The notes under the pieces were generated by a model. The model saw only the letters and a program-made list of their open reading frames with translations. It ran no database searches and had not been told where the DNA came from. The translations under genes and the position numbers were made by a program. From Oscillatoriales cyanobacterium RM2_1_1 (GTDB lineage Bacteria > Cyanobacteriota > Cyanobacteriia > Cyanobacteriales > Microcoleaceae), in NCBI GenBank assembly GCA_012033335.1, contig JAAURB010000016.1:1-64000 (forward strand): 64,000 nt of DNA, read 5' to 3'. Position 1 is the stretch's first letter; every line of letters starts with the position of its first letter. Shown here one piece after another: positions 1-64,000 of this stretch.

Positions 1-8338: not shown

Positions 8339-10273
8339 CTAGGCTAGCGGTGAATCTAATTGCTCGACGGTTTCTCTCAAGGGTGCCGGAGATCGATTAG
8401 AGCGGTATTTCTGCCACCACACCGCTAGTCCTATCCCTAAAGCAAGCAATAAAATTCCTAGAATAATCAATGTCCAGGTCGGTCTGCGGGGTTGAGCTTT
8501 GGCAGCGGGAATACCTATCGTATCCCCAGCCGAGTCATCATACATCAAGGCTCTCGAGGCTTCGGTTAGTTCTATCTCAGGCTCCCAAACCGTTGGTTTT
8601 TCTGGCACCTCACTCAAAACCACTCTCTGAAGCGAAACTCCGCAATACGTCAGAACTACGGAAACATTATCCCGGCCATTTTGAGTATTTGCCAAGTCAA
8701 TCCACTCCCGGACGGCAGCCTCCAGGGATTTTTGACCAGCGAGAATCTTTGGAGCAAATTCACTCCAGGATTTCTCCACCCAATCATGGTCACTCAAGCC
8801 ATCGGAACACAACAACAACACTCCATCTTCTTCAATGATCAAGCGCTGAACCATCGGAGTCAAAAACCTGGCTTCACGGGTTCCCAGAGCTTGGGTTAGA
8901 GCGCCAGCATCCGGGCATTGCAGGGCCTCCCGGTAAAAACTGCGGCCCGTGACCACCTCCCGGGTCGTCACACTGTCATCTACGGTTAGCCGCTGACAGG
9001 TTTCCCGAGTCATCCAGTAGGCTCGACTATCCCCCACATTCATAATGTAGAGTTCATGGGTATTGCGCCGTTCTGAACCGACTGAACCCAGGGTTTGGGG
9101 CAGTTGCAGAGCCATGACCAGGGTGGTTCCCATGCGGCTTTTGGCCGAGCGCCCCTGCTCATTATTCTGGGCGGCGATCACATTGTTGACGACCAAGGCA
9201 ATTTCTTGGAGCTGACTGATGACAAGCTCTGGAGCATAGAGTTCATCTTGAATCGTAATCTCCTCAATAAAGCTATAAACCAGGGGCTTAATCGACTGAA
9301 CAGCAAGCTGAGCGGCAATTTCACCCCCGTCATGCCCCCCTACCCCATCACAGACTATGCTGAGGTAGGGAATCAAACGATTATCAGGGTAGGTTGGATG
9401 GGGCTCTAACTCTTCCAAGGTGGGATAGCAACTATCTTCGTTGTGCGATCGCCCGGGCCCTGAATCAGTCGCCCCGACAACAGACAAGTGCAAGGGGAGT
9501 TTGGCAGCCTGTTCCAGGAGTAACTGATTGAGGAGTTGAGTCACCTCTAGGGGATCAGGATTCCCCTGCATCAGGGTTTGAATCTCTTGTAATCGCTTCC
9601 GCACTGATTCTTGAGAAGTCTCAATGAACGCGGCCCAAGCCTCTGCCAAATCCCGAAGCGTGGGCTGAATTCGGCCCAGGTGCAGCTCCCGTAGCCGAAT
9701 CCGCCATCCCTCAACCCGCAAATTGTCCTTGACAAATAAACTATAAGTTGCCCCTTGTTCTGCTAAAGGAGTCCAGAGTTGGAGCATTTGCCAGAGCCAG
9801 TACACTTGACGAGTCACCGTTGCTTTGGGCCAGGACTCCACCAGAGATGGCAATAGGGAACCATTGTGATCGACCGGAATATTCTCCAGGAGCAAAATAT
9901 CGATACCATTCGGGGAGGTGCCGAATGGATAGACTCCATAGGCTTGGGGAAGATGAAGGTGATGGGAGTAGAGATGAAGATAGGGCAGATAGGGATTGGA
10001 CAGGGCATCTGGCATCAGGGGCAAAATGCCGGGTTTCGTATCTAGCCAGACCTGAGAATGCATGACATAGTAGCGATTGCCAATCAGTTGTCCGGGTTGG
10101 ATGGCCGTTCCCTCTAATCCAACTGCCCAGAGATAACGATAGGGAATTGGGCTATGACATGTCTGACAATCCCGATCCCCCAGATGATTTTGGGGTTGGG
10201 TACAGGTTGGGTTGGTGCAGTAAATCGGTAGAGGGGATGTACTGCTAATTTGAACCAGCTTTTCTAGAGACAC
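8339..10273 (-). CDS. PP2C-type protein phosphatase with zinc ribbon and membrane anchor
   Basis: This 644-residue protein has three parts. Residues 19-39 hold four cysteines as CxxxxC and CxxC (YCTNPTC, CQTCH), a likely zinc ribbon. Residues 260-540 are a PP2C phosphatase with metal-binding motifs SHNEDSC, VCDGVGGHDGG, MNVGDSRAYW, LLCSDGLSDHDW and GRDNVSVVL. A C-terminal segment around 596-615 (WTLIILGILLLALGIGLAVW) anchors it in the membrane, leaving a short basic tail. It should dephosphorylate Ser/Thr phosphoproteins in the cytoplasm opposite eukaryotic-type kinases; no kinase is adjacent. The start is GTG at 10273, which places the zinc ribbon intact, but no clear ribosome-binding site was seen. 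Confidence 0.88.
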   Translation of the reverse strand: MSLEKLVQISSTSPLPIYCTNPTCTQPQNHLGDRDCQTCHSPIPYRYLWAVGLEGTAIQPGQLIGNRYYVMHSQVWLDTKPGILPLMPDALSNPYLPYLHLYSHHLHLPQAYGVYPFGTSPNGIDILLLENIPVDHNGSLLPSLVESWPKATVTRQVYWLWQMLQLWTPLAEQGATYSLFVKDNLRVEGWRIRLRELHLGRIQPTLRDLAEAWAAFIETSQESVRKRLQEIQTLMQGNPDPLEVTQLLNQLLLEQAAKLPLHLSVVGATDSGPGRSHNEDSCYPTLEELEPHPTYPDNRLIPYLSIVCDGVGGHDGGEIAAQLAVQSIKPLVYSFIEEITIQDELYAPELVISQLQEIALVVNNVIAAQNNEQGRSAKSRMGTTLVMALQLPQTLGSVGSERRNTHELYIMNVGDSRAYWMTRETCQRLTVDDSVTTREVVTGRSFYREALQCPDAGALTQALGTREARFLTPMVQRLIIEEDGVLLLCSDGLSDHDWVEKSWSEFAPKILAGQKSLEAAVREWIDLANTQNGRDNVSVVLTYCGVSLQRVVLSEVPEKPTVWEPEIELTEASRALMYDDSAGDTIGIPAAKAQPRRPTWTLIILGILLLALGIGLAVWWQKYRSNRSPAPLRETVEQLDSPLA

Positions 10274-10488
10274 TCTAAAGACTTATTGCTGAAGAACTCG
10301 ACGTGCAAAATTTCAAAAATAAAATTCAAGGCTAAAATGATTGTAGCGCTTGATGTTCTCTCTGTTACGTACCCTGCAATACACCTGCCTGAGAGTTGTC
10401 CCCGAGGGTTGTCCCTGAGAGTTACCGGTGAACAGCACTGGCTCAGCCCTGATGTCATCAGTTTTTATCTCCTTCCCCTGCTGAAATC

Positions 10489-10922
10489 ATGTTACTCAAC
10501 TTAACAATTCTTTGGCTGATTGCGGGCACATCCCTTTGTCTCTTGGAGCTATTTGTCCCCACGGCTTTTGTTGAGTTTATGATGGGGTTAAGTGCTTTTG
10601 CTGTGGCTGGGATTTCTCTGGTGCTTCCTTCTCCTCCCTTGCAAGTGGCCCTTTGGTTGATCCTATCTGTCGGGTCAATTGCCACTACACGGCGGCTTTT
10701 GCCCCATCGAGTCGTTCGATTGATTGAAGATGCTAAGGAGGCTGAAACCTTAACAGAGATGGTACCGGGTCAGGCCGGTCGAGTCGTGTATGAAGGGATT
10801 TCCTGGCGCGCCAAACTCGATGAGGGCTGGAGTGAGGCGATCGCCCTCAACAACCGGTCATTGTGGTCAGACGGGAGGGTAATACCCTGATTGTTGTCCC
10901 TGAAAGATTTCTGGGATCCTAG
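10489..10922 (+). CDS. NfeD-family membrane protein, frameshifted near C-terminus
   Basis: Two to three N-terminal membrane segments (residues 1-70) precede a small OB-fold domain (GQAGRVVYEGISWRAKLDEG), the usual short NfeD architecture. As given the frame ends at 10890. Inserting one C in aacaacc at about 10848-10852 gives ALNQPVIVVRREGNTLIVVP, which is the normal NfeD ending, with a stop at 10922 and 144 residues. NfeD proteins partner with SPFH/stomatin proteins, and one follows about 420 bases downstream on the same strand. The pair is thought to organise membrane microdomains. Confidence 0.8.
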
Positions 10923-11338
10923 GGCGAAGTAGAGATGTGGCATCTGGATGAAAACGGAAAAAGCTAATGAAAGCTAATCTATTGACTAACTCTATTGACA
11001 AAGTGAAGTCAGGTTTTTCTGGATTATTACTGGATTATTATCTGTGTTATCGGCTTAGACTTAAGTTTTGGTTTCAGAAATTGGTGAATTTTGAACTGTA
11101 GATTCGGGGAGTAATATTGGGGAGTAGTGGGGGAGTACTTAGAAGTTTAACAAGTTGCCTCAGCCCAAATCTAGGAGAAAGAGAATCTGGTTTAATCTTT
11201 GGTAGACCATTATCGTGTGGATAGAGGGTAGTAATGCCTGGTTATCAATTTTTAAACTTTTAAACGATTTTCTCCCCAGATTGTTGTTATTAATATCACT
11301 AGAATATCACTGAAAAATATCCTGAGAGGTTAATTCAA
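10923..11338. other. Intergenic region between NfeD and SPFH genes
   Basis: No gene seen. It has short local duplications (tggattattactggattatta near 11020-11040; gggagtaatattggggagtag near 11107-11127). The length suggests the SPFH gene has its own promoter, but no clear promoter motif was identified. Confidence 0.4.
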
Positions 11339-12277
11339 ATGGAACAATTTTTTTTACTGCTTTTCCTGGCCCTGGGGGGATCTGCCCTGGCTGGCGGCGT
11401 TAAAGTCGTGAATCAGGGAGATGAGGCCCTGGTAGAAACCCTGGGAAAATATAACGGTCGTAAACTCAAGCCCGGATTGAGTATTGTGACTCCTTTTCTA
11501 GATCGGGTGGCCTATCGCCAGACCGTACGAGAGCAGGTTTTAGATATTCCCCCCCAGCAATGTATTACCCGCGACAACGTTTCGATTAGTGTTGATGCGG
11601 TGGTGTATTGGCGGATCATGGATCTGGAAAAAGCCTGTTATAAAGTGGCTACCTTAGTTCCAGCCATGGAAAACCTGGTGCGGACTCAGATTCGCTCTGA
11701 AATGGGAAAACTCGAACTCGATCAAACCTTCACTGCCCGGACTGAGGTGAATGAGATGCTGTTGCGGGAACTCGATATTGCTACTGATCCCTGGGGTGTG
11801 AAGGTGACCCGGGTAGAGCTCAGGGACATCTGCCCGGCGAAAGCTGTCATGGATGCCATGGAACTTCAGATGTCAGCCGAGCGCAAAAAACGGGCGGCAA
11901 TTTTGAATTCTGAAGGGGAGCGGGAGTCTGCGGTCAACTCCGCCCGAGGGAAGGCCGAAGCTCAGATCCTCGATGCCGAAGCCCATCAAAAAGCCATGAT
12001 CCTGCGGGCTCAGGCAGAGCGACAGGCCCAGGTACTCAAAGCCCATGCCACCGCAGAGGCGTTGCAGATCTTAACCAAAGCTCTGGGTAGTGAGGCGAAA
12101 GCTCAAGATGCATTGCAATTCCTACTGGCTCAACATTACATCGAGATGGGGGCCACTATTGGTAAGAGTGATAGCAGCAAGATCATGTTCATGGATCCCC
12201 GCAGTATCCCGGCAACCTTGGAGGGGATGAAAGCGATTGTGGGGGATCAGAGCTTGCAGAGCGAACATCATGGCTAA
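11339..12277 (+). CDS. SPFH/stomatin-like band 7 protein
   Basis: This 312-residue protein has an N-terminal membrane segment ([16 protein letters not shown]), then a band 7 domain (about 22-185: [37 protein letters not shown]) and an alanine/glutamate-rich helical flotillin-like part (190-250: [19 protein letters not shown]). It belongs to the QmcA/slipin group, which oligomerises in membranes and is linked to NfeD; an NfeD gene lies upstream. The ATG follows a taattcaa stretch with gagagg at 11323-11328 as a plausible ribosome-binding site. The function is scaffold-like by family, not enzymatic. Confidence 0.9.
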
Positions 12278-12383
12278 TCAGACTCAAGGGTGGGTAATCG
12301 ACTCCCTCCTGAAATCTGTGCTCACCAGTCCAGGAAGCGCTATAGTGATATGTCAGAGAGATTAAAATACAAGGAGTTTTAAC

Positions 12384-12500
12384 GTGGTAGAACCATTGCT
12401 TTCTGGCATTGTATTGGGTTTAATTGCAGTGACTCTGCTGGGCCTGTTCTTCAAGGCTTACCAGCAATATCGTCGGGGCAATCAACTGAATATTGATTAA
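12384..12500 (+). CDS. petG: Cytochrome b6f complex subunit 5 (PetG)
   Basis: A 38-codon gene starting GTG at 12384 encodes one membrane span ([20 protein letters not shown]) followed by [14 protein letters not shown], matching the PetG pattern of cyanobacteria and plastids (EPLL.GIVLGLI.VTL.GLF..AY.QY.RGN). An aaggag ribosome-binding site at 12371-12376 lies 7 bases before the GTG. PetG is needed for assembly and stability of the b6f complex in the thylakoid membrane. It stands alone 107 bases after the SPFH gene. Confidence 0.95.
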
Positions 12501-12626
12501 TTCTTAACCCACCACTGACTAACATTTGATTAATCTTTTTGAGTCATCTTCAACTCAAGCGGTTTTGATGTATTAGTGTTGATCGCGATAGTCTGACCTA
12601 AATTCTAAGTTCAGCTAGTTTGATTC

Positions 12627-12660
12627 ATTAGAGAGACGTTCAACTGAACGCCTCTCTAAT
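12627..12660. terminator. Strong hairpin downstream of petG
   Basis: The arms attagagag and ctctctaat, plus inner arms cgttc and gaacg, form a nearly perfect stem of 14 pairs with a four-base loop. There is no clear T-run after it. It may end petG transcription or stabilise the petG transcript, and it also faces the end of the minus-strand SH3 gene. Confidence 0.5.
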
Positions 12661-12752
12661 ACTTAAGACTTTATTCGAGACTTTACTTGAGATTATTTCA
12701 GAATAAGCTCCTGATTCTTGGAGGAAATTAGCCCATTACTAAGGACCCATGA

Positions 12753-13631
12753 TCAAGGGCACATGATCAAGGTATTGGTTGAGATAAACCCGGCAACCGG
12801 TTCGGTGATTTCAATCCAGTTACGAGGCTCATTGTCCGGATCAGGAATTGCCTTATATCCTTTAACCAGGGTTACTGTTTCCCCCGATGGCACTCCTCCA
12901 ACCTGTTCAGAGGTGCGAGAAGGCTTGGCTCGAACCACAACACCCCGAGGAGCAGCTCGCCGATCAATCCGTCGGCAAAGATTAGCGATTGATTCTGGGG
13001 GTTTACTTTCTGGAGGTTTAGATTCCGGGGGTTTAGATTCTGGGGGTTTACTTTCTGGAGGTTTAGATTCCGGGGGTTTAGTAGCAGTATCCCCAGAACA
13101 ATAAACCAGATTACTACGCCCTCCTGGATAGCCATTGGAGACAAATCCCTTAACCGGTGCTGTAATTTCAATCCAGTTCCGACCTTCTGGGCCGCGAATA
13201 CTTTGATAGCCTTCCACCAGCATGACTCGTTGGTTGTAAGCCACCCCCCCAATCACTGGGGAATTGGGGGTGGGCCGTTCTTTCACCGCTAATCCCCGAG
13301 GCTCAAACACCTGACGACAGAGAGAACTGGCGGCTTGTGGGGCCTGCTGGGTAGCAGGTTGGGGCTTCTCGGTGTCAGTCTGAGGGGTTTCTTCAGAACT
13401 GTCCTTGGGTTTTTCTTCCGTTGTTGCTTCTGGTTTTTCTTCAGGTTGCGCTTCTGGGGTTTCTTCTGTTGTCGCTTCGGGTTTCTCCTGAGCTTCTGGC
13501 TGGGCTTGGGTTATCGGTTGGGCAGAGGAACTTGAGGGCTGATCCAGGGCGATCGCCGCTCCCAGTTCAGTTCCAAAAGGCACGGTCAACAGCATGACTA
13601 ATCCTAATCCCAGGGGATTCAACTTTTTCAT
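12753..13631 (-). CDS. Exported protein with two SH3-like domains
   Basis: A 292-residue protein with a signal peptide (MKKLNPLGLGLVMLLTVPFG, cleavage near residue 28), a low-complexity linker rich in Glu/Pro/Thr (about 35-95, repeats like EKPEATTEE), a first bacterial SH3-like domain (about 103-178: LCRQVFEPRGLAVKERPTPN ... GRNWIEITAPVKGFVSNGY), a KPPES spacer repeated six times (about 188-217), and a second SH3-like domain (about 220-291) ending IMCP. SH3b domains bind cell-wall or other peptides, so an envelope role is likely. No catalytic domain is present. Both domains keep paired cysteines near their ends, suggesting disulfides outside the cytoplasm. Confidence 0.82.
   Translation of the reverse strand: MKKLNPLGLGLVMLLTVPFGTELGAAIALDQPSSSSAQPITQAQPEAQEKPEATTEETPEAQPEEKPEATTEEKPKDSSEETPQTDTEKPQPATQQAPQAASSLCRQVFEPRGLAVKERPTPNSPVIGGVAYNQRVMLVEGYQSIRGPEGRNWIEITAPVKGFVSNGYPGGRSNLVYCSGDTATKPPESKPPESKPPESKPPESKPPESKPPESIANLCRRIDRRAAPRGVVVRAKPSRTSEQVGGVPSGETVTLVKGYKAIPDPDNEPRNWIEITEPVAGFISTNTLIMCP
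12989..13078 (-). repeat. 15-bp tandem repeat coding for KPPES
   Basis: Six direct copies of a 15-base unit (plus-strand form ggtttagattccggg, with variants ggtttactttctgga) encode the KPPES spacer between the two SH3 domains. Copy number could vary by slippage. Confidence 0.85.
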
Positions 13632-13713
13632 CCGTTCAACTCCTTATTTGCACCATGAATGAGGATCTTTAGAGATCCATAGCAATCTCGAATCAATCAT
13701 AAGAAAACCGAAG

Positions 13714-13788
13714 AGAGGTTTGGGGACGAACCCAAGGAGGGGTACTGTGCCTCCACCCTTCTGATCAAGCATGTCTGATTGCTATGTC
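13714..13788. repeat. Possible dispersed repeat, copy 2
   Basis: It resembles 255-352 in order of blocks: ggtttggggacgaaccc, aggggtactgtgcctccaccc and tctgattgctatgtc. It lies between two minus-strand genes. Similarity is partial. Confidence 0.3.
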
Positions 13789-13845
13789 TTTAGAAAGATA
13801 TCGTTAGACATCTTTACTTTAGAAATCTATTCAAAGTAAAGACGT

Positions 13846-14847
13846 CTAGAATTGTCGCAGAAAGCGGAGATCACTGGTATAAACTCGACGAATATCATCC
13901 AATTGATGCAATACCATGGCAAACCGCTCGACTCCAAACCCCGCCGCGAACCCTGTATATTTTTCAGGGTCATAGCCCACGGCCTGCATCACATTCGGAT
14001 CCACCATGCCACAGCCCAAGACTTCGAGCCAGCGACCCTGCCACTGCAAATCGACCTCCGCCGAGGGTTCCGTGAAGGGAAAATAGCTGGCCCGAAACCG
14101 CACAGGTAAATCCCCAAACATCTGCCGGAGAAATTCTTTAATCGTTCCCTTCAGGTCAGTAAACCGCAAACCCTCATCGACCGCGAGTAGCTCAATTTGA
14201 TGAAATACGGCGGCATGGGTGGCATCTACCGTATCCCGACGGTAAACTCGTCCCGGTGCAATCACCCGGATGGGGGGTTGGTGCTGCTCCATATAGCGAA
14301 TCTGTACCGGTGAGGTGTGGGTACGCAACAGGTTGCCATCGGGCAGGTAAAAGGTATCCTGCATATCCCGAGCCGGATGATCAGGGGGCATATTCAATGC
14401 TGCAAAGTTGTAATAGTCCGTTTCCATTTCGGGCCCGGTGGAAACGGTGTAGCCCAGTCCGACAAAAATATCTAAAGTGCGGTCAATTAAACCATTCAGG
14501 GGATGAATTTGACCCTGGAGACGATACACTCCAGGCATGGTGACATCCAGGGTTTCGGTTTGGAGTTTGGCCTCAAGCTGAGCATTGATCAGAGCAGTGC
14601 GCTTTTCATCTAAGTAGGTCTGAACCAATTCTTTCACCTCATTGGCTAAGGCTCCAATCCGAGGGCGATCGCCCGCATCAAGTTTGCCCATGGCCCCCAA
14701 GACCCCGGAAAGCTTGCCTTTTTTCCCCAGGTAGCTCACCCGAAGTTGTTCGAGGTCATCTAAGGTTTGGCATTCAGTTACGGCAGCTTGAGCATTCTGG
14801 CCTAGCTCCTGGAGTTGAGCCTCTAGATCAGTCACTTGAATCGTCAT
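13846..14847 (-). CDS. pheS: Phenylalanine-tRNA ligase alpha subunit
   Basis: PheS forms with PheT the heterotetramer charging tRNA-Phe. At 333 residues it is full length: an N-terminal coiled coil (1-85), then the class II catalytic core with [14 protein letters not shown], the motif 2 region [20 protein letters not shown], and motif 3 [20 protein letters not shown] near the C-terminus. The ATG at 14847 begins [12 protein letters not shown]. pheT is not in the window, so the two subunits are unlinked, as is common in cyanobacteria. Confidence 0.96.
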
Positions 14848-14996
14848 TTTAGACTTCAGCTTTGAACAACGTTTAACTTGATAACTTTAACTTGAACGTT
14901 AAGACAATCAAACAAAAGGCTTACCATAAGATTACCTTGTTCCAGGGAAAACAGGGGTAGATAGTAGACAAAGTTAAGAGCAGAATTAAAGAATAG

Positions 14997-15794
14997 ATGA
15001 AACTTTTAATTAGCAACGATGATGGCGTTTTTGCCAAAGGTATCCGCAGTCTGGCTAATCACTTAGCGGAAGCGGGTCATGATGTTACGGTCGTCTGTCC
15101 TGATCAGGAGCGTTCAGCTACCGGTCACGGCTTAACCTTGCATCAACCAATCCGTGCAGAAATCGTTGAAGCCGTGTTTCATCCTACGGTCAGAGCCTGG
15201 GCTTGTTCTGGAACCCCAGCGGATTGTGTCAAGCTGGCCCTGTTTGGTTTGCTCCATGAGCGCCCTGATTTTGTCCTGGCTGGGGTGAATCATGGGCCTA
15301 ACCTAGGAACTGATGTGCTTTATTCTGGGACAGTTTCGGCTGCGATGGAGGGCATGATTGAAGGGATTCCTAGTATTGCCTTTAGTTTGGCCAACTATGG
15401 CTCCCGGGAGTTTACTCCAGCCGTAAAGTTTGCTCAGGCTTTGCTAGCCCAATTTGAACATCAACCCTTATCCCAGGCGATGTTATTGAATATCAATATC
15501 CCAGCCGTTGAGGGAGCTGAGATTCAGGGGGTCACCCTGGCCCGTCAGGGCATCCGACGCTATATTGATACCTTTGAGAAGCGAGTAGATCCCAGGGGCA
15601 AGATTTATTACTGGTTGGCTGGAGAAGTGCTAGAAGACATAGAGCAGGCGAAAGACCCTGATCTGGCCACCCAAATTCCCACAGATGTAGAGGCGGTTCG
15701 GGAGAATTACATCGCGATTACCCCTTTGCAGTATAATCTCACCTGCATCACTGGGTTAAAAAATTTGCAAGGCAGAACCTTTGAAAAAGATTAA
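14997..15794 (+). CDS. surE: 5'/3'-nucleotidase SurE
   Basis: SurE hydrolyses nucleoside monophosphates and is linked to stationary-phase survival and repair. The metal site is visible: [12 protein letters not shown] at the N-terminus, then [12 protein letters not shown] and [17 protein letters not shown] (metal-binding Asn). The 265-residue length is normal. It is divergent from pheS, with 149 bases between them for both promoters. Confidence 0.95.
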
Positions 15795-15941
15795 TCTCCG
15801 TGTTTTCCAGGGTTCATTCCACAGTTAGTAGCGGTAGACTAGAAGAGGAAAGCGACAACATCGTAACTGCTTAGGTAACAGGTGCAGCTCATTTAAAGTG
15901 CAAACCTTAATCCACCTAAATCTACTCAGTGAACCCTTATT

Positions 15942-16319
15942 ATGAACGCTGATACTTTCAAGACCTACTCCGTCACCTGTCCAATTTGTCATCACACCAG
16001 TTTGCTGTCTTCTTTAGGCATGTTGGGTGGATTGTTTACCTGTCCCCATTGTCATACTCACTTTGTGATTAGCAAGAGTGGCAACTTCGTCCGAGATCCA
16101 TTCTGCTTACAGCGGTGGGCCATGGGCCAAATGTTACGCCGTCAGAGTCATCCGATTGCCCGGATTGTTCGGGATCTGCGCCTGACTCGAGGGCTATCTC
16201 TAGCGGTGGTGGTGAGTGGTCTTTTGTTTATCACATTGGCTGCAACTGGATTGAGTCAGCTCAACACTGGGCAACAGGTTCGACCTGAAGCAGTTGAATC
16301 CATCGACGATCAATCTTAA
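15942..16319 (+). CDS. Small zinc-ribbon membrane protein, unknown
   Basis: This 125-residue protein starts with two CxxC pairs 20 residues apart (CPICHHTS ... CPHCHTHFVIS), a typical zinc ribbon, followed by a basic middle and one membrane segment (LAVVVSGLLFITLAATGL, about 90-107). I do not recognise a named family. It might be a membrane-tethered nucleic acid- or protein-binding module. It follows surE on the same strand after 147 bases. Confidence 0.7.
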   Translation: MNADTFKTYSVTCPICHHTSLLSSLGMLGGLFTCPHCHTHFVISKSGNFVRDPFCLQRWAMGQMLRRQSHPIARIVRDLRLTRGLSLAVVVSGLLFITLAATGLSQLNTGQQVRPEAVESIDDQS

Positions 16320-16328
16320 TTATTAAAG

Positions 16329-16817
16329 TCAGAGATAGGGAATTGGCATAGAAGTCTTCCTGACATACAGGGGATGTCGAGGTTGCCGCTGCCGGGTCAA
16401 TCCCAAACAGTCAGGTTGCAACTGCGGCGGGATCAAGCCCAATACCGTTTGACCCCGATTGAGCCAGATCCCATGATTTCCCCAAGCCAGGATCAATCGG
16501 TTACTAGACGCGATCGCCTCCAATAAATACCGGTCAGTCTCAGGGCCAATCGGATCAACAATCTGCTGTAAAATCCGAGGGCTAGAGGCGCAGTAGGCAA
16601 ATAGGTTAACCACGGCCAGGGAACCATAACCCCAGGATTGAGAGAACCCCAGGCATCGCCGAATAGTTGGATCATTGGTTTTACCATCTGCCCGACTAGG
16701 GTTGAGCATGATGAAAACGATATGGGGGTAGTCTGGGTTCCAGACTCGCCAAAGCAGGTAGCGGTACTGAGCTGAGCTATCAAATATCGCGCCGGAATCA
16801 AGCACAGGAATTGACAT
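16329..16817 (-). CDS. DUF1643 domain protein
   Basis: This 162-residue protein fits DUF1643: YRYLLWRVW, FIMLNPSRADGKTNDPTIRR, GYGSLAVVNLFAYCASSP and LILAWGNHG appear in order. Family function is unknown; members occur in bacteria and phages. I chose the ATG at 16817 (MSIPVLDSG) over an upstream TTG at 16841 because nothing supports the eight extra residues. Its 3' end faces the zinc-ribbon gene 9 bases away (convergent). Confidence 0.85.
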   Translation of the reverse strand: MSIPVLDSGAIFDSSAQYRYLLWRVWNPDYPHIVFIMLNPSRADGKTNDPTIRRCLGFSQSWGYGSLAVVNLFAYCASSPRILQQIVDPIGPETDRYLLEAIASSNRLILAWGNHGIWLNRGQTVLGLIPPQLQPDCLGLTRQRQPRHPLYVRKTSMPIPYL

Positions 16818-16936
16818 GACCACAAAATCTGCCTGAATCAATCTTAAAAGTTATCCCAGGCAGACTTTGTGGGTTAAAGCCATTCACCACTATGGTGGAG
16901 TTGGTCATAGAATCTGGCAAATCTCAGCCCAGATCC

Positions 16937-17437
16937 CTAGTCTAGAAAACCCATCAGCGTAAAAGGATCATCAATTTGATTAGAGGCAACCGGGCGGTTC
17001 ATCAACATCCCCGTCACATGGAGATCAACGGCTGCAACAGGTCGATGAGCTAAGGGGCCAGTCCCATCTACTGAATCCACCAAAACCACTGCCGAGGTAC
17101 TACTAGCCCTCATAATTGGACGATGGCCTCCCATCAACATCCCGACCACCTCCAGATTACTTTCTTCGATGGGGCGGTTTGGCATGAGTGCCGAGGGATG
17201 GAGCCGAATTTCAGTTGGGGCGGAATGCACTCCGCTTCCTGCGATCTTAGAGTCAGAGGCAAGTTCTAAATTGACTGGCTTGATTGCTTCTGCTCCTTGA
17301 CCATTTCCAACACCTTCTGTTTTGGTCGTATCACTAGTCATATCACTACTATCCTGCTGATGAATAAGTTTTTCCGACGACTGACGAGTCCGTCTGCTGG
17401 AAGTCGTTCTCCTTGCTGGGGAAGAGCTAGCAGCCAT
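16937..17437 (-). CDS. Cyanobacterial protein with repeated RP(I/V) motifs
   Basis: The N-terminal third of this 166-residue protein is basic and Ser/Thr-rich (SSPARRTTSSRRTRQSS). The second half holds about four imperfect 20-residue units built around R-P-(I/V)-x-x-S/D plus L-x-V-x-x-M/L (MPNRPIEESNLEVVGML, GGHRPIMRAS, LAHRPVAAVDLHVTGML, MNRPVASNQIDD), ending DDPFTLMGFLD. I recall conserved cyanobacterial hypotheticals with this pattern and the same ending, without a known function. No membrane segment or enzyme motif is visible. Confidence 0.7.
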   Translation of the reverse strand: MAASSSPARRTTSSRRTRQSSEKLIHQQDSSDMTSDTTKTEGVGNGQGAEAIKPVNLELASDSKIAGSGVHSAPTEIRLHPSALMPNRPIEESNLEVVGMLMGGHRPIMRASSTSAVVLVDSVDGTGPLAHRPVAAVDLHVTGMLMNRPVASNQIDDPFTLMGFLD

Positions 17438-17749
17438 GTTAAATACCTTGCTGAGTTGGCGGGGAACTATGGATGTCGATAATAAAGCTAAATCTCAAAA
17501 CCTTCGCTAAAGTTCTAAAACAATAGTTTCAAAACGATATTCCAAAATATTCAGAGCAAAAAACCGGTTTCCGAAACCCAAAAGCCGGAAAGAGATGTTT
17601 TTTTGACTGATCCTAAATAAATTATAAAGTGGGCTTGTCTCGAAGTAAATACCAGACAAAAAGATATCTTGCTGTTTGTAAAGTTTGTAAAGATAAGTAA
17701 ATCGTCAAGATAAGCAAAGCATATAATTCACTACCCATCGTTCGCGGAT

Positions 17750-17815
17750 GTAGGGCTTTTCAATCCCGTGAGGTATAGATACTCAGTAGCGTCAGAAATG
17801 CTGTAATCATTCAAT
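17750..17815 (+). repeat. MITE-like dispersed repeat, short copy 2
   Basis: It starts tagggcttttcaatcccgtg and ends agcgtcagaaatgctgtaat, matching both ends of the copies at 6260-6373 and 55461-55567 while lacking their central hairpin. Confidence 0.55.
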
Positions 17816-17904
17816 GTCGAAGTGGTCTTTGAAGATCCCAGTGCATTTTTGATCTTGAAGTCCAGAATCTTAAAACAGCTAGCTCCTTCCCCTGCTTTCC
17901 CAAA

Positions 17905-18031
17905 GGGCAAACGCACACTCAGCCAGCAAGGACTTTGAAGAGAATTGGTATAACCTGCAGAAATATACGGAAAATTTCGATCTAATCCTCTGCTCTGGGT
18001 AGATTAGACTGAAAATTTCAGCCTAATCCGC
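17905..18031 (+). repeat. Dispersed intergenic repeat B, copy 1
   Basis: About 125 bases from gggcaaacgcacactcagcc to cagcctaatccgc match, in inverted orientation, the segment 30652-30776. The core agccagcaaggactttgaag through acctgcagaaatatacgga is nearly identical. Both copies are intergenic. Confidence 0.8.
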
Positions 18032-18220
18032 TTAAAGTGTGTTAGATTAAAAGATTAAGTATAACGCACCTAAACAGGGTAATTAGACTGAAAGTTTAAA
18101 CCAAATAAATAGTTAGGCTGCTTAGCTTTTAGGTTGAGAGGGTGCATCACAACTGTCTGTTAGATTTCAGAGCAGAAATGTAGCAAGTGCTTCTGGCTGC
18201 GCTGCTAAGGTGGATTAACG

Positions 18221-18541
18221 GTGAGGTTCTTCATGAAACCTGGTTTGAATAAGGGGCAATTAGTAAAGTGGAACGACGATAAAGGGTTTGGATTTATCAA
18301 GCCCAGTGAAAGCGGCAAAGAGGTTTTTCTACATATCAGCGCAATAAAAACAACAGGTCGTCGCCCAAAAGCTGGAGTTACCATTTTTTATGAGTTAGTC
18401 ACTGAAGCAGATGGAAAAATTCGTGCTTCTGGTGCTTCAATTCAAGGCGTTGTTTCTCAAACTTCAACTTTACAAAAAGCAAAAGCTGCGCCGAACAAGC
18501 AGAAAAGCAAGAAACGTGGATTAGGCTCAACTATCCTTTAG
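18221..18541 (+). CDS. Cold-shock domain protein, probably truncated CSD-DUF1294
   Basis: This 106-residue protein has an N-terminal cold-shock/OB domain ([20 protein letters not shown], then [10 protein letters not shown]) and a basic Lys/Pro tail. RNP-like motifs KGFGFIKP and VFLHIS support single-strand nucleic acid binding. Cyanobacterial and proteobacterial proteins with this start usually continue into a membrane DUF1294 domain, which is missing here: the frame stops at 18541, directly before a methyltransferase remnant. The start could be the GTG at 18221 or, more likely, the ATG at 18233 (MKPGLNKGQ). I infer a truncated but possibly functional binding protein. Confidence 0.75.
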
Positions 18542-18542
18542 T

Positions 18543-18737
18543 GAGCTTGTACTTGACGTGGGTTGCGGACGAGGGTTTATGCTAGTCGGATCTGCAAAGC
18601 GCCTTACCTCTGGCAAGGTAATCGGTATCGATCTGTGGAGCCAGCGCGATCAAGCCAGTGATAGTTCTGCTGCTGCGCTGTCTGATGCTGCAACGGAGAA
18701 GGTGGTTTATAGCCGCTCAAGTGAGCCGTTAGGCTGA
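18543..18737 (+). pseudogene. SAM-dependent methyltransferase remnant
   Basis: Without a start codon, this frame reads ELVLDVGCGRGFMLVGSAKR and then LTSGKVIGIDLWSQRDQ, which is motif I (LDVGCGRG) and motif II of a class I methyltransferase. After about 50 residues it degenerates and stops. N-terminal and C-terminal parts are absent. It abuts the truncated cold-shock gene, so a deletion or recombination probably joined two broken genes here. Confidence 0.7.
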
Positions 18738-18859
18738 CAATGAAGGGAGTATAGGTTTGGCCTGCTTTCCCCCTAAGGGTAAATTCCAATCCAAATTGGA
18801 AATGTTATCATCAAAATTTGAACCGAAAAACTTGAACCGATCCACAGAGGCCAAAGACG

Positions 18860-20875
18860 GTGGAATTTCATCTGCAGGCACCATTTCAACCCATGGGGGA
18901 TCAACCCAAGGCGATCGCCCAACTGCTTGATAGTGTCCAATCGGGCCAACCCTTCATCACCCTGCTGGGGGCTACGGGTACGGGCAAAACCTTCACCATC
19001 GCTTCAACCATTGCTCAAATTGGCCGTCCGGCCTTGGTGCTGGCCCACAATAAAACTCTAGCCGCACAGCTTTGCAATGAACTGCGGGAATTTTTCCCGG
19101 AGAATGCAGTGGAGTACTTTATCAGTTATTACGATTATTATCAGCCAGAAGCCTATATTCCGGTGACTGACACTTATATTGAGAAAAGCGCCTCGATCAA
19201 TGACGAGATTGATATGCTACGTCATTCCGCCACCCGCTCTTTATTTGAGCGTCGGGATGTTATTGTTGTTGCTTCCATTAGTTGTATTTACGGCCTGGGA
19301 ATACCTGCTGAATACCTCAAGGCTTCAATTCCGCTGAAAGTGGGTGAAGAACTCGATCAGCGTCAACTTCTACGGGATCTGGCGACCATTCAATATACTC
19401 GCAACGATGTGGAGTTGGGTCGAGGAAAATTCCGGGTCAAGGGAGATGTTTTAGAAATCGGCCCCGCCTATGAAGATCGGGTGATTCGAGTGGAGTTTTT
19501 TGGGGATGAAATCGATGCGATTCGCTATCTTGATCCGGTTACAGGAGCCGTATTAAAAAGTGTAGAAGTCCTGAATATTTATCCGGCCCGCCACTTTGTC
19601 ACCCCCAAGGAACGACTGGAAACTGCCTGTGAAGCCATTGCCGAGGAGCTTGAGCAACAGTTAGCCGTTTTTGAACAGCAAGGCAAATTACTAGAAGCCC
19701 AACGACTCAAACAGCGCACTCTATACGATCTAGAAATGCTGCGGGAAGTGGGGTATTGCAATGGCGTAGAAAACTATTCTCGCCATCTAGCAGGGCGCTA
19801 TCCTGGGGATCCCCCTGAATGTTTAATTGATTATTTCCCAAACGATTGGCTATTGGTAATTGACGAATCCCATGTGACAATTCCGCAAATTCGAGGCATG
19901 TATAACGGTGATCAATCCCGTAAAAAAGTTTTAATTGATCATGGCTTTCGCTTGCCTAGTGCCGCCGATAATCGTCCCCTCAAGTCAGAAGAATTCTGGC
20001 TAAAGGCAAACCAGTCTATTTTTGTTTCTGCTACTCCGGGGGATTGGGAAATTGAACAATCCCAGGGACATGTTGCGGAGCAAATTATCCGACCAACCGG
20101 GGTAATTGATCCAGAGATTTTTGTCCGCCCGACAGAAGGCCAAATTGATGATTTATTTGGTGAAATTCAAATCAGAATTGATCGAGATGAACGAACTCTG
20201 GTGACCACTTTAACCAAGCGGATGGCAGAGGATTTGACGGAATATCTCCAGGATCGGGGGATTAGAATTCGCTATCTCCATTCAGAAATTCAATCGATTC
20301 AGCGGATTGAAATTATTCAAGCCCTTAAACAGGGAGAATTCGATGTTTTAGTCGGGGTAAATCTGTTGCGGGAAGGTCTGGATCTGCCCCAGGTTTCTCT
20401 GGTGGCTATTCTAGATGCCGACAAGGAGGGATTTTTGCGGACAGAGCGATCGCTGATCCAGACGATTGGGCGGGCGGCGCGTCATATTCGGGGGCAGGCG
20501 ATTTTGTATGGGGAGACCCTGACCGATAGCATGAAAAAAGCCATTGATGAGACGGAACGGCGGCGGGCAATTCAATTGGCCCATAACCAAGAGCATGGGA
20601 TTATTCCCCAATCCATCGTTCAGAAATCTAGTAATTCGATTTTGGAATTCCTCGATGTCTCCCGGCGCTTGAATGCTCAACAATTGGAAGAGATCTATGA
20701 CCAGGCAGAGGAGGTTCCCCTGGAAACTTTACCTGACTTGATTCAGCAGTTGGAAACTCAGATGAAACAGGCGGCCAAAGACCTGGAGTTTGAAACGGCG
20801 GCAAAACTGCGCGATCGCATCAAGCTCCTGCGGGATAAATTGGTGGGACGCTCTCGTTCAGGGCAATCGACCTAG
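18860..20875 (+). CDS. uvrB: Excinuclease ABC subunit B
   Basis: UvrB is the damage-verifying helicase of nucleotide excision repair, working with UvrA and UvrC. The 671-residue protein has Walker A GATGTGKT at 37-44, the beta-hairpin region [12 protein letters not shown], the helicase motif [29 protein letters not shown] and IQTIGRAAR, and a C-terminal UVR motif ([18 protein letters not shown]). The start is GTG at 18860, preceded by agagg at 18846-18850. uvrA and uvrC are not in the window. Confidence 0.97.
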
Positions 20876-20941
20876 ACCGGTCTCAGGTTGATCGCGTTAC
20901 CATGGTGACAAGGTTGTAAACTGCTATATCGCCATATTTTT

Positions 20942-21307
20942 ATGTCTAAGGCCAAGAATGTTTTGGGGAGTGATCTCGACGTTTGCTGCACCAGTCCAAT
21001 GACCGGATTCTATCGAGACGGAGTCTGCAACACCGGAGCCGGAGATATGGGGGCCCATGTGGTCTGTGCCCAGGTTACCCAGGAGTTTCTCGAATTTTCT
21101 AAGGCTCAAGGGAATGACCTGACCACCCCCAATCCCATGCTTCAATTTCCAGGGCTAAAACCGGGCGATCGCTGGTGTCTCTGTGCCCTGAGATGGAAAG
21201 AAGCCCTAGATGTGGGTATGGCTCCCCCTGTCATTCTCAACTCTACCCATGCTTTAGCGTTGGAGTATGTTGCCCTCGAGGATCTCAAAGCCCATGGGAT
21301 TGATTAG
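20942..21307 (+). CDS. DUF2237 family protein
   Basis: This 121-residue protein matches DUF2237: NVLGSDLDVCCTSPMTGFYR, GAGDMGAHVVCAQVT, then GDRWCLCALRWKEA. Conserved cysteines and histidine suggest metal or thiol chemistry, but the function is unknown. It follows uvrB by 66 bases on the same strand and may share its transcript. Confidence 0.9.
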   Translation: MSKAKNVLGSDLDVCCTSPMTGFYRDGVCNTGAGDMGAHVVCAQVTQEFLEFSKAQGNDLTTPNPMLQFPGLKPGDRWCLCALRWKEALDVGMAPPVILNSTHALALEYVALEDLKAHGID

Positions 21308-21612
21308 GATCGTCGAATTATATTCAACTCCGTCACGATGAGGTTTGTTTCGTATTTGTTTCATAAGTATCAGCCGACTATTGGATAACCAATTCGATTT
21401 CAACATCTCCTAACTTCAGGGTTTCATCTCGATTCCCTAACTTCAACTTTTAAATACTGAATCAGGGGATAGATCTGCTATCTTGGATGAAAAACTTTGC
21501 TTTTCCGGTTCCATCCAGCTTTGTGCAGAAAGTTAGCAACTCAATGGCTGGAGATCAATGGCTTGAGATAACTGCTCAAGATTCAATCGCAGCTCTAAAT
21601 TAACATCATCCA
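21308..21612. other. Intergenic region upstream of hrcA
   Basis: No gene seen. A CIRCE element (ttagcactc-n9-gagtgctaa), which might show self-regulation by HrcA, was looked for and not found here. Confidence 0.45.
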
Positions 21613-22713
21613 ATGACAGCAACCGTCAAGCTCACATCGCGGCAACAGCGCATTCTTTGGGCTACAGTGCGCCATTATATTGAAACAGCGGAGCCCGTTG
21701 GATCAAGGGCTCTAGTGGAGGAATATAATCTCAATGTGAGTTCGGCCACCATTCGCAATGGCATGGGAGCTTTGGAACGGGCCGGTTTACTCTATCAGCC
21801 CCATACCTCCTCCGGGCGGGTGCCTTCAGACTTTGGCTATCGGATCTATGTTGACCAACTGATCACCCCCTCAGAAACTTCAGCAGAGGTGGTCAATCAA
21901 GCCCTGAGATCGCAACTTAGCCTAGATCAGGGAAATATTGAGCTGGTTGTCCGGGGAGCTGCCCAGATTTTAGCAACCCTCAGCGGCTATCTGACATTGA
22001 TTACGATGCCTCGAACCCAGTCCAATTATCTGCGGCATCTCCAACTGATTTCAATTGCCCCCGGCAAGGTGATGCTGGTGGTGGTGACGGATGCCTATCA
22101 AACCCAGTCCGTCGTGATGAATCTCCCCGCCCAAACCCCGGATACCCTGGATTCAGAAATGGCCCTAGAGGATCTGCCGGAGGATGAGGAACTAATTGAA
22201 CAGGAGCTCAAAGTCCTCTCGAACTTTCTCAATCGCCATCTTCGGGGTCGATCCCTGACGGAGTTTTCCAACCTGGATTGGAATGACCTGGATCGGGAAT
22301 TTCAGCGTTACGCCGATTTACTCTGCAGATTGCTGAAGGATTTGGGGAGTCGAGGTCAAGCCTCTGAGTATGGGCTGATTCAGCTTAGTGGAATCTCTGA
22401 AGTCCTCCGACTGCCGGAATTTTCCCAAGTCCAACAAACCCAAACCATTATTCATCTGATCGAGGACGAGCCGGAACAATTATGGCCACTGATTTCGTCT
22501 ATGGGTGATCAGGGCCAGGTGACGGTGCGGATTGGCACAGAAAACCCCCTGGAACCGATTCAGAGTTGCGCTTTGGTGTCCGCTCAATATTACTGGGAGG
22601 CCAAACCAACCGGTAGTGTCAGTGTTTTGGGGCCAACCCGAATGAAGTACGAAAATGCGATCGCCTTGGTGGAAGCGACGGCCAATTACCTCACTGAAGC
22701 TCTAGGGCCATAA
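21613..22713 (+). CDS. hrcA: Heat-inducible transcription repressor HrcA
   Basis: HrcA represses groE/dnaK genes by binding CIRCE operators. The N-terminal winged-helix (TSRQQRILWATVRHYIETAE, PVGSRALVEEYNLNVSSATI) and dimer/GAF-like C-terminal part (ISSMGDQGQVTVRIGTENPL) are both present over 366 residues. No groESL or dnaK genes lie in the window. The ATG at 21613 follows a short cca-rich leader without a strong ribosome-binding site. Confidence 0.95.
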   Translation: MTATVKLTSRQQRILWATVRHYIETAEPVGSRALVEEYNLNVSSATIRNGMGALERAGLLYQPHTSSGRVPSDFGYRIYVDQLITPSETSAEVVNQALRSQLSLDQGNIELVVRGAAQILATLSGYLTLITMPRTQSNYLRHLQLISIAPGKVMLVVVTDAYQTQSVVMNLPAQTPDTLDSEMALEDLPEDEELIEQELKVLSNFLNRHLRGRSLTEFSNLDWNDLDREFQRYADLLCRLLKDLGSRGQASEYGLIQLSGISEVLRLPEFSQVQQTQTIIHLIEDEPEQLWPLISSMGDQGQVTVRIGTENPLEPIQSCALVSAQYYWEAKPTGSVSVLGPTRMKYENAIALVEATANYLTEALGP

Positions 22714-23009
22714 GGCCGTGCAGGAACCCTGATCAAGTTTTTGTTGTGCCACCTTGAAAATTGTCACAGCATGGAATTGGGTTAGGGTAATGCTAAGAAT
22801 CGGCCCAATGGCTAAGATTTAGGAGGAGTCCCCTGTTGAATTACCCCTCGATCATCTGGCCATCCTGGTATATTAGGACACCTGAAGAGCTGGAATAGCA
22901 AATCTCTCATTTAGTTGTTACGGATTGTTAAAATAGTACTTAAGAGACAGAAACGGACTGTTGAGCACAACTCTCTACCCTGTTTCGTAACGATTTGGAG
23001 AAAAGTGGA

Positions 23010-24755
23010 ATGTTATCCGGTCAGGAAGAAACACAACAGCGCAATGGGTCTACGGGGGTAAGGGTCGATTCACTGGACAGCACAAAAGTGTCAGCCCAGG
23101 ACGTTGCGCTGACTCCACAGGATAGTTCATCCCTGAATACTCCAGCCCTCTCGCCACAAAAATCTATTCGTCCCCTGAAGTGGGGACTGATCACTTTGTT
23201 ACTGGCCGGGTTGGTCACAGTACCGGCAGCCCTGTACCTCAACAAACAACGTACCCAGGTCAATGCTGAAGCCTTAGCTAGCCTGACTGTCCCTGTAAAA
23301 ACCGAAGACTTAACCGTTCGGATCAATGCTAGCGGGGTTGTCCAACCGGTTCGGCGGGTGAATCTCAGCCCAAAAACCCAGGGGCGTTTGGCTAAGCTCT
23401 ATGTCGAACAGGGCGATCGCGTGGAAGCCGGGCAGGTCATCGCTGAGATGGAGGGCACTGAGATTGAAGCCCAGTTACTCCAGGCCCAGGCTCGTCTGGC
23501 CAAAACCCAGGCCAATCTGGAAAAGTTAGAGGCGGGCAGTCGCTCCGAAGAAATTGCCGCCGCTCAGGCCAGGGTGAATCAAACCCAGGCCAAGCTAGCA
23601 GAAATGCAGGCTGGCACCCGTTCGGAGGAAGTTGCTTCAGCCCAAGCCCAGTTATCTGAAGCGCAATTTCGGCTGGCTGATGCACAAACCGGTAGTTTAC
23701 AGGATGAAATTTCCCAGGCCAAGTTTCAGCTTGAGGCCAATAGAGCCGATCTGAAACTGGCGAAGGAGCGGTTGCAACGCAATCAAGCCCTACGCCAGGA
23801 GGGGGCAATTTCCCAGGATGCCCTGGAAGAATATCTGCGGGACGAGCGTCGCCTGGGGGCCCTGGTCAGCCAAGCCCAGCAACGGATTTCTCAGTTGAAA
23901 CAGAGTCAAAGCTCCCAGGTAGAACAGCTTCAGGCAACGGTAGAACAACAACGGCAAAACCTTTTGAGGTTACAAAATGGAGCCCGTCCCCAGGAAGTGG
24001 CTCAGGTGCAGGCGGAAGTTGCGGAAGCCCAGAGTAAATTGGATGAATTGCTCAATGGCACTCGTCCAGAAGATATTGCCGCGTCCCAGGCCGAGGTGAG
24101 AGAGGCCCAGGGCCAGGTGCAGTACTATCAAACTCAACTGGAAGACACTAAAGTACGGGCTCCGTTTTCAGGAATTATTGCCCAACGCTATGCCGTTGAA
24201 GGATCATTTGTGACTCCCGCTACTTCGGCTTCTGAAGCCTCCTCTGCCACCTCTACCTCGATTGTGGCGCTGGCCCAGGATTTAGAGGTTCTAGCCAAGA
24301 TTCCTGAAGCGGATATCGGTCAAATCAAACCCAATCAAACCGTTGAGATTGTGGCGGATACCTTTCCAGACCAGGTGTTTGAAGGACGGGTTCAGTTAAT
24401 TGCCCCGGAAGCAGTGAAGGAACGGGATGTGACTCTGTTTCAGGCGCGGATTGAGATCATTTCTGGACAGGACAAGCTCCAGTCCGGGATGAATGTTGAT
24501 TTACAATTCCTGGGAGACAAGCTGGATCAAGCTTTGGTGGTTCCCACCGTCGCCATTGTCACCAACAAAGGTCAGACCGGGGTGTTGATTCCCAACGAGA
24601 AGAACCAACCTGAATTTCAACCGGTCACCGTAGGCTCAAACATTGGCAATCAGATTCAGATTTTAGATGGGGTTCAGGTGGGAGAACAGGTATTTATTGA
24701 ACTGCCCCAGGGTCAAAAATTAGAGAAAATCATCAATTCGGAGGGTATTGAGTAG
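23010..24755 (+). CDS. HlyD/MacA-type efflux membrane-fusion protein
   Basis: A 581-residue adaptor: a cytoplasmic N-terminus (1-50), one membrane span (about 53-75, WGLITLLLAGLVTVPAALYL), a lipoyl/barrel half (LSPKTQGRLAKLYVEQGDRV), a long alpha-helical coiled coil with repeats of GxRxEEI/V (EAGSRSEEIAAAQARVNQ, QAGTRSEEVASAQAQLSE, NGTRPEDIAASQAEV) and a C-terminal barrel half (KVRAPFSGIIAQRYAVEGSF). It links the inner-membrane ABC transporter to a TolC-type outer channel. I chose ATG 23010 because ggag at 22997-23000 sits 9 bases upstream. The next gene overlaps its stop codon by one base. Confidence 0.9.
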   Translation: MLSGQEETQQRNGSTGVRVDSLDSTKVSAQDVALTPQDSSSLNTPALSPQKSIRPLKWGLITLLLAGLVTVPAALYLNKQRTQVNAEALASLTVPVKTEDLTVRINASGVVQPVRRVNLSPKTQGRLAKLYVEQGDRVEAGQVIAEMEGTEIEAQLLQAQARLAKTQANLEKLEAGSRSEEIAAAQARVNQTQAKLAEMQAGTRSEEVASAQAQLSEAQFRLADAQTGSLQDEISQAKFQLEANRADLKLAKERLQRNQALRQEGAISQDALEEYLRDERRLGALVSQAQQRISQLKQSQSSQVEQLQATVEQQRQNLLRLQNGARPQEVAQVQAEVAEAQSKLDELLNGTRPEDIAASQAEVREAQGQVQYYQTQLEDTKVRAPFSGIIAQRYAVEGSFVTPATSASEASSATSTSIVALAQDLEVLAKIPEADIGQIKPNQTVEIVADTFPDQVFEGRVQLIAPEAVKERDVTLFQARIEIISGQDKLQSGMNVDLQFLGDKLDQALVVPTVAIVTNKGQTGVLIPNEKNQPEFQPVTVGSNIGNQIQILDGVQVGEQVFIELPQGQKLEKIINSEGIE

Positions 24756-25972
24756 TGAACCTCTTAGAACATCTCCAGATGTCAGCGTCTACGTTGTTAT
24801 CGAACAAGTTGCGGAGCAGCTTGACAATGTTGGGAATTATCATTGGCAATGCCTCAGTCATTGGCATGATCGGGGTGGGAGAAGGGGCTCAGCGATTTGT
24901 GAATGACCAGGTGAATTCCCTGGGGCCCAATATTCTGTTTATCCTCCCCGGTAGCCCAGAAGCCCAGAGTCGCCCGGTCTACCCCCCTCAAACCCTAGTG
25001 CTGGCGGATGCGGACGCGATCGCCAGCCAGGTTCCCACCGTTGAAGCCGTGGCCCCGACCCTCAATAGCAGTGACCTGATGTCCTATCGCAATAAAAATG
25101 CCTCTGCTTCGGTCACCGGCACAACCCCGGAATTTTTGCCGGTTCGCAGTTTTGATGTGGCCCGGGGTCGATTTATCACAGATCTGGACTTAAAGCGACA
25201 GGAAAACGTAGTAGCCCTGGGGTCAGAATTGGCGGAGAAATTGTTTGGGGATGAAGATCCCCTGGGCAAACAAGTGCGACTGAAAAATATCAGCCTAAAG
25301 GTGATCGGGGTAATGCAGCCCAAGGGCACGAGCTTTGGGACAAACCAGGATATGAATGCCTTCATTCCCGTTACCACAATGGCGAATCGAATTGTGGGGC
25401 GGACTTCTCCCTACGGGATCCAGGTGACGTTTATCTCAGTCTCGGTAAAAGATCAGGATAATTTGCGAGCGGCTCAATTCCAGGTGGAAAACTTGCTGCG
25501 TTTGCGTCACAAAATCGTTGATGAGGATGATTTTACCGTCCGCAATCAAAAAGATTTGCTTGATACCCTAGGTAAGATTACTGGAGCCTTAACCCTGATG
25601 TTGGCGGCAACCGCAGCCATTTCCCTATTCGTTGGAGGAATTGGGATCATGAATATTATGCTGGTTTCTGTGACCGAACGTACCCAGGAAATTGGCCTCA
25701 GAAAAGCGATTGGAGCCTCCCAGCAGGATATTTTGATCCAGTTTATCATTGAGGCGGTGATTCTGTCAGCGGCAGGGGGACTGGTGGGGACGGCCCTCGG
25801 GGTTGGAGGGATATTATTGCTTGGGGTGTTAACGCCCCTCGAAGGCGGCGTTTCAGCGGCGGCGATTATGATTGCGGTTGGGGTCTCTGGGGGCATTGGC
25901 CTGTTTTTTGGAGTGGTTCCGGCCCGGCGGGCGGCGGGGCTTGATCCGATTGTGGCCTTGAGAAGTGCTTAG
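24755..25972 (+). CDS. MacB/DevC-type ABC transporter permease
   Basis: The 405-residue FtsX-like permease has an N-terminal membrane span (LTMLGIIIGNASVIGMIGVG), a large periplasmic MacB_PCD domain (about 45-260) and three C-terminal spans (ALTLMLAATAAISLFVGGIG, AVILSAAGGLVGTALGVGGI, IMIAVGVSGGIGLFFGVVPA) with the conserved ERTQEIGLRKAIGA between them. It works with the flanking adaptor and ATPase as a tripartite exporter. The start is GTG 24755, overlapping the previous stop (tagtg), a sign of translational coupling. Confidence 0.92.
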   Translation: MNLLEHLQMSASTLLSNKLRSSLTMLGIIIGNASVIGMIGVGEGAQRFVNDQVNSLGPNILFILPGSPEAQSRPVYPPQTLVLADADAIASQVPTVEAVAPTLNSSDLMSYRNKNASASVTGTTPEFLPVRSFDVARGRFITDLDLKRQENVVALGSELAEKLFGDEDPLGKQVRLKNISLKVIGVMQPKGTSFGTNQDMNAFIPVTTMANRIVGRTSPYGIQVTFISVSVKDQDNLRAAQFQVENLLRLRHKIVDEDDFTVRNQKDLLDTLGKITGALTLMLAATAAISLFVGGIGIMNIMLVSVTERTQEIGLRKAIGASQQDILIQFIIEAVILSAAGGLVGTALGVGGILLLGVLTPLEGGVSAAAIMIAVGVSGGIGLFFGVVPARRAAGLDPIVALRSA

Positions 25973-26094
25973 GAATTTAGAATTTGGTTCGCTCAATTGA
26001 TTGGCTGCCCGATCAACCCGTTGCCCCCTAATCCTGAGGCTCCATCTTGCAATCCAACCATGAACATTAATCTCCAAACCAGGTCTTTAAACCT

Positions 26095-26856
26095 ATGACT
26101 CCAGAAACTGCTCTATCTTCCCTTTCAGTCAGTTCTAATCCCTCTCAAAAGGCCATCTTGAAGCTGGAAGACATTACGAAAGTTTATGGCATCGGGGATA
26201 TTCAAGTCCGCGCCCTGAACGGAGTCAGCCTGACAGTGGCTGAGGGAGAATACTGCGCCATCATGGGGGCTTCTGGTTCCGGAAAATCCACCGCTATGAA
26301 CATTATTGGTTGTCTGGATCGGCCAACATCTGGGAATTATTATCTGGATGGTACGAATGTAGCCCAGATGTCGGAGACGGAATTGGCAAAGATTCGCAAC
26401 CTGAAAATTGGCTTTGTTTTTCAGCAATTTCACCTGCTTGCCCAGTTGACCGCCCTGGATAATGTCATGCTGCCCATGCTCTATGCCGGAGTCTCCAAAA
26501 CAGAACGCCGCGATCGCGCTACCCAAGCTTTGATTCGAGTCGGATTGGAACAGCGTTTACACAACAAACCCAATCAACTCTCTGGAGGTCAACAACAGCG
26601 GGTGGCGATCGCCCGTGCTATTGTTAATAGCCCGGTGTTGTTGCTGGCGGATGAACCCACCGGGGCATTAGACTCCAAAACGACCCAAGAAGTGATGGAC
26701 ATTTTTACCGAACTGAATCAGGGCGGCATTACGGTTGTTATGGTCACCCATGAATCGGAAGTGGCCCGTCAAACCAGGCGGGTGGTCTGGTTTCGGGATG
26801 GCCAGGTGATCCATCAACACCTCAGTCCAGAGGATTTACAAACTGCGATCTTTTGA
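26095..26856 (+). CDS. MacB/DevA-type ABC transporter ATPase
   Basis: This 253-residue LolD/MacB-class ATPase has Walker A GASGSGKST at 58-66, a Q-loop (FVFQQFHLL), signature LSGGQQQRVAIARAI and Walker B LLLADEPTGALD. Gene order adaptor-permease-ATPase matches cyanobacterial devBCA clusters, which export glycolipids in heterocyst formers, but MacAB-like macrolide, peptide or lipid exporters share the order, so the substrate is open. A 122-base gap separates it from the permease gene. Confidence 0.93.
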   Translation: MTPETALSSLSVSSNPSQKAILKLEDITKVYGIGDIQVRALNGVSLTVAEGEYCAIMGASGSGKSTAMNIIGCLDRPTSGNYYLDGTNVAQMSETELAKIRNLKIGFVFQQFHLLAQLTALDNVMLPMLYAGVSKTERRDRATQALIRVGLEQRLHNKPNQLSGGQQQRVAIARAIVNSPVLLLADEPTGALDSKTTQEVMDIFTELNQGGITVVMVTHESEVARQTRRVVWFRDGQVIHQHLSPEDLQTAIF

Positions 26857-26926
26857 GCAACGTCTTAGTAACGTCTATTTAGACTCTTGCTAGACTCCGC
26901 AAGATTGGCGCTTTATTGCTACCACT

Positions 26927-27196
26927 CTACTTGTACTGATTTGATTTCCTGGTCATTAATATGAATAGGGTGCTGATGAAGATAGAAAGCCTGAAAGCAG
27001 CAAACCCAGTAATGATCGGGACGGCTCTTAAACTGCCTCCTAGCAGAAACATCCCCGCTACTAGCGCCAGACTATTGAAGCCTAAGGAATAGCCCTGACC
27101 CTGGGACAGGCGATAGGTCATATAGCTCATATCAACCACCCCAACCCCAATCAACCCAGCACCCGCCCGCTGTAAAATAGTGCGATAATTGTCCAT
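26927..27196 (-). CDS. Small multi-span membrane protein, unknown
   Basis: I take the ATG at 27196 (MDNYRTILQRAGAGLIGVG; 89 residues) because the longer frame adds an unlikely N-terminus. Two or three hydrophobic segments (SLGFNSLALVAGMFLLGGSL, FRLSIFISTLFILM) suggest an integral membrane protein. I do not recognise a family. It is on the same strand as purSQ, but a hairpin separates them. Confidence 0.6.
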   Translation of the reverse strand: MDNYRTILQRAGAGLIGVGVVDMSYMTYRLSQGQGYSLGFNSLALVAGMFLLGGSLRAVPIITGFAAFRLSIFISTLFILMTRKSNQYK

Positions 27197-27343
27197 GAGT
27201 TTTGAGGGTTGATGACTGAATATTGACGATTTTAGGATTTTAGATCGAGATTGTGAACTGATTATCCTAAACAGGTCGATTATTACCAGAGACCTGACTG
27301 CCAAAACTTTGTGCTGCTGGATCTATGTCCCCACGGACAAACG

Positions 27344-27377
27344 ACGATTCAGGATCGGCGCTTTCAATCCTGATCGT
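27344..27377 (-). terminator. Hairpin after purQ
   Basis: The arms acgattcaggat (27344-27355) and atcctgatcgt (27367-27377) pair with one bulge. It lies 42 bases past the purQ stop. On the minus strand it is followed by cgtttgtcc, so the T-run is weak. Confidence 0.4.
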
Positions 27378-27418
27378 GAGGACAGGTAAATCCCCAATCA
27401 AAAGATTCAATCCGTCTT

Positions 27419-28108
27419 CTATTTTTTCTGGTAACCCACCAAACCCTTAAATACTCGCAAACCATCGGTTAAACCCAGAGCCGCATCAGAAGCCCTTTCC
27501 GGGTGGGGCATTAAACCAAAGACATTGCCCTGAGGATTGCAAATTCCAGCAATATTATTCAAGGAGCCGTTTGGGTTCTCCCCAGCCTCAGGGGTAACAC
27601 TGCTGCCGTAGCGCAACACCACCTGATGGTTTGCCTCCAGGTCAGCCAGGATTTCAGGGTCAGCATAATAGCAACCCTCCCCGTGAGCAATGGGTAAAGT
27701 AATCACCTCCGCCTCAGTGTAAGCCCTTGTCCAGGGGGTATTGGCATTGATAATGGTGGTGGGAACCCGGTCGCAGATGAAGTGTAGATCTCGATTCCGC
27801 ATCAGGGCTCCAGGTAACAGACCCACTTCAGTTAGAATCTGAAACCCATTGCAGATGCCAATCACTAACTTTCCCTGATTGGCATGGTCAAGGATGCCCT
27901 TCATCACCGGGGAGAACTGGGCGATCGCCCCACATCTCAAATAGTCTCCATAGCTAAAGCCCCCCGGAATAATCACCACATCAAGGTCAGAAACATCAGT
28001 TTCTTGATGCCACACCATCCGGGTGGGCTGCTGGAGTAACCCTTGGGTTACCCAGGAAACATCGCGATCGCAGTTTGAGCCCGGAAAAACAATAACACCA
28101 AATTTCAT
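27419..28108 (-). CDS. purQ: FGAM synthase subunit PurQ (glutaminase)
   Basis: PurQ supplies ammonia from glutamine to PurL for formylglycinamidine ribonucleotide synthesis in purine biosynthesis. The 229-residue protein shows the class I amidotransferase triad: the nucleophile cysteine in [10 protein letters not shown], and HPE in GLMPHPERA, with FPGSNCDRD at the N-terminus. It follows purS with 57 bases between; purL is elsewhere. Confidence 0.97.
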
Positions 28109-28165
28109 GGGGGACAGGAATTTAAGGGGAAATTTGAATGGGAATTTAACAACAACAGGAAAACC

Positions 28166-28420
28166 CTACACCGGAGTCAGGTCAAAGCGATAGGTTTCAA
28201 TCACCGGATTGGCCAGCAGGCGATCGCAGATGGTATCCAATTGGGCGCGCGCATCCGCTTCATCCGTTGCCGTGAGACCCACTTCGACATACTTACCAAT
28301 TCGCACCTGATCAACGGTGGTATGACCCATCTGTTGAATGCCAGAACAGACGGCTGTTCCGGCAGGATCAAGCACCGAAGGACGCAGGGTGACATAGATT
28401 TGGGCGTGATACTGCTGCAT
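28166..28420 (-). CDS. purS: FGAM synthase subunit PurS
   Basis: The 84-residue PurS bridges PurL and PurQ in the split FGAM synthase. The pattern YVTLRPSVLDPAGTAV, GIQQMGHTTVDQVRIGKYVE is diagnostic. I chose ATG at 28420 (MQQYHAQIY), because the open frame upstream is longer than any PurS and lacks similarity. It is directly upstream of purQ on the same strand. Confidence 0.95.
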   Translation of the reverse strand: MQQYHAQIYVTLRPSVLDPAGTAVCSGIQQMGHTTVDQVRIGKYVEVGLTATDEADARAQLDTICDRLLANPVIETYRFDLTPV

Positions 28421-28597
28421 TGAAGGGAACAAATCGAGGTGAAGAAGCTGAGGAACATTTCTATTATCGATCAAATGTGAGATTGTCAACTCATTTGTGT
28501 AAGTCGAATTAATCAATAGGGAAATGGTCGTCGGTCTCGCGGAATATTCAGCTCCATCTGCCCCAGATTGCTCTGCATTGTCTGTGCTTCATGGGCA

Positions 28598-28999
28598 TCA
28601 AAGTTTGATGAGCAAAGGTGGCAGAACTGCGTGAATTTTCTGCTTTACGGTATCGGGGCGTTCTTTGAAGGGAACTTTGCCGTCTGCACAAGCAAGATAT
28701 TGACTGCTAAATTTCAACAAATCTGAAACTGAATCTGTAGGAGATAGTTGACTCAAGATAAAGGTAAGTTTATTCGGAGCCATAAATGCGACTGTACAAG
28801 CACAGCTACAAGCTCCCATACAACGCACAGGTTGGAGGTTGATCGTCTCTAGATCAGATGCAGTGAGTCCTTGACTTAATTGATTAAATAGAACCTGACC
28901 AGGAATGGATTCAACTGTGCTAGATTGAGCTGCTGAGAAACGGCAAAGGATACAGACCAATAAAACGCGATCAACCCAAACCGTAGGGATGCTGAGCAT
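28598..28999 (-). CDS. DUF1636 putative metal-binding protein
   Basis: This 133-residue protein fits DUF1636: LLVCILCRFSA near the N-terminus, LQPVRCMGACSCACTVAF in the middle, then LTFILSQLSPTDS and KVPFKERPDTVKQKIHAVLP. Five cysteines in CxxC-like and CMGACSCAC clusters suggest a metal site or an iron-sulfur cluster as in thioredoxin-like ferredoxins. It is the third gene of the operon headed by HupE under a cobalamin riboswitch, which supports a role in cobalt or cobalamin metabolism. Members often lie beside cobW or B12 genes, as I recall. Confidence 0.82.
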   Translation of the reverse strand: MLSIPTVWVDRVLLVCILCRFSAAQSSTVESIPGQVLFNQLSQGLTASDLETINLQPVRCMGACSCACTVAFMAPNKLTFILSQLSPTDSVSDLLKFSSQYLACADGKVPFKERPDTVKQKIHAVLPPLLIKL

Positions 29000-29142
29000 T
29001 CTTGCGGCTGTTTTGAATCAGAATTGATAATATTTGCAGATATTGCTTAGATGACGTTAAGAGAAGCCTGCTCGTGACTCAAACTCAGGATACTCATACC
29101 AGTTACGATGTAACTGACGACTCAAAGCAAAACTTCAGTTTC

Positions 29143-29661
29143 TCAACGCGAAGTTCGCCGGAGCAAACGCTGATGGTTTAGAGTTAGGGCGGTGTAAAGA
29201 CCAAAGAGCGCGATCGCCCAAATCACCTCTCGCCCCAAAATCCGCAGGAACAGGTCAGCCGTTAACCCATGCATTCCCACCCATTGATTCACCAATAGAA
29301 TACTGCTCTGGTAGGCGATGAAACCCAGGAGCAGCGCCATGCTTAACCACACGCCTTGCCCGATCCAACTGCGATAGCTGAACTTCGGCTGCATTGAGGT
29401 AATCAAGGCAACAGCAACCGTCCCCAATCCCATCGTCACGCCCCAGGCAAGGGAGATTGCAGTAAGCGGATAATCCCGAATGATGAAGCCGTAAAATTGG
29501 TTAAATAACCAAATCAGCAACGCAGAAGCAACTGCCTGTCTGCGACGCAGGGTTACGCCTGCCACAGCAGCGAAGCTGACCAGCGGCACATGGGGATAAA
29601 TCAGACTGCTGGCGCTGCCAATCGCAATCAGACTGTAGCGCCAATGGTTCGCGGTTATCAT
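29143..29661 (-). CDS. Membrane protein in the riboswitch operon
   Basis: The 172 residues hold about five hydrophobic segments (for example YSLIAIGSASSLIYPHVPLV, LAWGVTMGLGTVAVALITSM, SMALLLGFIAYQSSILLVNQ and WAIALFGLYTALTL). I recognise no named domain. It starts 28 bases after HupE on the same strand, so both are read from the cobalamin-riboswitch leader. By context it should be an accessory subunit of cobalt uptake or a precursor transporter, but the sequence alone does not show this. Confidence 0.72.
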   Translation of the reverse strand: MITANHWRYSLIAIGSASSLIYPHVPLVSFAAVAGVTLRRRQAVASALLIWLFNQFYGFIIRDYPLTAISLAWGVTMGLGTVAVALITSMQPKFSYRSWIGQGVWLSMALLLGFIAYQSSILLVNQWVGMHGLTADLFLRILGREVIWAIALFGLYTALTLNHQRLLRRTSR

Positions 29662-29688
29662 CTAACACCTCGTCCGGTTGCTTGTTAT

Positions 29689-30378
29689 TTACGCTGGGAA
29701 GATGGTTTCTATCAACAGAGTCGATAGAAGCGTAACTCCTACGCCACAAATCACAAAGCCAGCAAACCGGAAGGGTAAACCAGGCTGCTCATTCGCTTTC
29801 TTAAGAACCGTTCTGCCGATGAGAAACGCAACGATTGCTACCATCAGTTGAATGACTGTAAACCCTGCCAAGTAAGCAATCAGGGGTGTCATTTCGGCAC
29901 CAGAGATGGCTTCTCCATAGGCATAGCCATGAAACAGCCCGATGAGAGCTGCTAATCCAGTTAAAACCCAGCTATTAGGGCAATCTTTCAGCGCCAGGAA
30001 AATACCAAACAGCAACACAGACCCTGAAATCACAAACTCAGCCGCTGGTAAAGTAATCTGCATTAAATGGAGCCATGTCCCCACCATTGCTGCCAGTACA
30101 AAGGCGATCGGAATCTTAATTCCTTGACGACTAATCGCACCTAGCGCTCCGACTGCCACGACAAATGCAAAATGGTCGAGACCGATGACGGGATGAGCTA
30201 GCCCTGAGAGGAATCCCTCAGTGAAGTTGGCAGGCACTTCACCACCCATTGCGTGGTGAGCCAGCACAGGAGCAGAACCGAATGGGAGACTTGTCATCGC
30301 AAGCAGTGCGATAAGTCCGACTTGCCTAAATGGGTGAGAAAACTTGATTAACTTAAAAGATGCAAAATTTTGCTCCAT
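29689..30378 (-). CDS. HupE/UreJ-family transporter, probably cobalt
   Basis: This 229-residue protein has a cleavable leader ending near APVLAHHAMGG, then HPVIGLDHFAFVVAVGALGA, the HupE/UreJ signature (HPxxGxDHxxF), and five to six further membrane spans including LIGLFHGYAYGE. HupE/UreJ proteins carry nickel or cobalt. The cobalamin riboswitch directly upstream points to cobalt, as proposed for B12-regulated HupE genes in cyanobacteria. The histidines after the cleavage site (AHHAMGG) may be the first metal ligands. ATG 30378 is preceded by gagg 7 bases upstream. Confidence 0.9.
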   Translation of the reverse strand: MEQNFASFKLIKFSHPFRQVGLIALLAMTSLPFGSAPVLAHHAMGGEVPANFTEGFLSGLAHPVIGLDHFAFVVAVGALGAISRQGIKIPIAFVLAAMVGTWLHLMQITLPAAEFVISGSVLLFGIFLALKDCPNSWVLTGLAALIGLFHGYAYGEAISGAEMTPLIAYLAGFTVIQLMVAIVAFLIGRTVLKKANEQPGLPFRFAGFVICGVGVTLLSTLLIETIFPA

Positions 30379-30431
30379 CCGTACCTCGCAGATGAAAAAG
30401 AACAGGTTGACGAGCCTCCAAAGGAGACGCT

Positions 30432-30562
30432 ACTTGATCGGCGGGCATCCTGACTTAGAGAGTTGCGTCTCTCCTCACAGTTGCGGGACAGCGTCGGATT
30501 CACACCAGACTTTCCCCGTTACCTCTAGCGGCTGACCTCCACTAGAACCGATGCATCGAAGT
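30432..30562 (-). promoter_or_regulatory. Cobalamin (AdoCbl) riboswitch
   Basis: Read on the minus strand, the leader has the conserved elements of the B12 riboswitch in order: gtggaggtcagccgc, a ggggaaagtctggtgtgaat block, ccgacgctgtcccgcaactg and the B12 box agtcaggatgcccgcc. Outer arms actt/aagt and atcgg/ccgat close the P1 helix (30559-30562 with 30432-30435). It lies 53 bases upstream of the HupE start; a gcctcc/ggaggc hairpin just downstream may be part of the expression platform. High cobalamin should switch the operon off. Confidence 0.93.
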
Positions 30563-31232
30563 ATATCATCTTCAGAGCGGTTTCTAATTCCAAGATTAAA
30601 ATTGAAGTGCTGCTTATACGGACTTTTTCAATACAACACTCATTCTGGCGCCGATTAGACTGAAATTCGCGGGCTAACCCACCCAGAGCAGCGGATTAGA
30701 TCGAAACTTTCCGTATATTTCTGCAGGTTATACCAATTCTCTTCAAAGTCCTTGCTGGCTGAGTATGCGTTTGCCCTAATCTACTAGGGCAACTCTCGTT
30801 TTGGCCTGTTTTGATTCGTCTTGCCCCTGGTTCTAGACTATGATTCTGAGCTATGGCTTTGGGGGATGAATGCATAATCGATGAAAAGTCCGTCCTATTC
30901 CATCACTGTCCTAGGGCTATCAATGGCGCGGGCGATCGCCAAATTAAGCGCGTTCTATCCCCTCTACCAACTACCCCACAAACCACATTACAAAAAATTA
31001 AACCTTTCGTATCAAAACTTAGTCTAAAGCCTCAGCTCATCCCTGACCAAATCTGGCTGAAAAAATCTCTCTGGTTTCCAAGCTCTAACTCAGAGAATTT
31101 TCAGGAAAAACAGACAGTTTAGGAATAGAACTGGAATGGGTTGACTTTTCTTTACGATTTGTTTAGATTCTTAACGCTTTGTCCCTCAGACTACTTTCGA
31201 CTCTACAGGACTAATACTCAGGAGCTTACTTT
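30563..31232. other. 670-bp intergenic region
   Basis: It contains repeat B (30652-30776). A frame at 30853-31122 is open but has no family resemblance, no ribosome-binding site and a composition unlike neighbouring genes, so I do not annotate it. The right part should hold the promoter of the glycosyltransferase gene. Confidence 0.5.
30652..30776 (-). repeat. Dispersed intergenic repeat B, copy 2
   Basis: Reverse complement of this segment matches 17905-18031 nearly throughout (from gggcaaacgcatactcagcc to gtctaatcg). Differences are scattered substitutions and a divergent patch after gctctgggt. Confidence 0.8.
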
Positions 31233-33535
31233 ATGACATCAGGGTACAGCAGTCGATCAAGGTATGGCCACTTCTGGCGAATCGGTCGCCCTAGAATTGC
31301 CACCCTCGCCACCCTTGGCATCGTTACATTATTCATTGCTCTGCTCTGGGGGTGGTTTTGCGGCAATGCCCCCATCAATCAGATGTTTGCTCAGCTTCAC
31401 CTCGGGCAGCAACATCCGCCCATTTGGCTAGAAGCACCCTTTGTGCCTTTGCCCTATTTGTTGCTTCCCGCGACGATTCTGGCGGGGATCGCCCTGATAA
31501 CTGTTCAGGTTTCACCGTCCCCTCAAATCGGGTCTCAATCCCTGATTATTGCCATTCTATTGGCTTTACAGCTTCGCTATTTGACCTGGCGCATATTCTC
31601 CAGCCTGAATCTAGCTGATCCGCTGAATGGCACTCTGAGCCTGATGTTGTTGCTTTTAGAGCTGCCCATTTTTCTGGGGGGAACGATCCAGCTTTTTTTA
31701 ACCCTGCGATCGCGGCAGCGCAAACAAGAAGCAGATCGCCTGTCAGAGGCAGTGCTCAACGGCGAATTTACCCCGACGGTTGATATTTTGATTCCCACCT
31801 ACAACGAGGGGGTTGATATTGTTCGTCGTACGATTATTGGCTGCCAGGCGATTGAATACAAGCACAAGCAAGTTTATCTCTTGGACGATGGCCAACGGTC
31901 AGAGATGAAACAGCTTGCCCGAGAGTTGGGATGTGAATACATAGCCCGGACGGACAACCGATTCGCTAAAGCGGGAAATCTGAATCATGCCTTGGCTCAA
32001 ACCGATGGGGAATTAATCGTCGTCTTTGATGCTGATTTTGTCCCTACCCCTAATTTCCTGACCCGAACGGTAGGATTTTTTCAACGTCAGCAAATTGCCC
32101 TAGTGCAAACCCATCAAGATTTTTACAATGCCGATCCCTTTGCCTATAACCTGGGGTTAGAAAATCAATTGGGTCATCCTCTAGAAGAGATCTTTTCCAG
32201 ATATATTCAATCCGTTCGCGATGGGGCGAATGGCACCCTTTGTTATGGCAGTTCGTTTATCCTGAGACGCAGCCACTTAATGGAGATCAACGGCTTTTAC
32301 ACTGAGTCCCTCAGTGAAGATTACTTTACCGCCATTCGGCTCTTGGCCAAGCACCATCAGGTGATCTTTCTGGAGGAGCGGCTGAGCGCGGGATTGGCTC
32401 CAGAGAACGTTAGCGCTAGTGTGGTTCAACGGCAACGCTGGTGCAGAGGTACGATTCAGTCTTTCTTTGTGAATGCCAATCCCCTGACCATTCCTGGTTT
32501 GAACTTGAGGCAAAGATCGGCTTACTTAGAAGGAATTCTAGTCTGGTTGACCAGCAGTATATCTCGGGTGGGATTTTTATTGATGTCTCTGGTCTATCCC
32601 TGTTTGGGCTCAAGCCAATTTTAGGATCCCTGGCCGAATGGCTATACTTTTTTCTGCCGGTCTACGTCGTTAATTTGATTGTCTTCCACTGGCTCAACCG
32701 TCGGGCCTGTTCAGCAATTGTAGCCGAGATCTATGGGGTGGCTCTGTGTTTTCCAATCGCCCTGACCACGATTCATTCAATATTTCGGCCTTTTTCTCGC
32801 AAGTTTCAGGTGACACCCAAGGGGATCGCCAGCGATCACTTTAGTTTCAACTGGCCCCTGGCTGCACCTTTAATTGTGATCTGGCTGCTGACTGGCATTG
32901 CGATCGCCAAGGGATTGGGGGTTGATTTGTTGCCTGAGTCCTGGTTCCCAGAAACTAGTTACTTCGGCCACAACTCCACCCATGAATCCGGTCTATTCCT
33001 GTTCTGGAGTTGCTTTAATCTATTTGTGCTAACCGTGGCGATTCTGGCCATGGTTGATGCCCCCCGCTCTCGGTTTGAGTGGTTCAAGCTCGAGGGCACT
33101 GTTCGGTTACAGATCCATGATATGAGTTTTTGGGGAGTGACTCAAACTCTCTCTGAGACAGGAGTTCAGATTTTGTTTTCCCATCAACCCGGATTCTCCC
33201 CGAATGTTCTGGCCAAGTTAGAATTTCCAGAAAAGTTTAGTTTGCCCGCCCGGGTGACTCGTTATGAAAGTCAAGGAAAACAATGGCTCGTCACCCTTTC
33301 CTTCGTGCCCCTGAACACCAATCAATATCGCCGTTTAGTGGAGCTGTTATTCTGCCGTCCGGATCGATGGCAACCCTTGCAAACCCCGGGAGAATTTCAA
33401 TCCCTACTGCTGCTGTGCAAATCCTTGCTCAGACCGAGGATCTTATTTGATCGTCATTTGCTGCGGCAACCCTCCCCGTTTACCTCTCTGCGGGTTCATC
33501 AGGATTCTAAGATGGTTGTGGCCGGTTCTAAGTGA
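31233..33535 (+). CDS. Cellulose-synthase-like glycosyltransferase with PilZ-type tail, frameshifted
   Basis: Two overlapping frames make one BcsA-like protein of about 767 residues. Frame one gives four N-terminal membrane spans and the GT2 core: PTYNEGVDIVRRT, LLDDGQRSEM, VVFDADFVPTP, LCYGSSFILRRSHL, SLSEDYFTAIRL and the QxxRW motif VQRQRWCRGTIQ. The frame ends at 32624 shortly after VGFLLMSLVYP. Frame two, sensible from about 32600, continues with LFGLKPILGSLAEWLYFFLP, more membrane spans and a C-terminal PilZ-like beta domain (FEWFKLEGTVRLQIHDMSFW). Adding one C to ccc at 32598-32600 restores one protein. Known BcsA enzymes polymerise UDP-glucose at the inner membrane and bind cyclic-di-GMP through PilZ; the exact product here is open. 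Confidence 0.82.
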
Positions 33536-33598
33536 GCAATTCTAAGGGAGCAATTCTAAGGGAGCAGTTCTAAGGGAGTCATTCCAAGTGAGCAATGA
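33524..33598. repeat. Short tandem repeat between convergent genes
   Basis: About five imperfect copies of a 15-base unit (ctaagggagcaattc) fill the gap between the glycosyltransferase and ppx 3' ends. It starts in the last codons of the first gene. Confidence 0.65.
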
Positions 33599-35195
33599 GC
33601 TTGAGATTGTACTCCAGTTCAAATGCCTCTTTTTTCAGCTCCAAGCTCCAGAGCTCTAGGTCGCAACTGTCCTTAGGATTAACCGGTTTGAGGGTCAGAT
33701 GAAACTCCCCCGCCTCCCAATGGCACTGGGCTGTAACCTGGGCGATCGCCCCAATTTGACGGCGATCTAAGGCAACGGCAAGGCGCATCAGCGGATGCAA
33801 CTGATCAACGACTTGCCGATGCCGCTTGGCCAGGTTTTGATAATTTTCGTGCTTTTTCTTAGGGTTGCTTTTGCGGTGATAGCGGGCCAGGTTGGCAATA
33901 ATTTCAATCTCGGTTTCGCTGTACCCCAGTAATTCCCCGTGGCGAATCAGGTAATAAGAATGTTTGTGGTGGGCGGAGTGGGCAATGTACATACCGCAAT
34001 TGTGCAACACCGCTGCGGCCCAGAGTAGCTCCCGTTCTTCTGATCCCCAGCTATGGAGGATGCGCCGGGTTTGATCAAACAGGCTCAGGGCAAAGGCTGC
34101 CACCCGTTCCCCATGTTCCAGGTTGACCTGATACTTTTGAGCCGTCTTCAGGACGCTGCGAGGCCGAATAGTACTGCCATAGCTGAGCCGATCCACAATC
34201 AGTCCATGGGTTAGCATCCAGTCCACAATCACCCCTTCTCGCAGACTGCGCTCGCAGACGGTTAGGGAATCGAGCCCCAATAACCCCATGGCTTCCTGGA
34301 GAATCAAAGCCCCCGCCAGAATAATCTCCGCCCGTCTGTCAGACATACCGGGAATCGCCAGCCGTTCTTCGTAGGACATTTTTCGGATGCGGTTGACAAA
34401 TTCTTGTAGGTCAACCAGGCTGAGCCTGTATCCAGTCAATGGCGTGGGCTCTATCCCTAAGTTCTCTCGGGCATTGATAATGGCCAGGGTTTGGATGGTT
34501 CCGGAGGTACCGACCAATTTCAGGGTTTGACCGGGTTTCACCTGTAGCAATAGCTCATCAACGGCCCGTTCCAGCATCCCCCGAATGTAGGCTTGCAGAT
34601 AGGAAAACTCATGTCGAGAAATGGGATCACCATGAACCAGTTCTGTGGTCAATCGGACGGCCCCGACTTTGGTGCTGCTGAGGAATGCGGCCTCTCGTCC
34701 ATCTCCTAAAACCAATTCAGTTGATCCGCCCCCAATATCAACAATCACATGGGGTTGCCCCTCAAAATCCATAGCCGATAAAACCCCCAGATAAATTCTC
34801 CGGGCCTCCTCTGGGCCAGAGATCACATCGACTTCAAGCTGGAGTTCATCGGAGACTTGCTTAATAAACTCTCGACCATTGGGGGCTTCTCGAACGGCGC
34901 TGGTGGCCACCGCCACCACCTGTTCGGCCTGGTAGGTTTGGGCGATCGCCTGAAACCGCTTCAAACAAGTCATTGCCCGTTCCATAACCTCTAGCTTCAG
35001 GCGACCTCGGGGCCCACAGTCCCCCAACCGCACCATGTCTTTTTCGCTGGCGATAATGCTAAAAGCAGGCAATACCGGATCGATCTTGACGATCACCATG
35101 TGGAACGAATTAGTTCCCAAATCGATGGCCGCCAGGATGCGATCCTGATCTCGAGATGAACCTGAAAGTTTCATCTGAGGCACTGAAGTAACCAT
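33579..35195 (-). CDS. ppx: Exopolyphosphatase, Ppx/GppA family
   Basis: Ppx removes terminal phosphates from polyphosphate or hydrolyses pppGpp. The 538-residue protein has the ASKHA phosphate loops ILAAIDLGTNSFHMVIVKID and VIVDIGGGSTELVLGDG, the family-typical TSAVREAPNGREF and an HD-like C-terminal domain (LHNCGMYIAHSAHHKHSYYL). ATG 35195 gives MVTSVPQMKLSG before the core. It lies convergent to the glycosyltransferase, with no kinase (ppk) nearby. Confidence 0.93.
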   Translation of the reverse strand: MVTSVPQMKLSGSSRDQDRILAAIDLGTNSFHMVIVKIDPVLPAFSIIASEKDMVRLGDCGPRGRLKLEVMERAMTCLKRFQAIAQTYQAEQVVAVATSAVREAPNGREFIKQVSDELQLEVDVISGPEEARRIYLGVLSAMDFEGQPHVIVDIGGGSTELVLGDGREAAFLSSTKVGAVRLTTELVHGDPISRHEFSYLQAYIRGMLERAVDELLLQVKPGQTLKLVGTSGTIQTLAIINARENLGIEPTPLTGYRLSLVDLQEFVNRIRKMSYEERLAIPGMSDRRAEIILAGALILQEAMGLLGLDSLTVCERSLREGVIVDWMLTHGLIVDRLSYGSTIRPRSVLKTAQKYQVNLEHGERVAAFALSLFDQTRRILHSWGSEERELLWAAAVLHNCGMYIAHSAHHKHSYYLIRHGELLGYSETEIEIIANLARYHRKSNPKKKHENYQNLAKRHRQVVDQLHPLMRLAVALDRRQIGAIAQVTAQCHWEAGEFHLTLKPVNPKDSCDLELWSLELKKEAFELEYNLKLIAHLE

Positions 35196-35342
35196 AAAAA
35201 ACAGTAGATGGATGGGGGACTGTAGTCTTACTTCAATTGTAGAGGAACTATTTCAGCATAAAGTTCCAGGCTGTTCGATTTTTAATGTGTCCCTTTTGAT
35301 GAATGTGCTCAGCCACCTAGTCAATCCTAGGAATATAACGTT

Positions 35343-35489
35343 TTATTTGACTCGATTACCGCGTTTTTCTCGATCCTGGCGACGGCGATCGCGCCACTCC
35401 ACCGCCGTCAGATACCCGACTCCGCCTGTAACTAACACCAGTAGTACCAGAGTGGCGATTACTAAACCATTGATCAGTGAAAATTCCAT
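35343..35489 (-). CDS. 48-residue single-span membrane protein
   Basis: A short gene starts with ATG at 35489. It encodes an N-terminal membrane span (LINGLVIATLVLLVLVTGGV), then GYLTAVEWRDRRRQDREKRG, a strongly basic cytoplasmic tail. The pattern of a clean span plus charged tail and the intact frame argue that it is real; I recall similar very short cyanobacterial hypotheticals. Function unknown. It lies alone between the transglutaminase gene and ppx, all on the minus strand. Confidence 0.65.
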   Translation of the reverse strand: MEFSLINGLVIATLVLLVLVTGGVGYLTAVEWRDRRRQDREKRGNRVK

Positions 35490-35619
35490 GCTCAACCCTT
35501 ATGAATTCCTCCGAATTCCGATGAATCCTGATGACACTTTATGTAGGTGTCCCAAATTTAGTCTCCTAATTTTAGTGTCTCAATTTGGTTCCCATTCAGC
35601 GCTCCATTGAGCCTCCCAG

Positions 35620-36510
35620 TTAAACTGCTGGGAGCTCTGATAAGATCCTAAACCGGACATGATTGATTGCCAAGCTGCCCACGGAGATCTGCTCCCGATT
35701 CAGAGGTTGACCCTGGCTGGACAACCGTTGAAACTTAATCCCTTTACCAATTTCCACATGATACCAGGCCAATCCCATAAAGAACCGCAACGGATAGGGG
35801 CCTTGTTCCTGAATGTCATCTGGATTGGATTCCATCGGCACCCAACCGAAGCCTGGAATATAAAACTCCAGCCAGACATGGTTGTACTCCGGTTGTAGGG
35901 GAACTTCCTTTTGCTGGGGAAACGGCGGACATTTGTAGCGACCCACCGTCCGGCAGGCAATCCCGTTTAACCGCATCAGAGCTAACAACACCCCAACATA
36001 TTCTCCGCAGGAACCGACTCCCCGCTGGAGCACCACATCGGGGGCTTCAATTTTGGCCGTTAGACTATAGGACAGGCAGTCATAGACATAGTTGCGAATA
36101 CTCAGGAGTTTCCGCAGAATATTGGTTTCCCGCGCCACCCCAGCGGCTGCCGCCGCCCGCACCGTAGGGGATGCCATCGCCAGATTATCATCATCAACTA
36201 AATACTTTTCCCGGTAGTCCAGGGAGAGAGGCTGGATCGACTCTAGATCTCGAGGCTGAATCTGATACTTAATCCCCCGAACTTCTAAGATCGCCCTCCA
36301 GCCGAAAATATGGCGCTCCTGGGAGCTAAAGGGTTTGAATTTAAATACCGCCACCCGTTCCCCCTCCTGCATCTCTTCCACAAAGGGACAACCGATGGCG
36401 GTGATTTCTCTGACTTTCTGGCGGGGAGTTTCGGAGGGCAGGGCAATTCGCCATTCCAGGTCTTCCAAGTAGACCTCGTCTAAGGGTTCAATTTCTTCAA
36501 CGTAGGACAT
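35620..36510 (-). CDS. Transglutaminase-like protein
   Basis: This 296-residue protein has an N-terminal beta-rich region and a transglutaminase core: the cysteine in QRGVGSCGEYVGVLLALMRL, the histidine in YNHVWLEFYIPGFGWVPMES, and the usual aspartate position occupied by the ESNPDD region. Bacterial members are cysteine proteases or amidases rather than cross-linkers. I chose ATG at 36510 (MSYVEEIEPL); a TTG at 36519 overlaps the stop of the upstream propeller-like gene, so coupling is likely either way. No signal peptide, hence cytoplasmic. Confidence 0.82.
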   Translation of the reverse strand: MSYVEEIEPLDEVYLEDLEWRIALPSETPRQKVREITAIGCPFVEEMQEGERVAVFKFKPFSSQERHIFGWRAILEVRGIKYQIQPRDLESIQPLSLDYREKYLVDDDNLAMASPTVRAAAAAGVARETNILRKLLSIRNYVYDCLSYSLTAKIEAPDVVLQRGVGSCGEYVGVLLALMRLNGIACRTVGRYKCPPFPQQKEVPLQPEYNHVWLEFYIPGFGWVPMESNPDDIQEQGPYPLRFFMGLAWYHVEIGKGIKFQRLSSQGQPLNREQISVGSLAINHVRFRILSELPAV

Positions 36511-36515
36511 TTCAA

Positions 36516-37310
36516 TCAAATAGCCATTGGAGGTGGCGTATTTTTGACTGGATCGAAATGATAGGACAGGGGATGAATAAAGCTGCGATCGCGCTTTGCC
36601 AGTTGATATTGGGGCTCGGCGTTGGGATTGTCAAGGATGTAGAGTTCGTCACCGGAGTAGGCAACGTATAGGATCTTTTCCTGGGTTTCGGGATGTTGAA
36701 CAATCCCCAAGCCACTGGGAAATTCAAACGGTGTCAAGACGCTAAATTGCACGGCCCCTGTCCCCCGTTCTAGGCAGTAGACGGTTTGTTCGGTGCGATC
36801 GCAGACCCAGAGTTCCTCTTGCCAGACCGCAATATTTTCGCTCCCGACTCCCGGGGCATAGAACCGGGTAATTTCTCGGCCCGTATCCCGACTGAAGACA
36901 AAAATACATCCGGCTTTTTCACAGGTGACGTACACCGTGGACTCCCAAACCGCAACCCCATTGGCTGGGTAAGGCAGGGTGACAAAAAGTTGGGGGCTCA
37001 AGCGATTAATCTTCTCGGCTTGAATCGCCTGGGGACAAAAATAAACCTGTTCCCGGCAGGTAAACCACAGGGTTTCCTGATAGATTGCTAACCCTGTCGC
37101 GTCCATAAAAAGCTGAGTCAAGCCAGGGTTGACAATTGTTGTATTGTCGGTGGCTGGATCAATTTGCAACAAAGATCCCCGTAAGGAATCAAGGGCTAGT
37201 AGGGTTTTCCCCAGGGGAGCGATCCCATAAATTGTCGAAACCCCAATCGGATAAACGGTTCGATTGGTTGGCAGGAGGGTATCCGAGGCCGGGGGCGCAT
37301 GAAAATTCAT
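36516..37310 (-). CDS. Beta-propeller-like protein, YncE/SMP-30 type
   Basis: The 264 residues form about five repeating units of roughly 45 residues with W/Y-V-C or L-x-I-D strands (LLALDSLRGSLLQIDPATD, LWFTCREQVYFC, VYVTCEKAGCIFVFSRDTG, ELWVCDRTEQTVYCLERGTG, LYVAYSGDELYILDNPNAE), as in six-bladed propellers. No signal peptide and no obvious metal site were seen. It abuts the transglutaminase gene at 36516, so the two proteins probably act together. Function unknown. Confidence 0.72.
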   Translation of the reverse strand: MNFHAPPASDTLLPTNRTVYPIGVSTIYGIAPLGKTLLALDSLRGSLLQIDPATDNTTIVNPGLTQLFMDATGLAIYQETLWFTCREQVYFCPQAIQAEKINRLSPQLFVTLPYPANGVAVWESTVYVTCEKAGCIFVFSRDTGREITRFYAPGVGSENIAVWQEELWVCDRTEQTVYCLERGTGAVQFSVLTPFEFPSGLGIVQHPETQEKILYVAYSGDELYILDNPNAEPQYQLAKRDRSFIHPLSYHFDPVKNTPPPMAI

Positions 37311-37517
37311 GGAAGATTATATAGCTTAACAACAAAGATAGCTCTCAATTGTACTCAAATTGCAGCCATGGCAAGTGAATCCCAGTGAACCGACTGGGGA
37401 TTTCCCAATGGAATTATGGAGTCTGCTAGACTTAGGCATAGAGCCTTAACTGATATCTCTAAGCCAATCTCTTCCCGTTAAAATCTCTCACTCAAAAACG
37501 TTTGATGATCAAGCCTT

Positions 37518-38525
37518 ATGGGTAAGCCACGTATTCTCTCTGGAGTCCAACCAACTGGAAATCTGCATTTAGGCAATTATCTGGGGGCAATTCTAAACTG
37601 GGTTGAAGGACAGAGCCAATATGACAATTTTTTCTGTGTGGTTGATTTACATGCCATTACAGTTCCTCATAACCCGGCAACGTTAGCCCCAGATACCTAT
37701 ACCATTGCCGCTCTATATCTCGCCTGTGGGATTGACCTGAATGATTCCACCATCTTCATCCAGTCCCATATCTCAGCCCATAGTGAGCTCACCTGGCTGC
37801 TCAACTGCATCACACCGATTAACTGGCTCCAGGACATGATCCAGTTCAAGGAAAAGGCGATCAAGCAGGGGGAAAATGTCAGTGCCGGGTTGCTGGACTA
37901 TCCGGTGCTGATGGCGGCAGATATTTTACTCTACGATGCGGATAAAGTGCCAGTGGGGGAAGACCAAAAGCAACATATTGAGCTAACCCGGGACATTGCG
38001 GTGCGATTTAATCATCTGTTTGGTCGGGATGAACCGATTCTGAAATTACCAGAGCCTCTGATTCGCCAAGAAGGGGCCCGGGTGATGAGTCTGGCGGATG
38101 GGACTCGGAAAATGTCTAAATCAGATCCATCGGATTTGAGCCGGATCAATCTCCTGGATACGCCAGAAGAGATCACCCGGAAAATCAAGCGCTGTAAAAC
38201 CGACTCGATTCGAGGTCTGGAGCTTGACAATTTAGAGCGCCCCGAATGCCGCAATCTATTGACCCTCTATGGAATTTTAGCCAACAAGCCCAAGCAGACG
38301 GTGATCGCAGAATGCCAGGACATGGGTTGGGGACAATTCAAACCCTTATTCACGGAAACTGTAATTGAGGCTCTGCGACCGATTCAGGAGCGATACCAGG
38401 TCATTATAGAGGATCGAGCTTCTCTGGAGTCAGTGCTGCGTCAGGGGCGAGAACGGGCGGAAGCCGTTGCCGTTGCCACCCTGGATCGAGTCAAACAAGC
38501 CCTGGGTTACTCTAGACCCCTGTGA
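37518..38525 (+). CDS. trpS: Tryptophan-tRNA ligase
   Basis: TrpS charges tRNA-Trp. This 335-residue class I synthetase has the HIGH-equivalent TGNLHLGNYLGAI near the N-terminus, the family pattern DLHAITVPHNP, PVGEDQKQHIELTRDIA and the KMSKS loop in TRKMSKSDPSD. The ATG at 37518 gives MGKPRILSGVQPTGN, the normal start. Confidence 0.97.
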   Translation: MGKPRILSGVQPTGNLHLGNYLGAILNWVEGQSQYDNFFCVVDLHAITVPHNPATLAPDTYTIAALYLACGIDLNDSTIFIQSHISAHSELTWLLNCITPINWLQDMIQFKEKAIKQGENVSAGLLDYPVLMAADILLYDADKVPVGEDQKQHIELTRDIAVRFNHLFGRDEPILKLPEPLIRQEGARVMSLADGTRKMSKSDPSDLSRINLLDTPEEITRKIKRCKTDSIRGLELDNLERPECRNLLTLYGILANKPKQTVIAECQDMGWGQFKPLFTETVIEALRPIQERYQVIIEDRASLESVLRQGRERAEAVAVATLDRVKQALGYSRPL

Positions 38526-38591
38526 TTCACCCTGATAATCAACCCTGAGAATTAACCCTGAGAATTAACCTTTATAACGGGTCTCTGTTTA

Positions 38592-39482
38592 ATGAGTCTT
38601 TTTCGCACTGCCTGTTTGACCCCTGGAACGTTTGTGATTACCGCTGAGGTCGCACCCCCCAAGGGAGCCGACCCGACCCACATGATTGAGATGGCAAAGT
38701 GCCTCAAAGGTCGGGTTCATGCCGTCAATATCACGGATGGTAGCCGGGCGGTGCTGGGGATGAGTTCTTTAGCGGCTTCGGTAATTTTAAAAAGCTATGG
38801 AATTGAGCCGATCTGTCAGATGTCCTGCCGCGATCGCAATCAAATTGGCCTGCAAGCCGATCTATTGGGGGCCGATGCCTTAGGAGTTCGCAATATTCTG
38901 GCGTTGACGGGGGATCCGGTAAAAGCCGGGGATCATCCCAAAGCCAAATCCGTATTTGATTTTGAGTCGGTGCGGCTGTTGCAGGCGATTCAAAAGCTCA
39001 ACCAGGGTACAGACTGGAATGATAAATCCCTATCGGATGGTGCAACCGATTTGTTTGGGGGGGCGGCGGTTGATCCTCAGTGCCCTAGTCTATCCGGATT
39101 AAAAAGTCGATTTGAACGCAAGCTTAATGCAGGAGCTCAGTTTTTTCAAAGTCAATTGATTACTGATTTTGATCGACTGGAAACATTTATGACGGAGATA
39201 GCGGCAGGAATTCATCAGCCGGTTCTGGCCGGGATTTTTTTATTAAAATCCGCTAAAAATGCCCGATTTATTAACAAATATGTTCCGGGAGTAGATATTC
39301 CTAATATCATCATCAATCGTTTAGAGCAAGCCGAACATCCCTTAGAAGAAGGCATTAAAATTGCTGCAGAGCAGGTTCAAATTGCAGCTCAACTCTGCCG
39401 GGGAGTTCATTTGATGGCGGTGAAGCGAGAAGACCTGATTCCCAAGATTCTGGATTTATCTGGAATTTTGCCCTTATTTTAA
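38592..39482 (+). CDS. Methylenetetrahydrofolate reductase family protein
   Basis: This 296-residue TIM-barrel protein matches MTHFR: ITAEVAPPKGADPTHMIEMA, NITDGSRAVLGMSS, MSCRDRNQIGLQADLLGADA, NILALTGDP and a late QSQLITDFDRLETFM (family FFQTQ region). It reduces methylene-THF to methyl-THF or serves a related role. It is shorter than eukaryotic forms and similar to the bacterial one-domain type; it appears to be MetF-like but could be the variant that pairs with other folate enzymes. It lies 66 bases after trpS. Confidence 0.9.
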   Translation: MSLFRTACLTPGTFVITAEVAPPKGADPTHMIEMAKCLKGRVHAVNITDGSRAVLGMSSLAASVILKSYGIEPICQMSCRDRNQIGLQADLLGADALGVRNILALTGDPVKAGDHPKAKSVFDFESVRLLQAIQKLNQGTDWNDKSLSDGATDLFGGAAVDPQCPSLSGLKSRFERKLNAGAQFFQSQLITDFDRLETFMTEIAAGIHQPVLAGIFLLKSAKNARFINKYVPGVDIPNIIINRLEQAEHPLEEGIKIAAEQVQIAAQLCRGVHLMAVKREDLIPKILDLSGILPLF

Positions 39483-39554
39483 ACTTGGATTATCAAGAGG
39501 AAAAGTGCGGCGTGAACTGGGATTAACCTCCTGAATCAATAACTTTGAACTGCA

Positions 39555-40982
39555 ATGGATTCAAGCGCTGATAAAATTTTTAGATACCTGGAGAGAGCAT
39601 CTCAGAACCACTGGATTGGCTGTAGTTGGTTGGAGATTGTAGAGAATCTTCAGCAAAGTATTCAAATCATCAGGAATGTAAAAAAAATAGCAGGTTACGC
39701 CCCTAGAATCTTGCTTTGCGAGCCCGAACCAGTTTTGTTTTTAGGACACTTTCTGGGGGCGGTAGTTGAATCCTGTCCTGTATTTTTAGGGAATTTAAAC
39801 TGGACAGAAACGGAATGGAAACAGGTTTTTCAACAGGTACAGCCCGATCTCATCCTGGGAAGCCATTTTAAGCCAAATTCTTTTCAAGATTTAACTTCTG
39901 CCCCCACAACTTCGGCATCAACAATTCCGCCATTACCCGACCTACCTCATTTAATCTTGATCCCCACGGGGGGTTCATCGGGAAACGTTCGGTTTGCCAT
40001 TCATACCTGGAATACTTTAGCGGCATCAGTTCAGGGATTTCAACACTATTTTGAACGGCAACCCATCCATGCTTTTTGTTCGCTGCCCCTCTATCATGTC
40101 AGTGGACTGATGCAATTTCTCCGTTGTTTGATCACGGGGGGAAACCTAGTGATCTCCCCGTTCAAAGCCATCGAAATCGGTCAAATTCCCGACTTGGATT
40201 TCTCAGATTTTTTCATTTCCCTGGTTCCCACCCAACTGCAACGGCTCCTCAATCACCCTCAACAAACCCAATGGCTGGCTCAGTTTCATACTGTGCTTCT
40301 GGGGGGGGCTCCGGCTTGGTCAGAACTGCTGGATCAAGCCAGAGAGCAGCATATTCAGCTCGCACCAACCTATGGCATGACCGAAACCGCCGCTCAAGTT
40401 GTCACCCTGAAACCCCAGGATTTTCTAGCCGGAAATAATTCAGTGGGTCAAGCTTTACCCCACGCCAAAGTTACGGTTTATCAGGATTTGGGGGAAGTCT
40501 GCGCCATCAATCAACCGGGATTGATTACGATTCAAACGAATTCTTTAATGTGGGGATATTATGGAGAAAGCTCACTTTTGAATTCAACCGCTTTGAACCC
40601 TGATCGCTGCTTTCAAACAGATGATTTGGGTTACTTTGATCAGCAAGGTTACCTGACGATTATCGGACGGAACAGTCAGAAAATTATTACTGGCGGAGAA
40701 AACGTTTTTCCAGGTGAAATCGAGTTGGCAATTCAGGCTACCAATCTGGTTGAAGATGTTTGTGTCGTGGGGTTGCCTGATCGCCATTGGGGTCAGGTTG
40801 TAGCTGCGGTTTATGTGCCCAAACCGTTCACCTCAGCCGCCCTATTAAATGCCAAACTTCAAGGTCAATTAAGTTCCTATAAACTGCCAAAGCACTGGAT
40901 TGAGATCCCACAAATTCCCCGCAATCCTCAAGGAAAGATTAACCGACCTCAGCTAGAGGAGATTGCCAAGTCCTCACTTTAG
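39555..40982 (+). CDS. menE: 2-succinylbenzoate-CoA ligase
   Basis: MenE activates o-succinylbenzoate with CoA in phylloquinone synthesis, which supplies the photosystem I quinone. The 475-residue adenylate-forming enzyme has P-loop-like LILIPTGGSSGNVRFAIHTW, APTYGMTETAAQVVTL, and the C-terminal GEIELAIQ and PKHWIEIPQIPRNPQGKINR (catalytic lysine). Its relatively short N-terminal part is typical of MenE. Other men genes are not in the window. I am sure of the superfamily and fairly sure of MenE. Confidence 0.85.
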   Translation: MDSSADKIFRYLERASQNHWIGCSWLEIVENLQQSIQIIRNVKKIAGYAPRILLCEPEPVLFLGHFLGAVVESCPVFLGNLNWTETEWKQVFQQVQPDLILGSHFKPNSFQDLTSAPTTSASTIPPLPDLPHLILIPTGGSSGNVRFAIHTWNTLAASVQGFQHYFERQPIHAFCSLPLYHVSGLMQFLRCLITGGNLVISPFKAIEIGQIPDLDFSDFFISLVPTQLQRLLNHPQQTQWLAQFHTVLLGGAPAWSELLDQAREQHIQLAPTYGMTETAAQVVTLKPQDFLAGNNSVGQALPHAKVTVYQDLGEVCAINQPGLITIQTNSLMWGYYGESSLLNSTALNPDRCFQTDDLGYFDQQGYLTIIGRNSQKIITGGENVFPGEIELAIQATNLVEDVCVVGLPDRHWGQVVAAVYVPKPFTSAALLNAKLQGQLSSYKLPKHWIEIPQIPRNPQGKINRPQLEEIAKSSL

Positions 40983-41015
40983 TCTTTGCTCTAAATTGAT
41001 AGGCTATATTGATAC

Positions 41016-41093
41016 TATATAGCGCTTTTCAATCCCGTGAAGTATGGACTTAGGAGGGGGTGGTATGATCTTAACTCCCCTATTCCAACAGCA
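41016..41093 (+). repeat. MITE-like dispersed repeat, copy 3
   Basis: It begins tatatagcgcttttcaatcc and continues cgtgaagtatggacttagga, matching the copies near 6.3, 17.75 and 55.5 kb. Its right end reaches the start codon of the nucleotidyltransferase gene, so the element supplies that gene's leader. Confidence 0.65.
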
Positions 41094-42100
41094 TGAAAAG
41101 CGCTGTAAAGATTACAAAGATTACAAAGCAACTTTCTCATGGGGTTTCTCTGCTCGTGTTACCGATCCAGAACACATTTAATCTAGTTCTGCCCGTTGGC
41201 ACGCAAGTTGTCAGCCGGGTTGAAGTCAAAAGCACAACGGGGGAACTCCTGTGTTTACAGGGTTCTGTGGGAAAGATTATCGAGTCCCCAACCGATAATT
41301 CCTACACTTATCAGATTCAGTTTCCAGACGGGGTAATATTGCGGCTCAAACGTCATGAATTCAGGATTCGAAAGCACTTGCAACGGGAAGGATTGGAGCT
41401 GCCCCAAGGTCAGCTAGAGGAGTTGAATTTGTTTGATCGGGTGATTTATCGGTGTATTGTTGGTTCCCGGGCGTTTGGTCTTGATGATACCGATTCCGAC
41501 ACGGATCGCCGGGGAATTTATCTGCCTCCTGGGGAGTTGCACTGGTCGCTCTATGGGGTGCCAGAACAAATTGAAAATAAACCGGCTCAAGAATGCTATT
41601 GGGAGCTCCAAAAGTTTCTAATTTTAGCCTTAAAAGCCAATCCAAATGTACTGGAATGTCTATATACGCCCCTGATTGAAACAGCCACTCCTCTGGCGGA
41701 AGAGTTATTAGAAATTCGGGAGATTTTTCTCTCTCAGTTAGTGTATCAAACCTACAATGGTTATGTGATTTCCCAGTTCAAAAAAATGGAACAGGATCTG
41801 CGGACAATCGGCACAGTTCGCTCCAAACACGCCATGCATTTGATTCGCCTATTGCTCTCAGGAATTGCTATTTTGCAGCAGGGATTTGTTCCTATTCGAG
41901 TGGAAGATGAGCGCGATCGCTTACTAGCAATCAAATACGAACAAATGTCCTGGGACGAAGTCAATCATTGGCGCTTGAATTTGCACCAGGAATTTGATCA
42001 AGCTTTTGCAAAGACTCATCTTCCTGAACGACCTGACTATACCCGGGCTAATAATTTTTTGATTCATGCTAGAAGGAGTGCAATTTCAACCCATGACTGA
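41093..42100 (+). CDS. RlaP-like nucleotidyltransferase with N-terminal beta domain
   Basis: This 335-residue protein has an N-terminal KOW/SH3-like part (about 35-95: PVGTQVVSRVEVKSTTGELL, GKIIESPTDNSYTYQIQFPDG) and a Pol-beta nucleotidyltransferase core with the GS motif VGSRAFGLDDTDSDTDRRG at 123-141 (acidic metal ligands D135/D137 region), followed by a helical part typical of PF10127 (RlaP, RNA-ligase-associated). The family is linked to RNA repair, but no ligase lies here. The next gene encodes a paralog and overlaps its end. The ATG lies at the edge of a repeat, so the exact start is uncertain. Confidence 0.8.
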   Translation: MKSAVKITKITKQLSHGVSLLVLPIQNTFNLVLPVGTQVVSRVEVKSTTGELLCLQGSVGKIIESPTDNSYTYQIQFPDGVILRLKRHEFRIRKHLQREGLELPQGQLEELNLFDRVIYRCIVGSRAFGLDDTDSDTDRRGIYLPPGELHWSLYGVPEQIENKPAQECYWELQKFLILALKANPNVLECLYTPLIETATPLAEELLEIREIFLSQLVYQTYNGYVISQFKKMEQDLRTIGTVRSKHAMHLIRLLLSGIAILQQGFVPIRVEDERDRLLAIKYEQMSWDEVNHWRLNLHQEFDQAFAKTHLPERPDYTRANNFLIHARRSAISTHD

Positions 42101-42869
42101 TTTATTATCGGTGCAATCCAAACTGCTTCAAGTCATCTATCAGCAACCCTATCCTCTGTTATTTTCTACGGTGAGTGGAGCCCATTTGTATGGATTTCCT
42201 TCCCCGGATTCAGATTATGATTTGCGAGGAATTCATCTATTACCCTTGGCTGAATTGCTGGGATTGGATACGGGCCCAGAAACCGTTGAAGTTTCAGAGC
42301 TACAATCAGGACTTCAGATTGATCTAGTCACCCATGAAACCAAGAAATTTTTTGGCCTGCTCCTGCGGCGAAATGGTGCTGTATTGGAGCAATTGTATTC
42401 TCCTTTAATCATTCATACAACCCCAGAACATCAAATCTTGAAAGAGATTGCTCAAGGCTGTATTACTCGATATCACAGTCATCACTATTTGGGATTTGCT
42501 AAAACTCAATGGCGACTGTTTGAGAAAGACTCTCCCCAACAAGTTAAACCGTTGCTCTATGTTTATCGAGTGCTATTAACAGGAGTTTACCTGATGCAAA
42601 CTGGAACAGTGGAAGCTAATCTAGTTACCTTGAATCAGACATTCCGACTTTCCTATCTTTCAGACCTGATTCAAGCTAAGTTATCGGGTTCAGAAAAAAC
42701 CACTTTAAAAATAGACGAGCTGGATTTCCATCGACAGGAATACATTCGTTGGTGTAGTACTTTAGAAGCAGCCAGTCAGGTCAGTGAATTGCCTGAAGAA
42801 TCTTCTGCAAAACCTGCTTTGCATGATTTGTTACTGCACCTCAGGCTCCGAGATTATTCCTGGCGATGA
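42093..42869 (+). CDS. RlaP-like nucleotidyltransferase, second copy
   Basis: A 258-residue paralog without the N-terminal beta domain. Its GS motif is TVSGAHLYGFPSPDSDYDLRG, followed by ETKKFFGLLLRRNGAVLEQL and HHYLGFAKTQWRLFEKD. The serine of the GS motif is replaced (SGAHLYG rather than GSRAFG), so metal or substrate contacts may differ. I take ATG 42093, overlapping the previous gene by 8 bases; ATG 42066 with the aaggag at 42073-42078 between the two is also possible. It ends 16 bases inside the convergent parvulin gene. Likely a heterodimer or a substrate-specific pair with the upstream copy; this is inference. Confidence 0.8.
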   Translation: MTDLLSVQSKLLQVIYQQPYPLLFSTVSGAHLYGFPSPDSDYDLRGIHLLPLAELLGLDTGPETVEVSELQSGLQIDLVTHETKKFFGLLLRRNGAVLEQLYSPLIIHTTPEHQILKEIAQGCITRYHSHHYLGFAKTQWRLFEKDSPQQVKPLLYVYRVLLTGVYLMQTGTVEANLVTLNQTFRLSYLSDLIQAKLSGSEKTTLKIDELDFHRQEYIRWCSTLEAASQVSELPEESSAKPALHDLLLHLRLRDYSWR

Positions 42870-43600
42870 TGCAGATGGAAATTAATTTCACTCGTCAACC
42901 AATCACTAAACAATCGTTTGATAATTTCCTGTTCCCGTTCAGGGGTCAACTCTGCTGGGATAAATTCTTCGACCAAAATGAGATGATACCCTTCAGGGGT
43001 TTCAATCGGTTGAGTGACTTCTCCTGGAATTGCTGCAAAGACTGCTGCTGCAAGTTCAGGCTTGAAGCTCCGCCGGGAAAGCTTCCCTTCGTACCCACAT
43101 CGTTGCCGACGATTTTGATCAATATCATAGAGATGAGCCGCAAAATAGAAGCTGATTTCTTCTTCTTCAATTTGATAAAAAACCTCCCTAGCGATCCGTT
43201 CATTGGGCAGAACAATTTGATAGAACACTATCTGATCATAGTCTAGACGATTCTCAGCAAAAAACTTTTCAACCTGATCGGCAAATAAATGTTCAGATAG
43301 CTTTTTGGCCAGTAAACAATCTCGGATCCCTGCTTCCCATTCCTCTGGAGTCACCAATTGTTCCGTTAACCAATCCAGCGTATCTGAAGCCTTTTCCAAT
43401 CGGCGGCTGTGACGCTGACTATCGGCTTCCACTTGAATCTCTTCAGTCGTCACTGTAATTCCTCTTTCCTCTGCCGTTTGATCAATAATTTTTTGACTAA
43501 GTACCTGTTGAGAAATATCTCGAATTCGCAAATGCCGTTGTAAGAAATTCAGAATTTCTGCTTGCTCAAGTTCTGTATTAGAAAGATCAACCTTAACCAT
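42854..43600 (-). CDS. Parvulin-type peptidyl-prolyl isomerase
   Basis: This 248-residue protein has an N-terminal SurA-like helical part (about 1-125) and a C-terminal PpiC/rotamase domain (QRCGYEGKLSRRSFKPELAA, AIPGEVTQPIETPEGYHLIL). No signal peptide, so it should act in the cytoplasm. Cyanobacterial proteins of this kind often sit by export genes for toxins or leader-peptide products. Here three RTX-type proteins follow within 6 kb and its 3' end overlaps the nucleotidyltransferase gene. An assisting role in RTX export is plausible but unproven. Confidence 0.8.
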   Translation of the reverse strand: MVKVDLSNTELEQAEILNFLQRHLRIRDISQQVLSQKIIDQTAEERGITVTTEEIQVEADSQRHSRRLEKASDTLDWLTEQLVTPEEWEAGIRDCLLAKKLSEHLFADQVEKFFAENRLDYDQIVFYQIVLPNERIAREVFYQIEEEEISFYFAAHLYDIDQNRRQRCGYEGKLSRRSFKPELAAAVFAAIPGEVTQPIETPEGYHLILVEEFIPAELTPEREQEIIKRLFSDWLTSEINFHLHHRQE

Positions 43601-43659
43601 ACCAACACAATACTCCCTGATATCATAAGTACGGATGTACTCATTAGCTAATCACTTGT

Positions 43660-44541
43660 TTAAAGGATGGTCATAGAAGTAATAAAATCATTCGTTGATA
43701 AAAAAACCTGACCAAACCGATCCATCATATTGAGTACAATTCCTAAAGTCTCAACTCCCCTATCAGTAGTCACCTGAATGCTAGTGGCATCGTTGTGGCC
43801 ATCATGATTTGAATCAAAGTCTTCAAGAATTAAATTTTCCAGGAGAAATCTATGGGCTAAAGCAATCTGATCTCCTGCCCTCCGACTAAAATCCACAATC
43901 AAATCTGTACCCGCCCCCAACCAAAAGATATCAGCTCCTTCACCCCCAATCAATACATCATTTCCCAGGTTCCCCGCTAGCCAATCATCCTCACTACCCC
44001 CTACCAGGAAATCATCCCCCTGCCCTCCCCACAGCCTATCAATGCCCGCATCTCCCTGAATTGTGTCATTGCCAGGATTTCCCACCAAAGTATCATTGCC
44101 TCCAGCACCCCAGAGTTGATCATTTCCGTCAAAGCCCTGCAGGAAATCGGCTGCTGCACTCCCTTGAAGTTGGTCATCCCCATTAAAAAAACCTGCCGGA
44201 TCCATTTCAGGGACTTGAGGAATTAGGAGATCCTCAATTCCAGCCTGCTGTGCTGGAGATTCTCCTCCGTTGAGCAAGCGTGCAGGATTGTGATTGATAC
44301 CCATGTCAACCGGAGAATCTATCGTGACTTCTGTGGTGACTCCAGCGTCAGCAGCGTCTCCAGAAAGGTTCACCCGTACCGAAGAACCCCCTGGGATTAC
44401 GACAGCGTCACGACTGGTGCTATCTCCAACAGGAGAGATGGCCGTGATATTCCCCTCCGCTTGAACTCCAGCTTCGGTCACTGAGGCATTGACGCTTCCA
44501 GAAACACCAGAGGAATTGGGGGAAGAATTTATGTCAGGCAT
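43660..44541 (-). CDS. RTX-type calcium-binding protein (1)
   Basis: This 293-residue acidic protein has a non-repetitive N-terminal region (1-115) and then about five nonapeptide-type units (GNDQLWGAGGNDTLVGNPGN, DDFLVGGSEDDWLAGN, DVLIGGEGADIFWLGAGTDL), the calcium-binding beta-roll of hemolysin-like proteins. The C-terminal region (VDFSRRAGDQIAL to the end) resembles the type I secretion tail. No N-terminal signal is visible. It is divergent from the next RTX gene. Confidence 0.82.
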   Translation of the reverse strand: MPDINSSPNSSGVSGSVNASVTEAGVQAEGNITAISPVGDSTSRDAVVIPGGSSVRVNLSGDAADAGVTTEVTIDSPVDMGINHNPARLLNGGESPAQQAGIEDLLIPQVPEMDPAGFFNGDDQLQGSAAADFLQGFDGNDQLWGAGGNDTLVGNPGNDTIQGDAGIDRLWGGQGDDFLVGGSEDDWLAGNLGNDVLIGGEGADIFWLGAGTDLIVDFSRRAGDQIALAHRFLLENLILEDFDSNHDGHNDATSIQVTTDRGVETLGIVLNMMDRFGQVFLSTNDFITSMTIL

Positions 44542-44879
44542 AGGACGATTTCAGAAAAAACGAGGTGAGTTGCCAATAAAACGAATTAACCCCGTATTCA
44601 ACTCTTTTGTAAAGCGATGATGTTGCCATTTTGGCAAGTATTCTGGCGCTAACTGCATTTAAAATTCTGCAAAGTGGGTCATAGCCGCTGCCGAATTTGA
44701 TCTTTTTACTACATTTCTACAAATCACCCCTAACTCTATAAAGATCTGCCGCTGATTCGTAAAGATTCAGTAAATCTGCCATTTTGGCAACTCTTGCCTT
44801 TGAACCTCTTTCATGCTATGTGAGAGCAGCCGGTGCTGAAAACCTTTATTGATAGTTTATTTTCTGGAGACTTATAGTT
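44542..44879. promoter_or_regulatory. Divergent RTX promoter region with two palindromes
   Basis: Between two divergent RTX genes lie two near-identical 15-base palindromes: ttgccattttggcaa at 44623-44637 and ctgccattttggcaa at 44776-44790, 153 bases apart. Their symmetry and placement, one near each gene, suggest operators for a dimeric regulator controlling both genes. No regulator gene is adjacent. The rest of the region is noncoding. Confidence 0.55.
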
Positions 44880-46986
44880 ATGGCTTTTATCAGAGGAACA
44901 AACGGTAATGATTTGCTGCCAGGAACCTTAGAAAATGACCAGATTTTTGGTCGCTCGGGCAATGATCAGATTACCGGTCTAGAGGGCAATGATGTTCTCA
45001 AAGGGGAGCGGGGGGAGGACTCGATCAACGGCGGCGAAGGAGACGATCAAATCTTCGGAGACAATGACAACGATCCTGAGCTCCTGGGTGGCCCAGGGAA
45101 TGATCTGCTCAACGGCGGCAGTGGCGATGATGGCTTGGATGGGGGCGACGGCAATGATACGGTGATTGGCGGCACCAACACCAGAACGAATGTCACCATT
45201 ACCATCGGGGATTCAACCGATCCAATTGGGACAATTACCATTCCCCAGATTACCGGAACCGACCAAATTCTAGGGGGAAATGGCGATGATTTACTCTTGG
45301 GGGAAGCGGGGGACGATGTCATGGATGGAGGAGCCGATAACGATACAGTGCTTGGGGGCTCGGGAAATGATCTGGCATTTGGGGGAACGGGCGATGACGA
45401 CGTTCAGGGGAGTACCGGAAACGATTTCCTCATCGGTGAAAATGGCAATGACTTTCTCAATGGCTCTACCGGTGATGATACCGTTTGGGGAGATCGCGAT
45501 CAATCTGGTGGCACCCCAGCGGATGGCAACGACAACATTTTAGTCAGTGATGGCGACGATAGAGTCCTGGCAGGAGGAGGCAACGATACGATTCTCGGGG
45601 GGAACGGCAATGACTTTCTAGATGGGGGAGATGGCACGATTATTGGCACTAGCATTGCCCTAGCCCTGAGAGATTTAGGAGGAAATGACGACATTATCGG
45701 GGGGAATGGAGACGATACGATTACCGGGGGTTTGGGAAGCGATACCCTAAACGGCGGTGGCGCTGAAGCGGGGGAAATTGACTTTCTCTTCGGTGAACAA
45801 CGCCTATCCAATGGTTCTATTGCCCGGGATAATGCTCCAGACTTATTCATCATCGCAGGGGAGAATGGTTTCTTTTACGGCGGCGGTGCTGGAGCCGATC
45901 AATACGGGGGGAACAGTTCTCCTCGGTCAGGGAGATCGAGCCATTCTGTTTGACTTTGACCTGACTCAGGGAGATACCATCCAGGTGACTGACCCCAACG
46001 TAGTGGCCAGTGTTGTCCTGGGAGGCAGCACTTTCTTATTGGTTCCTAGTGGCAGCAACTTTGAGATTGTGGCTGAACTCAGAAGTGTCAATACAAGCGC
46101 CACTGCCCTCAGAACTGCCGGTGCTCTGGTGACTCCGCCAATAGACAATAGCGGTGATGATGTGATCAATGGGACAGCGGGGGATGATGTTCTTAATGGG
46201 GGCCCCGGTAACGATCAGATTAATGGCTTAGCGGGCAATGACAACCTCCTGGGTGAGGAGGGCAATGACACCCTTGATGGCGGAGAGGATAACGATATTC
46301 TAGATGGAGGCGTTGGGGATGATCTGCTCTTAGGAGTAGAAGGTAATGATAACCTAGCGGGCAACGATGGCCTCGATACCCTCAACGGTGGCGATGGCGC
46401 AGATACCTTAAATGGCGGGAATGGAGCCGATATTCTAGATGGGGGGGCAGGGATTGATCTGTTGCTAGGGGTTGCTGGCAACGATAGTTTAACCGGCGGA
46501 ACCGACAACGATACCCTCGATGGTGGAGAGGGAAATGACACCTTGAATGCCGGAAGCGGTAATGACTTCTTGTTAGGAGCTATAGGCAATGATAGTTTGA
46601 TTGGTGGAGCCGGTCTAGATGCCTTCAATGGGGGCGGAAGTGCAACGGCTGAGCTAGATATTTATGTCAGCGAAGCGGATGGAGTGGCTGATCGGTTTAT
46701 TCTGGGTGACAGTACCGGGGCATTCTACACCGGTGGGGCAGGTGCAGTCCTGGGTGGGTTTATTACCGGTCTGGATGACCGGGCCAATATTACTGGGTTT
46801 GAACCGGGGATTGATCAGATTCAGGTCAACGCGGCTTCGGGAATTCGCCTCTTTGGCCTGAATGGGGGAGTCGATACTTTGATTACCACAAGTGCCACCG
46901 CCACCCCTCCCAATGAAGTGATGGCTGTAGTGTTGGGGGTTGCACCTGGTCTGGTCGGTGCTCCTGGAACCTTTATCGGGGCATAG
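44880..46986 (+). CDS. RTX-type calcium-binding protein (2), frameshifted
   Basis: Two overlapping frames form one protein of about 701 residues. The first frame (44880 to about 45905) is almost entirely nonapeptide units (GNDQITGLEGNDVLKG, GNDLLNGGSGDDGLDGGDGN). The second, sensible from about 45907 to 46986, continues GGTVLLGQGDRAILFDFDLT, another block of calcium-binding units, then a non-repetitive tail. They join where six G stand at 45906-45911; five would keep one frame. Expected to be exported by a type I system, with calcium folding it outside. The ATG at 44880 is supported by ggag 11 bases upstream. Confidence 0.8.
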
Positions 46987-47469
46987 ATAGTTGGCTGAGA
47001 TCAGTTGAATAATTGTGGGTGTGGTTATTTGGATTGAGGCCCATACCGGGCTTTCCTTAGCCGAAGGCTACCAAAGGGTAGGGCGACTCAAGACCAGCAA
47101 GGGTTGACGGATCTATAACGGGCCCTAATTCATCCCATGTTCCAGTCAGTCCCGCTCCTTAGATAGTAATTGATAGCCTAGATCAGCAATTTCTGGTAAG
47201 AACCAGTTAGGGAATTGGTGTTGAGGGCGGGTAACCTGACAATCTGCTTGGAAGATTGGCGTTACCTGACAGCCCGAACACCAGGCTGCTGCAAGCAATC
47301 CTCTTTGAATGATGAATATCTGGATGAATGTCTAAACGATGAATCTTGAGATTCTCAACCCAGACTGGGTGATCTGACCCAGGAAACCAGGGGTTGACGG
47401 TATCAATTTTCAACTCTATCAATGGAACCCTGCCCGTAAACCTTTCAGAATTTAATGGGGATTTAACTC
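46987..47469. other. Intergenic region between RTX genes
   Basis: No gene recognised. A small hairpin tagccgaaggcta stands at 47058-47070, 70 bases after the RTX(2) stop, as a possible terminator. A minus-strand frame at 47207-47422 has no family resemblance and is not annotated. Confidence 0.45.
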
Positions 47470-48846
47470 ATGGCTAACGCGACTTTCTTTTTGCAACCAA
47501 CCGGCTCCACCGTTGACCCAATGTTTGCTAATGCTTCAGGCAACATTACATTTACCAATTACAGCCATCCCGCCTCGAACAATTTAAATGAGGGTGAATT
47601 AGAAGAATTAGTCGAAGGGGGGGTTGCTGTAGCTCTCGCCGATCTGAGCAGTACTTTTATTAATGATCCGACATTTGCCAGTTTATTTACAGAAACTTTT
47701 GGTGAGGGAGAAGACGAAGAATTCAAAATTAGGGCCAGAAGTTCCGCCGAGGTGACAGCAACCTTTGAGGTTGCGGCGGGTGAGACCTTTTCCTTTGATT
47801 TCAATTCAGATTTAAGTCTGGAGGCAACAGAAATTGAGAACCCCAATGCCGCATACATTAAAGCAAAATCCCGGACAAAATTTCTCATCCTGGACACTTC
47901 CAACCCAGACCAGCCGGAAGTCATTGACTACTTTGGTCTGAATAGCAGACTCATTCCCTCAGAACAGTTTGGCAACGTCAGGGTGGGCTCAACCAATGTT
48001 AGCCTTGTAGCCTATGAAGTCGAACAGGATGTCAACGGGAATAACGACACGGATTGGATCAATGCCTTTGCCCTTGGGAGCTATGAACACACCTTTACGG
48101 CGGATACCCAACTGAGTGTCATTCACTTCAACGAAAGTCTTACCAAGCTCCGGGGAGATACCTTGATCGATAAATTGGGCAGCGATGTCACCTATGGCAG
48201 CATCTGGAGAGACAACATTTCAGGTACCAATGGCAACGATAAAATCTATACTAGTCTGGGCAAAGATATCGTAAACGGTGGTCTGGGCAACGATACGATA
48301 GAAGGAGGAGATGACCGGGACAAACTTTTTGGCGGCAACGGTCAGGATAAAATTAACGGGGGGGAGGGCAATGATGTCGTCAGAGGTGAGCAGGGGGATG
48401 ATATCCTGCGGGGCGGAGCCGGGGATGACAGGATCATTGGTAATCAAGGCAGCGATCAACTCAATGGCGATGAGGGCAATGATACCCTCGAGGGCGGTTT
48501 GGGCAATGACAACCTCAATGGCGATGCTGGGGATGATTTGCTGATGGGCGATCGCGGCAGTGATCAGTTGATAGGGGGGGCGGGCCGTGATACCTTCCGG
48601 TTTGAGGCACCGTTGCGTCGTCGAGAGTTTGATACCATCGTTGATTTTATCCCTGGGGAGGATATTGTTGAGTTCAAAGGGTTTGGCCTGCTGAATCCAG
48701 AGGACTGGTTCAATGGCATCGTCTCTAATGGCTTAATTCAAAATACATCCGTTGGAGCGGTATTTACGGCCTCAACAGGGGGGCAAGTTCTGTTTGAAGG
48801 CTTGGGAATTAGTGATTTAAGTGGTGCTGATTTTGTATTCGTTTAG
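47470..48846 (+). CDS. RTX-type calcium-binding protein (3)
   Basis: This 458-residue protein has a unique N-terminal beta-rich domain (about 1-245: [40 protein letters not shown]), then ten or so nonapeptide units ([40 protein letters not shown]) and a C-terminal domain with [20 protein letters not shown], resembling type I secretion tails. The N-terminal domain resembles those of cyanobacterial exported adhesin-like proteins, as I recall; a role outside the cell is likely. It is on the same strand as RTX(2), after a 480-base gap, so it probably has its own promoter. Confidence 0.85.
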
Positions 48847-48870
48847 CAAATCCGCTGTTCAAACCTATGG

Positions 48871-49218
48871 TCAGGTTCCCTCATCTTGGGAACCTGGCTG
48901 GAGCCACTGCTGGATCAATAGCTTCGTCCCCAATACAATCAACCCCGCCGCAATAAAGCCAAATACCGCTGTCCCTAGCATACAGAGCCCCACTACCAGG
49001 GTTTTAACCGCAACGGAAAGCCGGGCTGCAATCAAACTATTGGAGTAAATTTGTTTGTGGGCATAGACTTGGGCCACGGAGCGGGTCAGCAGAAACAGAG
49101 CTGTAGCGATCGCCCCCAAAACCGCTCCATTACTAAAGCATTGCCAGGGGGTCGGATTGGGCCGACTGCTGGGAGATAGATCGGGGGAATGGGGAGAATC
49201 ATTCATAGAATTATTCAT
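48871..49218 (-). CDS. DUF3082 membrane protein
   Basis: The 115-residue protein has a Ser/Pro-rich N-terminus and two membrane spans (AVLGAIATALFLLTRSVAQV, LCMLGTAVFGFIAAGLIVLG), fitting DUF3082, which is found beside ispE in many cyanobacteria. Function unknown. Its ATG overlaps the ispE stop (atga), so it is the last gene of the rsmA-ispE-DUF3082 operon. Confidence 0.87.
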   Translation of the reverse strand: MNNSMNDSPHSPDLSPSSRPNPTPWQCFSNGAVLGAIATALFLLTRSVAQVYAHKQIYSNSLIAARLSVAVKTLVVGLCMLGTAVFGFIAAGLIVLGTKLLIQQWLQPGSQDEGT

Positions 49219-50159
49219 ACTAAGCTAATTCCTTGAGAAATAAATTTTGCTGTCCACAGACCCAACTCTGGATCGGGGATCTGGCCGCGAACTGTTTTCA
49301 TCACCTGGGTGGCCTCGGCCTGGGATTGCACCAGCCCAAATACCGTCGGCCCCGAACCCGACATCATCGCCCCCAACACCCCGGGTTGCGTCCCTATCAT
49401 CTGTCGAAGTTGCTGGATTTGAGGGTATTCCGGTAGGGCGACTTTTTCCAGATCGTTGTGCAATAGTCTGCCAATTTCTGCCCCATCCTGATGCATTACT
49501 GCGGCGACGATTGGCCCGGAATGTACCCGATCCCGGCGGCTTTGTAGATCTTGAGTTGCAGAGACGTAGGTATGACTGAATTGCTGGCGGTAGGTTTTGT
49601 AGGCCCAGGGGGTAGAAATCTGTAAATTATGGTACTTGGCCAGAACCAAATAGAGCTGATCCAGATTAGCCAGGGGTGAAAGCACTTCCCCCCGACCCGT
49701 AGCCAGGGCCGTGCCTCCCTCCAGACAAAATGGCACATCCGATCCAATTTGTCCGCCGAGTTCTTGCAGTTCCCCCTGGGTCAACCCCAATTCCCAGAGC
49801 AGATCCAGACCAACCAATACCGCTGCGGCATTGCTCGAACCCCCTGCTAGGCCGGCGGCAATCGGAATAGTTTTCTGGATTTTGATTTCGACCCCGCCAT
49901 ACCGGGCGATCGCGTGGGGAAATTGTTCTGCCATTAAAGCGGCAGCCCGGTAGGCCAGATTATTTTGGTTGTCAGGCACTCCCGGGTGATCGCACTTGAT
50001 GCTGATGGCATCAATTTCAATGCTACTGATCTCGATTTTGTCCGCCAGACTGATGGCTTGTAGCACCATGACCAGTTCATGGTAGCCATCCGGGCGATCG
50101 CCAATAATTTCCAGATACAGATTGATTTTGGCGGGGGCTACTAGAGAATAAGATCGCAT
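49215..50159 (-). CDS. ispE: 4-diphosphocytidyl-2-C-methylerythritol kinase
   Basis: IspE phosphorylates CDP-ME in the non-mevalonate isoprenoid pathway that feeds carotenoids, chlorophyll and quinones. The GHMP-kinase motifs are visible: APAKINLYLEIIGDRPDGYH at the start, the ATP loop PIAAGLAGGSSNAAAVL and the late AMMSGSGPTVFGL. At 314 residues it is full length. It overlaps rsmA by 19 bases upstream and DUF3082 by 4 bases downstream. Confidence 0.96.
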   Translation of the reverse strand: MRSYSLVAPAKINLYLEIIGDRPDGYHELVMVLQAISLADKIEISSIEIDAISIKCDHPGVPDNQNNLAYRAAALMAEQFPHAIARYGGVEIKIQKTIPIAAGLAGGSSNAAAVLVGLDLLWELGLTQGELQELGGQIGSDVPFCLEGGTALATGRGEVLSPLANLDQLYLVLAKYHNLQISTPWAYKTYRQQFSHTYVSATQDLQSRRDRVHSGPIVAAVMHQDGAEIGRLLHNDLEKVALPEYPQIQQLRQMIGTQPGVLGAMMSGSGPTVFGLVQSQAEATQVMKTVRGQIPDPELGLWTAKFISQGISLV

Positions 50160-50974
50160 TTTTGCTCCAGACGATTACTTAGATCGATCCATTGTTCAAT
50201 ACTTAGATCTTCAGCTCGAACCTGGGGGTTAATTTCTAATTGTTCCAGGGTTTGGGTCAAATCCTGTCGTTCCATCACACTTTTTAAATTATTCCGTAAC
50301 ATTTTGCGCTTACTGGAAAACCCTAATTTGACCAAGGTTTCTAGATAGCGAGGATTTTCCGCCGGGGGTTGCTGGGGTCGGGGACAGAGACGAATCACCG
50401 CCGAATCCACCTTAGGGGGAGGTTGAAAGCAGCGGGCGGGCACATCACAAATCCATTCACAATTGGCCCGGTATTGCACCCGAACCGACAGGGCTCCAAA
50501 GGCTCTAGAGCCGGATTGAGCTACCAAACGCTGGGCGACTTCTTTTTGCACCAGTAGGACAATCAACTCGAAGGGATCAGGGCGCGGTGTAGAGATCGTT
50601 CCCAGAAGTTGCTCCAGAATTGGCCCAGTAATATTGTAGGGAATATTGGCGACAACTTTGTTGGGGGGCCAGAACCGGGGAAAATCAGCTAATTGATTGG
50701 CTAAATCCAGGGTGAGGATATCTCCCTGGAGCAGCAAAAAGTTCTCCGCCGCCGCAAATTTTTGAGTCAAACTCTGGCATAAGTCCCGGTCAATTTCTAC
50801 TCCTACCACCGCCTCAGCCCCCTGAATCAACCGGGTCGTTAATACTCCCGTACCGGGGCCAATCTCCAAAATCCGATCCCCCAGCCCAATCTGGGCGGCG
50901 GTGATGATCCGATCCAAGGTGGGGGGATGGCGCAGCCAGTGCTGGGCAAATTGTTTGCGGGGTTGGGGGGTCAT
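50141..50974 (-). CDS. rsmA: 16S rRNA dimethyladenosine transferase
   Basis: RsmA (KsgA) dimethylates two adjacent adenosines near the 3' end of 16S rRNA. The class I methyltransferase motifs are ILEIGPGTGVLTTRLI, the catalytic NIPYNITGPILEQL and ADNFLLLQGDIL-like motif II (FLLLQGDILTLDL). At 277 residues it is typical. It is the first gene of the ispE operon, starting 10 bases downstream of the hydrolase-fusion gene's stop. Confidence 0.96.
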   Translation of the reverse strand: MTPQPRKQFAQHWLRHPPTLDRIITAAQIGLGDRILEIGPGTGVLTTRLIQGAEAVVGVEIDRDLCQSLTQKFAAAENFLLLQGDILTLDLANQLADFPRFWPPNKVVANIPYNITGPILEQLLGTISTPRPDPFELIVLLVQKEVAQRLVAQSGSRAFGALSVRVQYRANCEWICDVPARCFQPPPKVDSAVIRLCPRPQQPPAENPRYLETLVKLGFSSKRKMLRNNLKSVMERQDLTQTLEQLEINPQVRAEDLSIEQWIDLSNRLEQKCDLIL

Positions 50975-50983
50975 GGTTCAAGT

Positions 50984-53509
50984 TTAGCGGTTCAGGCAGG
51001 AGTCCAGGTTCACCAGGGAATAGGGAAAAGCGTAGGAAAACCACCGTGTCCAGATATATTCGGCTTCATTGCTGTTGACAAAGGAATTCACAATTCTGCG
51101 CCATTGCGGATCCCCTGATGGTAGGGCCAATCCATAGAAGTCACAGGTGAGGGGATCCTCTGGAACTAGAGTATAGTTCTCCAGGGGCAGCTTTTGCCGG
51201 AAAAGCTCACCAATGGTCAAAACCCCATCATTGGCAAAGGCTTCAATTTGGTCATTTTCTACCGCATTCACCCCGGATGTGATGGCATTATCGCCGCGAA
51301 AAAAGACTTTATTGGCTTGGGGATATTGTTGTTTTAAAAACTGTTCTGTAGAAGAATTGCGAATCACGCCAGTGGTGACATCTGTTAGATTGCTATTGAG
51401 ATCAATATTACTTTCGTTAACAATCTTTGTTAAAAATTGAGCCCCGGTAATAAAGAAAGATTCTGAGAATGTGATTCCAGGATTATTTCGTTGAATGGTA
51501 TTAGGGCCACACTCTAACTGAGCCGTTTGACTTCGCACTAACTGATAGCGGGTATCGATGGTTGAAGGAAAAACAATTAATTCAAGCTCCACCGGAAGAC
51601 CTAGGGTTTGAGTTAAATAATCTTTGAATCCATCCATTAATTCTGTGCAATATCCCTGGAGTTGTTGCTCTTCATCCAAATAGCCAAAGGGAACTGCATC
51701 CCGACGAATGGCCACTTTCAAGACTCCAGTTCGAATCACTTCCTCCAGAATATTCTGAGCCGGGAGTTGGGGAGTCGTGGCCACCGGGGGTGGATTCGGG
51801 GGAATGGGGGAAGGTTTACCATAGGCCGTTTCTAACTGTGCTAATGTCAGAGACCGAATCAGACTAACCTGTAAACCGGGTTGCTTGAGGGATTCATTGT
51901 AGGAGGCCGAAAGATAGGGCAAATAGGCTTTGTCTCCCCGCAAATAAGCATTAAAAAAAGCCACACTCAAGCCAAAGAAATAGGGGCGACCCAGGTCATA
52001 GTTGTCCCCAATAATAAACTTAGGAACTCCTTCGATCCCTTGGGTATCGGATTGAATGCTGGCGGTAAAATGGGTGCCGGGGTCAAGCAAGGCAAAATAT
52101 TTTTCAGGAGCCCCCAGGGTAATAAACGCATTCACCTGTTCCTGCACCATGGGAGTGACAATATCCTGACTCCCGGCCACAATTAGAGTGGGAATTTTCA
52201 CCTGACCCATGCCCTGGGAGCCGTAGATGGCGCTGGTTAAGGGATGGGCGGCGATCGCCGCCTTGATTCGAGGATCCCAAAAATCATAGTCAATCGGCGG
52301 CAAATATACCGCCCGACATTGCAAGAGCAGGGAAACATTCAGGGTAAAATTATCAGCCCGGCAAATCTGACTGAGTTCTTCCGGAATGATTTCAGCCCCC
52401 GCTAAAGCCAGAGCGGTAGTCGCCCCAAAGGAGTTGCCAACCACTCCAATTTGATCCAGATTAATGCGATTTTTGAATTCTGGATCGGTCTTGACCAATC
52501 CTTCTAAATAATCAATAAACCGAGAAATATCATTGGGACGGCTGACATATTCAATCGGACTGAGTAAGGAATCTACGTCTCCCCGGAGGAAAGATTGGCG
52601 ATATCCCAGGTTGCTGCCAATATGTTCAGGAATGGCGACAGCAAATCCATGGGATGCCAGGTGTTGCGCTTGGTTATTGTTGCCGCGATAGGCCCCAAAT
52701 CCGTGGCTGGAAATAATCAGGGGAGCCGGTTCTGATAACCCATCCGGCAGATAAACATCCACATCAAGCTGATAGGAACCCGTCAGCCCAGTTCCGGTTT
52801 GGCGGAGATCCTGAACTGTAAAACTAATGGTTCTCTTGGTAAACGTGTAAGGGCCAGGTTGTTGCAGATTCGGCAGCCGCGAGAAGTCCATTTTCGGCTC
52901 AACCGCCGCCTCTCCCATTGCCTCAGCCTGAATTTCCTGGATCACGACCCGGCGATACTCCAGCAGGGCCGGAATTTCCTGGGCCGCTTGGGCAATCAAG
53001 CGTCCATCAATCCGCAGGGTTTTGGCAGGAAATTGGCGGATGACATTGATAATACTAAAGCCTTCGGGATCCGCTGCTGCTGCCACTAATGCTGTCTTCA
53101 GGGCCTCCGCTCCGTTGACTCCCTGATCAGTTTGGATCAGTTGACCAATGCGCCGCATCACGACCCGGCCAATTGGCATATTCACCACCCGACTGACAGT
53201 AACCGGATCAAAGTCAAATTTTCGTTGGGAAATTTGCCGCAACTGTTCTAGATTTTGACGGCCAATCAGTTGGGAATAAGCTCCAAAGTCACGGGTAATC
53301 TTACCTTGTTTGACGAAGGTTTCTAAGGCATCAACGGATAGATAAACTTCAGCCGGTGGATAGGAAAGAATAATTTCTTCTGCCCCCAAGACAGGAGTTT
53401 TTATAGGAAAGAAAAAAATAGAAATTGAACTGGAAATTAAACCAAAAATTAATCTGGTAATCACCCCCTGAATCGGTTTCCGCAAACCCAACTCGGACAA
53501 ATGGTTCAT
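50984..53509 (-). CDS. DUF1400 alpha/beta hydrolase fused to a solute-binding domain
   Basis: This 841-residue protein has a signal peptide (about 1-43), a DUF1400 region (44-175), an alpha/beta hydrolase (245-540) with serine S360 in GVVGNSFGATTALAL, aspartate near 449 (IVAGSQDIVTP) and histidine near 480 (LDPGTHFTAS), a proline-rich linker (565-585), and a C-terminal family 3 periplasmic binding domain (588-835: GVLKVAIRRDAVPFGYLDEE, GYCTELMDGFKDYLTQTLGL, VPEDPLTCDFYGLALPSGDP). DUF1400 hydrolases are normally alone, as in the next gene upstream. The fusion suggests an exported enzyme that captures its substrate or product, or a sensor. No frame break lies at the junction, so I take the fusion as real. 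Confidence 0.85.
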   Translation of the reverse strand: MNHLSELGLRKPIQGVITRLIFGLISSSISIFFFPIKTPVLGAEEIILSYPPAEVYLSVDALETFVKQGKITRDFGAYSQLIGRQNLEQLRQISQRKFDFDPVTVSRVVNMPIGRVVMRRIGQLIQTDQGVNGAEALKTALVAAAADPEGFSIINVIRQFPAKTLRIDGRLIAQAAQEIPALLEYRRVVIQEIQAEAMGEAAVEPKMDFSRLPNLQQPGPYTFTKRTISFTVQDLRQTGTGLTGSYQLDVDVYLPDGLSEPAPLIISSHGFGAYRGNNNQAQHLASHGFAVAIPEHIGSNLGYRQSFLRGDVDSLLSPIEYVSRPNDISRFIDYLEGLVKTDPEFKNRINLDQIGVVGNSFGATTALALAGAEIIPEELSQICRADNFTLNVSLLLQCRAVYLPPIDYDFWDPRIKAAIAAHPLTSAIYGSQGMGQVKIPTLIVAGSQDIVTPMVQEQVNAFITLGAPEKYFALLDPGTHFTASIQSDTQGIEGVPKFIIGDNYDLGRPYFFGLSVAFFNAYLRGDKAYLPYLSASYNESLKQPGLQVSLIRSLTLAQLETAYGKPSPIPPNPPPVATTPQLPAQNILEEVIRTGVLKVAIRRDAVPFGYLDEEQQLQGYCTELMDGFKDYLTQTLGLPVELELIVFPSTIDTRYQLVRSQTAQLECGPNTIQRNNPGITFSESFFITGAQFLTKIVNESNIDLNSNLTDVTTGVIRNSSTEQFLKQQYPQANKVFFRGDNAITSGVNAVENDQIEAFANDGVLTIGELFRQKLPLENYTLVPEDPLTCDFYGLALPSGDPQWRRIVNSFVNSNEAEYIWTRWFSYAFPYSLVNLDSCLNR

Positions 53510-53526
53510 AGTAGAATGCCCTAGAC

Positions 53527-55206
53527 CTAGTTTTTAATTCTACCAAATGCCTCGGCAATTTGTTGATCAGTTAATGATTGAGAAAAACTCAAACTATAGG
53601 AAGGTTGACTGATGTATTGGCCGTAGGAAGCCCTGAGATAGGGGCGGTAACTAGAATTCCCAGCCGTATAAACCTGGAAAAAAGCCAGACCCAGGGCATT
53701 CATGTAGGATTCAACGATGGGAGTGTCCCGATTCACCAATTGATTGAGGGAGGTTTCATCTAGGGTTTTAACGGTGCCTAAAGCCTCAAGATTCAATTCT
53801 AAATGGTCACTGCCCGCCACCAGGGCCAGATATTTTTCAGCAGAACCCAGGGCTACAAAGGAATTGGCTTGCTCTAGGACGAATGGAGTCAGGCGATCGC
53901 GACTGCCAGCTCCCCACAGCACAGGGATGGGAATCTGACTCAAGCTAGATTGACCTAAAATCGTACTGCTCACCGGATCAAGGGCAAACACCGCAGTAAT
54001 TCTCCGATCCTTCAAATTATTCTGGGGTTCTGACAGGTTCAAAGCCTGACATTGAAAAAAGTAGGACAGATTCAGCCATTCAACTCTGGGTTCCGAAGAC
54101 GGTTGGCAGGCTTGGGCTAGGTGGGAAAAGTCCAGGGGTGCCCCCGCCAACACCAGAGCCGTGTAAGCCCCAAAGGATTGACCGGCTATCCCCACCTGTT
54201 GCAGGTTGAGTTTTCCCTGAAACTGAGTTAAGTTAATTTGTTCTAGTTGATCGAGAACAAAACTGATATCCTGAGGCCGATCAATAAATTCCTCAACCTC
54301 AAAGAAATTGTCGGCTTGGCCCTTCAAGAAATCCTCTAGTTTTTGAAAATTACTTCCCGGATGTTGAACGGTCACCACTGCAAATCCGTGGGAAGCTAGA
54401 TGAGTAATTAAACTTTGCCAACCCTGGCGGGTCGCCCCCAACCCTGGAGAAACGATGATCACTGGAATTGATGGCTGTTCCAGTCGAGATTTTGCCAGAT
54501 ATAGATCAGCGGTAAGGGTTCGCCGCCGCTGCGGATCCTCTAATATTAATGTCTCCTGAGATACCTCAAACTCCCCCGGTTGCCTCAGATCTAACAGTTG
54601 AGAAAAGTCAATTTCAGGTTCCTGGATCGCCTGGTTGAGGGTTAACTGCTCCAGGGTTTGCACCAGGGTTTGAGTAGCTTGATTGGTGATTTTAATCCCA
54701 TCAATCAATTCTAGAATCCTGGGGGTATTGAGTTGAATATCACCGGGAAATTGACGGATTGAATCAATCAAAGCCAAGCCTTCCGGTTGGGCTGCGGATT
54801 GGATTAAGGCCGCTTGAATGGCCCCTGCCCCATTGCCTCCGGATTCAGTTTGGATCAATTCTCCCAGGTTGATCAGTAGTCTTTCCCCCAAACCGGTCTG
54901 AAAAAAATTCGCTAACTGTTCGGGTTGCAGGTTGAAACGAGCCTGGGTTAGGGTTTGAATTACTCGGCGGAAATGGGCTGAATCTTCTGAGGTCAGACTC
55001 TCTAAAATGCGGCGATATGGAGCCAACTCTGGATTGATCGTTCCAGTTTCCAGATAATGGGTCACAGCGGCAACGGGAATAGAAATCCGGCCTGAGCCAT
55101 ATTGAAGATAAATTCGGTCTGCGGCCTCACCTGAAATAGAGACAAGACAACCGCACAAACCGCTGAGGATAGGGATCAAAAACTGAATGACTGAAGAAAA
55201 TTTCAT
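53527..55206 (-). CDS. DUF1400 alpha/beta hydrolase
   Basis: This 559-residue paralog has a signal peptide (1-28, ends ISGEAA), the DUF1400 region (29-160) and an alpha/beta hydrolase with S344 in GIAGQSFGAYTALVLAGAPL, DRL near 460 (WGAGSRDRLTPF) and a histidine in VAGSDHLELN. It lacks the solute-binding part of the neighbouring fusion. Only 17 bases separate it from the fusion gene, so the two form one transcript. The substrate is unknown; the family includes esterase or lipase-like enzymes. Confidence 0.87.
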   Translation of the reverse strand: MKFSSVIQFLIPILSGLCGCLVSISGEAADRIYLQYGSGRISIPVAAVTHYLETGTINPELAPYRRILESLTSEDSAHFRRVIQTLTQARFNLQPEQLANFFQTGLGERLLINLGELIQTESGGNGAGAIQAALIQSAAQPEGLALIDSIRQFPGDIQLNTPRILELIDGIKITNQATQTLVQTLEQLTLNQAIQEPEIDFSQLLDLRQPGEFEVSQETLILEDPQRRRTLTADLYLAKSRLEQPSIPVIIVSPGLGATRQGWQSLITHLASHGFAVVTVQHPGSNFQKLEDFLKGQADNFFEVEEFIDRPQDISFVLDQLEQINLTQFQGKLNLQQVGIAGQSFGAYTALVLAGAPLDFSHLAQACQPSSEPRVEWLNLSYFFQCQALNLSEPQNNLKDRRITAVFALDPVSSTILGQSSLSQIPIPVLWGAGSRDRLTPFVLEQANSFVALGSAEKYLALVAGSDHLELNLEALGTVKTLDETSLNQLVNRDTPIVESYMNALGLAFFQVYTAGNSSYRPYLRASYGQYISQPSYSLSFSQSLTDQQIAEAFGRIKN

Positions 55207-55608
55207 GGGTTCTGGAGAGAAGTCTGAATTCAGGTTGATTGTCGCTTTTAAAACCCTGAATAATTACAGAATAACTTTGTCCCGCAGGATCTCTTCTCTG
55301 ATGCCTTCGACTAATTTTACTAAATTTATCCCACATTGATTGATACAGACCAGTCGGTTCAGCAACTTAGATGTCCAGAAAACCCCATGGGAAATTCACC
55401 ATGGGGACGGAAATTGGTCAAACCCCTCTCTCGTGGTTTTCAGGATTGATTTAGGGTTGCCATAGTTGAATACAGCGTTTCCAACGCTGCTGGAGCACGA
55501 GAGGTGGCGGCGCGGTGCGCCGCCACCTCTCAAATCTGTACCTCATGTGATTAGAAATCGCTATATAATTTTGATAATCCGCTCAACTTTAGTTTCTTTT
55601 CAAGCCCC
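55207..55608. other. Intergenic region with hairpins and a dispersed repeat
   Basis: It holds a palindrome ccccatgg-n8-ccatgggg at 55383-55406 and a MITE-like copy at 55461-55567. It separates the divergent DUF1400 and RimB-like genes. No gene seen. Confidence 0.55.
55461..55567 (-). repeat. MITE-like dispersed repeat, copy 4, with long hairpin
   Basis: On the minus strand it starts tatagcgatttctaatcaca, then tgaggtacagatttgagagg, and ends agcgttggaaacgctgtatt. Its centre is a perfect 15-bp stem (55499-55513 with 55517-55531, arms gagaggtggcggcgc and gcgccgccacctctc) with a three-base loop. Confidence 0.7.
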
Positions 55609-56109
55609 TTGAAACATGTCTCTGCTAAGGTTCAATCCACAACCATTGGCTGGCGCGAGTGGTTGGCTTTACCAGACTTGGGAATTGCAACAATTAAAGC
55701 CAAGATTGATACCGGGGCGAGATCCTCAGCGATTCATGCGTTTCAGATCGAGACATTTCGCAGGAACGGTCGGCATCGCGTCCGGTTTAGAATGCATCCA
55801 ATTCAGCGAGACACTCACCAAACGGTCATGGCAGAAGCCGAAATTTTAGATGAGCGTCAGATTCGCAACTCTGGTGGCCATGCCGAACTCAGAATTGTAA
55901 TCTCGACCCTGGCGGAGCTACCAGGTCATCAATGGCCCATTGAGTTGACCTTAACCAATCGGGATGTGATGGGATTTCGGATGCTGCTGGGTCGAGCAGC
56001 CATCCGGGACAGATTTTTGGTTGATCCGGGGAGATCGTATTTGCTCAGTCATCCCCCGGCCCATCTGATCGAGACAAATCTACCGGAAATGGATGAGGAA
56101 GAAGATTGA
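55609..56109 (+). CDS. RimB-like retropepsin-type protease (putative ATP-dependent zinc protease family)
   Basis: This 166-residue protein belongs to the COG4067 family: GWREWLALPDLGIATIKAKI, DTGARSSAIHAFQIE (aspartate of a retropepsin-like site), then MGFRMLLGRAAIRDRFLVDP. In other bacteria it accompanies RimK-type glutamate ligases and removes the added residues; no rimK is adjacent. The start is TTG at 55609, because no ATG exists in this frame before the conserved part. A C-terminal acidic tail (EMDEEED) is present. Confidence 0.85.
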   Translation: MKHVSAKVQSTTIGWREWLALPDLGIATIKAKIDTGARSSAIHAFQIETFRRNGRHRVRFRMHPIQRDTHQTVMAEAEILDERQIRNSGGHAELRIVISTLAELPGHQWPIELTLTNRDVMGFRMLLGRAAIRDRFLVDPGRSYLLSHPPAHLIETNLPEMDEEED

Positions 56110-56170
56110 ATCTTCTGCCACAATAGCTCTAGTACAATTTAGCATTACAACTCAGCAACCTCTGATCCAG

Positions 56171-56614
56171 TCAAGCTCCGATCAGAGCTTGAACTTTTTC
56201 CACAGCCAGTTCAATCCCAGCTTGTGCCTGAACCGAAAGCTGATCGCTCAAGCCAAACTCAAATCCTGGTACTGAAACCATCCAGGCTTCTGGAACCCTG
56301 ATGTACAAACTGCGGCTGAGGCTCAGCAATGATTCAGGGGTAAACTGATGGCTCCAATTTTGAGATGGGGAATCCCGGGGTTGCAGAGGAATAACCGTCA
56401 ATTCCGGCTGATCCACACAGGCATCAATAAAAATTGCCCGATTCGCCTGGGCAAGCTCTAGGGCCAATTCCGGTACCAGTTGATGCCGTGCTAATGAGCG
56501 AACGCGGGGCAGATTCATCTGGGCCACTCGTTCAGCAATCACCTGCCCAAGGCCGTCATCTCCTCGAATCAAGCTGCCATAGCCGATCACCAAAATCAGT
56601 CCTGGATCATCCAT
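56171..56614 (-). CDS. Hydrogenase maturation protease
   Basis: This 147-residue M52-family peptidase trims the large subunit of [NiFe] hydrogenase after nickel insertion. The N-terminus shows VIGYGSLIRGDDGLGQVIAE, where the usual GNxLxxDD has S for N but keeps the aspartates; D-A-C in IFIDACVDQPE and a mid histidine region complete the metal site. It could be HoxW-like (for the bidirectional hydrogenase) or HupW-like; no hydrogenase gene is in the window. Its ATG overlaps the stop of the upstream ABC gene by 8 bases. Confidence 0.85.
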   Translation of the reverse strand: MDDPGLILVIGYGSLIRGDDGLGQVIAERVAQMNLPRVRSLARHQLVPELALELAQANRAIFIDACVDQPELTVIPLQPRDSPSQNWSHQFTPESLLSLSRSLYIRVPEAWMVSVPGFEFGLSDQLSVQAQAGIELAVEKVQALIGA

Positions 56615-58634
56615 AGGACTGGCTTACCAGTTTATTAGTGGGGATAGAAGCAATCAATTGGCGAGTGTATTGAGCTTGGGGATGGTAGTAAACCTCATCC
56701 GCCGGGCCGATTTCTTCTATCTTGCCTTTGTTCATCACCATGATGCGATCGCTCATGAACTTCACCACAGCCAAATCATGGGAGATAAAAATATAGGTCA
56801 GACCAAATTCAGCCTGCAATTCCTTGAGCAGATTCAAAACCTGAGCCTGAACTGAAACATCCAGAGCCGATACTGACTCATCACAGATGACAAACTTAGG
56901 ATTCAGGGCCAGGGCCCTGGCAATACACACCCGCTGCCGCTGTCCCCCTGAGAATTCATGGGGATAGCGGTTCATAAATTCCGGCTTGAGGCCGACCCGA
57001 TCCAGCAAATAAGCAGCTCGTTCCCGCCGTTCTCGACCAGTCTGACCAAGGTTGTGAATCACCATGGGCTCCATAATGGTCTCTCCGACTGAAATCCTCG
57101 GATCGAGGGAACTAAAGGGATTTTGAAAAATAATCTGGATGTCTCGACGCAGCCAGCGCATTTTACGGACATAGCGCCGTTGCAATCGATAATTTTTGAG
57201 GCTACTGAAAAACGAACCCTCTAGTTCCGGGGCTGTGATATCTTTCCCCTCAAAGATGACTCGTCCACTCAGGGGCGGAATTAACTGGAGCAAAGCCCTA
57301 GACAAAGTGCTTTTGCCACACCCGGATTCTCCCACTAGCCCGAGAATTTCCCCAGAGTAAACCTCAAAGGAAACATCGTTGACGGCCATAAATAATTGCC
57401 TGGTCTGACCGAGTGCCCCTAGCACCTTGAATCCGACCCGCAGATTTTGAACCGTGAGCAACGGATCGGTGGAAGATGATTTTACACTAATACCCCCTGG
57501 AATGCCTGACTCTTGAACGGGTTGAGGCTCTGAATTTACGGGCAGGGGATGGGGCTTTTCCTGAATCTCAAACTCCCCATTTTCCATCACAATTACGTCC
57601 ATGTAGTCAGCTACCGTTGGCAGATGCTCAATTCGGGCATCTGGATTGGGTCGGCAGGCTAGTAGTCCTTTAGTATAAGGATGCTGGGGAGCGTGAAAAA
57701 TTTGCTGGGCATTGCCAGACTCGACAATTTTGCCCCGATACATCACGGCTACAGTATCAGCCACCTGGGCAATTACTCCCAGGTCGTGGGTGATAAAAAT
57801 CATCGACATCCCCCGGCGATCGCAGAGTTCCTTAAGCAAGTCGAGAATGGTAGCCTGGACGGTAACATCTAGGGCCGTAGTTGGCTCATCCGCAATCAGT
57901 AGGGTGGGATTGCAGGAAATTGCCATGGCAATCATCACTCGCTGGATTTGTCCTCCAGATAGTTCATGGGGATAGCGATTCAGGATGGCTTGCTTGCGGG
58001 CATTCATTTGGGCCTGAATTTCTCGTCTGGCCTCCAGGGATAGTCCTGAGTTGCTAGTAGTTGCAGATTGAGTGCTACTGGATTGAGCAATGGATTCAGG
58101 ATGGTTCTGGGTATAGTCCTGGGCAATGGCCAACTCCAGATCGGCATCACTGGGCAAGAGTTTGACTTCCTGAAGTAAGGATGCAGCTTTCCACAGGGCT
58201 TGCCGGGGAGAAACTGACTGATGTTGCTGAATGGCCTCGGTCAGTTGAAAACCAATGGTATAGACGGGATTGAGGGAACTCATCGGTTCCTGAAAGATCA
58301 TGGCGATCTGTCCCCCCCGGTAGTCTTGCTTTTGGGGTTCTGGCAGTTGCAACAGGTTGGTCAGGGGCAGATCAGGGGAACGGGGTATTGCCCCAGAGCG
58401 CTCAGATTGAGGCTGGAGACCAAACCAAATTTCGCCCTGAATTCGGGCCGTAGGAGAGATCAGTCCCATAATTGCTAGGGAGGTCACTGATTTTCCCGAC
58501 CCTGACTCCCCGACAATTCCTAATGTTTGCCCGCGAAATACTTGAAACGAAATCTGATCAACGGCTTTAACCCATTTTTCGTCGGCCTGAAACTGAATTT
58601 GAAGATGCTTAATGTCTAGAACAAGATCATGCAT
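56607..58634 (-). CDS. Peptide/nickel-type ABC transporter, fused two-domain ATPase
   Basis: This 675-residue protein has two OppD/OppF-like ATPase halves in tandem. The first (about 5-330) has Walker [18 protein letters not shown], signature [15 protein letters not shown] and Walker [13 protein letters not shown]. The second (about 385-660) has [32 protein letters not shown] and [12 protein letters not shown]. An inserted Ser/Gln-rich stretch stands near 175-205. The family takes up oligopeptides, glutathione or nickel with separate permease and binding genes, none seen here. It overlaps the hydrogenase maturation protease gene, which hints at nickel but is not proof. Confidence 0.9.
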
Positions 58635-59040
58635 AGCAGGGGCGAGTCAAAGCAATAATAAAGAAACAAAAAACCTTCCCCATCTGACAACAATGGACAT
58701 CAAAGATAGCATTCCTGAAACCTGGTGGAAAATCTGGGGAATGGTTGAAATCAGACAAAGAATCTCAGGGAAAAGGTTTTGAAGCAATGGGTTTGGGACG
58801 GAAGCCCCCGGTAAGATTGGGCTTCGAGGTTTAGGGTTAGGGAGGATATCGCAGATGGCGGGAGTTGACTCCTCAGGCTGGATACCCCTTAATTAAGAAT
58901 TTAAAATACTATTCTAATTACTTTTGGCCCAATCGCCTAATTTCTAGCCTGAACTTCTAGCCTGAATGACGAATCTGACTCAATCACTTCGTTGACGGCA
59001 AGTAGGTGGTTGTAATTAATTGTTAAATGGCAGGGGGTCT

Positions 59041-59073
59041 GGGGTAGTGCCCTAGGAAGGGAGCACTGCCCCC
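59041..59073. other. GC-rich hairpin
   Basis: The arms ggggtagtgc and gcactgcccc (last bases at 59072) form a 9-10 bp stem with an inner ccct/aggg extension. It could be a terminator, a small-RNA element or a repeat relic. Confidence 0.35.
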
Positions 59074-59156
59074 TTGATCCCCACATTAATCTTCTAGTTA
59101 ATTTCGGGGAAATGTAAAGGAATATTACAATATTGCCGTCATAACCGTATGCTGTC

Positions 59157-59185
59157 TTGACAGCTTGCATCCATATCATTATCGT
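59157..59185 (+). promoter_or_regulatory. Candidate sigma70-type promoter
   Basis: A perfect -35 box ttgaca (59157-59162) is followed at 17 bases by tatcgt (59180-59185), upstream of the RHH gene. A palindrome gtatg-ata-catac overlaps it at 59184-59196, where a dimeric regulator, perhaps the RHH protein itself, could bind. Confidence 0.5.
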
Positions 59186-59220
59186 ATGATACATACCCGG
59201 GTACACAAGTTCACTGTCCT

Positions 59221-59580
59221 ATGCAAAGTAAGCAAAAGGTAACGTTATACCTCTCCCCCCAATTGCACCGAAAGTTAAAAATTAAAGCTGCAGTTGAGTC
59301 GGAGCCGATGTCTGCGATTGCTGAGAGAGCACTTATATTCTATCTCAGCAACCCAGAAGTGATTGATGAGTTGGAAGTGGTTCGTGGTCAGGCGCACAAA
59401 GTGTACTCTTGTCCTGAATGTTCTAGTTCCGTTGTCATAAGGGAGGGCGAAATAGTCTCTCTGAGTACTCAACCTGGGGTACTGCTGGAAGAGGAGCTAG
59501 AGTTGCAACAAGCTGTTATGTCAGATCTGGTGACCTCTTCTCCAGATCCGGGAGAGGAAAGTTTAGTTCCTTGCCGATAG
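59221..59580 (+). CDS. Ribbon-helix-helix-like protein with CPEC motif
   Basis: The 119 residues start with a CopG/Arc-like strand and helices (KVTLYLSPQLHRKLKIKAAV, SAIAERALIFYLS), a ribbon-helix-helix DNA-binding fold. A CPEC pair at 64-67 follows (VYSCPECSSSVVIREGEI), then an acidic tail. It probably acts as a dimeric transcriptional regulator. It precedes the Ycf46-like ATPase by 139 bases on the same strand, an arrangement I recall from other cyanobacteria. Confidence 0.7.
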   Translation: MQSKQKVTLYLSPQLHRKLKIKAAVESEPMSAIAERALIFYLSNPEVIDELEVVRGQAHKVYSCPECSSSVVIREGEIVSLSTQPGVLLEEELELQQAVMSDLVTSSPDPGEESLVPCR

Positions 59581-59719
59581 TGTTTTGTCAACAATGGTTT
59601 TGTCAAAGATTTTACCGAAGTTTTTTGCCAATTGCGATCGCGCTTTTTAAGCTGATGTGACGAGGTTGGAAAGGCTAGTCGAGTGAATGTCCTTAATGTC
59701 TCTAAATGGATCAAGGATT

Positions 59720-61240
59720 ATGCAGGAAGAACTCAGTATCTTAATAGAAGCTCGATATCCTTTGATCTACCTCGTTACGTCTGAGGAGGAACGATCTGAA
59801 CAGTCAATTTCCAGGGTTGCTCAGGCCAGTCGTCAGAGAGAAGTTTATGTTTGGACATTGACTCGGGGACTTGTCAAGTATGATCAGCCCCGAACCCCAG
59901 TCCAATCCAATACTGTTTCTCCTCAAGCTGCCATAGAATGGGTGATTCGGCATCGGGAACCCAACAGTGGCGGAGGGATCTATGTTTTCAAAGATCTGCA
60001 TCCCTTTAAGGATTCTCCAGAAGTAACAAGGTGTTTGCGAGATGCGATTTCTGGCTTCCGGGGGACTGATAAAACAATTGTTTTGATGTCGCCGATTCAA
60101 GCCATTCCAATTGAGTTAGAGAAGGAAGTGGTAGTGCTTGACTTCCCCCTTCCCAGTATGAAGGAGTTGGATCAGGTGCTCTCGGCTCAACTCAAGGAAG
60201 CCAAGACCAGCAGGATTACCACTGAAGCCCGGGAAAAGCTATTAAAGGCGGCTCTGGGATTGACTCAGGATGAAGCGGAAAAAGTCTATCGCAAGTCCTA
60301 TGTGACCCGAAGTCGCTTAACGGAGTCTGAAGTTGATATCGTTTTGACGGAGAAGAAGCAACTCATTCGCCGCAATGGCATTCTTGAGTATGTTGAAATT
60401 GATGAAACCATCAATTCTGTTGGGGGTCTTGAAGAGCTGAAAAACTGGCTGAAGCAGCGTTCTAATGCTTTTACGGAGCGCGCTAGAGAATATGGTCTAC
60501 CCCAACCTAAAGGAATGTTAATTCTGGGTGTGCCGGGATGCGGAAAGTCGTTAATTGCTAAGACTACTTCTCGACTTTGGGGGTTACCTTTACTGCGTCT
60601 AGATATGGGCCGAGTCTATGATGGCTCCATGGTGGGGCGTTCAGAGGCGAATTTACGGAATGCCCTCAAGACGGCTGAGTCAATTTCTCCAGTGATTTTG
60701 TTTATTGATGAGCTGGATAAGTCTTTTGCCGGGGGTGCAGGTTCAGCCGATTCCGATGGAGGAACCTCAAGTCGAATCTTTGGTTCTTTTCTGACCTGGA
60801 TGCAGGAAAAAACTTCCCCTGTTTTCGTAATGGCAACAGCAAACCGGGTTGAGCGCTTGCCCGGAGAATTCTTACGCAAAGGCCGATTTGACGAGCTATT
60901 TTTTGTCGATCTGCCCACAAAGGAAGAGCGCCAGGATATTTTTGCAATTCATCTCTCCAAGCGCCGTTCGGACATCAGTCGATTCGATTTGGATCAACTT
61001 TCTAATGTGTCTGATGGCTTTTCTGGAGCAGAGATTGAGCAAGCTATTGTCGCTGCAATGTATGAAGCTTTTGCTCAAGACCGAGAGTTTACGCAGTTGG
61101 ATATTATTGCCGCCATGAAGTCAACGCAACCGCTGTCAAAGACGATGCATGAGCAAATCACCGCCCTGAGGGAGTGGGCGAGTCAGCGAGCGCGGCCAGC
61201 TGCATCTTCAGTCGCTGAGTATCAGCGAATGGAGTTTTAA
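59720..61240 (+). CDS. Ycf46-like AAA ATPase
   Basis: This 506-residue protein has an N-terminal part (EELSILIEARYPLIYLVTSE, about 1-215) and a C-terminal AAA+ domain with Walker A GVPGCGKS at 270-277, Walker B VILFIDELDKS near 320, sensor 1 FVMATANRVERLP and arginine finger region LRKGRFDELFF. It matches Ycf46-type proteins of plastids and cyanobacteria, such as slr0374 of Synechocystis; they are implicated in carbon and stress responses. I chose ATG 59720 with aagga 6 bases upstream rather than 59687, because the family begins at M(K/Q)EEL. Confidence 0.9.
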   Translation: MQEELSILIEARYPLIYLVTSEEERSEQSISRVAQASRQREVYVWTLTRGLVKYDQPRTPVQSNTVSPQAAIEWVIRHREPNSGGGIYVFKDLHPFKDSPEVTRCLRDAISGFRGTDKTIVLMSPIQAIPIELEKEVVVLDFPLPSMKELDQVLSAQLKEAKTSRITTEAREKLLKAALGLTQDEAEKVYRKSYVTRSRLTESEVDIVLTEKKQLIRRNGILEYVEIDETINSVGGLEELKNWLKQRSNAFTERAREYGLPQPKGMLILGVPGCGKSLIAKTTSRLWGLPLLRLDMGRVYDGSMVGRSEANLRNALKTAESISPVILFIDELDKSFAGGAGSADSDGGTSSRIFGSFLTWMQEKTSPVFVMATANRVERLPGEFLRKGRFDELFFVDLPTKEERQDIFAIHLSKRRSDISRFDLDQLSNVSDGFSGAEIEQAIVAAMYEAFAQDREFTQLDIIAAMKSTQPLSKTMHEQITALREWASQRARPAASSVAEYQRMEF

Positions 61241-61400
61241 AGGCTTTCTCCTGGTCCAAACAGGAGCAAAGGCTAGCATATCGTGATTGCTAGCAGTTTC
61301 TAAGGACAGTCGTTACTTTGTCAGTAGAGTCATTACGATAAAGTAACACCATTGGTTCAAACCGTTGTTGTTTTATTTTCCGTTTTAGGAGGGTACTCAA

Positions 61401-61751
61401 ATGTCTCATTTTAGCACATTGCGGACTAAGATCACTGATGCTGAGATCCTCAAGGCATCTCTGCGCGACCTGGGAATCACCACTAAGAGCAGTGCTGATA
61501 TCCGGGGTTACAATGGCCAGCGTGTTCGAGCTGACTTAGTGGCAGTTCTCGAAGGCGAGTATGACTTGGGTTGGTCTTGCAATAGCGACGGTACTTTTGA
61601 TCTGATTGCTGATCTCTGGGGCGTTGCTAAGAAGCACAACCAAACTGAGTTAATCAATGCCATTAACCAGAAGTATGCTGTGAACAAGACTTTGTCTGAA
61701 GTCAAGCAACGTGGTCTGCAGAACGCTAATGTTAAGTTGATTGTTCAGTAA
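61401..61751 (+). CDS. ycf35: Ycf35-like DUF1257 protein
   Basis: The 116-residue protein matches DUF1257/Ycf35: MSHFSTLRTKITDAEILKAS, then YNGQRVRADLVAVLEGEYDL and GWSCNSDGTFDLIADLWGVA. Family function is unknown; it is kept in plastid genomes of red algae. A strong ribosome-binding site (aggagg at 61387-61392) precedes the ATG. It lies 160 bases after the AAA gene on the same strand, consistent with an RHH-AAA-Ycf35 unit. Confidence 0.88.
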   Translation: MSHFSTLRTKITDAEILKASLRDLGITTKSSADIRGYNGQRVRADLVAVLEGEYDLGWSCNSDGTFDLIADLWGVAKKHNQTELINAINQKYAVNKTLSEVKQRGLQNANVKLIVQ

Positions 61752-61755
61752 GCAA

Positions 61756-62631
61756 TTATTCTGAGCGTTCCCAAGCTTGCGGGTTGACCATTAATCGGGT
61801 TGACCCGTTTTTTGTGGGTTCAGGCAATTGAAAGATGGCTTGAATTGGGCGATGATCACTTTTTTGAGGATTGTCTGGACAATAACTGGGTTGAGGATAG
61901 AGAATTTCAGCAGAAGCAGGCCAGGTTTTGGCGCTTCCCGCCACAAAAACAAAGTCTAAAATACTGTCATAGCGATCGCTACATTGAGTCGCGACCAGAT
62001 TTTGAGGCCGAATCCAGGTAAACACACCATCTTGAATCAATAGGTCATAGCCGCGATCGCGGTTTGAATCTCCCTGCACCACGCTCCAGTCAAAATTGTA
62101 GTCCCCTAGGGCAATGATCGGTAGGGTTTGTTTTCGGGCCCACTGATTCAGTAAACGGGCCTGTTCATGGCGGCGATCATTTTGGGTGCGATAGAGATGA
62201 TTCACCACAAAGATGAATTCTGTACCGGTGGGTTTGAAGCGAAATTCAGTCACCAAGGGAGCCCGACCATTGCCCCCCAGATTAATGGAGCCCAATTCAT
62301 AGGATTTTAACCGCTCAAGTTTGCGGTCATTGTAGAGAATCGCCAGTCGGTCAGCCTTGCCCGTCGTACCCAAGACGGTTTGTAGCGGTTTTGCATTTGA
62401 ACTGGCTGCCAGGGCAAATTGATCCAACCAGCGGGCATCGGCCACCTCTGAAAATCCCCAAAGCTCTCCCTGGGGACGCAGGGGCTTAATCTGGTTCTGG
62501 GCAATAAAGCTCGGATCCGCATCTCCCGACTCCACATTGAATCCAATCACGGTTAGCTGATCGGATGAGCTGGATTTACAGCCACCCAAGGCGAGAAGCA
62601 ACAGCAATAAAATAGGAAAAAATCGTTGCAT
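61756..62631 (-). CDS. Exo/endonuclease/phosphatase-family lipoprotein
   Basis: This 291-residue protein has a lipobox LLLLALGGC (C18) after a hydrophobic leader, so it is anchored as a lipoprotein. The rest is an EEP (DNase I-like) fold: LTVIGFNVESGDADPSF, IALGDYNFDWSVVQGD and DHRPIQAIFQL, with GDYN and SDHRP as catalytic aspartate/histidine sites. Its substrate could be nucleic acid, sugar phosphate or lipid phosphate outside the cytoplasm. It faces the convergent ycf35 gene. Confidence 0.85.
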   Translation of the reverse strand: MQRFFPILLLLLLALGGCKSSSSDQLTVIGFNVESGDADPSFIAQNQIKPLRPQGELWGFSEVADARWLDQFALAASSNAKPLQTVLGTTGKADRLAILYNDRKLERLKSYELGSINLGGNGRAPLVTEFRFKPTGTEFIFVVNHLYRTQNDRRHEQARLLNQWARKQTLPIIALGDYNFDWSVVQGDSNRDRGYDLLIQDGVFTWIRPQNLVATQCSDRYDSILDFVFVAGSAKTWPASAEILYPQPSYCPDNPQKSDHRPIQAIFQLPEPTKNGSTRLMVNPQAWERSE

Positions 62632-62738
62632 GGTTTAGAAAAGCCAATGATTTTTACGGGAAGCGACTATGATAATCTATTGATGCACAAGTGCTAAAGT
62701 CTGTCGGCAACTCCGCTTACTGTACTGCAAAAAAGAAT

Positions 62739-63221
62739 ATGGCAACTGAGATTGAACGAAAATTTCTCGTCGTGGGCGATCACTGGCGTTCCCTAACCCA
62801 GGGAGTCCTCTATCGTCAGGGCTATCTTCCAACCCAGGGGCCTTGTACTGTTCGAGTTCGAGTGGTGGGCCAACAAGCCTATCTGACGATTAAAGGGCCA
62901 ACCGTGAACCACACTCGCGCAGAATTTGAATATGAAATTCCCCTACTAGACGGGGAGGAAATGTTAGAAACCCTTTGCCTTCGTCCCTTAATTGAAAAGC
63001 GGCGCTCCAAAATTGCCTATCGGGGATTTGTCTGGGAAGTGGATGAGTTCTTCGGGGAAAATTCAGGTCTGATTGTAGCGGAGATTGAATTGGCAGACGA
63101 AAATCAAGAATTTGAGCGACCCGACTGGATTGGAGCAGAAGTGACCCAGGATTCCAAGTATTTTAATGCTAGCTTGATCCGATATCCCTACAGTCAATGG
63201 TCAGTCGGAGCAACTTCATGA
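62739..63221 (+). CDS. CYTH-domain triphosphate tunnel protein
   Basis: The 160 residues fit the CYTH superfamily (adenylate cyclase/thiamine triphosphatase-like): the EIERKFLV signature at 4-11, charged tunnel residues in TVRVRVVGQQAYLTIKG, ALIEKRRSKI-like PLIEKRRSKIAY and VDEFFGENSGLIVAEIELAD. Bacterial members usually hydrolyse tripolyphosphate. I chose ATG 62739 (MATEIERKF), where the domain begins, over an upstream frame start at 62691. Confidence 0.9.
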   Translation: MATEIERKFLVVGDHWRSLTQGVLYRQGYLPTQGPCTVRVRVVGQQAYLTIKGPTVNHTRAEFEYEIPLLDGEEMLETLCLRPLIEKRRSKIAYRGFVWEVDEFFGENSGLIVAEIELADENQEFERPDWIGAEVTQDSKYFNASLIRYPYSQWSVGATS

Positions 63222-63259
63222 AATTTGCAACAAAAGTTTAGGAGGAATGCTACAAAAAA

Positions 63260-63664
63260 GTGGCTAAGTGGATGGATAAACTGTTCAGCAGTTATCCCTG
63301 GGAACCTCTGGATGAACCAGGGTTTGGGCTGTTCATGGGATCAGCCTGGGCAGAGGTGCGAATTATTCCCGGGTTGGAAGAGGAAGCCGCGATTCAGACT
63401 CGCTCCAGGGTTGTTTTAGGGGTAGAAATCACCCCGGACTTAATGCAGTTTTTGCTTCAGGAAAATACCGAATTACTGTTCGGTGCCTTTGCTCTCAACC
63501 CGGCTGGGGATATTTTGTTTGAGCATACTATTCTGGGTTCCTCCTGTGACAAAGAGCAGTTTCAGGCTTCGGTAATGCATGTGCTGAAAGTTGCAGATGA
63601 CTATGATGACCGAATTACTGAGAAATGGGGTGGGAAGCGGGCTTTAGATATTCCCCCAGGTTAA
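63260..63664 (+). CDS. YbjN-like peptide-binding chaperone-type protein
   Basis: This 134-residue protein reads LFSSYPWEPLDEPGFGLFMG, LGVEITPDLMQFLLQENTEL, FEHTILGSSCDKEQFQASVM, resembling YbjN/T3SS-chaperone-like folds. I place the start at GTG 63260; aggagg at 63240-63245 is 14 bases upstream. An ATG at 63247 would be in frame if one A were removed from the aaaaaa run at 63254-63259, another possible one-base indel. It follows the CYTH gene by 38 bases. Confidence 0.6.
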   Translation: MAKWMDKLFSSYPWEPLDEPGFGLFMGSAWAEVRIIPGLEEEAAIQTRSRVVLGVEITPDLMQFLLQENTELLFGAFALNPAGDILFEHTILGSSCDKEQFQASVMHVLKVADDYDDRITEKWGGKRALDIPPG

Positions 63665-63702
63665 GCGCGAGTATTTGGTGTTTGAAATTCAAATGGGTTG
63701 GT

Positions 63703-64000
63703 TTACTGGATCAATCTGGCTCGAATCTGAGATTTAAGTTCCTGAATTTTTGCTTGGGCTTTTTGATCTGCCCGTTCGATTCTGGCATCTAGTTGAGCGT
63801 AGCCGGGTCGCAAGCCATGGAGATATTCAGCATATTTAGTATTGGCAGAGAGCTTGGCTACTTCATTGCGGGCCAGATGAGTCCGATAATTGTAGTGGGC
63901 GGCATGAACCTGTACATCGGAATCATCCACATCCATCAAGGACTCATAAACCTGATCAGAATATCTTGCTTTTTGCCGCTGTTCCCTCGCCAAACTGCGT
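63703..64000 (-). CDS. Helical protein, partial at right edge
   Basis: The minus-strand frame is open to the window edge, so the N-terminus is missing. About 98 residues are visible, mainly charged helix (YSDQVYESLMDVDDSDVQVH, ARIERADQKAQAKIQELKSQ). No family recognised. A coiled coil is likely. Confidence 0.5.
   Translation of the reverse strand, partial: RSLAREQRQKARYSDQVYESLMDVDDSDVQVHAAHYNYRTHLARNEVAKLSANTKYAEYLHGLRPGYAQLDARIERADQKAQAKIQELKSQIRARLIQ

Follow-up and report, generated by a model that had tools for sequence, protein, structure and literature searches.

A DUF1400 hydrolase joined to a solute-binding domain in many cyanobacteria: a candidate ligand-controlled exported esterase

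We found a cyanobacterial gene that encodes, in one chain, a DUF1400 alpha/beta hydrolase predicted to be exported and a family 3 solute-binding domain (SBP), and this fusion is real, old and conserved in many cyanobacteria. The gene lies in the window (the whole stretch of DNA that was analysed, 64,000 nucleotides of Oscillatoriales cyanobacterium RM2_1_1), and its architecture suggests that a small extracellular molecule controls the enzyme or feeds it. Our literature search for a DUF1400 hydrolase fused to an SBP returned nothing relevant, and the passages on DUF1400 available to us describe a domain or hydrolase of unknown function and, within those passages, do not mention a binding domain. 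Each domain was known before, any domain scan would show the fusion, and there is precedent for the concept. The gene and its parts are as follows.

50984..53509, minus strand: gene for the 841-aa fusion of a predicted exported DUF1400 alpha/beta hydrolase with a family 3 SBP (open reading frame, Pfam, orthologues)
53381..53509, minus strand: signal sequence, residues 1-43 (sequence reading and alignment)
53006..53383, minus strand: DUF1400 domain, residues 43-168 (Pfam PF07176, E 9e-37)
51848..52879, minus strand: alpha/beta hydrolase, residues 211-554, PETase/cutinase fold (structure alignment of the predicted model)
51752..51820, minus strand: proline-rich linker, residues 564-586 (near-constant length in the fusion family)
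50996..51751, minus strand: family 3 solute-binding domain, GltI-like, residues 587-838 (Pfam PF00497, profile match, Foldseek)

The frame runs from ATG to TAA with no internal stop, and an earlier note on this DNA had correctly read it, coordinates included, as one continuous frame from DUF1400 hydrolase to SBP. The domain order is signal sequence, DUF1400, alpha/beta hydrolase, short linker and SBP, and the proline-rich nature of the linker, also claimed in that note, was confirmed. PF07176 scored 126.6 bits against a gathering score of 23.4, and SBP_bac_3 (PF00497) was found at residues 597-817 (E 1.5e-7; 31.7 bits versus a cut-off of 26.4). Alpha/beta hydrolase models exceeded their Pfam cut-offs between residues 247 and 490 (PF12740, 9.7e-8; PF03403, 9.9e-8; PF00561, 4e-6); the PET hydrolase-like PF12740 reached 32.2 bits against a gathering score of 28, with its best stretch at 413-490 only.

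The N-terminal signal sequence, in which A43 is invariant across the 50-row fusion alignment, supports export of the protein to the periplasm or by secretion. E44 is nearly invariant, and the signal peptide is probably cut after A43. Six cysteines (C383, C398, C621, C667, C789 and C838) are invariant in the same alignment, consistent with an oxidising compartment.

We searched 293 genomes of the order for the SBP part. At least 31 of them carry it in an open frame of 700-893 aa, and others carry it in frames of about 290 aa; the fusion is a widespread cyanobacterial family and not peculiar to RM2_1_1. Of the fused loci, 20 were fetched, and each encodes a full-length orthologue whose domains stand in the same order, with 36-49% identity across some 800 residues. 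When GTDB species genomes were scanned with a profile, 80 named loci emerged (a single-sequence scan of contigs gave none), and about 55 of these hold the fusion, in some 20 named cyanobacterial genera. These include Symploca, Okeania, Moorena, Hydrocoleum, Cyanothece, Xenococcus, Hyella, Pleurocapsa, Geitlerinema, Baaleninema, Halomicronema, Nodosilinea, Phormidium, Leptolyngbya, Pantanalinema, Scytolyngbya and Chroococcus, and genomes of other orders of the class carry it as well. The orthologue of Lyngbya aestuarii is 60% identical in both halves. Some genomes have three to five copies, and the fused form is continuous in genomes of one or two contigs such as G099 and G103. In a plasmid search, coverage of the query reached 80% in no record, and the best matches were unfused relatives, e.g. 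in Picosynechococcus PCC 7002.

The hydrolase half has a G-x-S-x-G nucleophile elbow followed by Asp and His, in the order of serine alpha/beta hydrolases. The three triad residues, which the earlier note had already listed, are conserved among 50 fusions.

52430..52432, minus strand: catalytic serine S360 in GNSFG (S in 49/50 fusions)
52163..52165, minus strand: catalytic aspartate D449 (invariant in 50/50)
52070..52072, minus strand: catalytic histidine H480 (invariant in 50/50)

The sole fusion of the 50 with the nucleophile serine changed is L077:7261-9780 (GHFLG).

An AlphaFold2 model of the fusion protein, built on 50 rows, had a mean pLDDT of 84.4 and a pTM of 0.72. Its residues 210-554 superpose on PETases and cutinases (to PETase, VIA-align Z 27 with an rmsd of 2.4 Å across 247 residues and 22% identity), so that the protein is predicted to have the alpha/beta hydrolase fold. 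It shares this catalytic fold and triad with the PETase/cutinase/PAF-acetylhydrolase group, whereas the DUF1400 domain in front and the SBP behind set it apart, and identity to the group is 19-24%. The hydrolase is presumably an esterase. Modelled alone (pLDDT 82.4), DUF1400 matched no fold in the PDB, with no Foldseek match below E 0.27 and no VIA-align match above Z 2.4; a missing match for a predicted model does not prove a new fold. The closest relatives are the cyanobacterial DUF1400 alpha/beta hydrolases (PF07176), with the same N-terminal domain and hydrolase, of which the RM2_1_1 genome has eight matches in all. Full-length unfused members have about 545-580 aa and end where the linker begins, whereas the fused ones fall into a clade of their own.

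A profile of 21 fused SBPs found the GltI/DEBP structures 2VHA/2IA4 at E 3e-31, and the modelled SBP matched AncCDT-1 and GltI/DEBP in Foldseek (TM by target mostly 0.69-0.83). By profile and predicted structure, the domain is closest to the glutamate/aspartate-binding protein GltI. It is not a member of the GltI family as defined by NCBIfam (PRK10797, NF008063), for which the fusion protein scored 67.1 bits against a cut-off of 375. The GrrP/GrrM peptide system was considered and rejected: the SBP reached 58.7-61.8 bits for GrrP (TIGR04262; NCBIfam cut-off 190), and the best score for the GrrM radical SAM enzyme in the RM2_1_1 genome was 11.1 bits against 310. GrrP is itself an orphan periplasmic protein and, like the fused SBP, an orphan cyanobacterial SBP relative.

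Pocket residues were read from an alignment of 57 fused SBP domains with GltI, whose R24, R75, T92, R97 and D182 act in ligand binding. Four of them have equivalents in nearly all fused domains.

51704..51706, minus strand: R602, equivalent to GltI R24 (kept in 56/57 fused domains)
51548..51550, minus strand: R654, equivalent to GltI R75 (kept in 57/57)
51497..51499, minus strand: T671, equivalent to GltI T92 (T or S in 57/57)
51227..51229, minus strand: D761, equivalent to GltI D182 (kept in 55/57)

Other positions differ. The position of GltI R97 is lost in the fused SBPs, where the loop is shortened and D or N stands instead. The nearby R673 is present in 43/57 fused domains and is Q in the RM2_1_1 protein; the GltI H164 position (743) is R in 40/57 and I in RM2_1_1. 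GltI S27 and S72 correspond to A605 and I651, position 651 being mostly L in relatives. In GltI, S27 and S72 touch the glutamate side chain, and changing them to A and P shifts the protein to aspartate (PMC10942590). The binding domain, which the earlier note had called complete-looking, is therefore complete in fold, but the alpha-carboxylate arginine of canonical amino-acid SBPs (GltI R97, LAO R77) is not conserved in the fused SBPs. The pocket appears to be amino-acid-like, retained but changed. Since the equivalents of R24, R75, T92 and D182 are kept and S27, S72, R97 and, in the RM2_1_1 protein, H164 are lost, the ligand is probably amino-acid-like and need not be glutamate. GltI/DEBP (2VHA, 2IA4) thus has the fold and four pocket residues in common with the fused SBP; in contrast, the conserved C621, C789 and C838 are absent from GltI, and the fused SBP has no cognate permease adjoining.

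An SBP on an envelope enzyme has its best-documented precedent in MltF, whose N-terminal regulatory domain has the family 3 SBP fold. Muropeptides on this regulatory domain open the catalytic site of MltF (PMC10746161). By analogy with this pairing of an SBP-type domain and a lytic transglycosylase, we favour, at somewhat under even confidence, a ligand-controlled exported serine esterase in which closure of the SBP alters access to the hydrolase. The catalytic unit (DUF1400 plus the PETase/cutinase-type hydrolase) would be permanently tied to a Venus-flytrap domain, and a small amino-acid-like acid or peptide would bind in its cleft. On binding, the two lobes would close; this closure, through the short linker of fixed length, would change access to the hydrolase active site, and the enzyme would thereby be switched by the environment or by its own product. 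The ligand, the enzymatic activity, the export route and, above all, the allosteric coupling are what we infer here.

MltF is a works-like model, as an envelope enzyme with a fused regulatory domain that binds a ligand. It differs in that its catalytic domain is unrelated, its domain order is the reverse and its ligand is a muropeptide; Pfam gave no match to the SLT lytic transglycosylase domain of MltF in the fusion protein. Engineered chimaeras of the iGluSnFR type, in which GltI is joined to a reporter and binding changes the output, are also akin to the fusion, but they are man-made and their output is a fluorescent protein, whereas the output here would be an enzyme.

The linker is near constant in length. 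The spacing from L554 to P568 is 14.0 ± 0 residues and that from P568 to P607 is 39.1 ± 0.5 (50 rows); in contrast, the length of some hydrolase loops differs by as much as tens of residues. Linker residues 577-583 have a pLDDT under 50, and the fixed length may be only a folding constraint. Counting against gating is a pocket without the R97 equivalent, S27 and S72, to which the RM2_1_1 protein adds the lack of R at 673 and 743.

The earlier note had seen two possibilities: that the enzyme is exported and holds its ligand, or that the protein is a two-part sensor. Export and ligand binding gained support from the signal sequence and the GltI residues; a signal-transduction sensor did not, no signalling partner having been found, and ligand control of the enzyme itself fits better. 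We consider it possible, with less assurance than for gating of the RM2_1_1 protein, that the family is an undescribed and widespread class of exported esterases in cyanobacteria, gated by an amino-acid-like ligand from outside the cell. Such a chain would sense a nutrient or cell-wall fragment and switch its own hydrolase on or off, and genomes with many copies would cover several ligand types. The SBP ligand would be a direct handle on what the DUF1400 enzyme responds to or makes. If ligand-gated, the fusion would be nature's equivalent of engineered sensor chimaeras and would extend the MltF principle to a second case, on an unrelated catalytic fold.

The genes on either side of the fusion are the following.

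53527..55206, minus strand: upstream paralogue, DUF1400 hydrolase without SBP, 559 aa (Pfam, tree)
50141..50974, minus strand: RsmA/KsgA-like gene downstream, 9-base gap (read from sequence)

The upstream gene is the unfused DUF1400 hydrolase that the earlier note had placed 17 bases away; the gap is 53510-53526, and Pfam found no SBP in its product. Lyngbya aestuarii BL J has the same pair, unfused hydrolase then fusion, 67 nt apart, and in Okeania a related unfused gene is near the fusion. We take the downstream gene to be that of the 16S rRNA dimethyladenosine transferase RsmA/KsgA; it is possibly co-transcribed with the fusion gene, and it is not conserved as a neighbour among relatives. 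Downstream of the RM2_1_1 fusion, genes read as rsmA and ispE, and in Lyngbya there are a PlsY/PPDK-type gene and a GDSL lipase; hence, the operon context is not conserved. The Lyngbya aestuarii gene directly after the fusion (L064:9849-12770) encodes a 973-aa protein that joins a glycerol-3-phosphate acyltransferase domain to PPDK-type ATP-binding and PEP-utiliser domains. Also in the window, 45757-46986 and 47470-48846 encode two adjacent proteins rich in GGxGxD-type repeats, which from the sequence read as the calcium-binding RTX kind. Promoter-like and terminator-like sites were no commoner than in shuffles.

Clustering of flanking genes gave, in place of a conserved operon partner, only DUF1400 paralogues and common families. 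An AI-2E (PF01594) transporter was tried as partner and rejected, being beside some SBP or fusion genes and absent at other loci. Its gene lies just upstream of the stand-alone SBP in Microcystis and Crocosphaera and of the fusion in Phormidium and Nodosilinea.

L120:7882-8919, L131:7874-8905, L118:6086-7171 and L143:844-1278: AI-2E family transporter genes (four genera)

Next in rank to ligand gating, and rather unlikely, is capture with hand-off, in which the hydrolase would cleave an ester or amide outside the cell and the SBP would trap the amino-acid-like product for a separately encoded ABC permease. The SBP is nearest to a transport SBP, enzyme and product binder on one chain would be economical, and of the genes in RM2_1_1 (four SBP_bac_3 proteins and two polar amino-acid permease genes, the latter at C93) the permeases could in principle be used by such an SBP. 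However, these permease genes already adjoin an SBP of their own, a different one, and a large fused enzyme may hinder docking. Neither ABC permease nor ATPase genes were seen beside the RM2_1_1 fusion or any listed relative, as neighbourhoods were read and selected neighbours scanned with hmmscan.

We also think it unlikely that the SBP-fold domain serves targeting, i.e. that it would bind an amino-acid-containing polymer or surface (peptidoglycan peptide, protein or extracellular matrix) and keep the hydrolase near its substrate with no switching. The regulatory domain of MltF does bind cell-wall peptides (PMC10746161), and the up to five fusion paralogues in a single genome (G068), with pocket residues differing between groups, would suit different targets. 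Nevertheless, the conserved SBP residues include the small-ligand pocket of GltI, and no surface patch is evident.

It is more improbable still that the SBP is a relic or has changed its job, no longer binding a ligand or having become an enzyme, and only stabilises the hydrolase. Cyclohexadienyl dehydratase is an SBP fold turned enzyme, and the top Foldseek matches include SBP folds of the AncCDT/cyclohexadienyl dehydratase line; in addition, the canonical carboxylate arginine is missing and some pocket changes are specific to the RM2_1_1 protein. Against this stand the four GltI pocket equivalents, each kept in at least 55 of the 57 fused domains, and an SBP dN/dS of 0.08-0.37. For close pairs dN/dS was 0.03-0.37 in each of the three parts, and by this measure all three are under purifying selection.

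Both trees fit one origin of the fusion. In the SBP tree the fused domains group together, with a minimum of two label changes, one being the broken L109. In the hydrolase tree the fused sequences make up a single group, set against the full-length unfused paralogues with a support of 99; this group also contains one unfused row (OWNL006), which is truncated and has a long branch. Hence, the simplest reading of the trees is a single old fusion followed by descent and duplication. Stand-alone SBP genes of about 285-290 aa exist in Microcystis, Crocosphaera, Pleurocapsa and others, and we favour the view that the SBP half came from an orphan lineage of such amino-acid-type binding proteins in cyanobacteria.

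The stand-alone genes of about 285 aa in other cyanobacteria might suggest an assembly or annotation artefact, a stop lost between two genes, but this is scarcely credible and is refuted by orthologues unbroken in dozens of independent assemblies, and the stand-alone SBPs have their own signal sequences and, except at L109 and L129, no DUF1400 gene in the fetched flanks. The earlier note had held that the fusion would be an artefact if the halves proved to be separate genes elsewhere and read mapping showed a lost stop at the junction; no locus examined has two intact halves as neighbouring separate genes, and the fusion survives.

L109 and L129, both from metagenome bins, appear to be broken fusion genes. 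At L109:6123-7495, from a Leptolyngbyaceae bin, DUF1400 runs nearly straight into the SBP and the hydrolase core is absent. At L151:2087-5786 (G064) the fusion is in two frames: about 1.1 kb of additional DNA, which looks like an insertion, interrupts it immediately before the nucleophile region. In Okeania, the stretch between the fusion and an unfused DUF1400 gene downstream of it holds SBP-tail fragments (L067:7716-7925; L072:10097-10267 and 12093-12248) and a transposase-like gene. In Okeania sp. SIO1I7 (L071:9393-10819) the 3' third of the fusion gene stands in tandem in four copies, mostly 94-100% alike and spaced by 373-381 bases, of which 373 is not a multiple of three; the repeat is near a contig end and may be an assembly effect.
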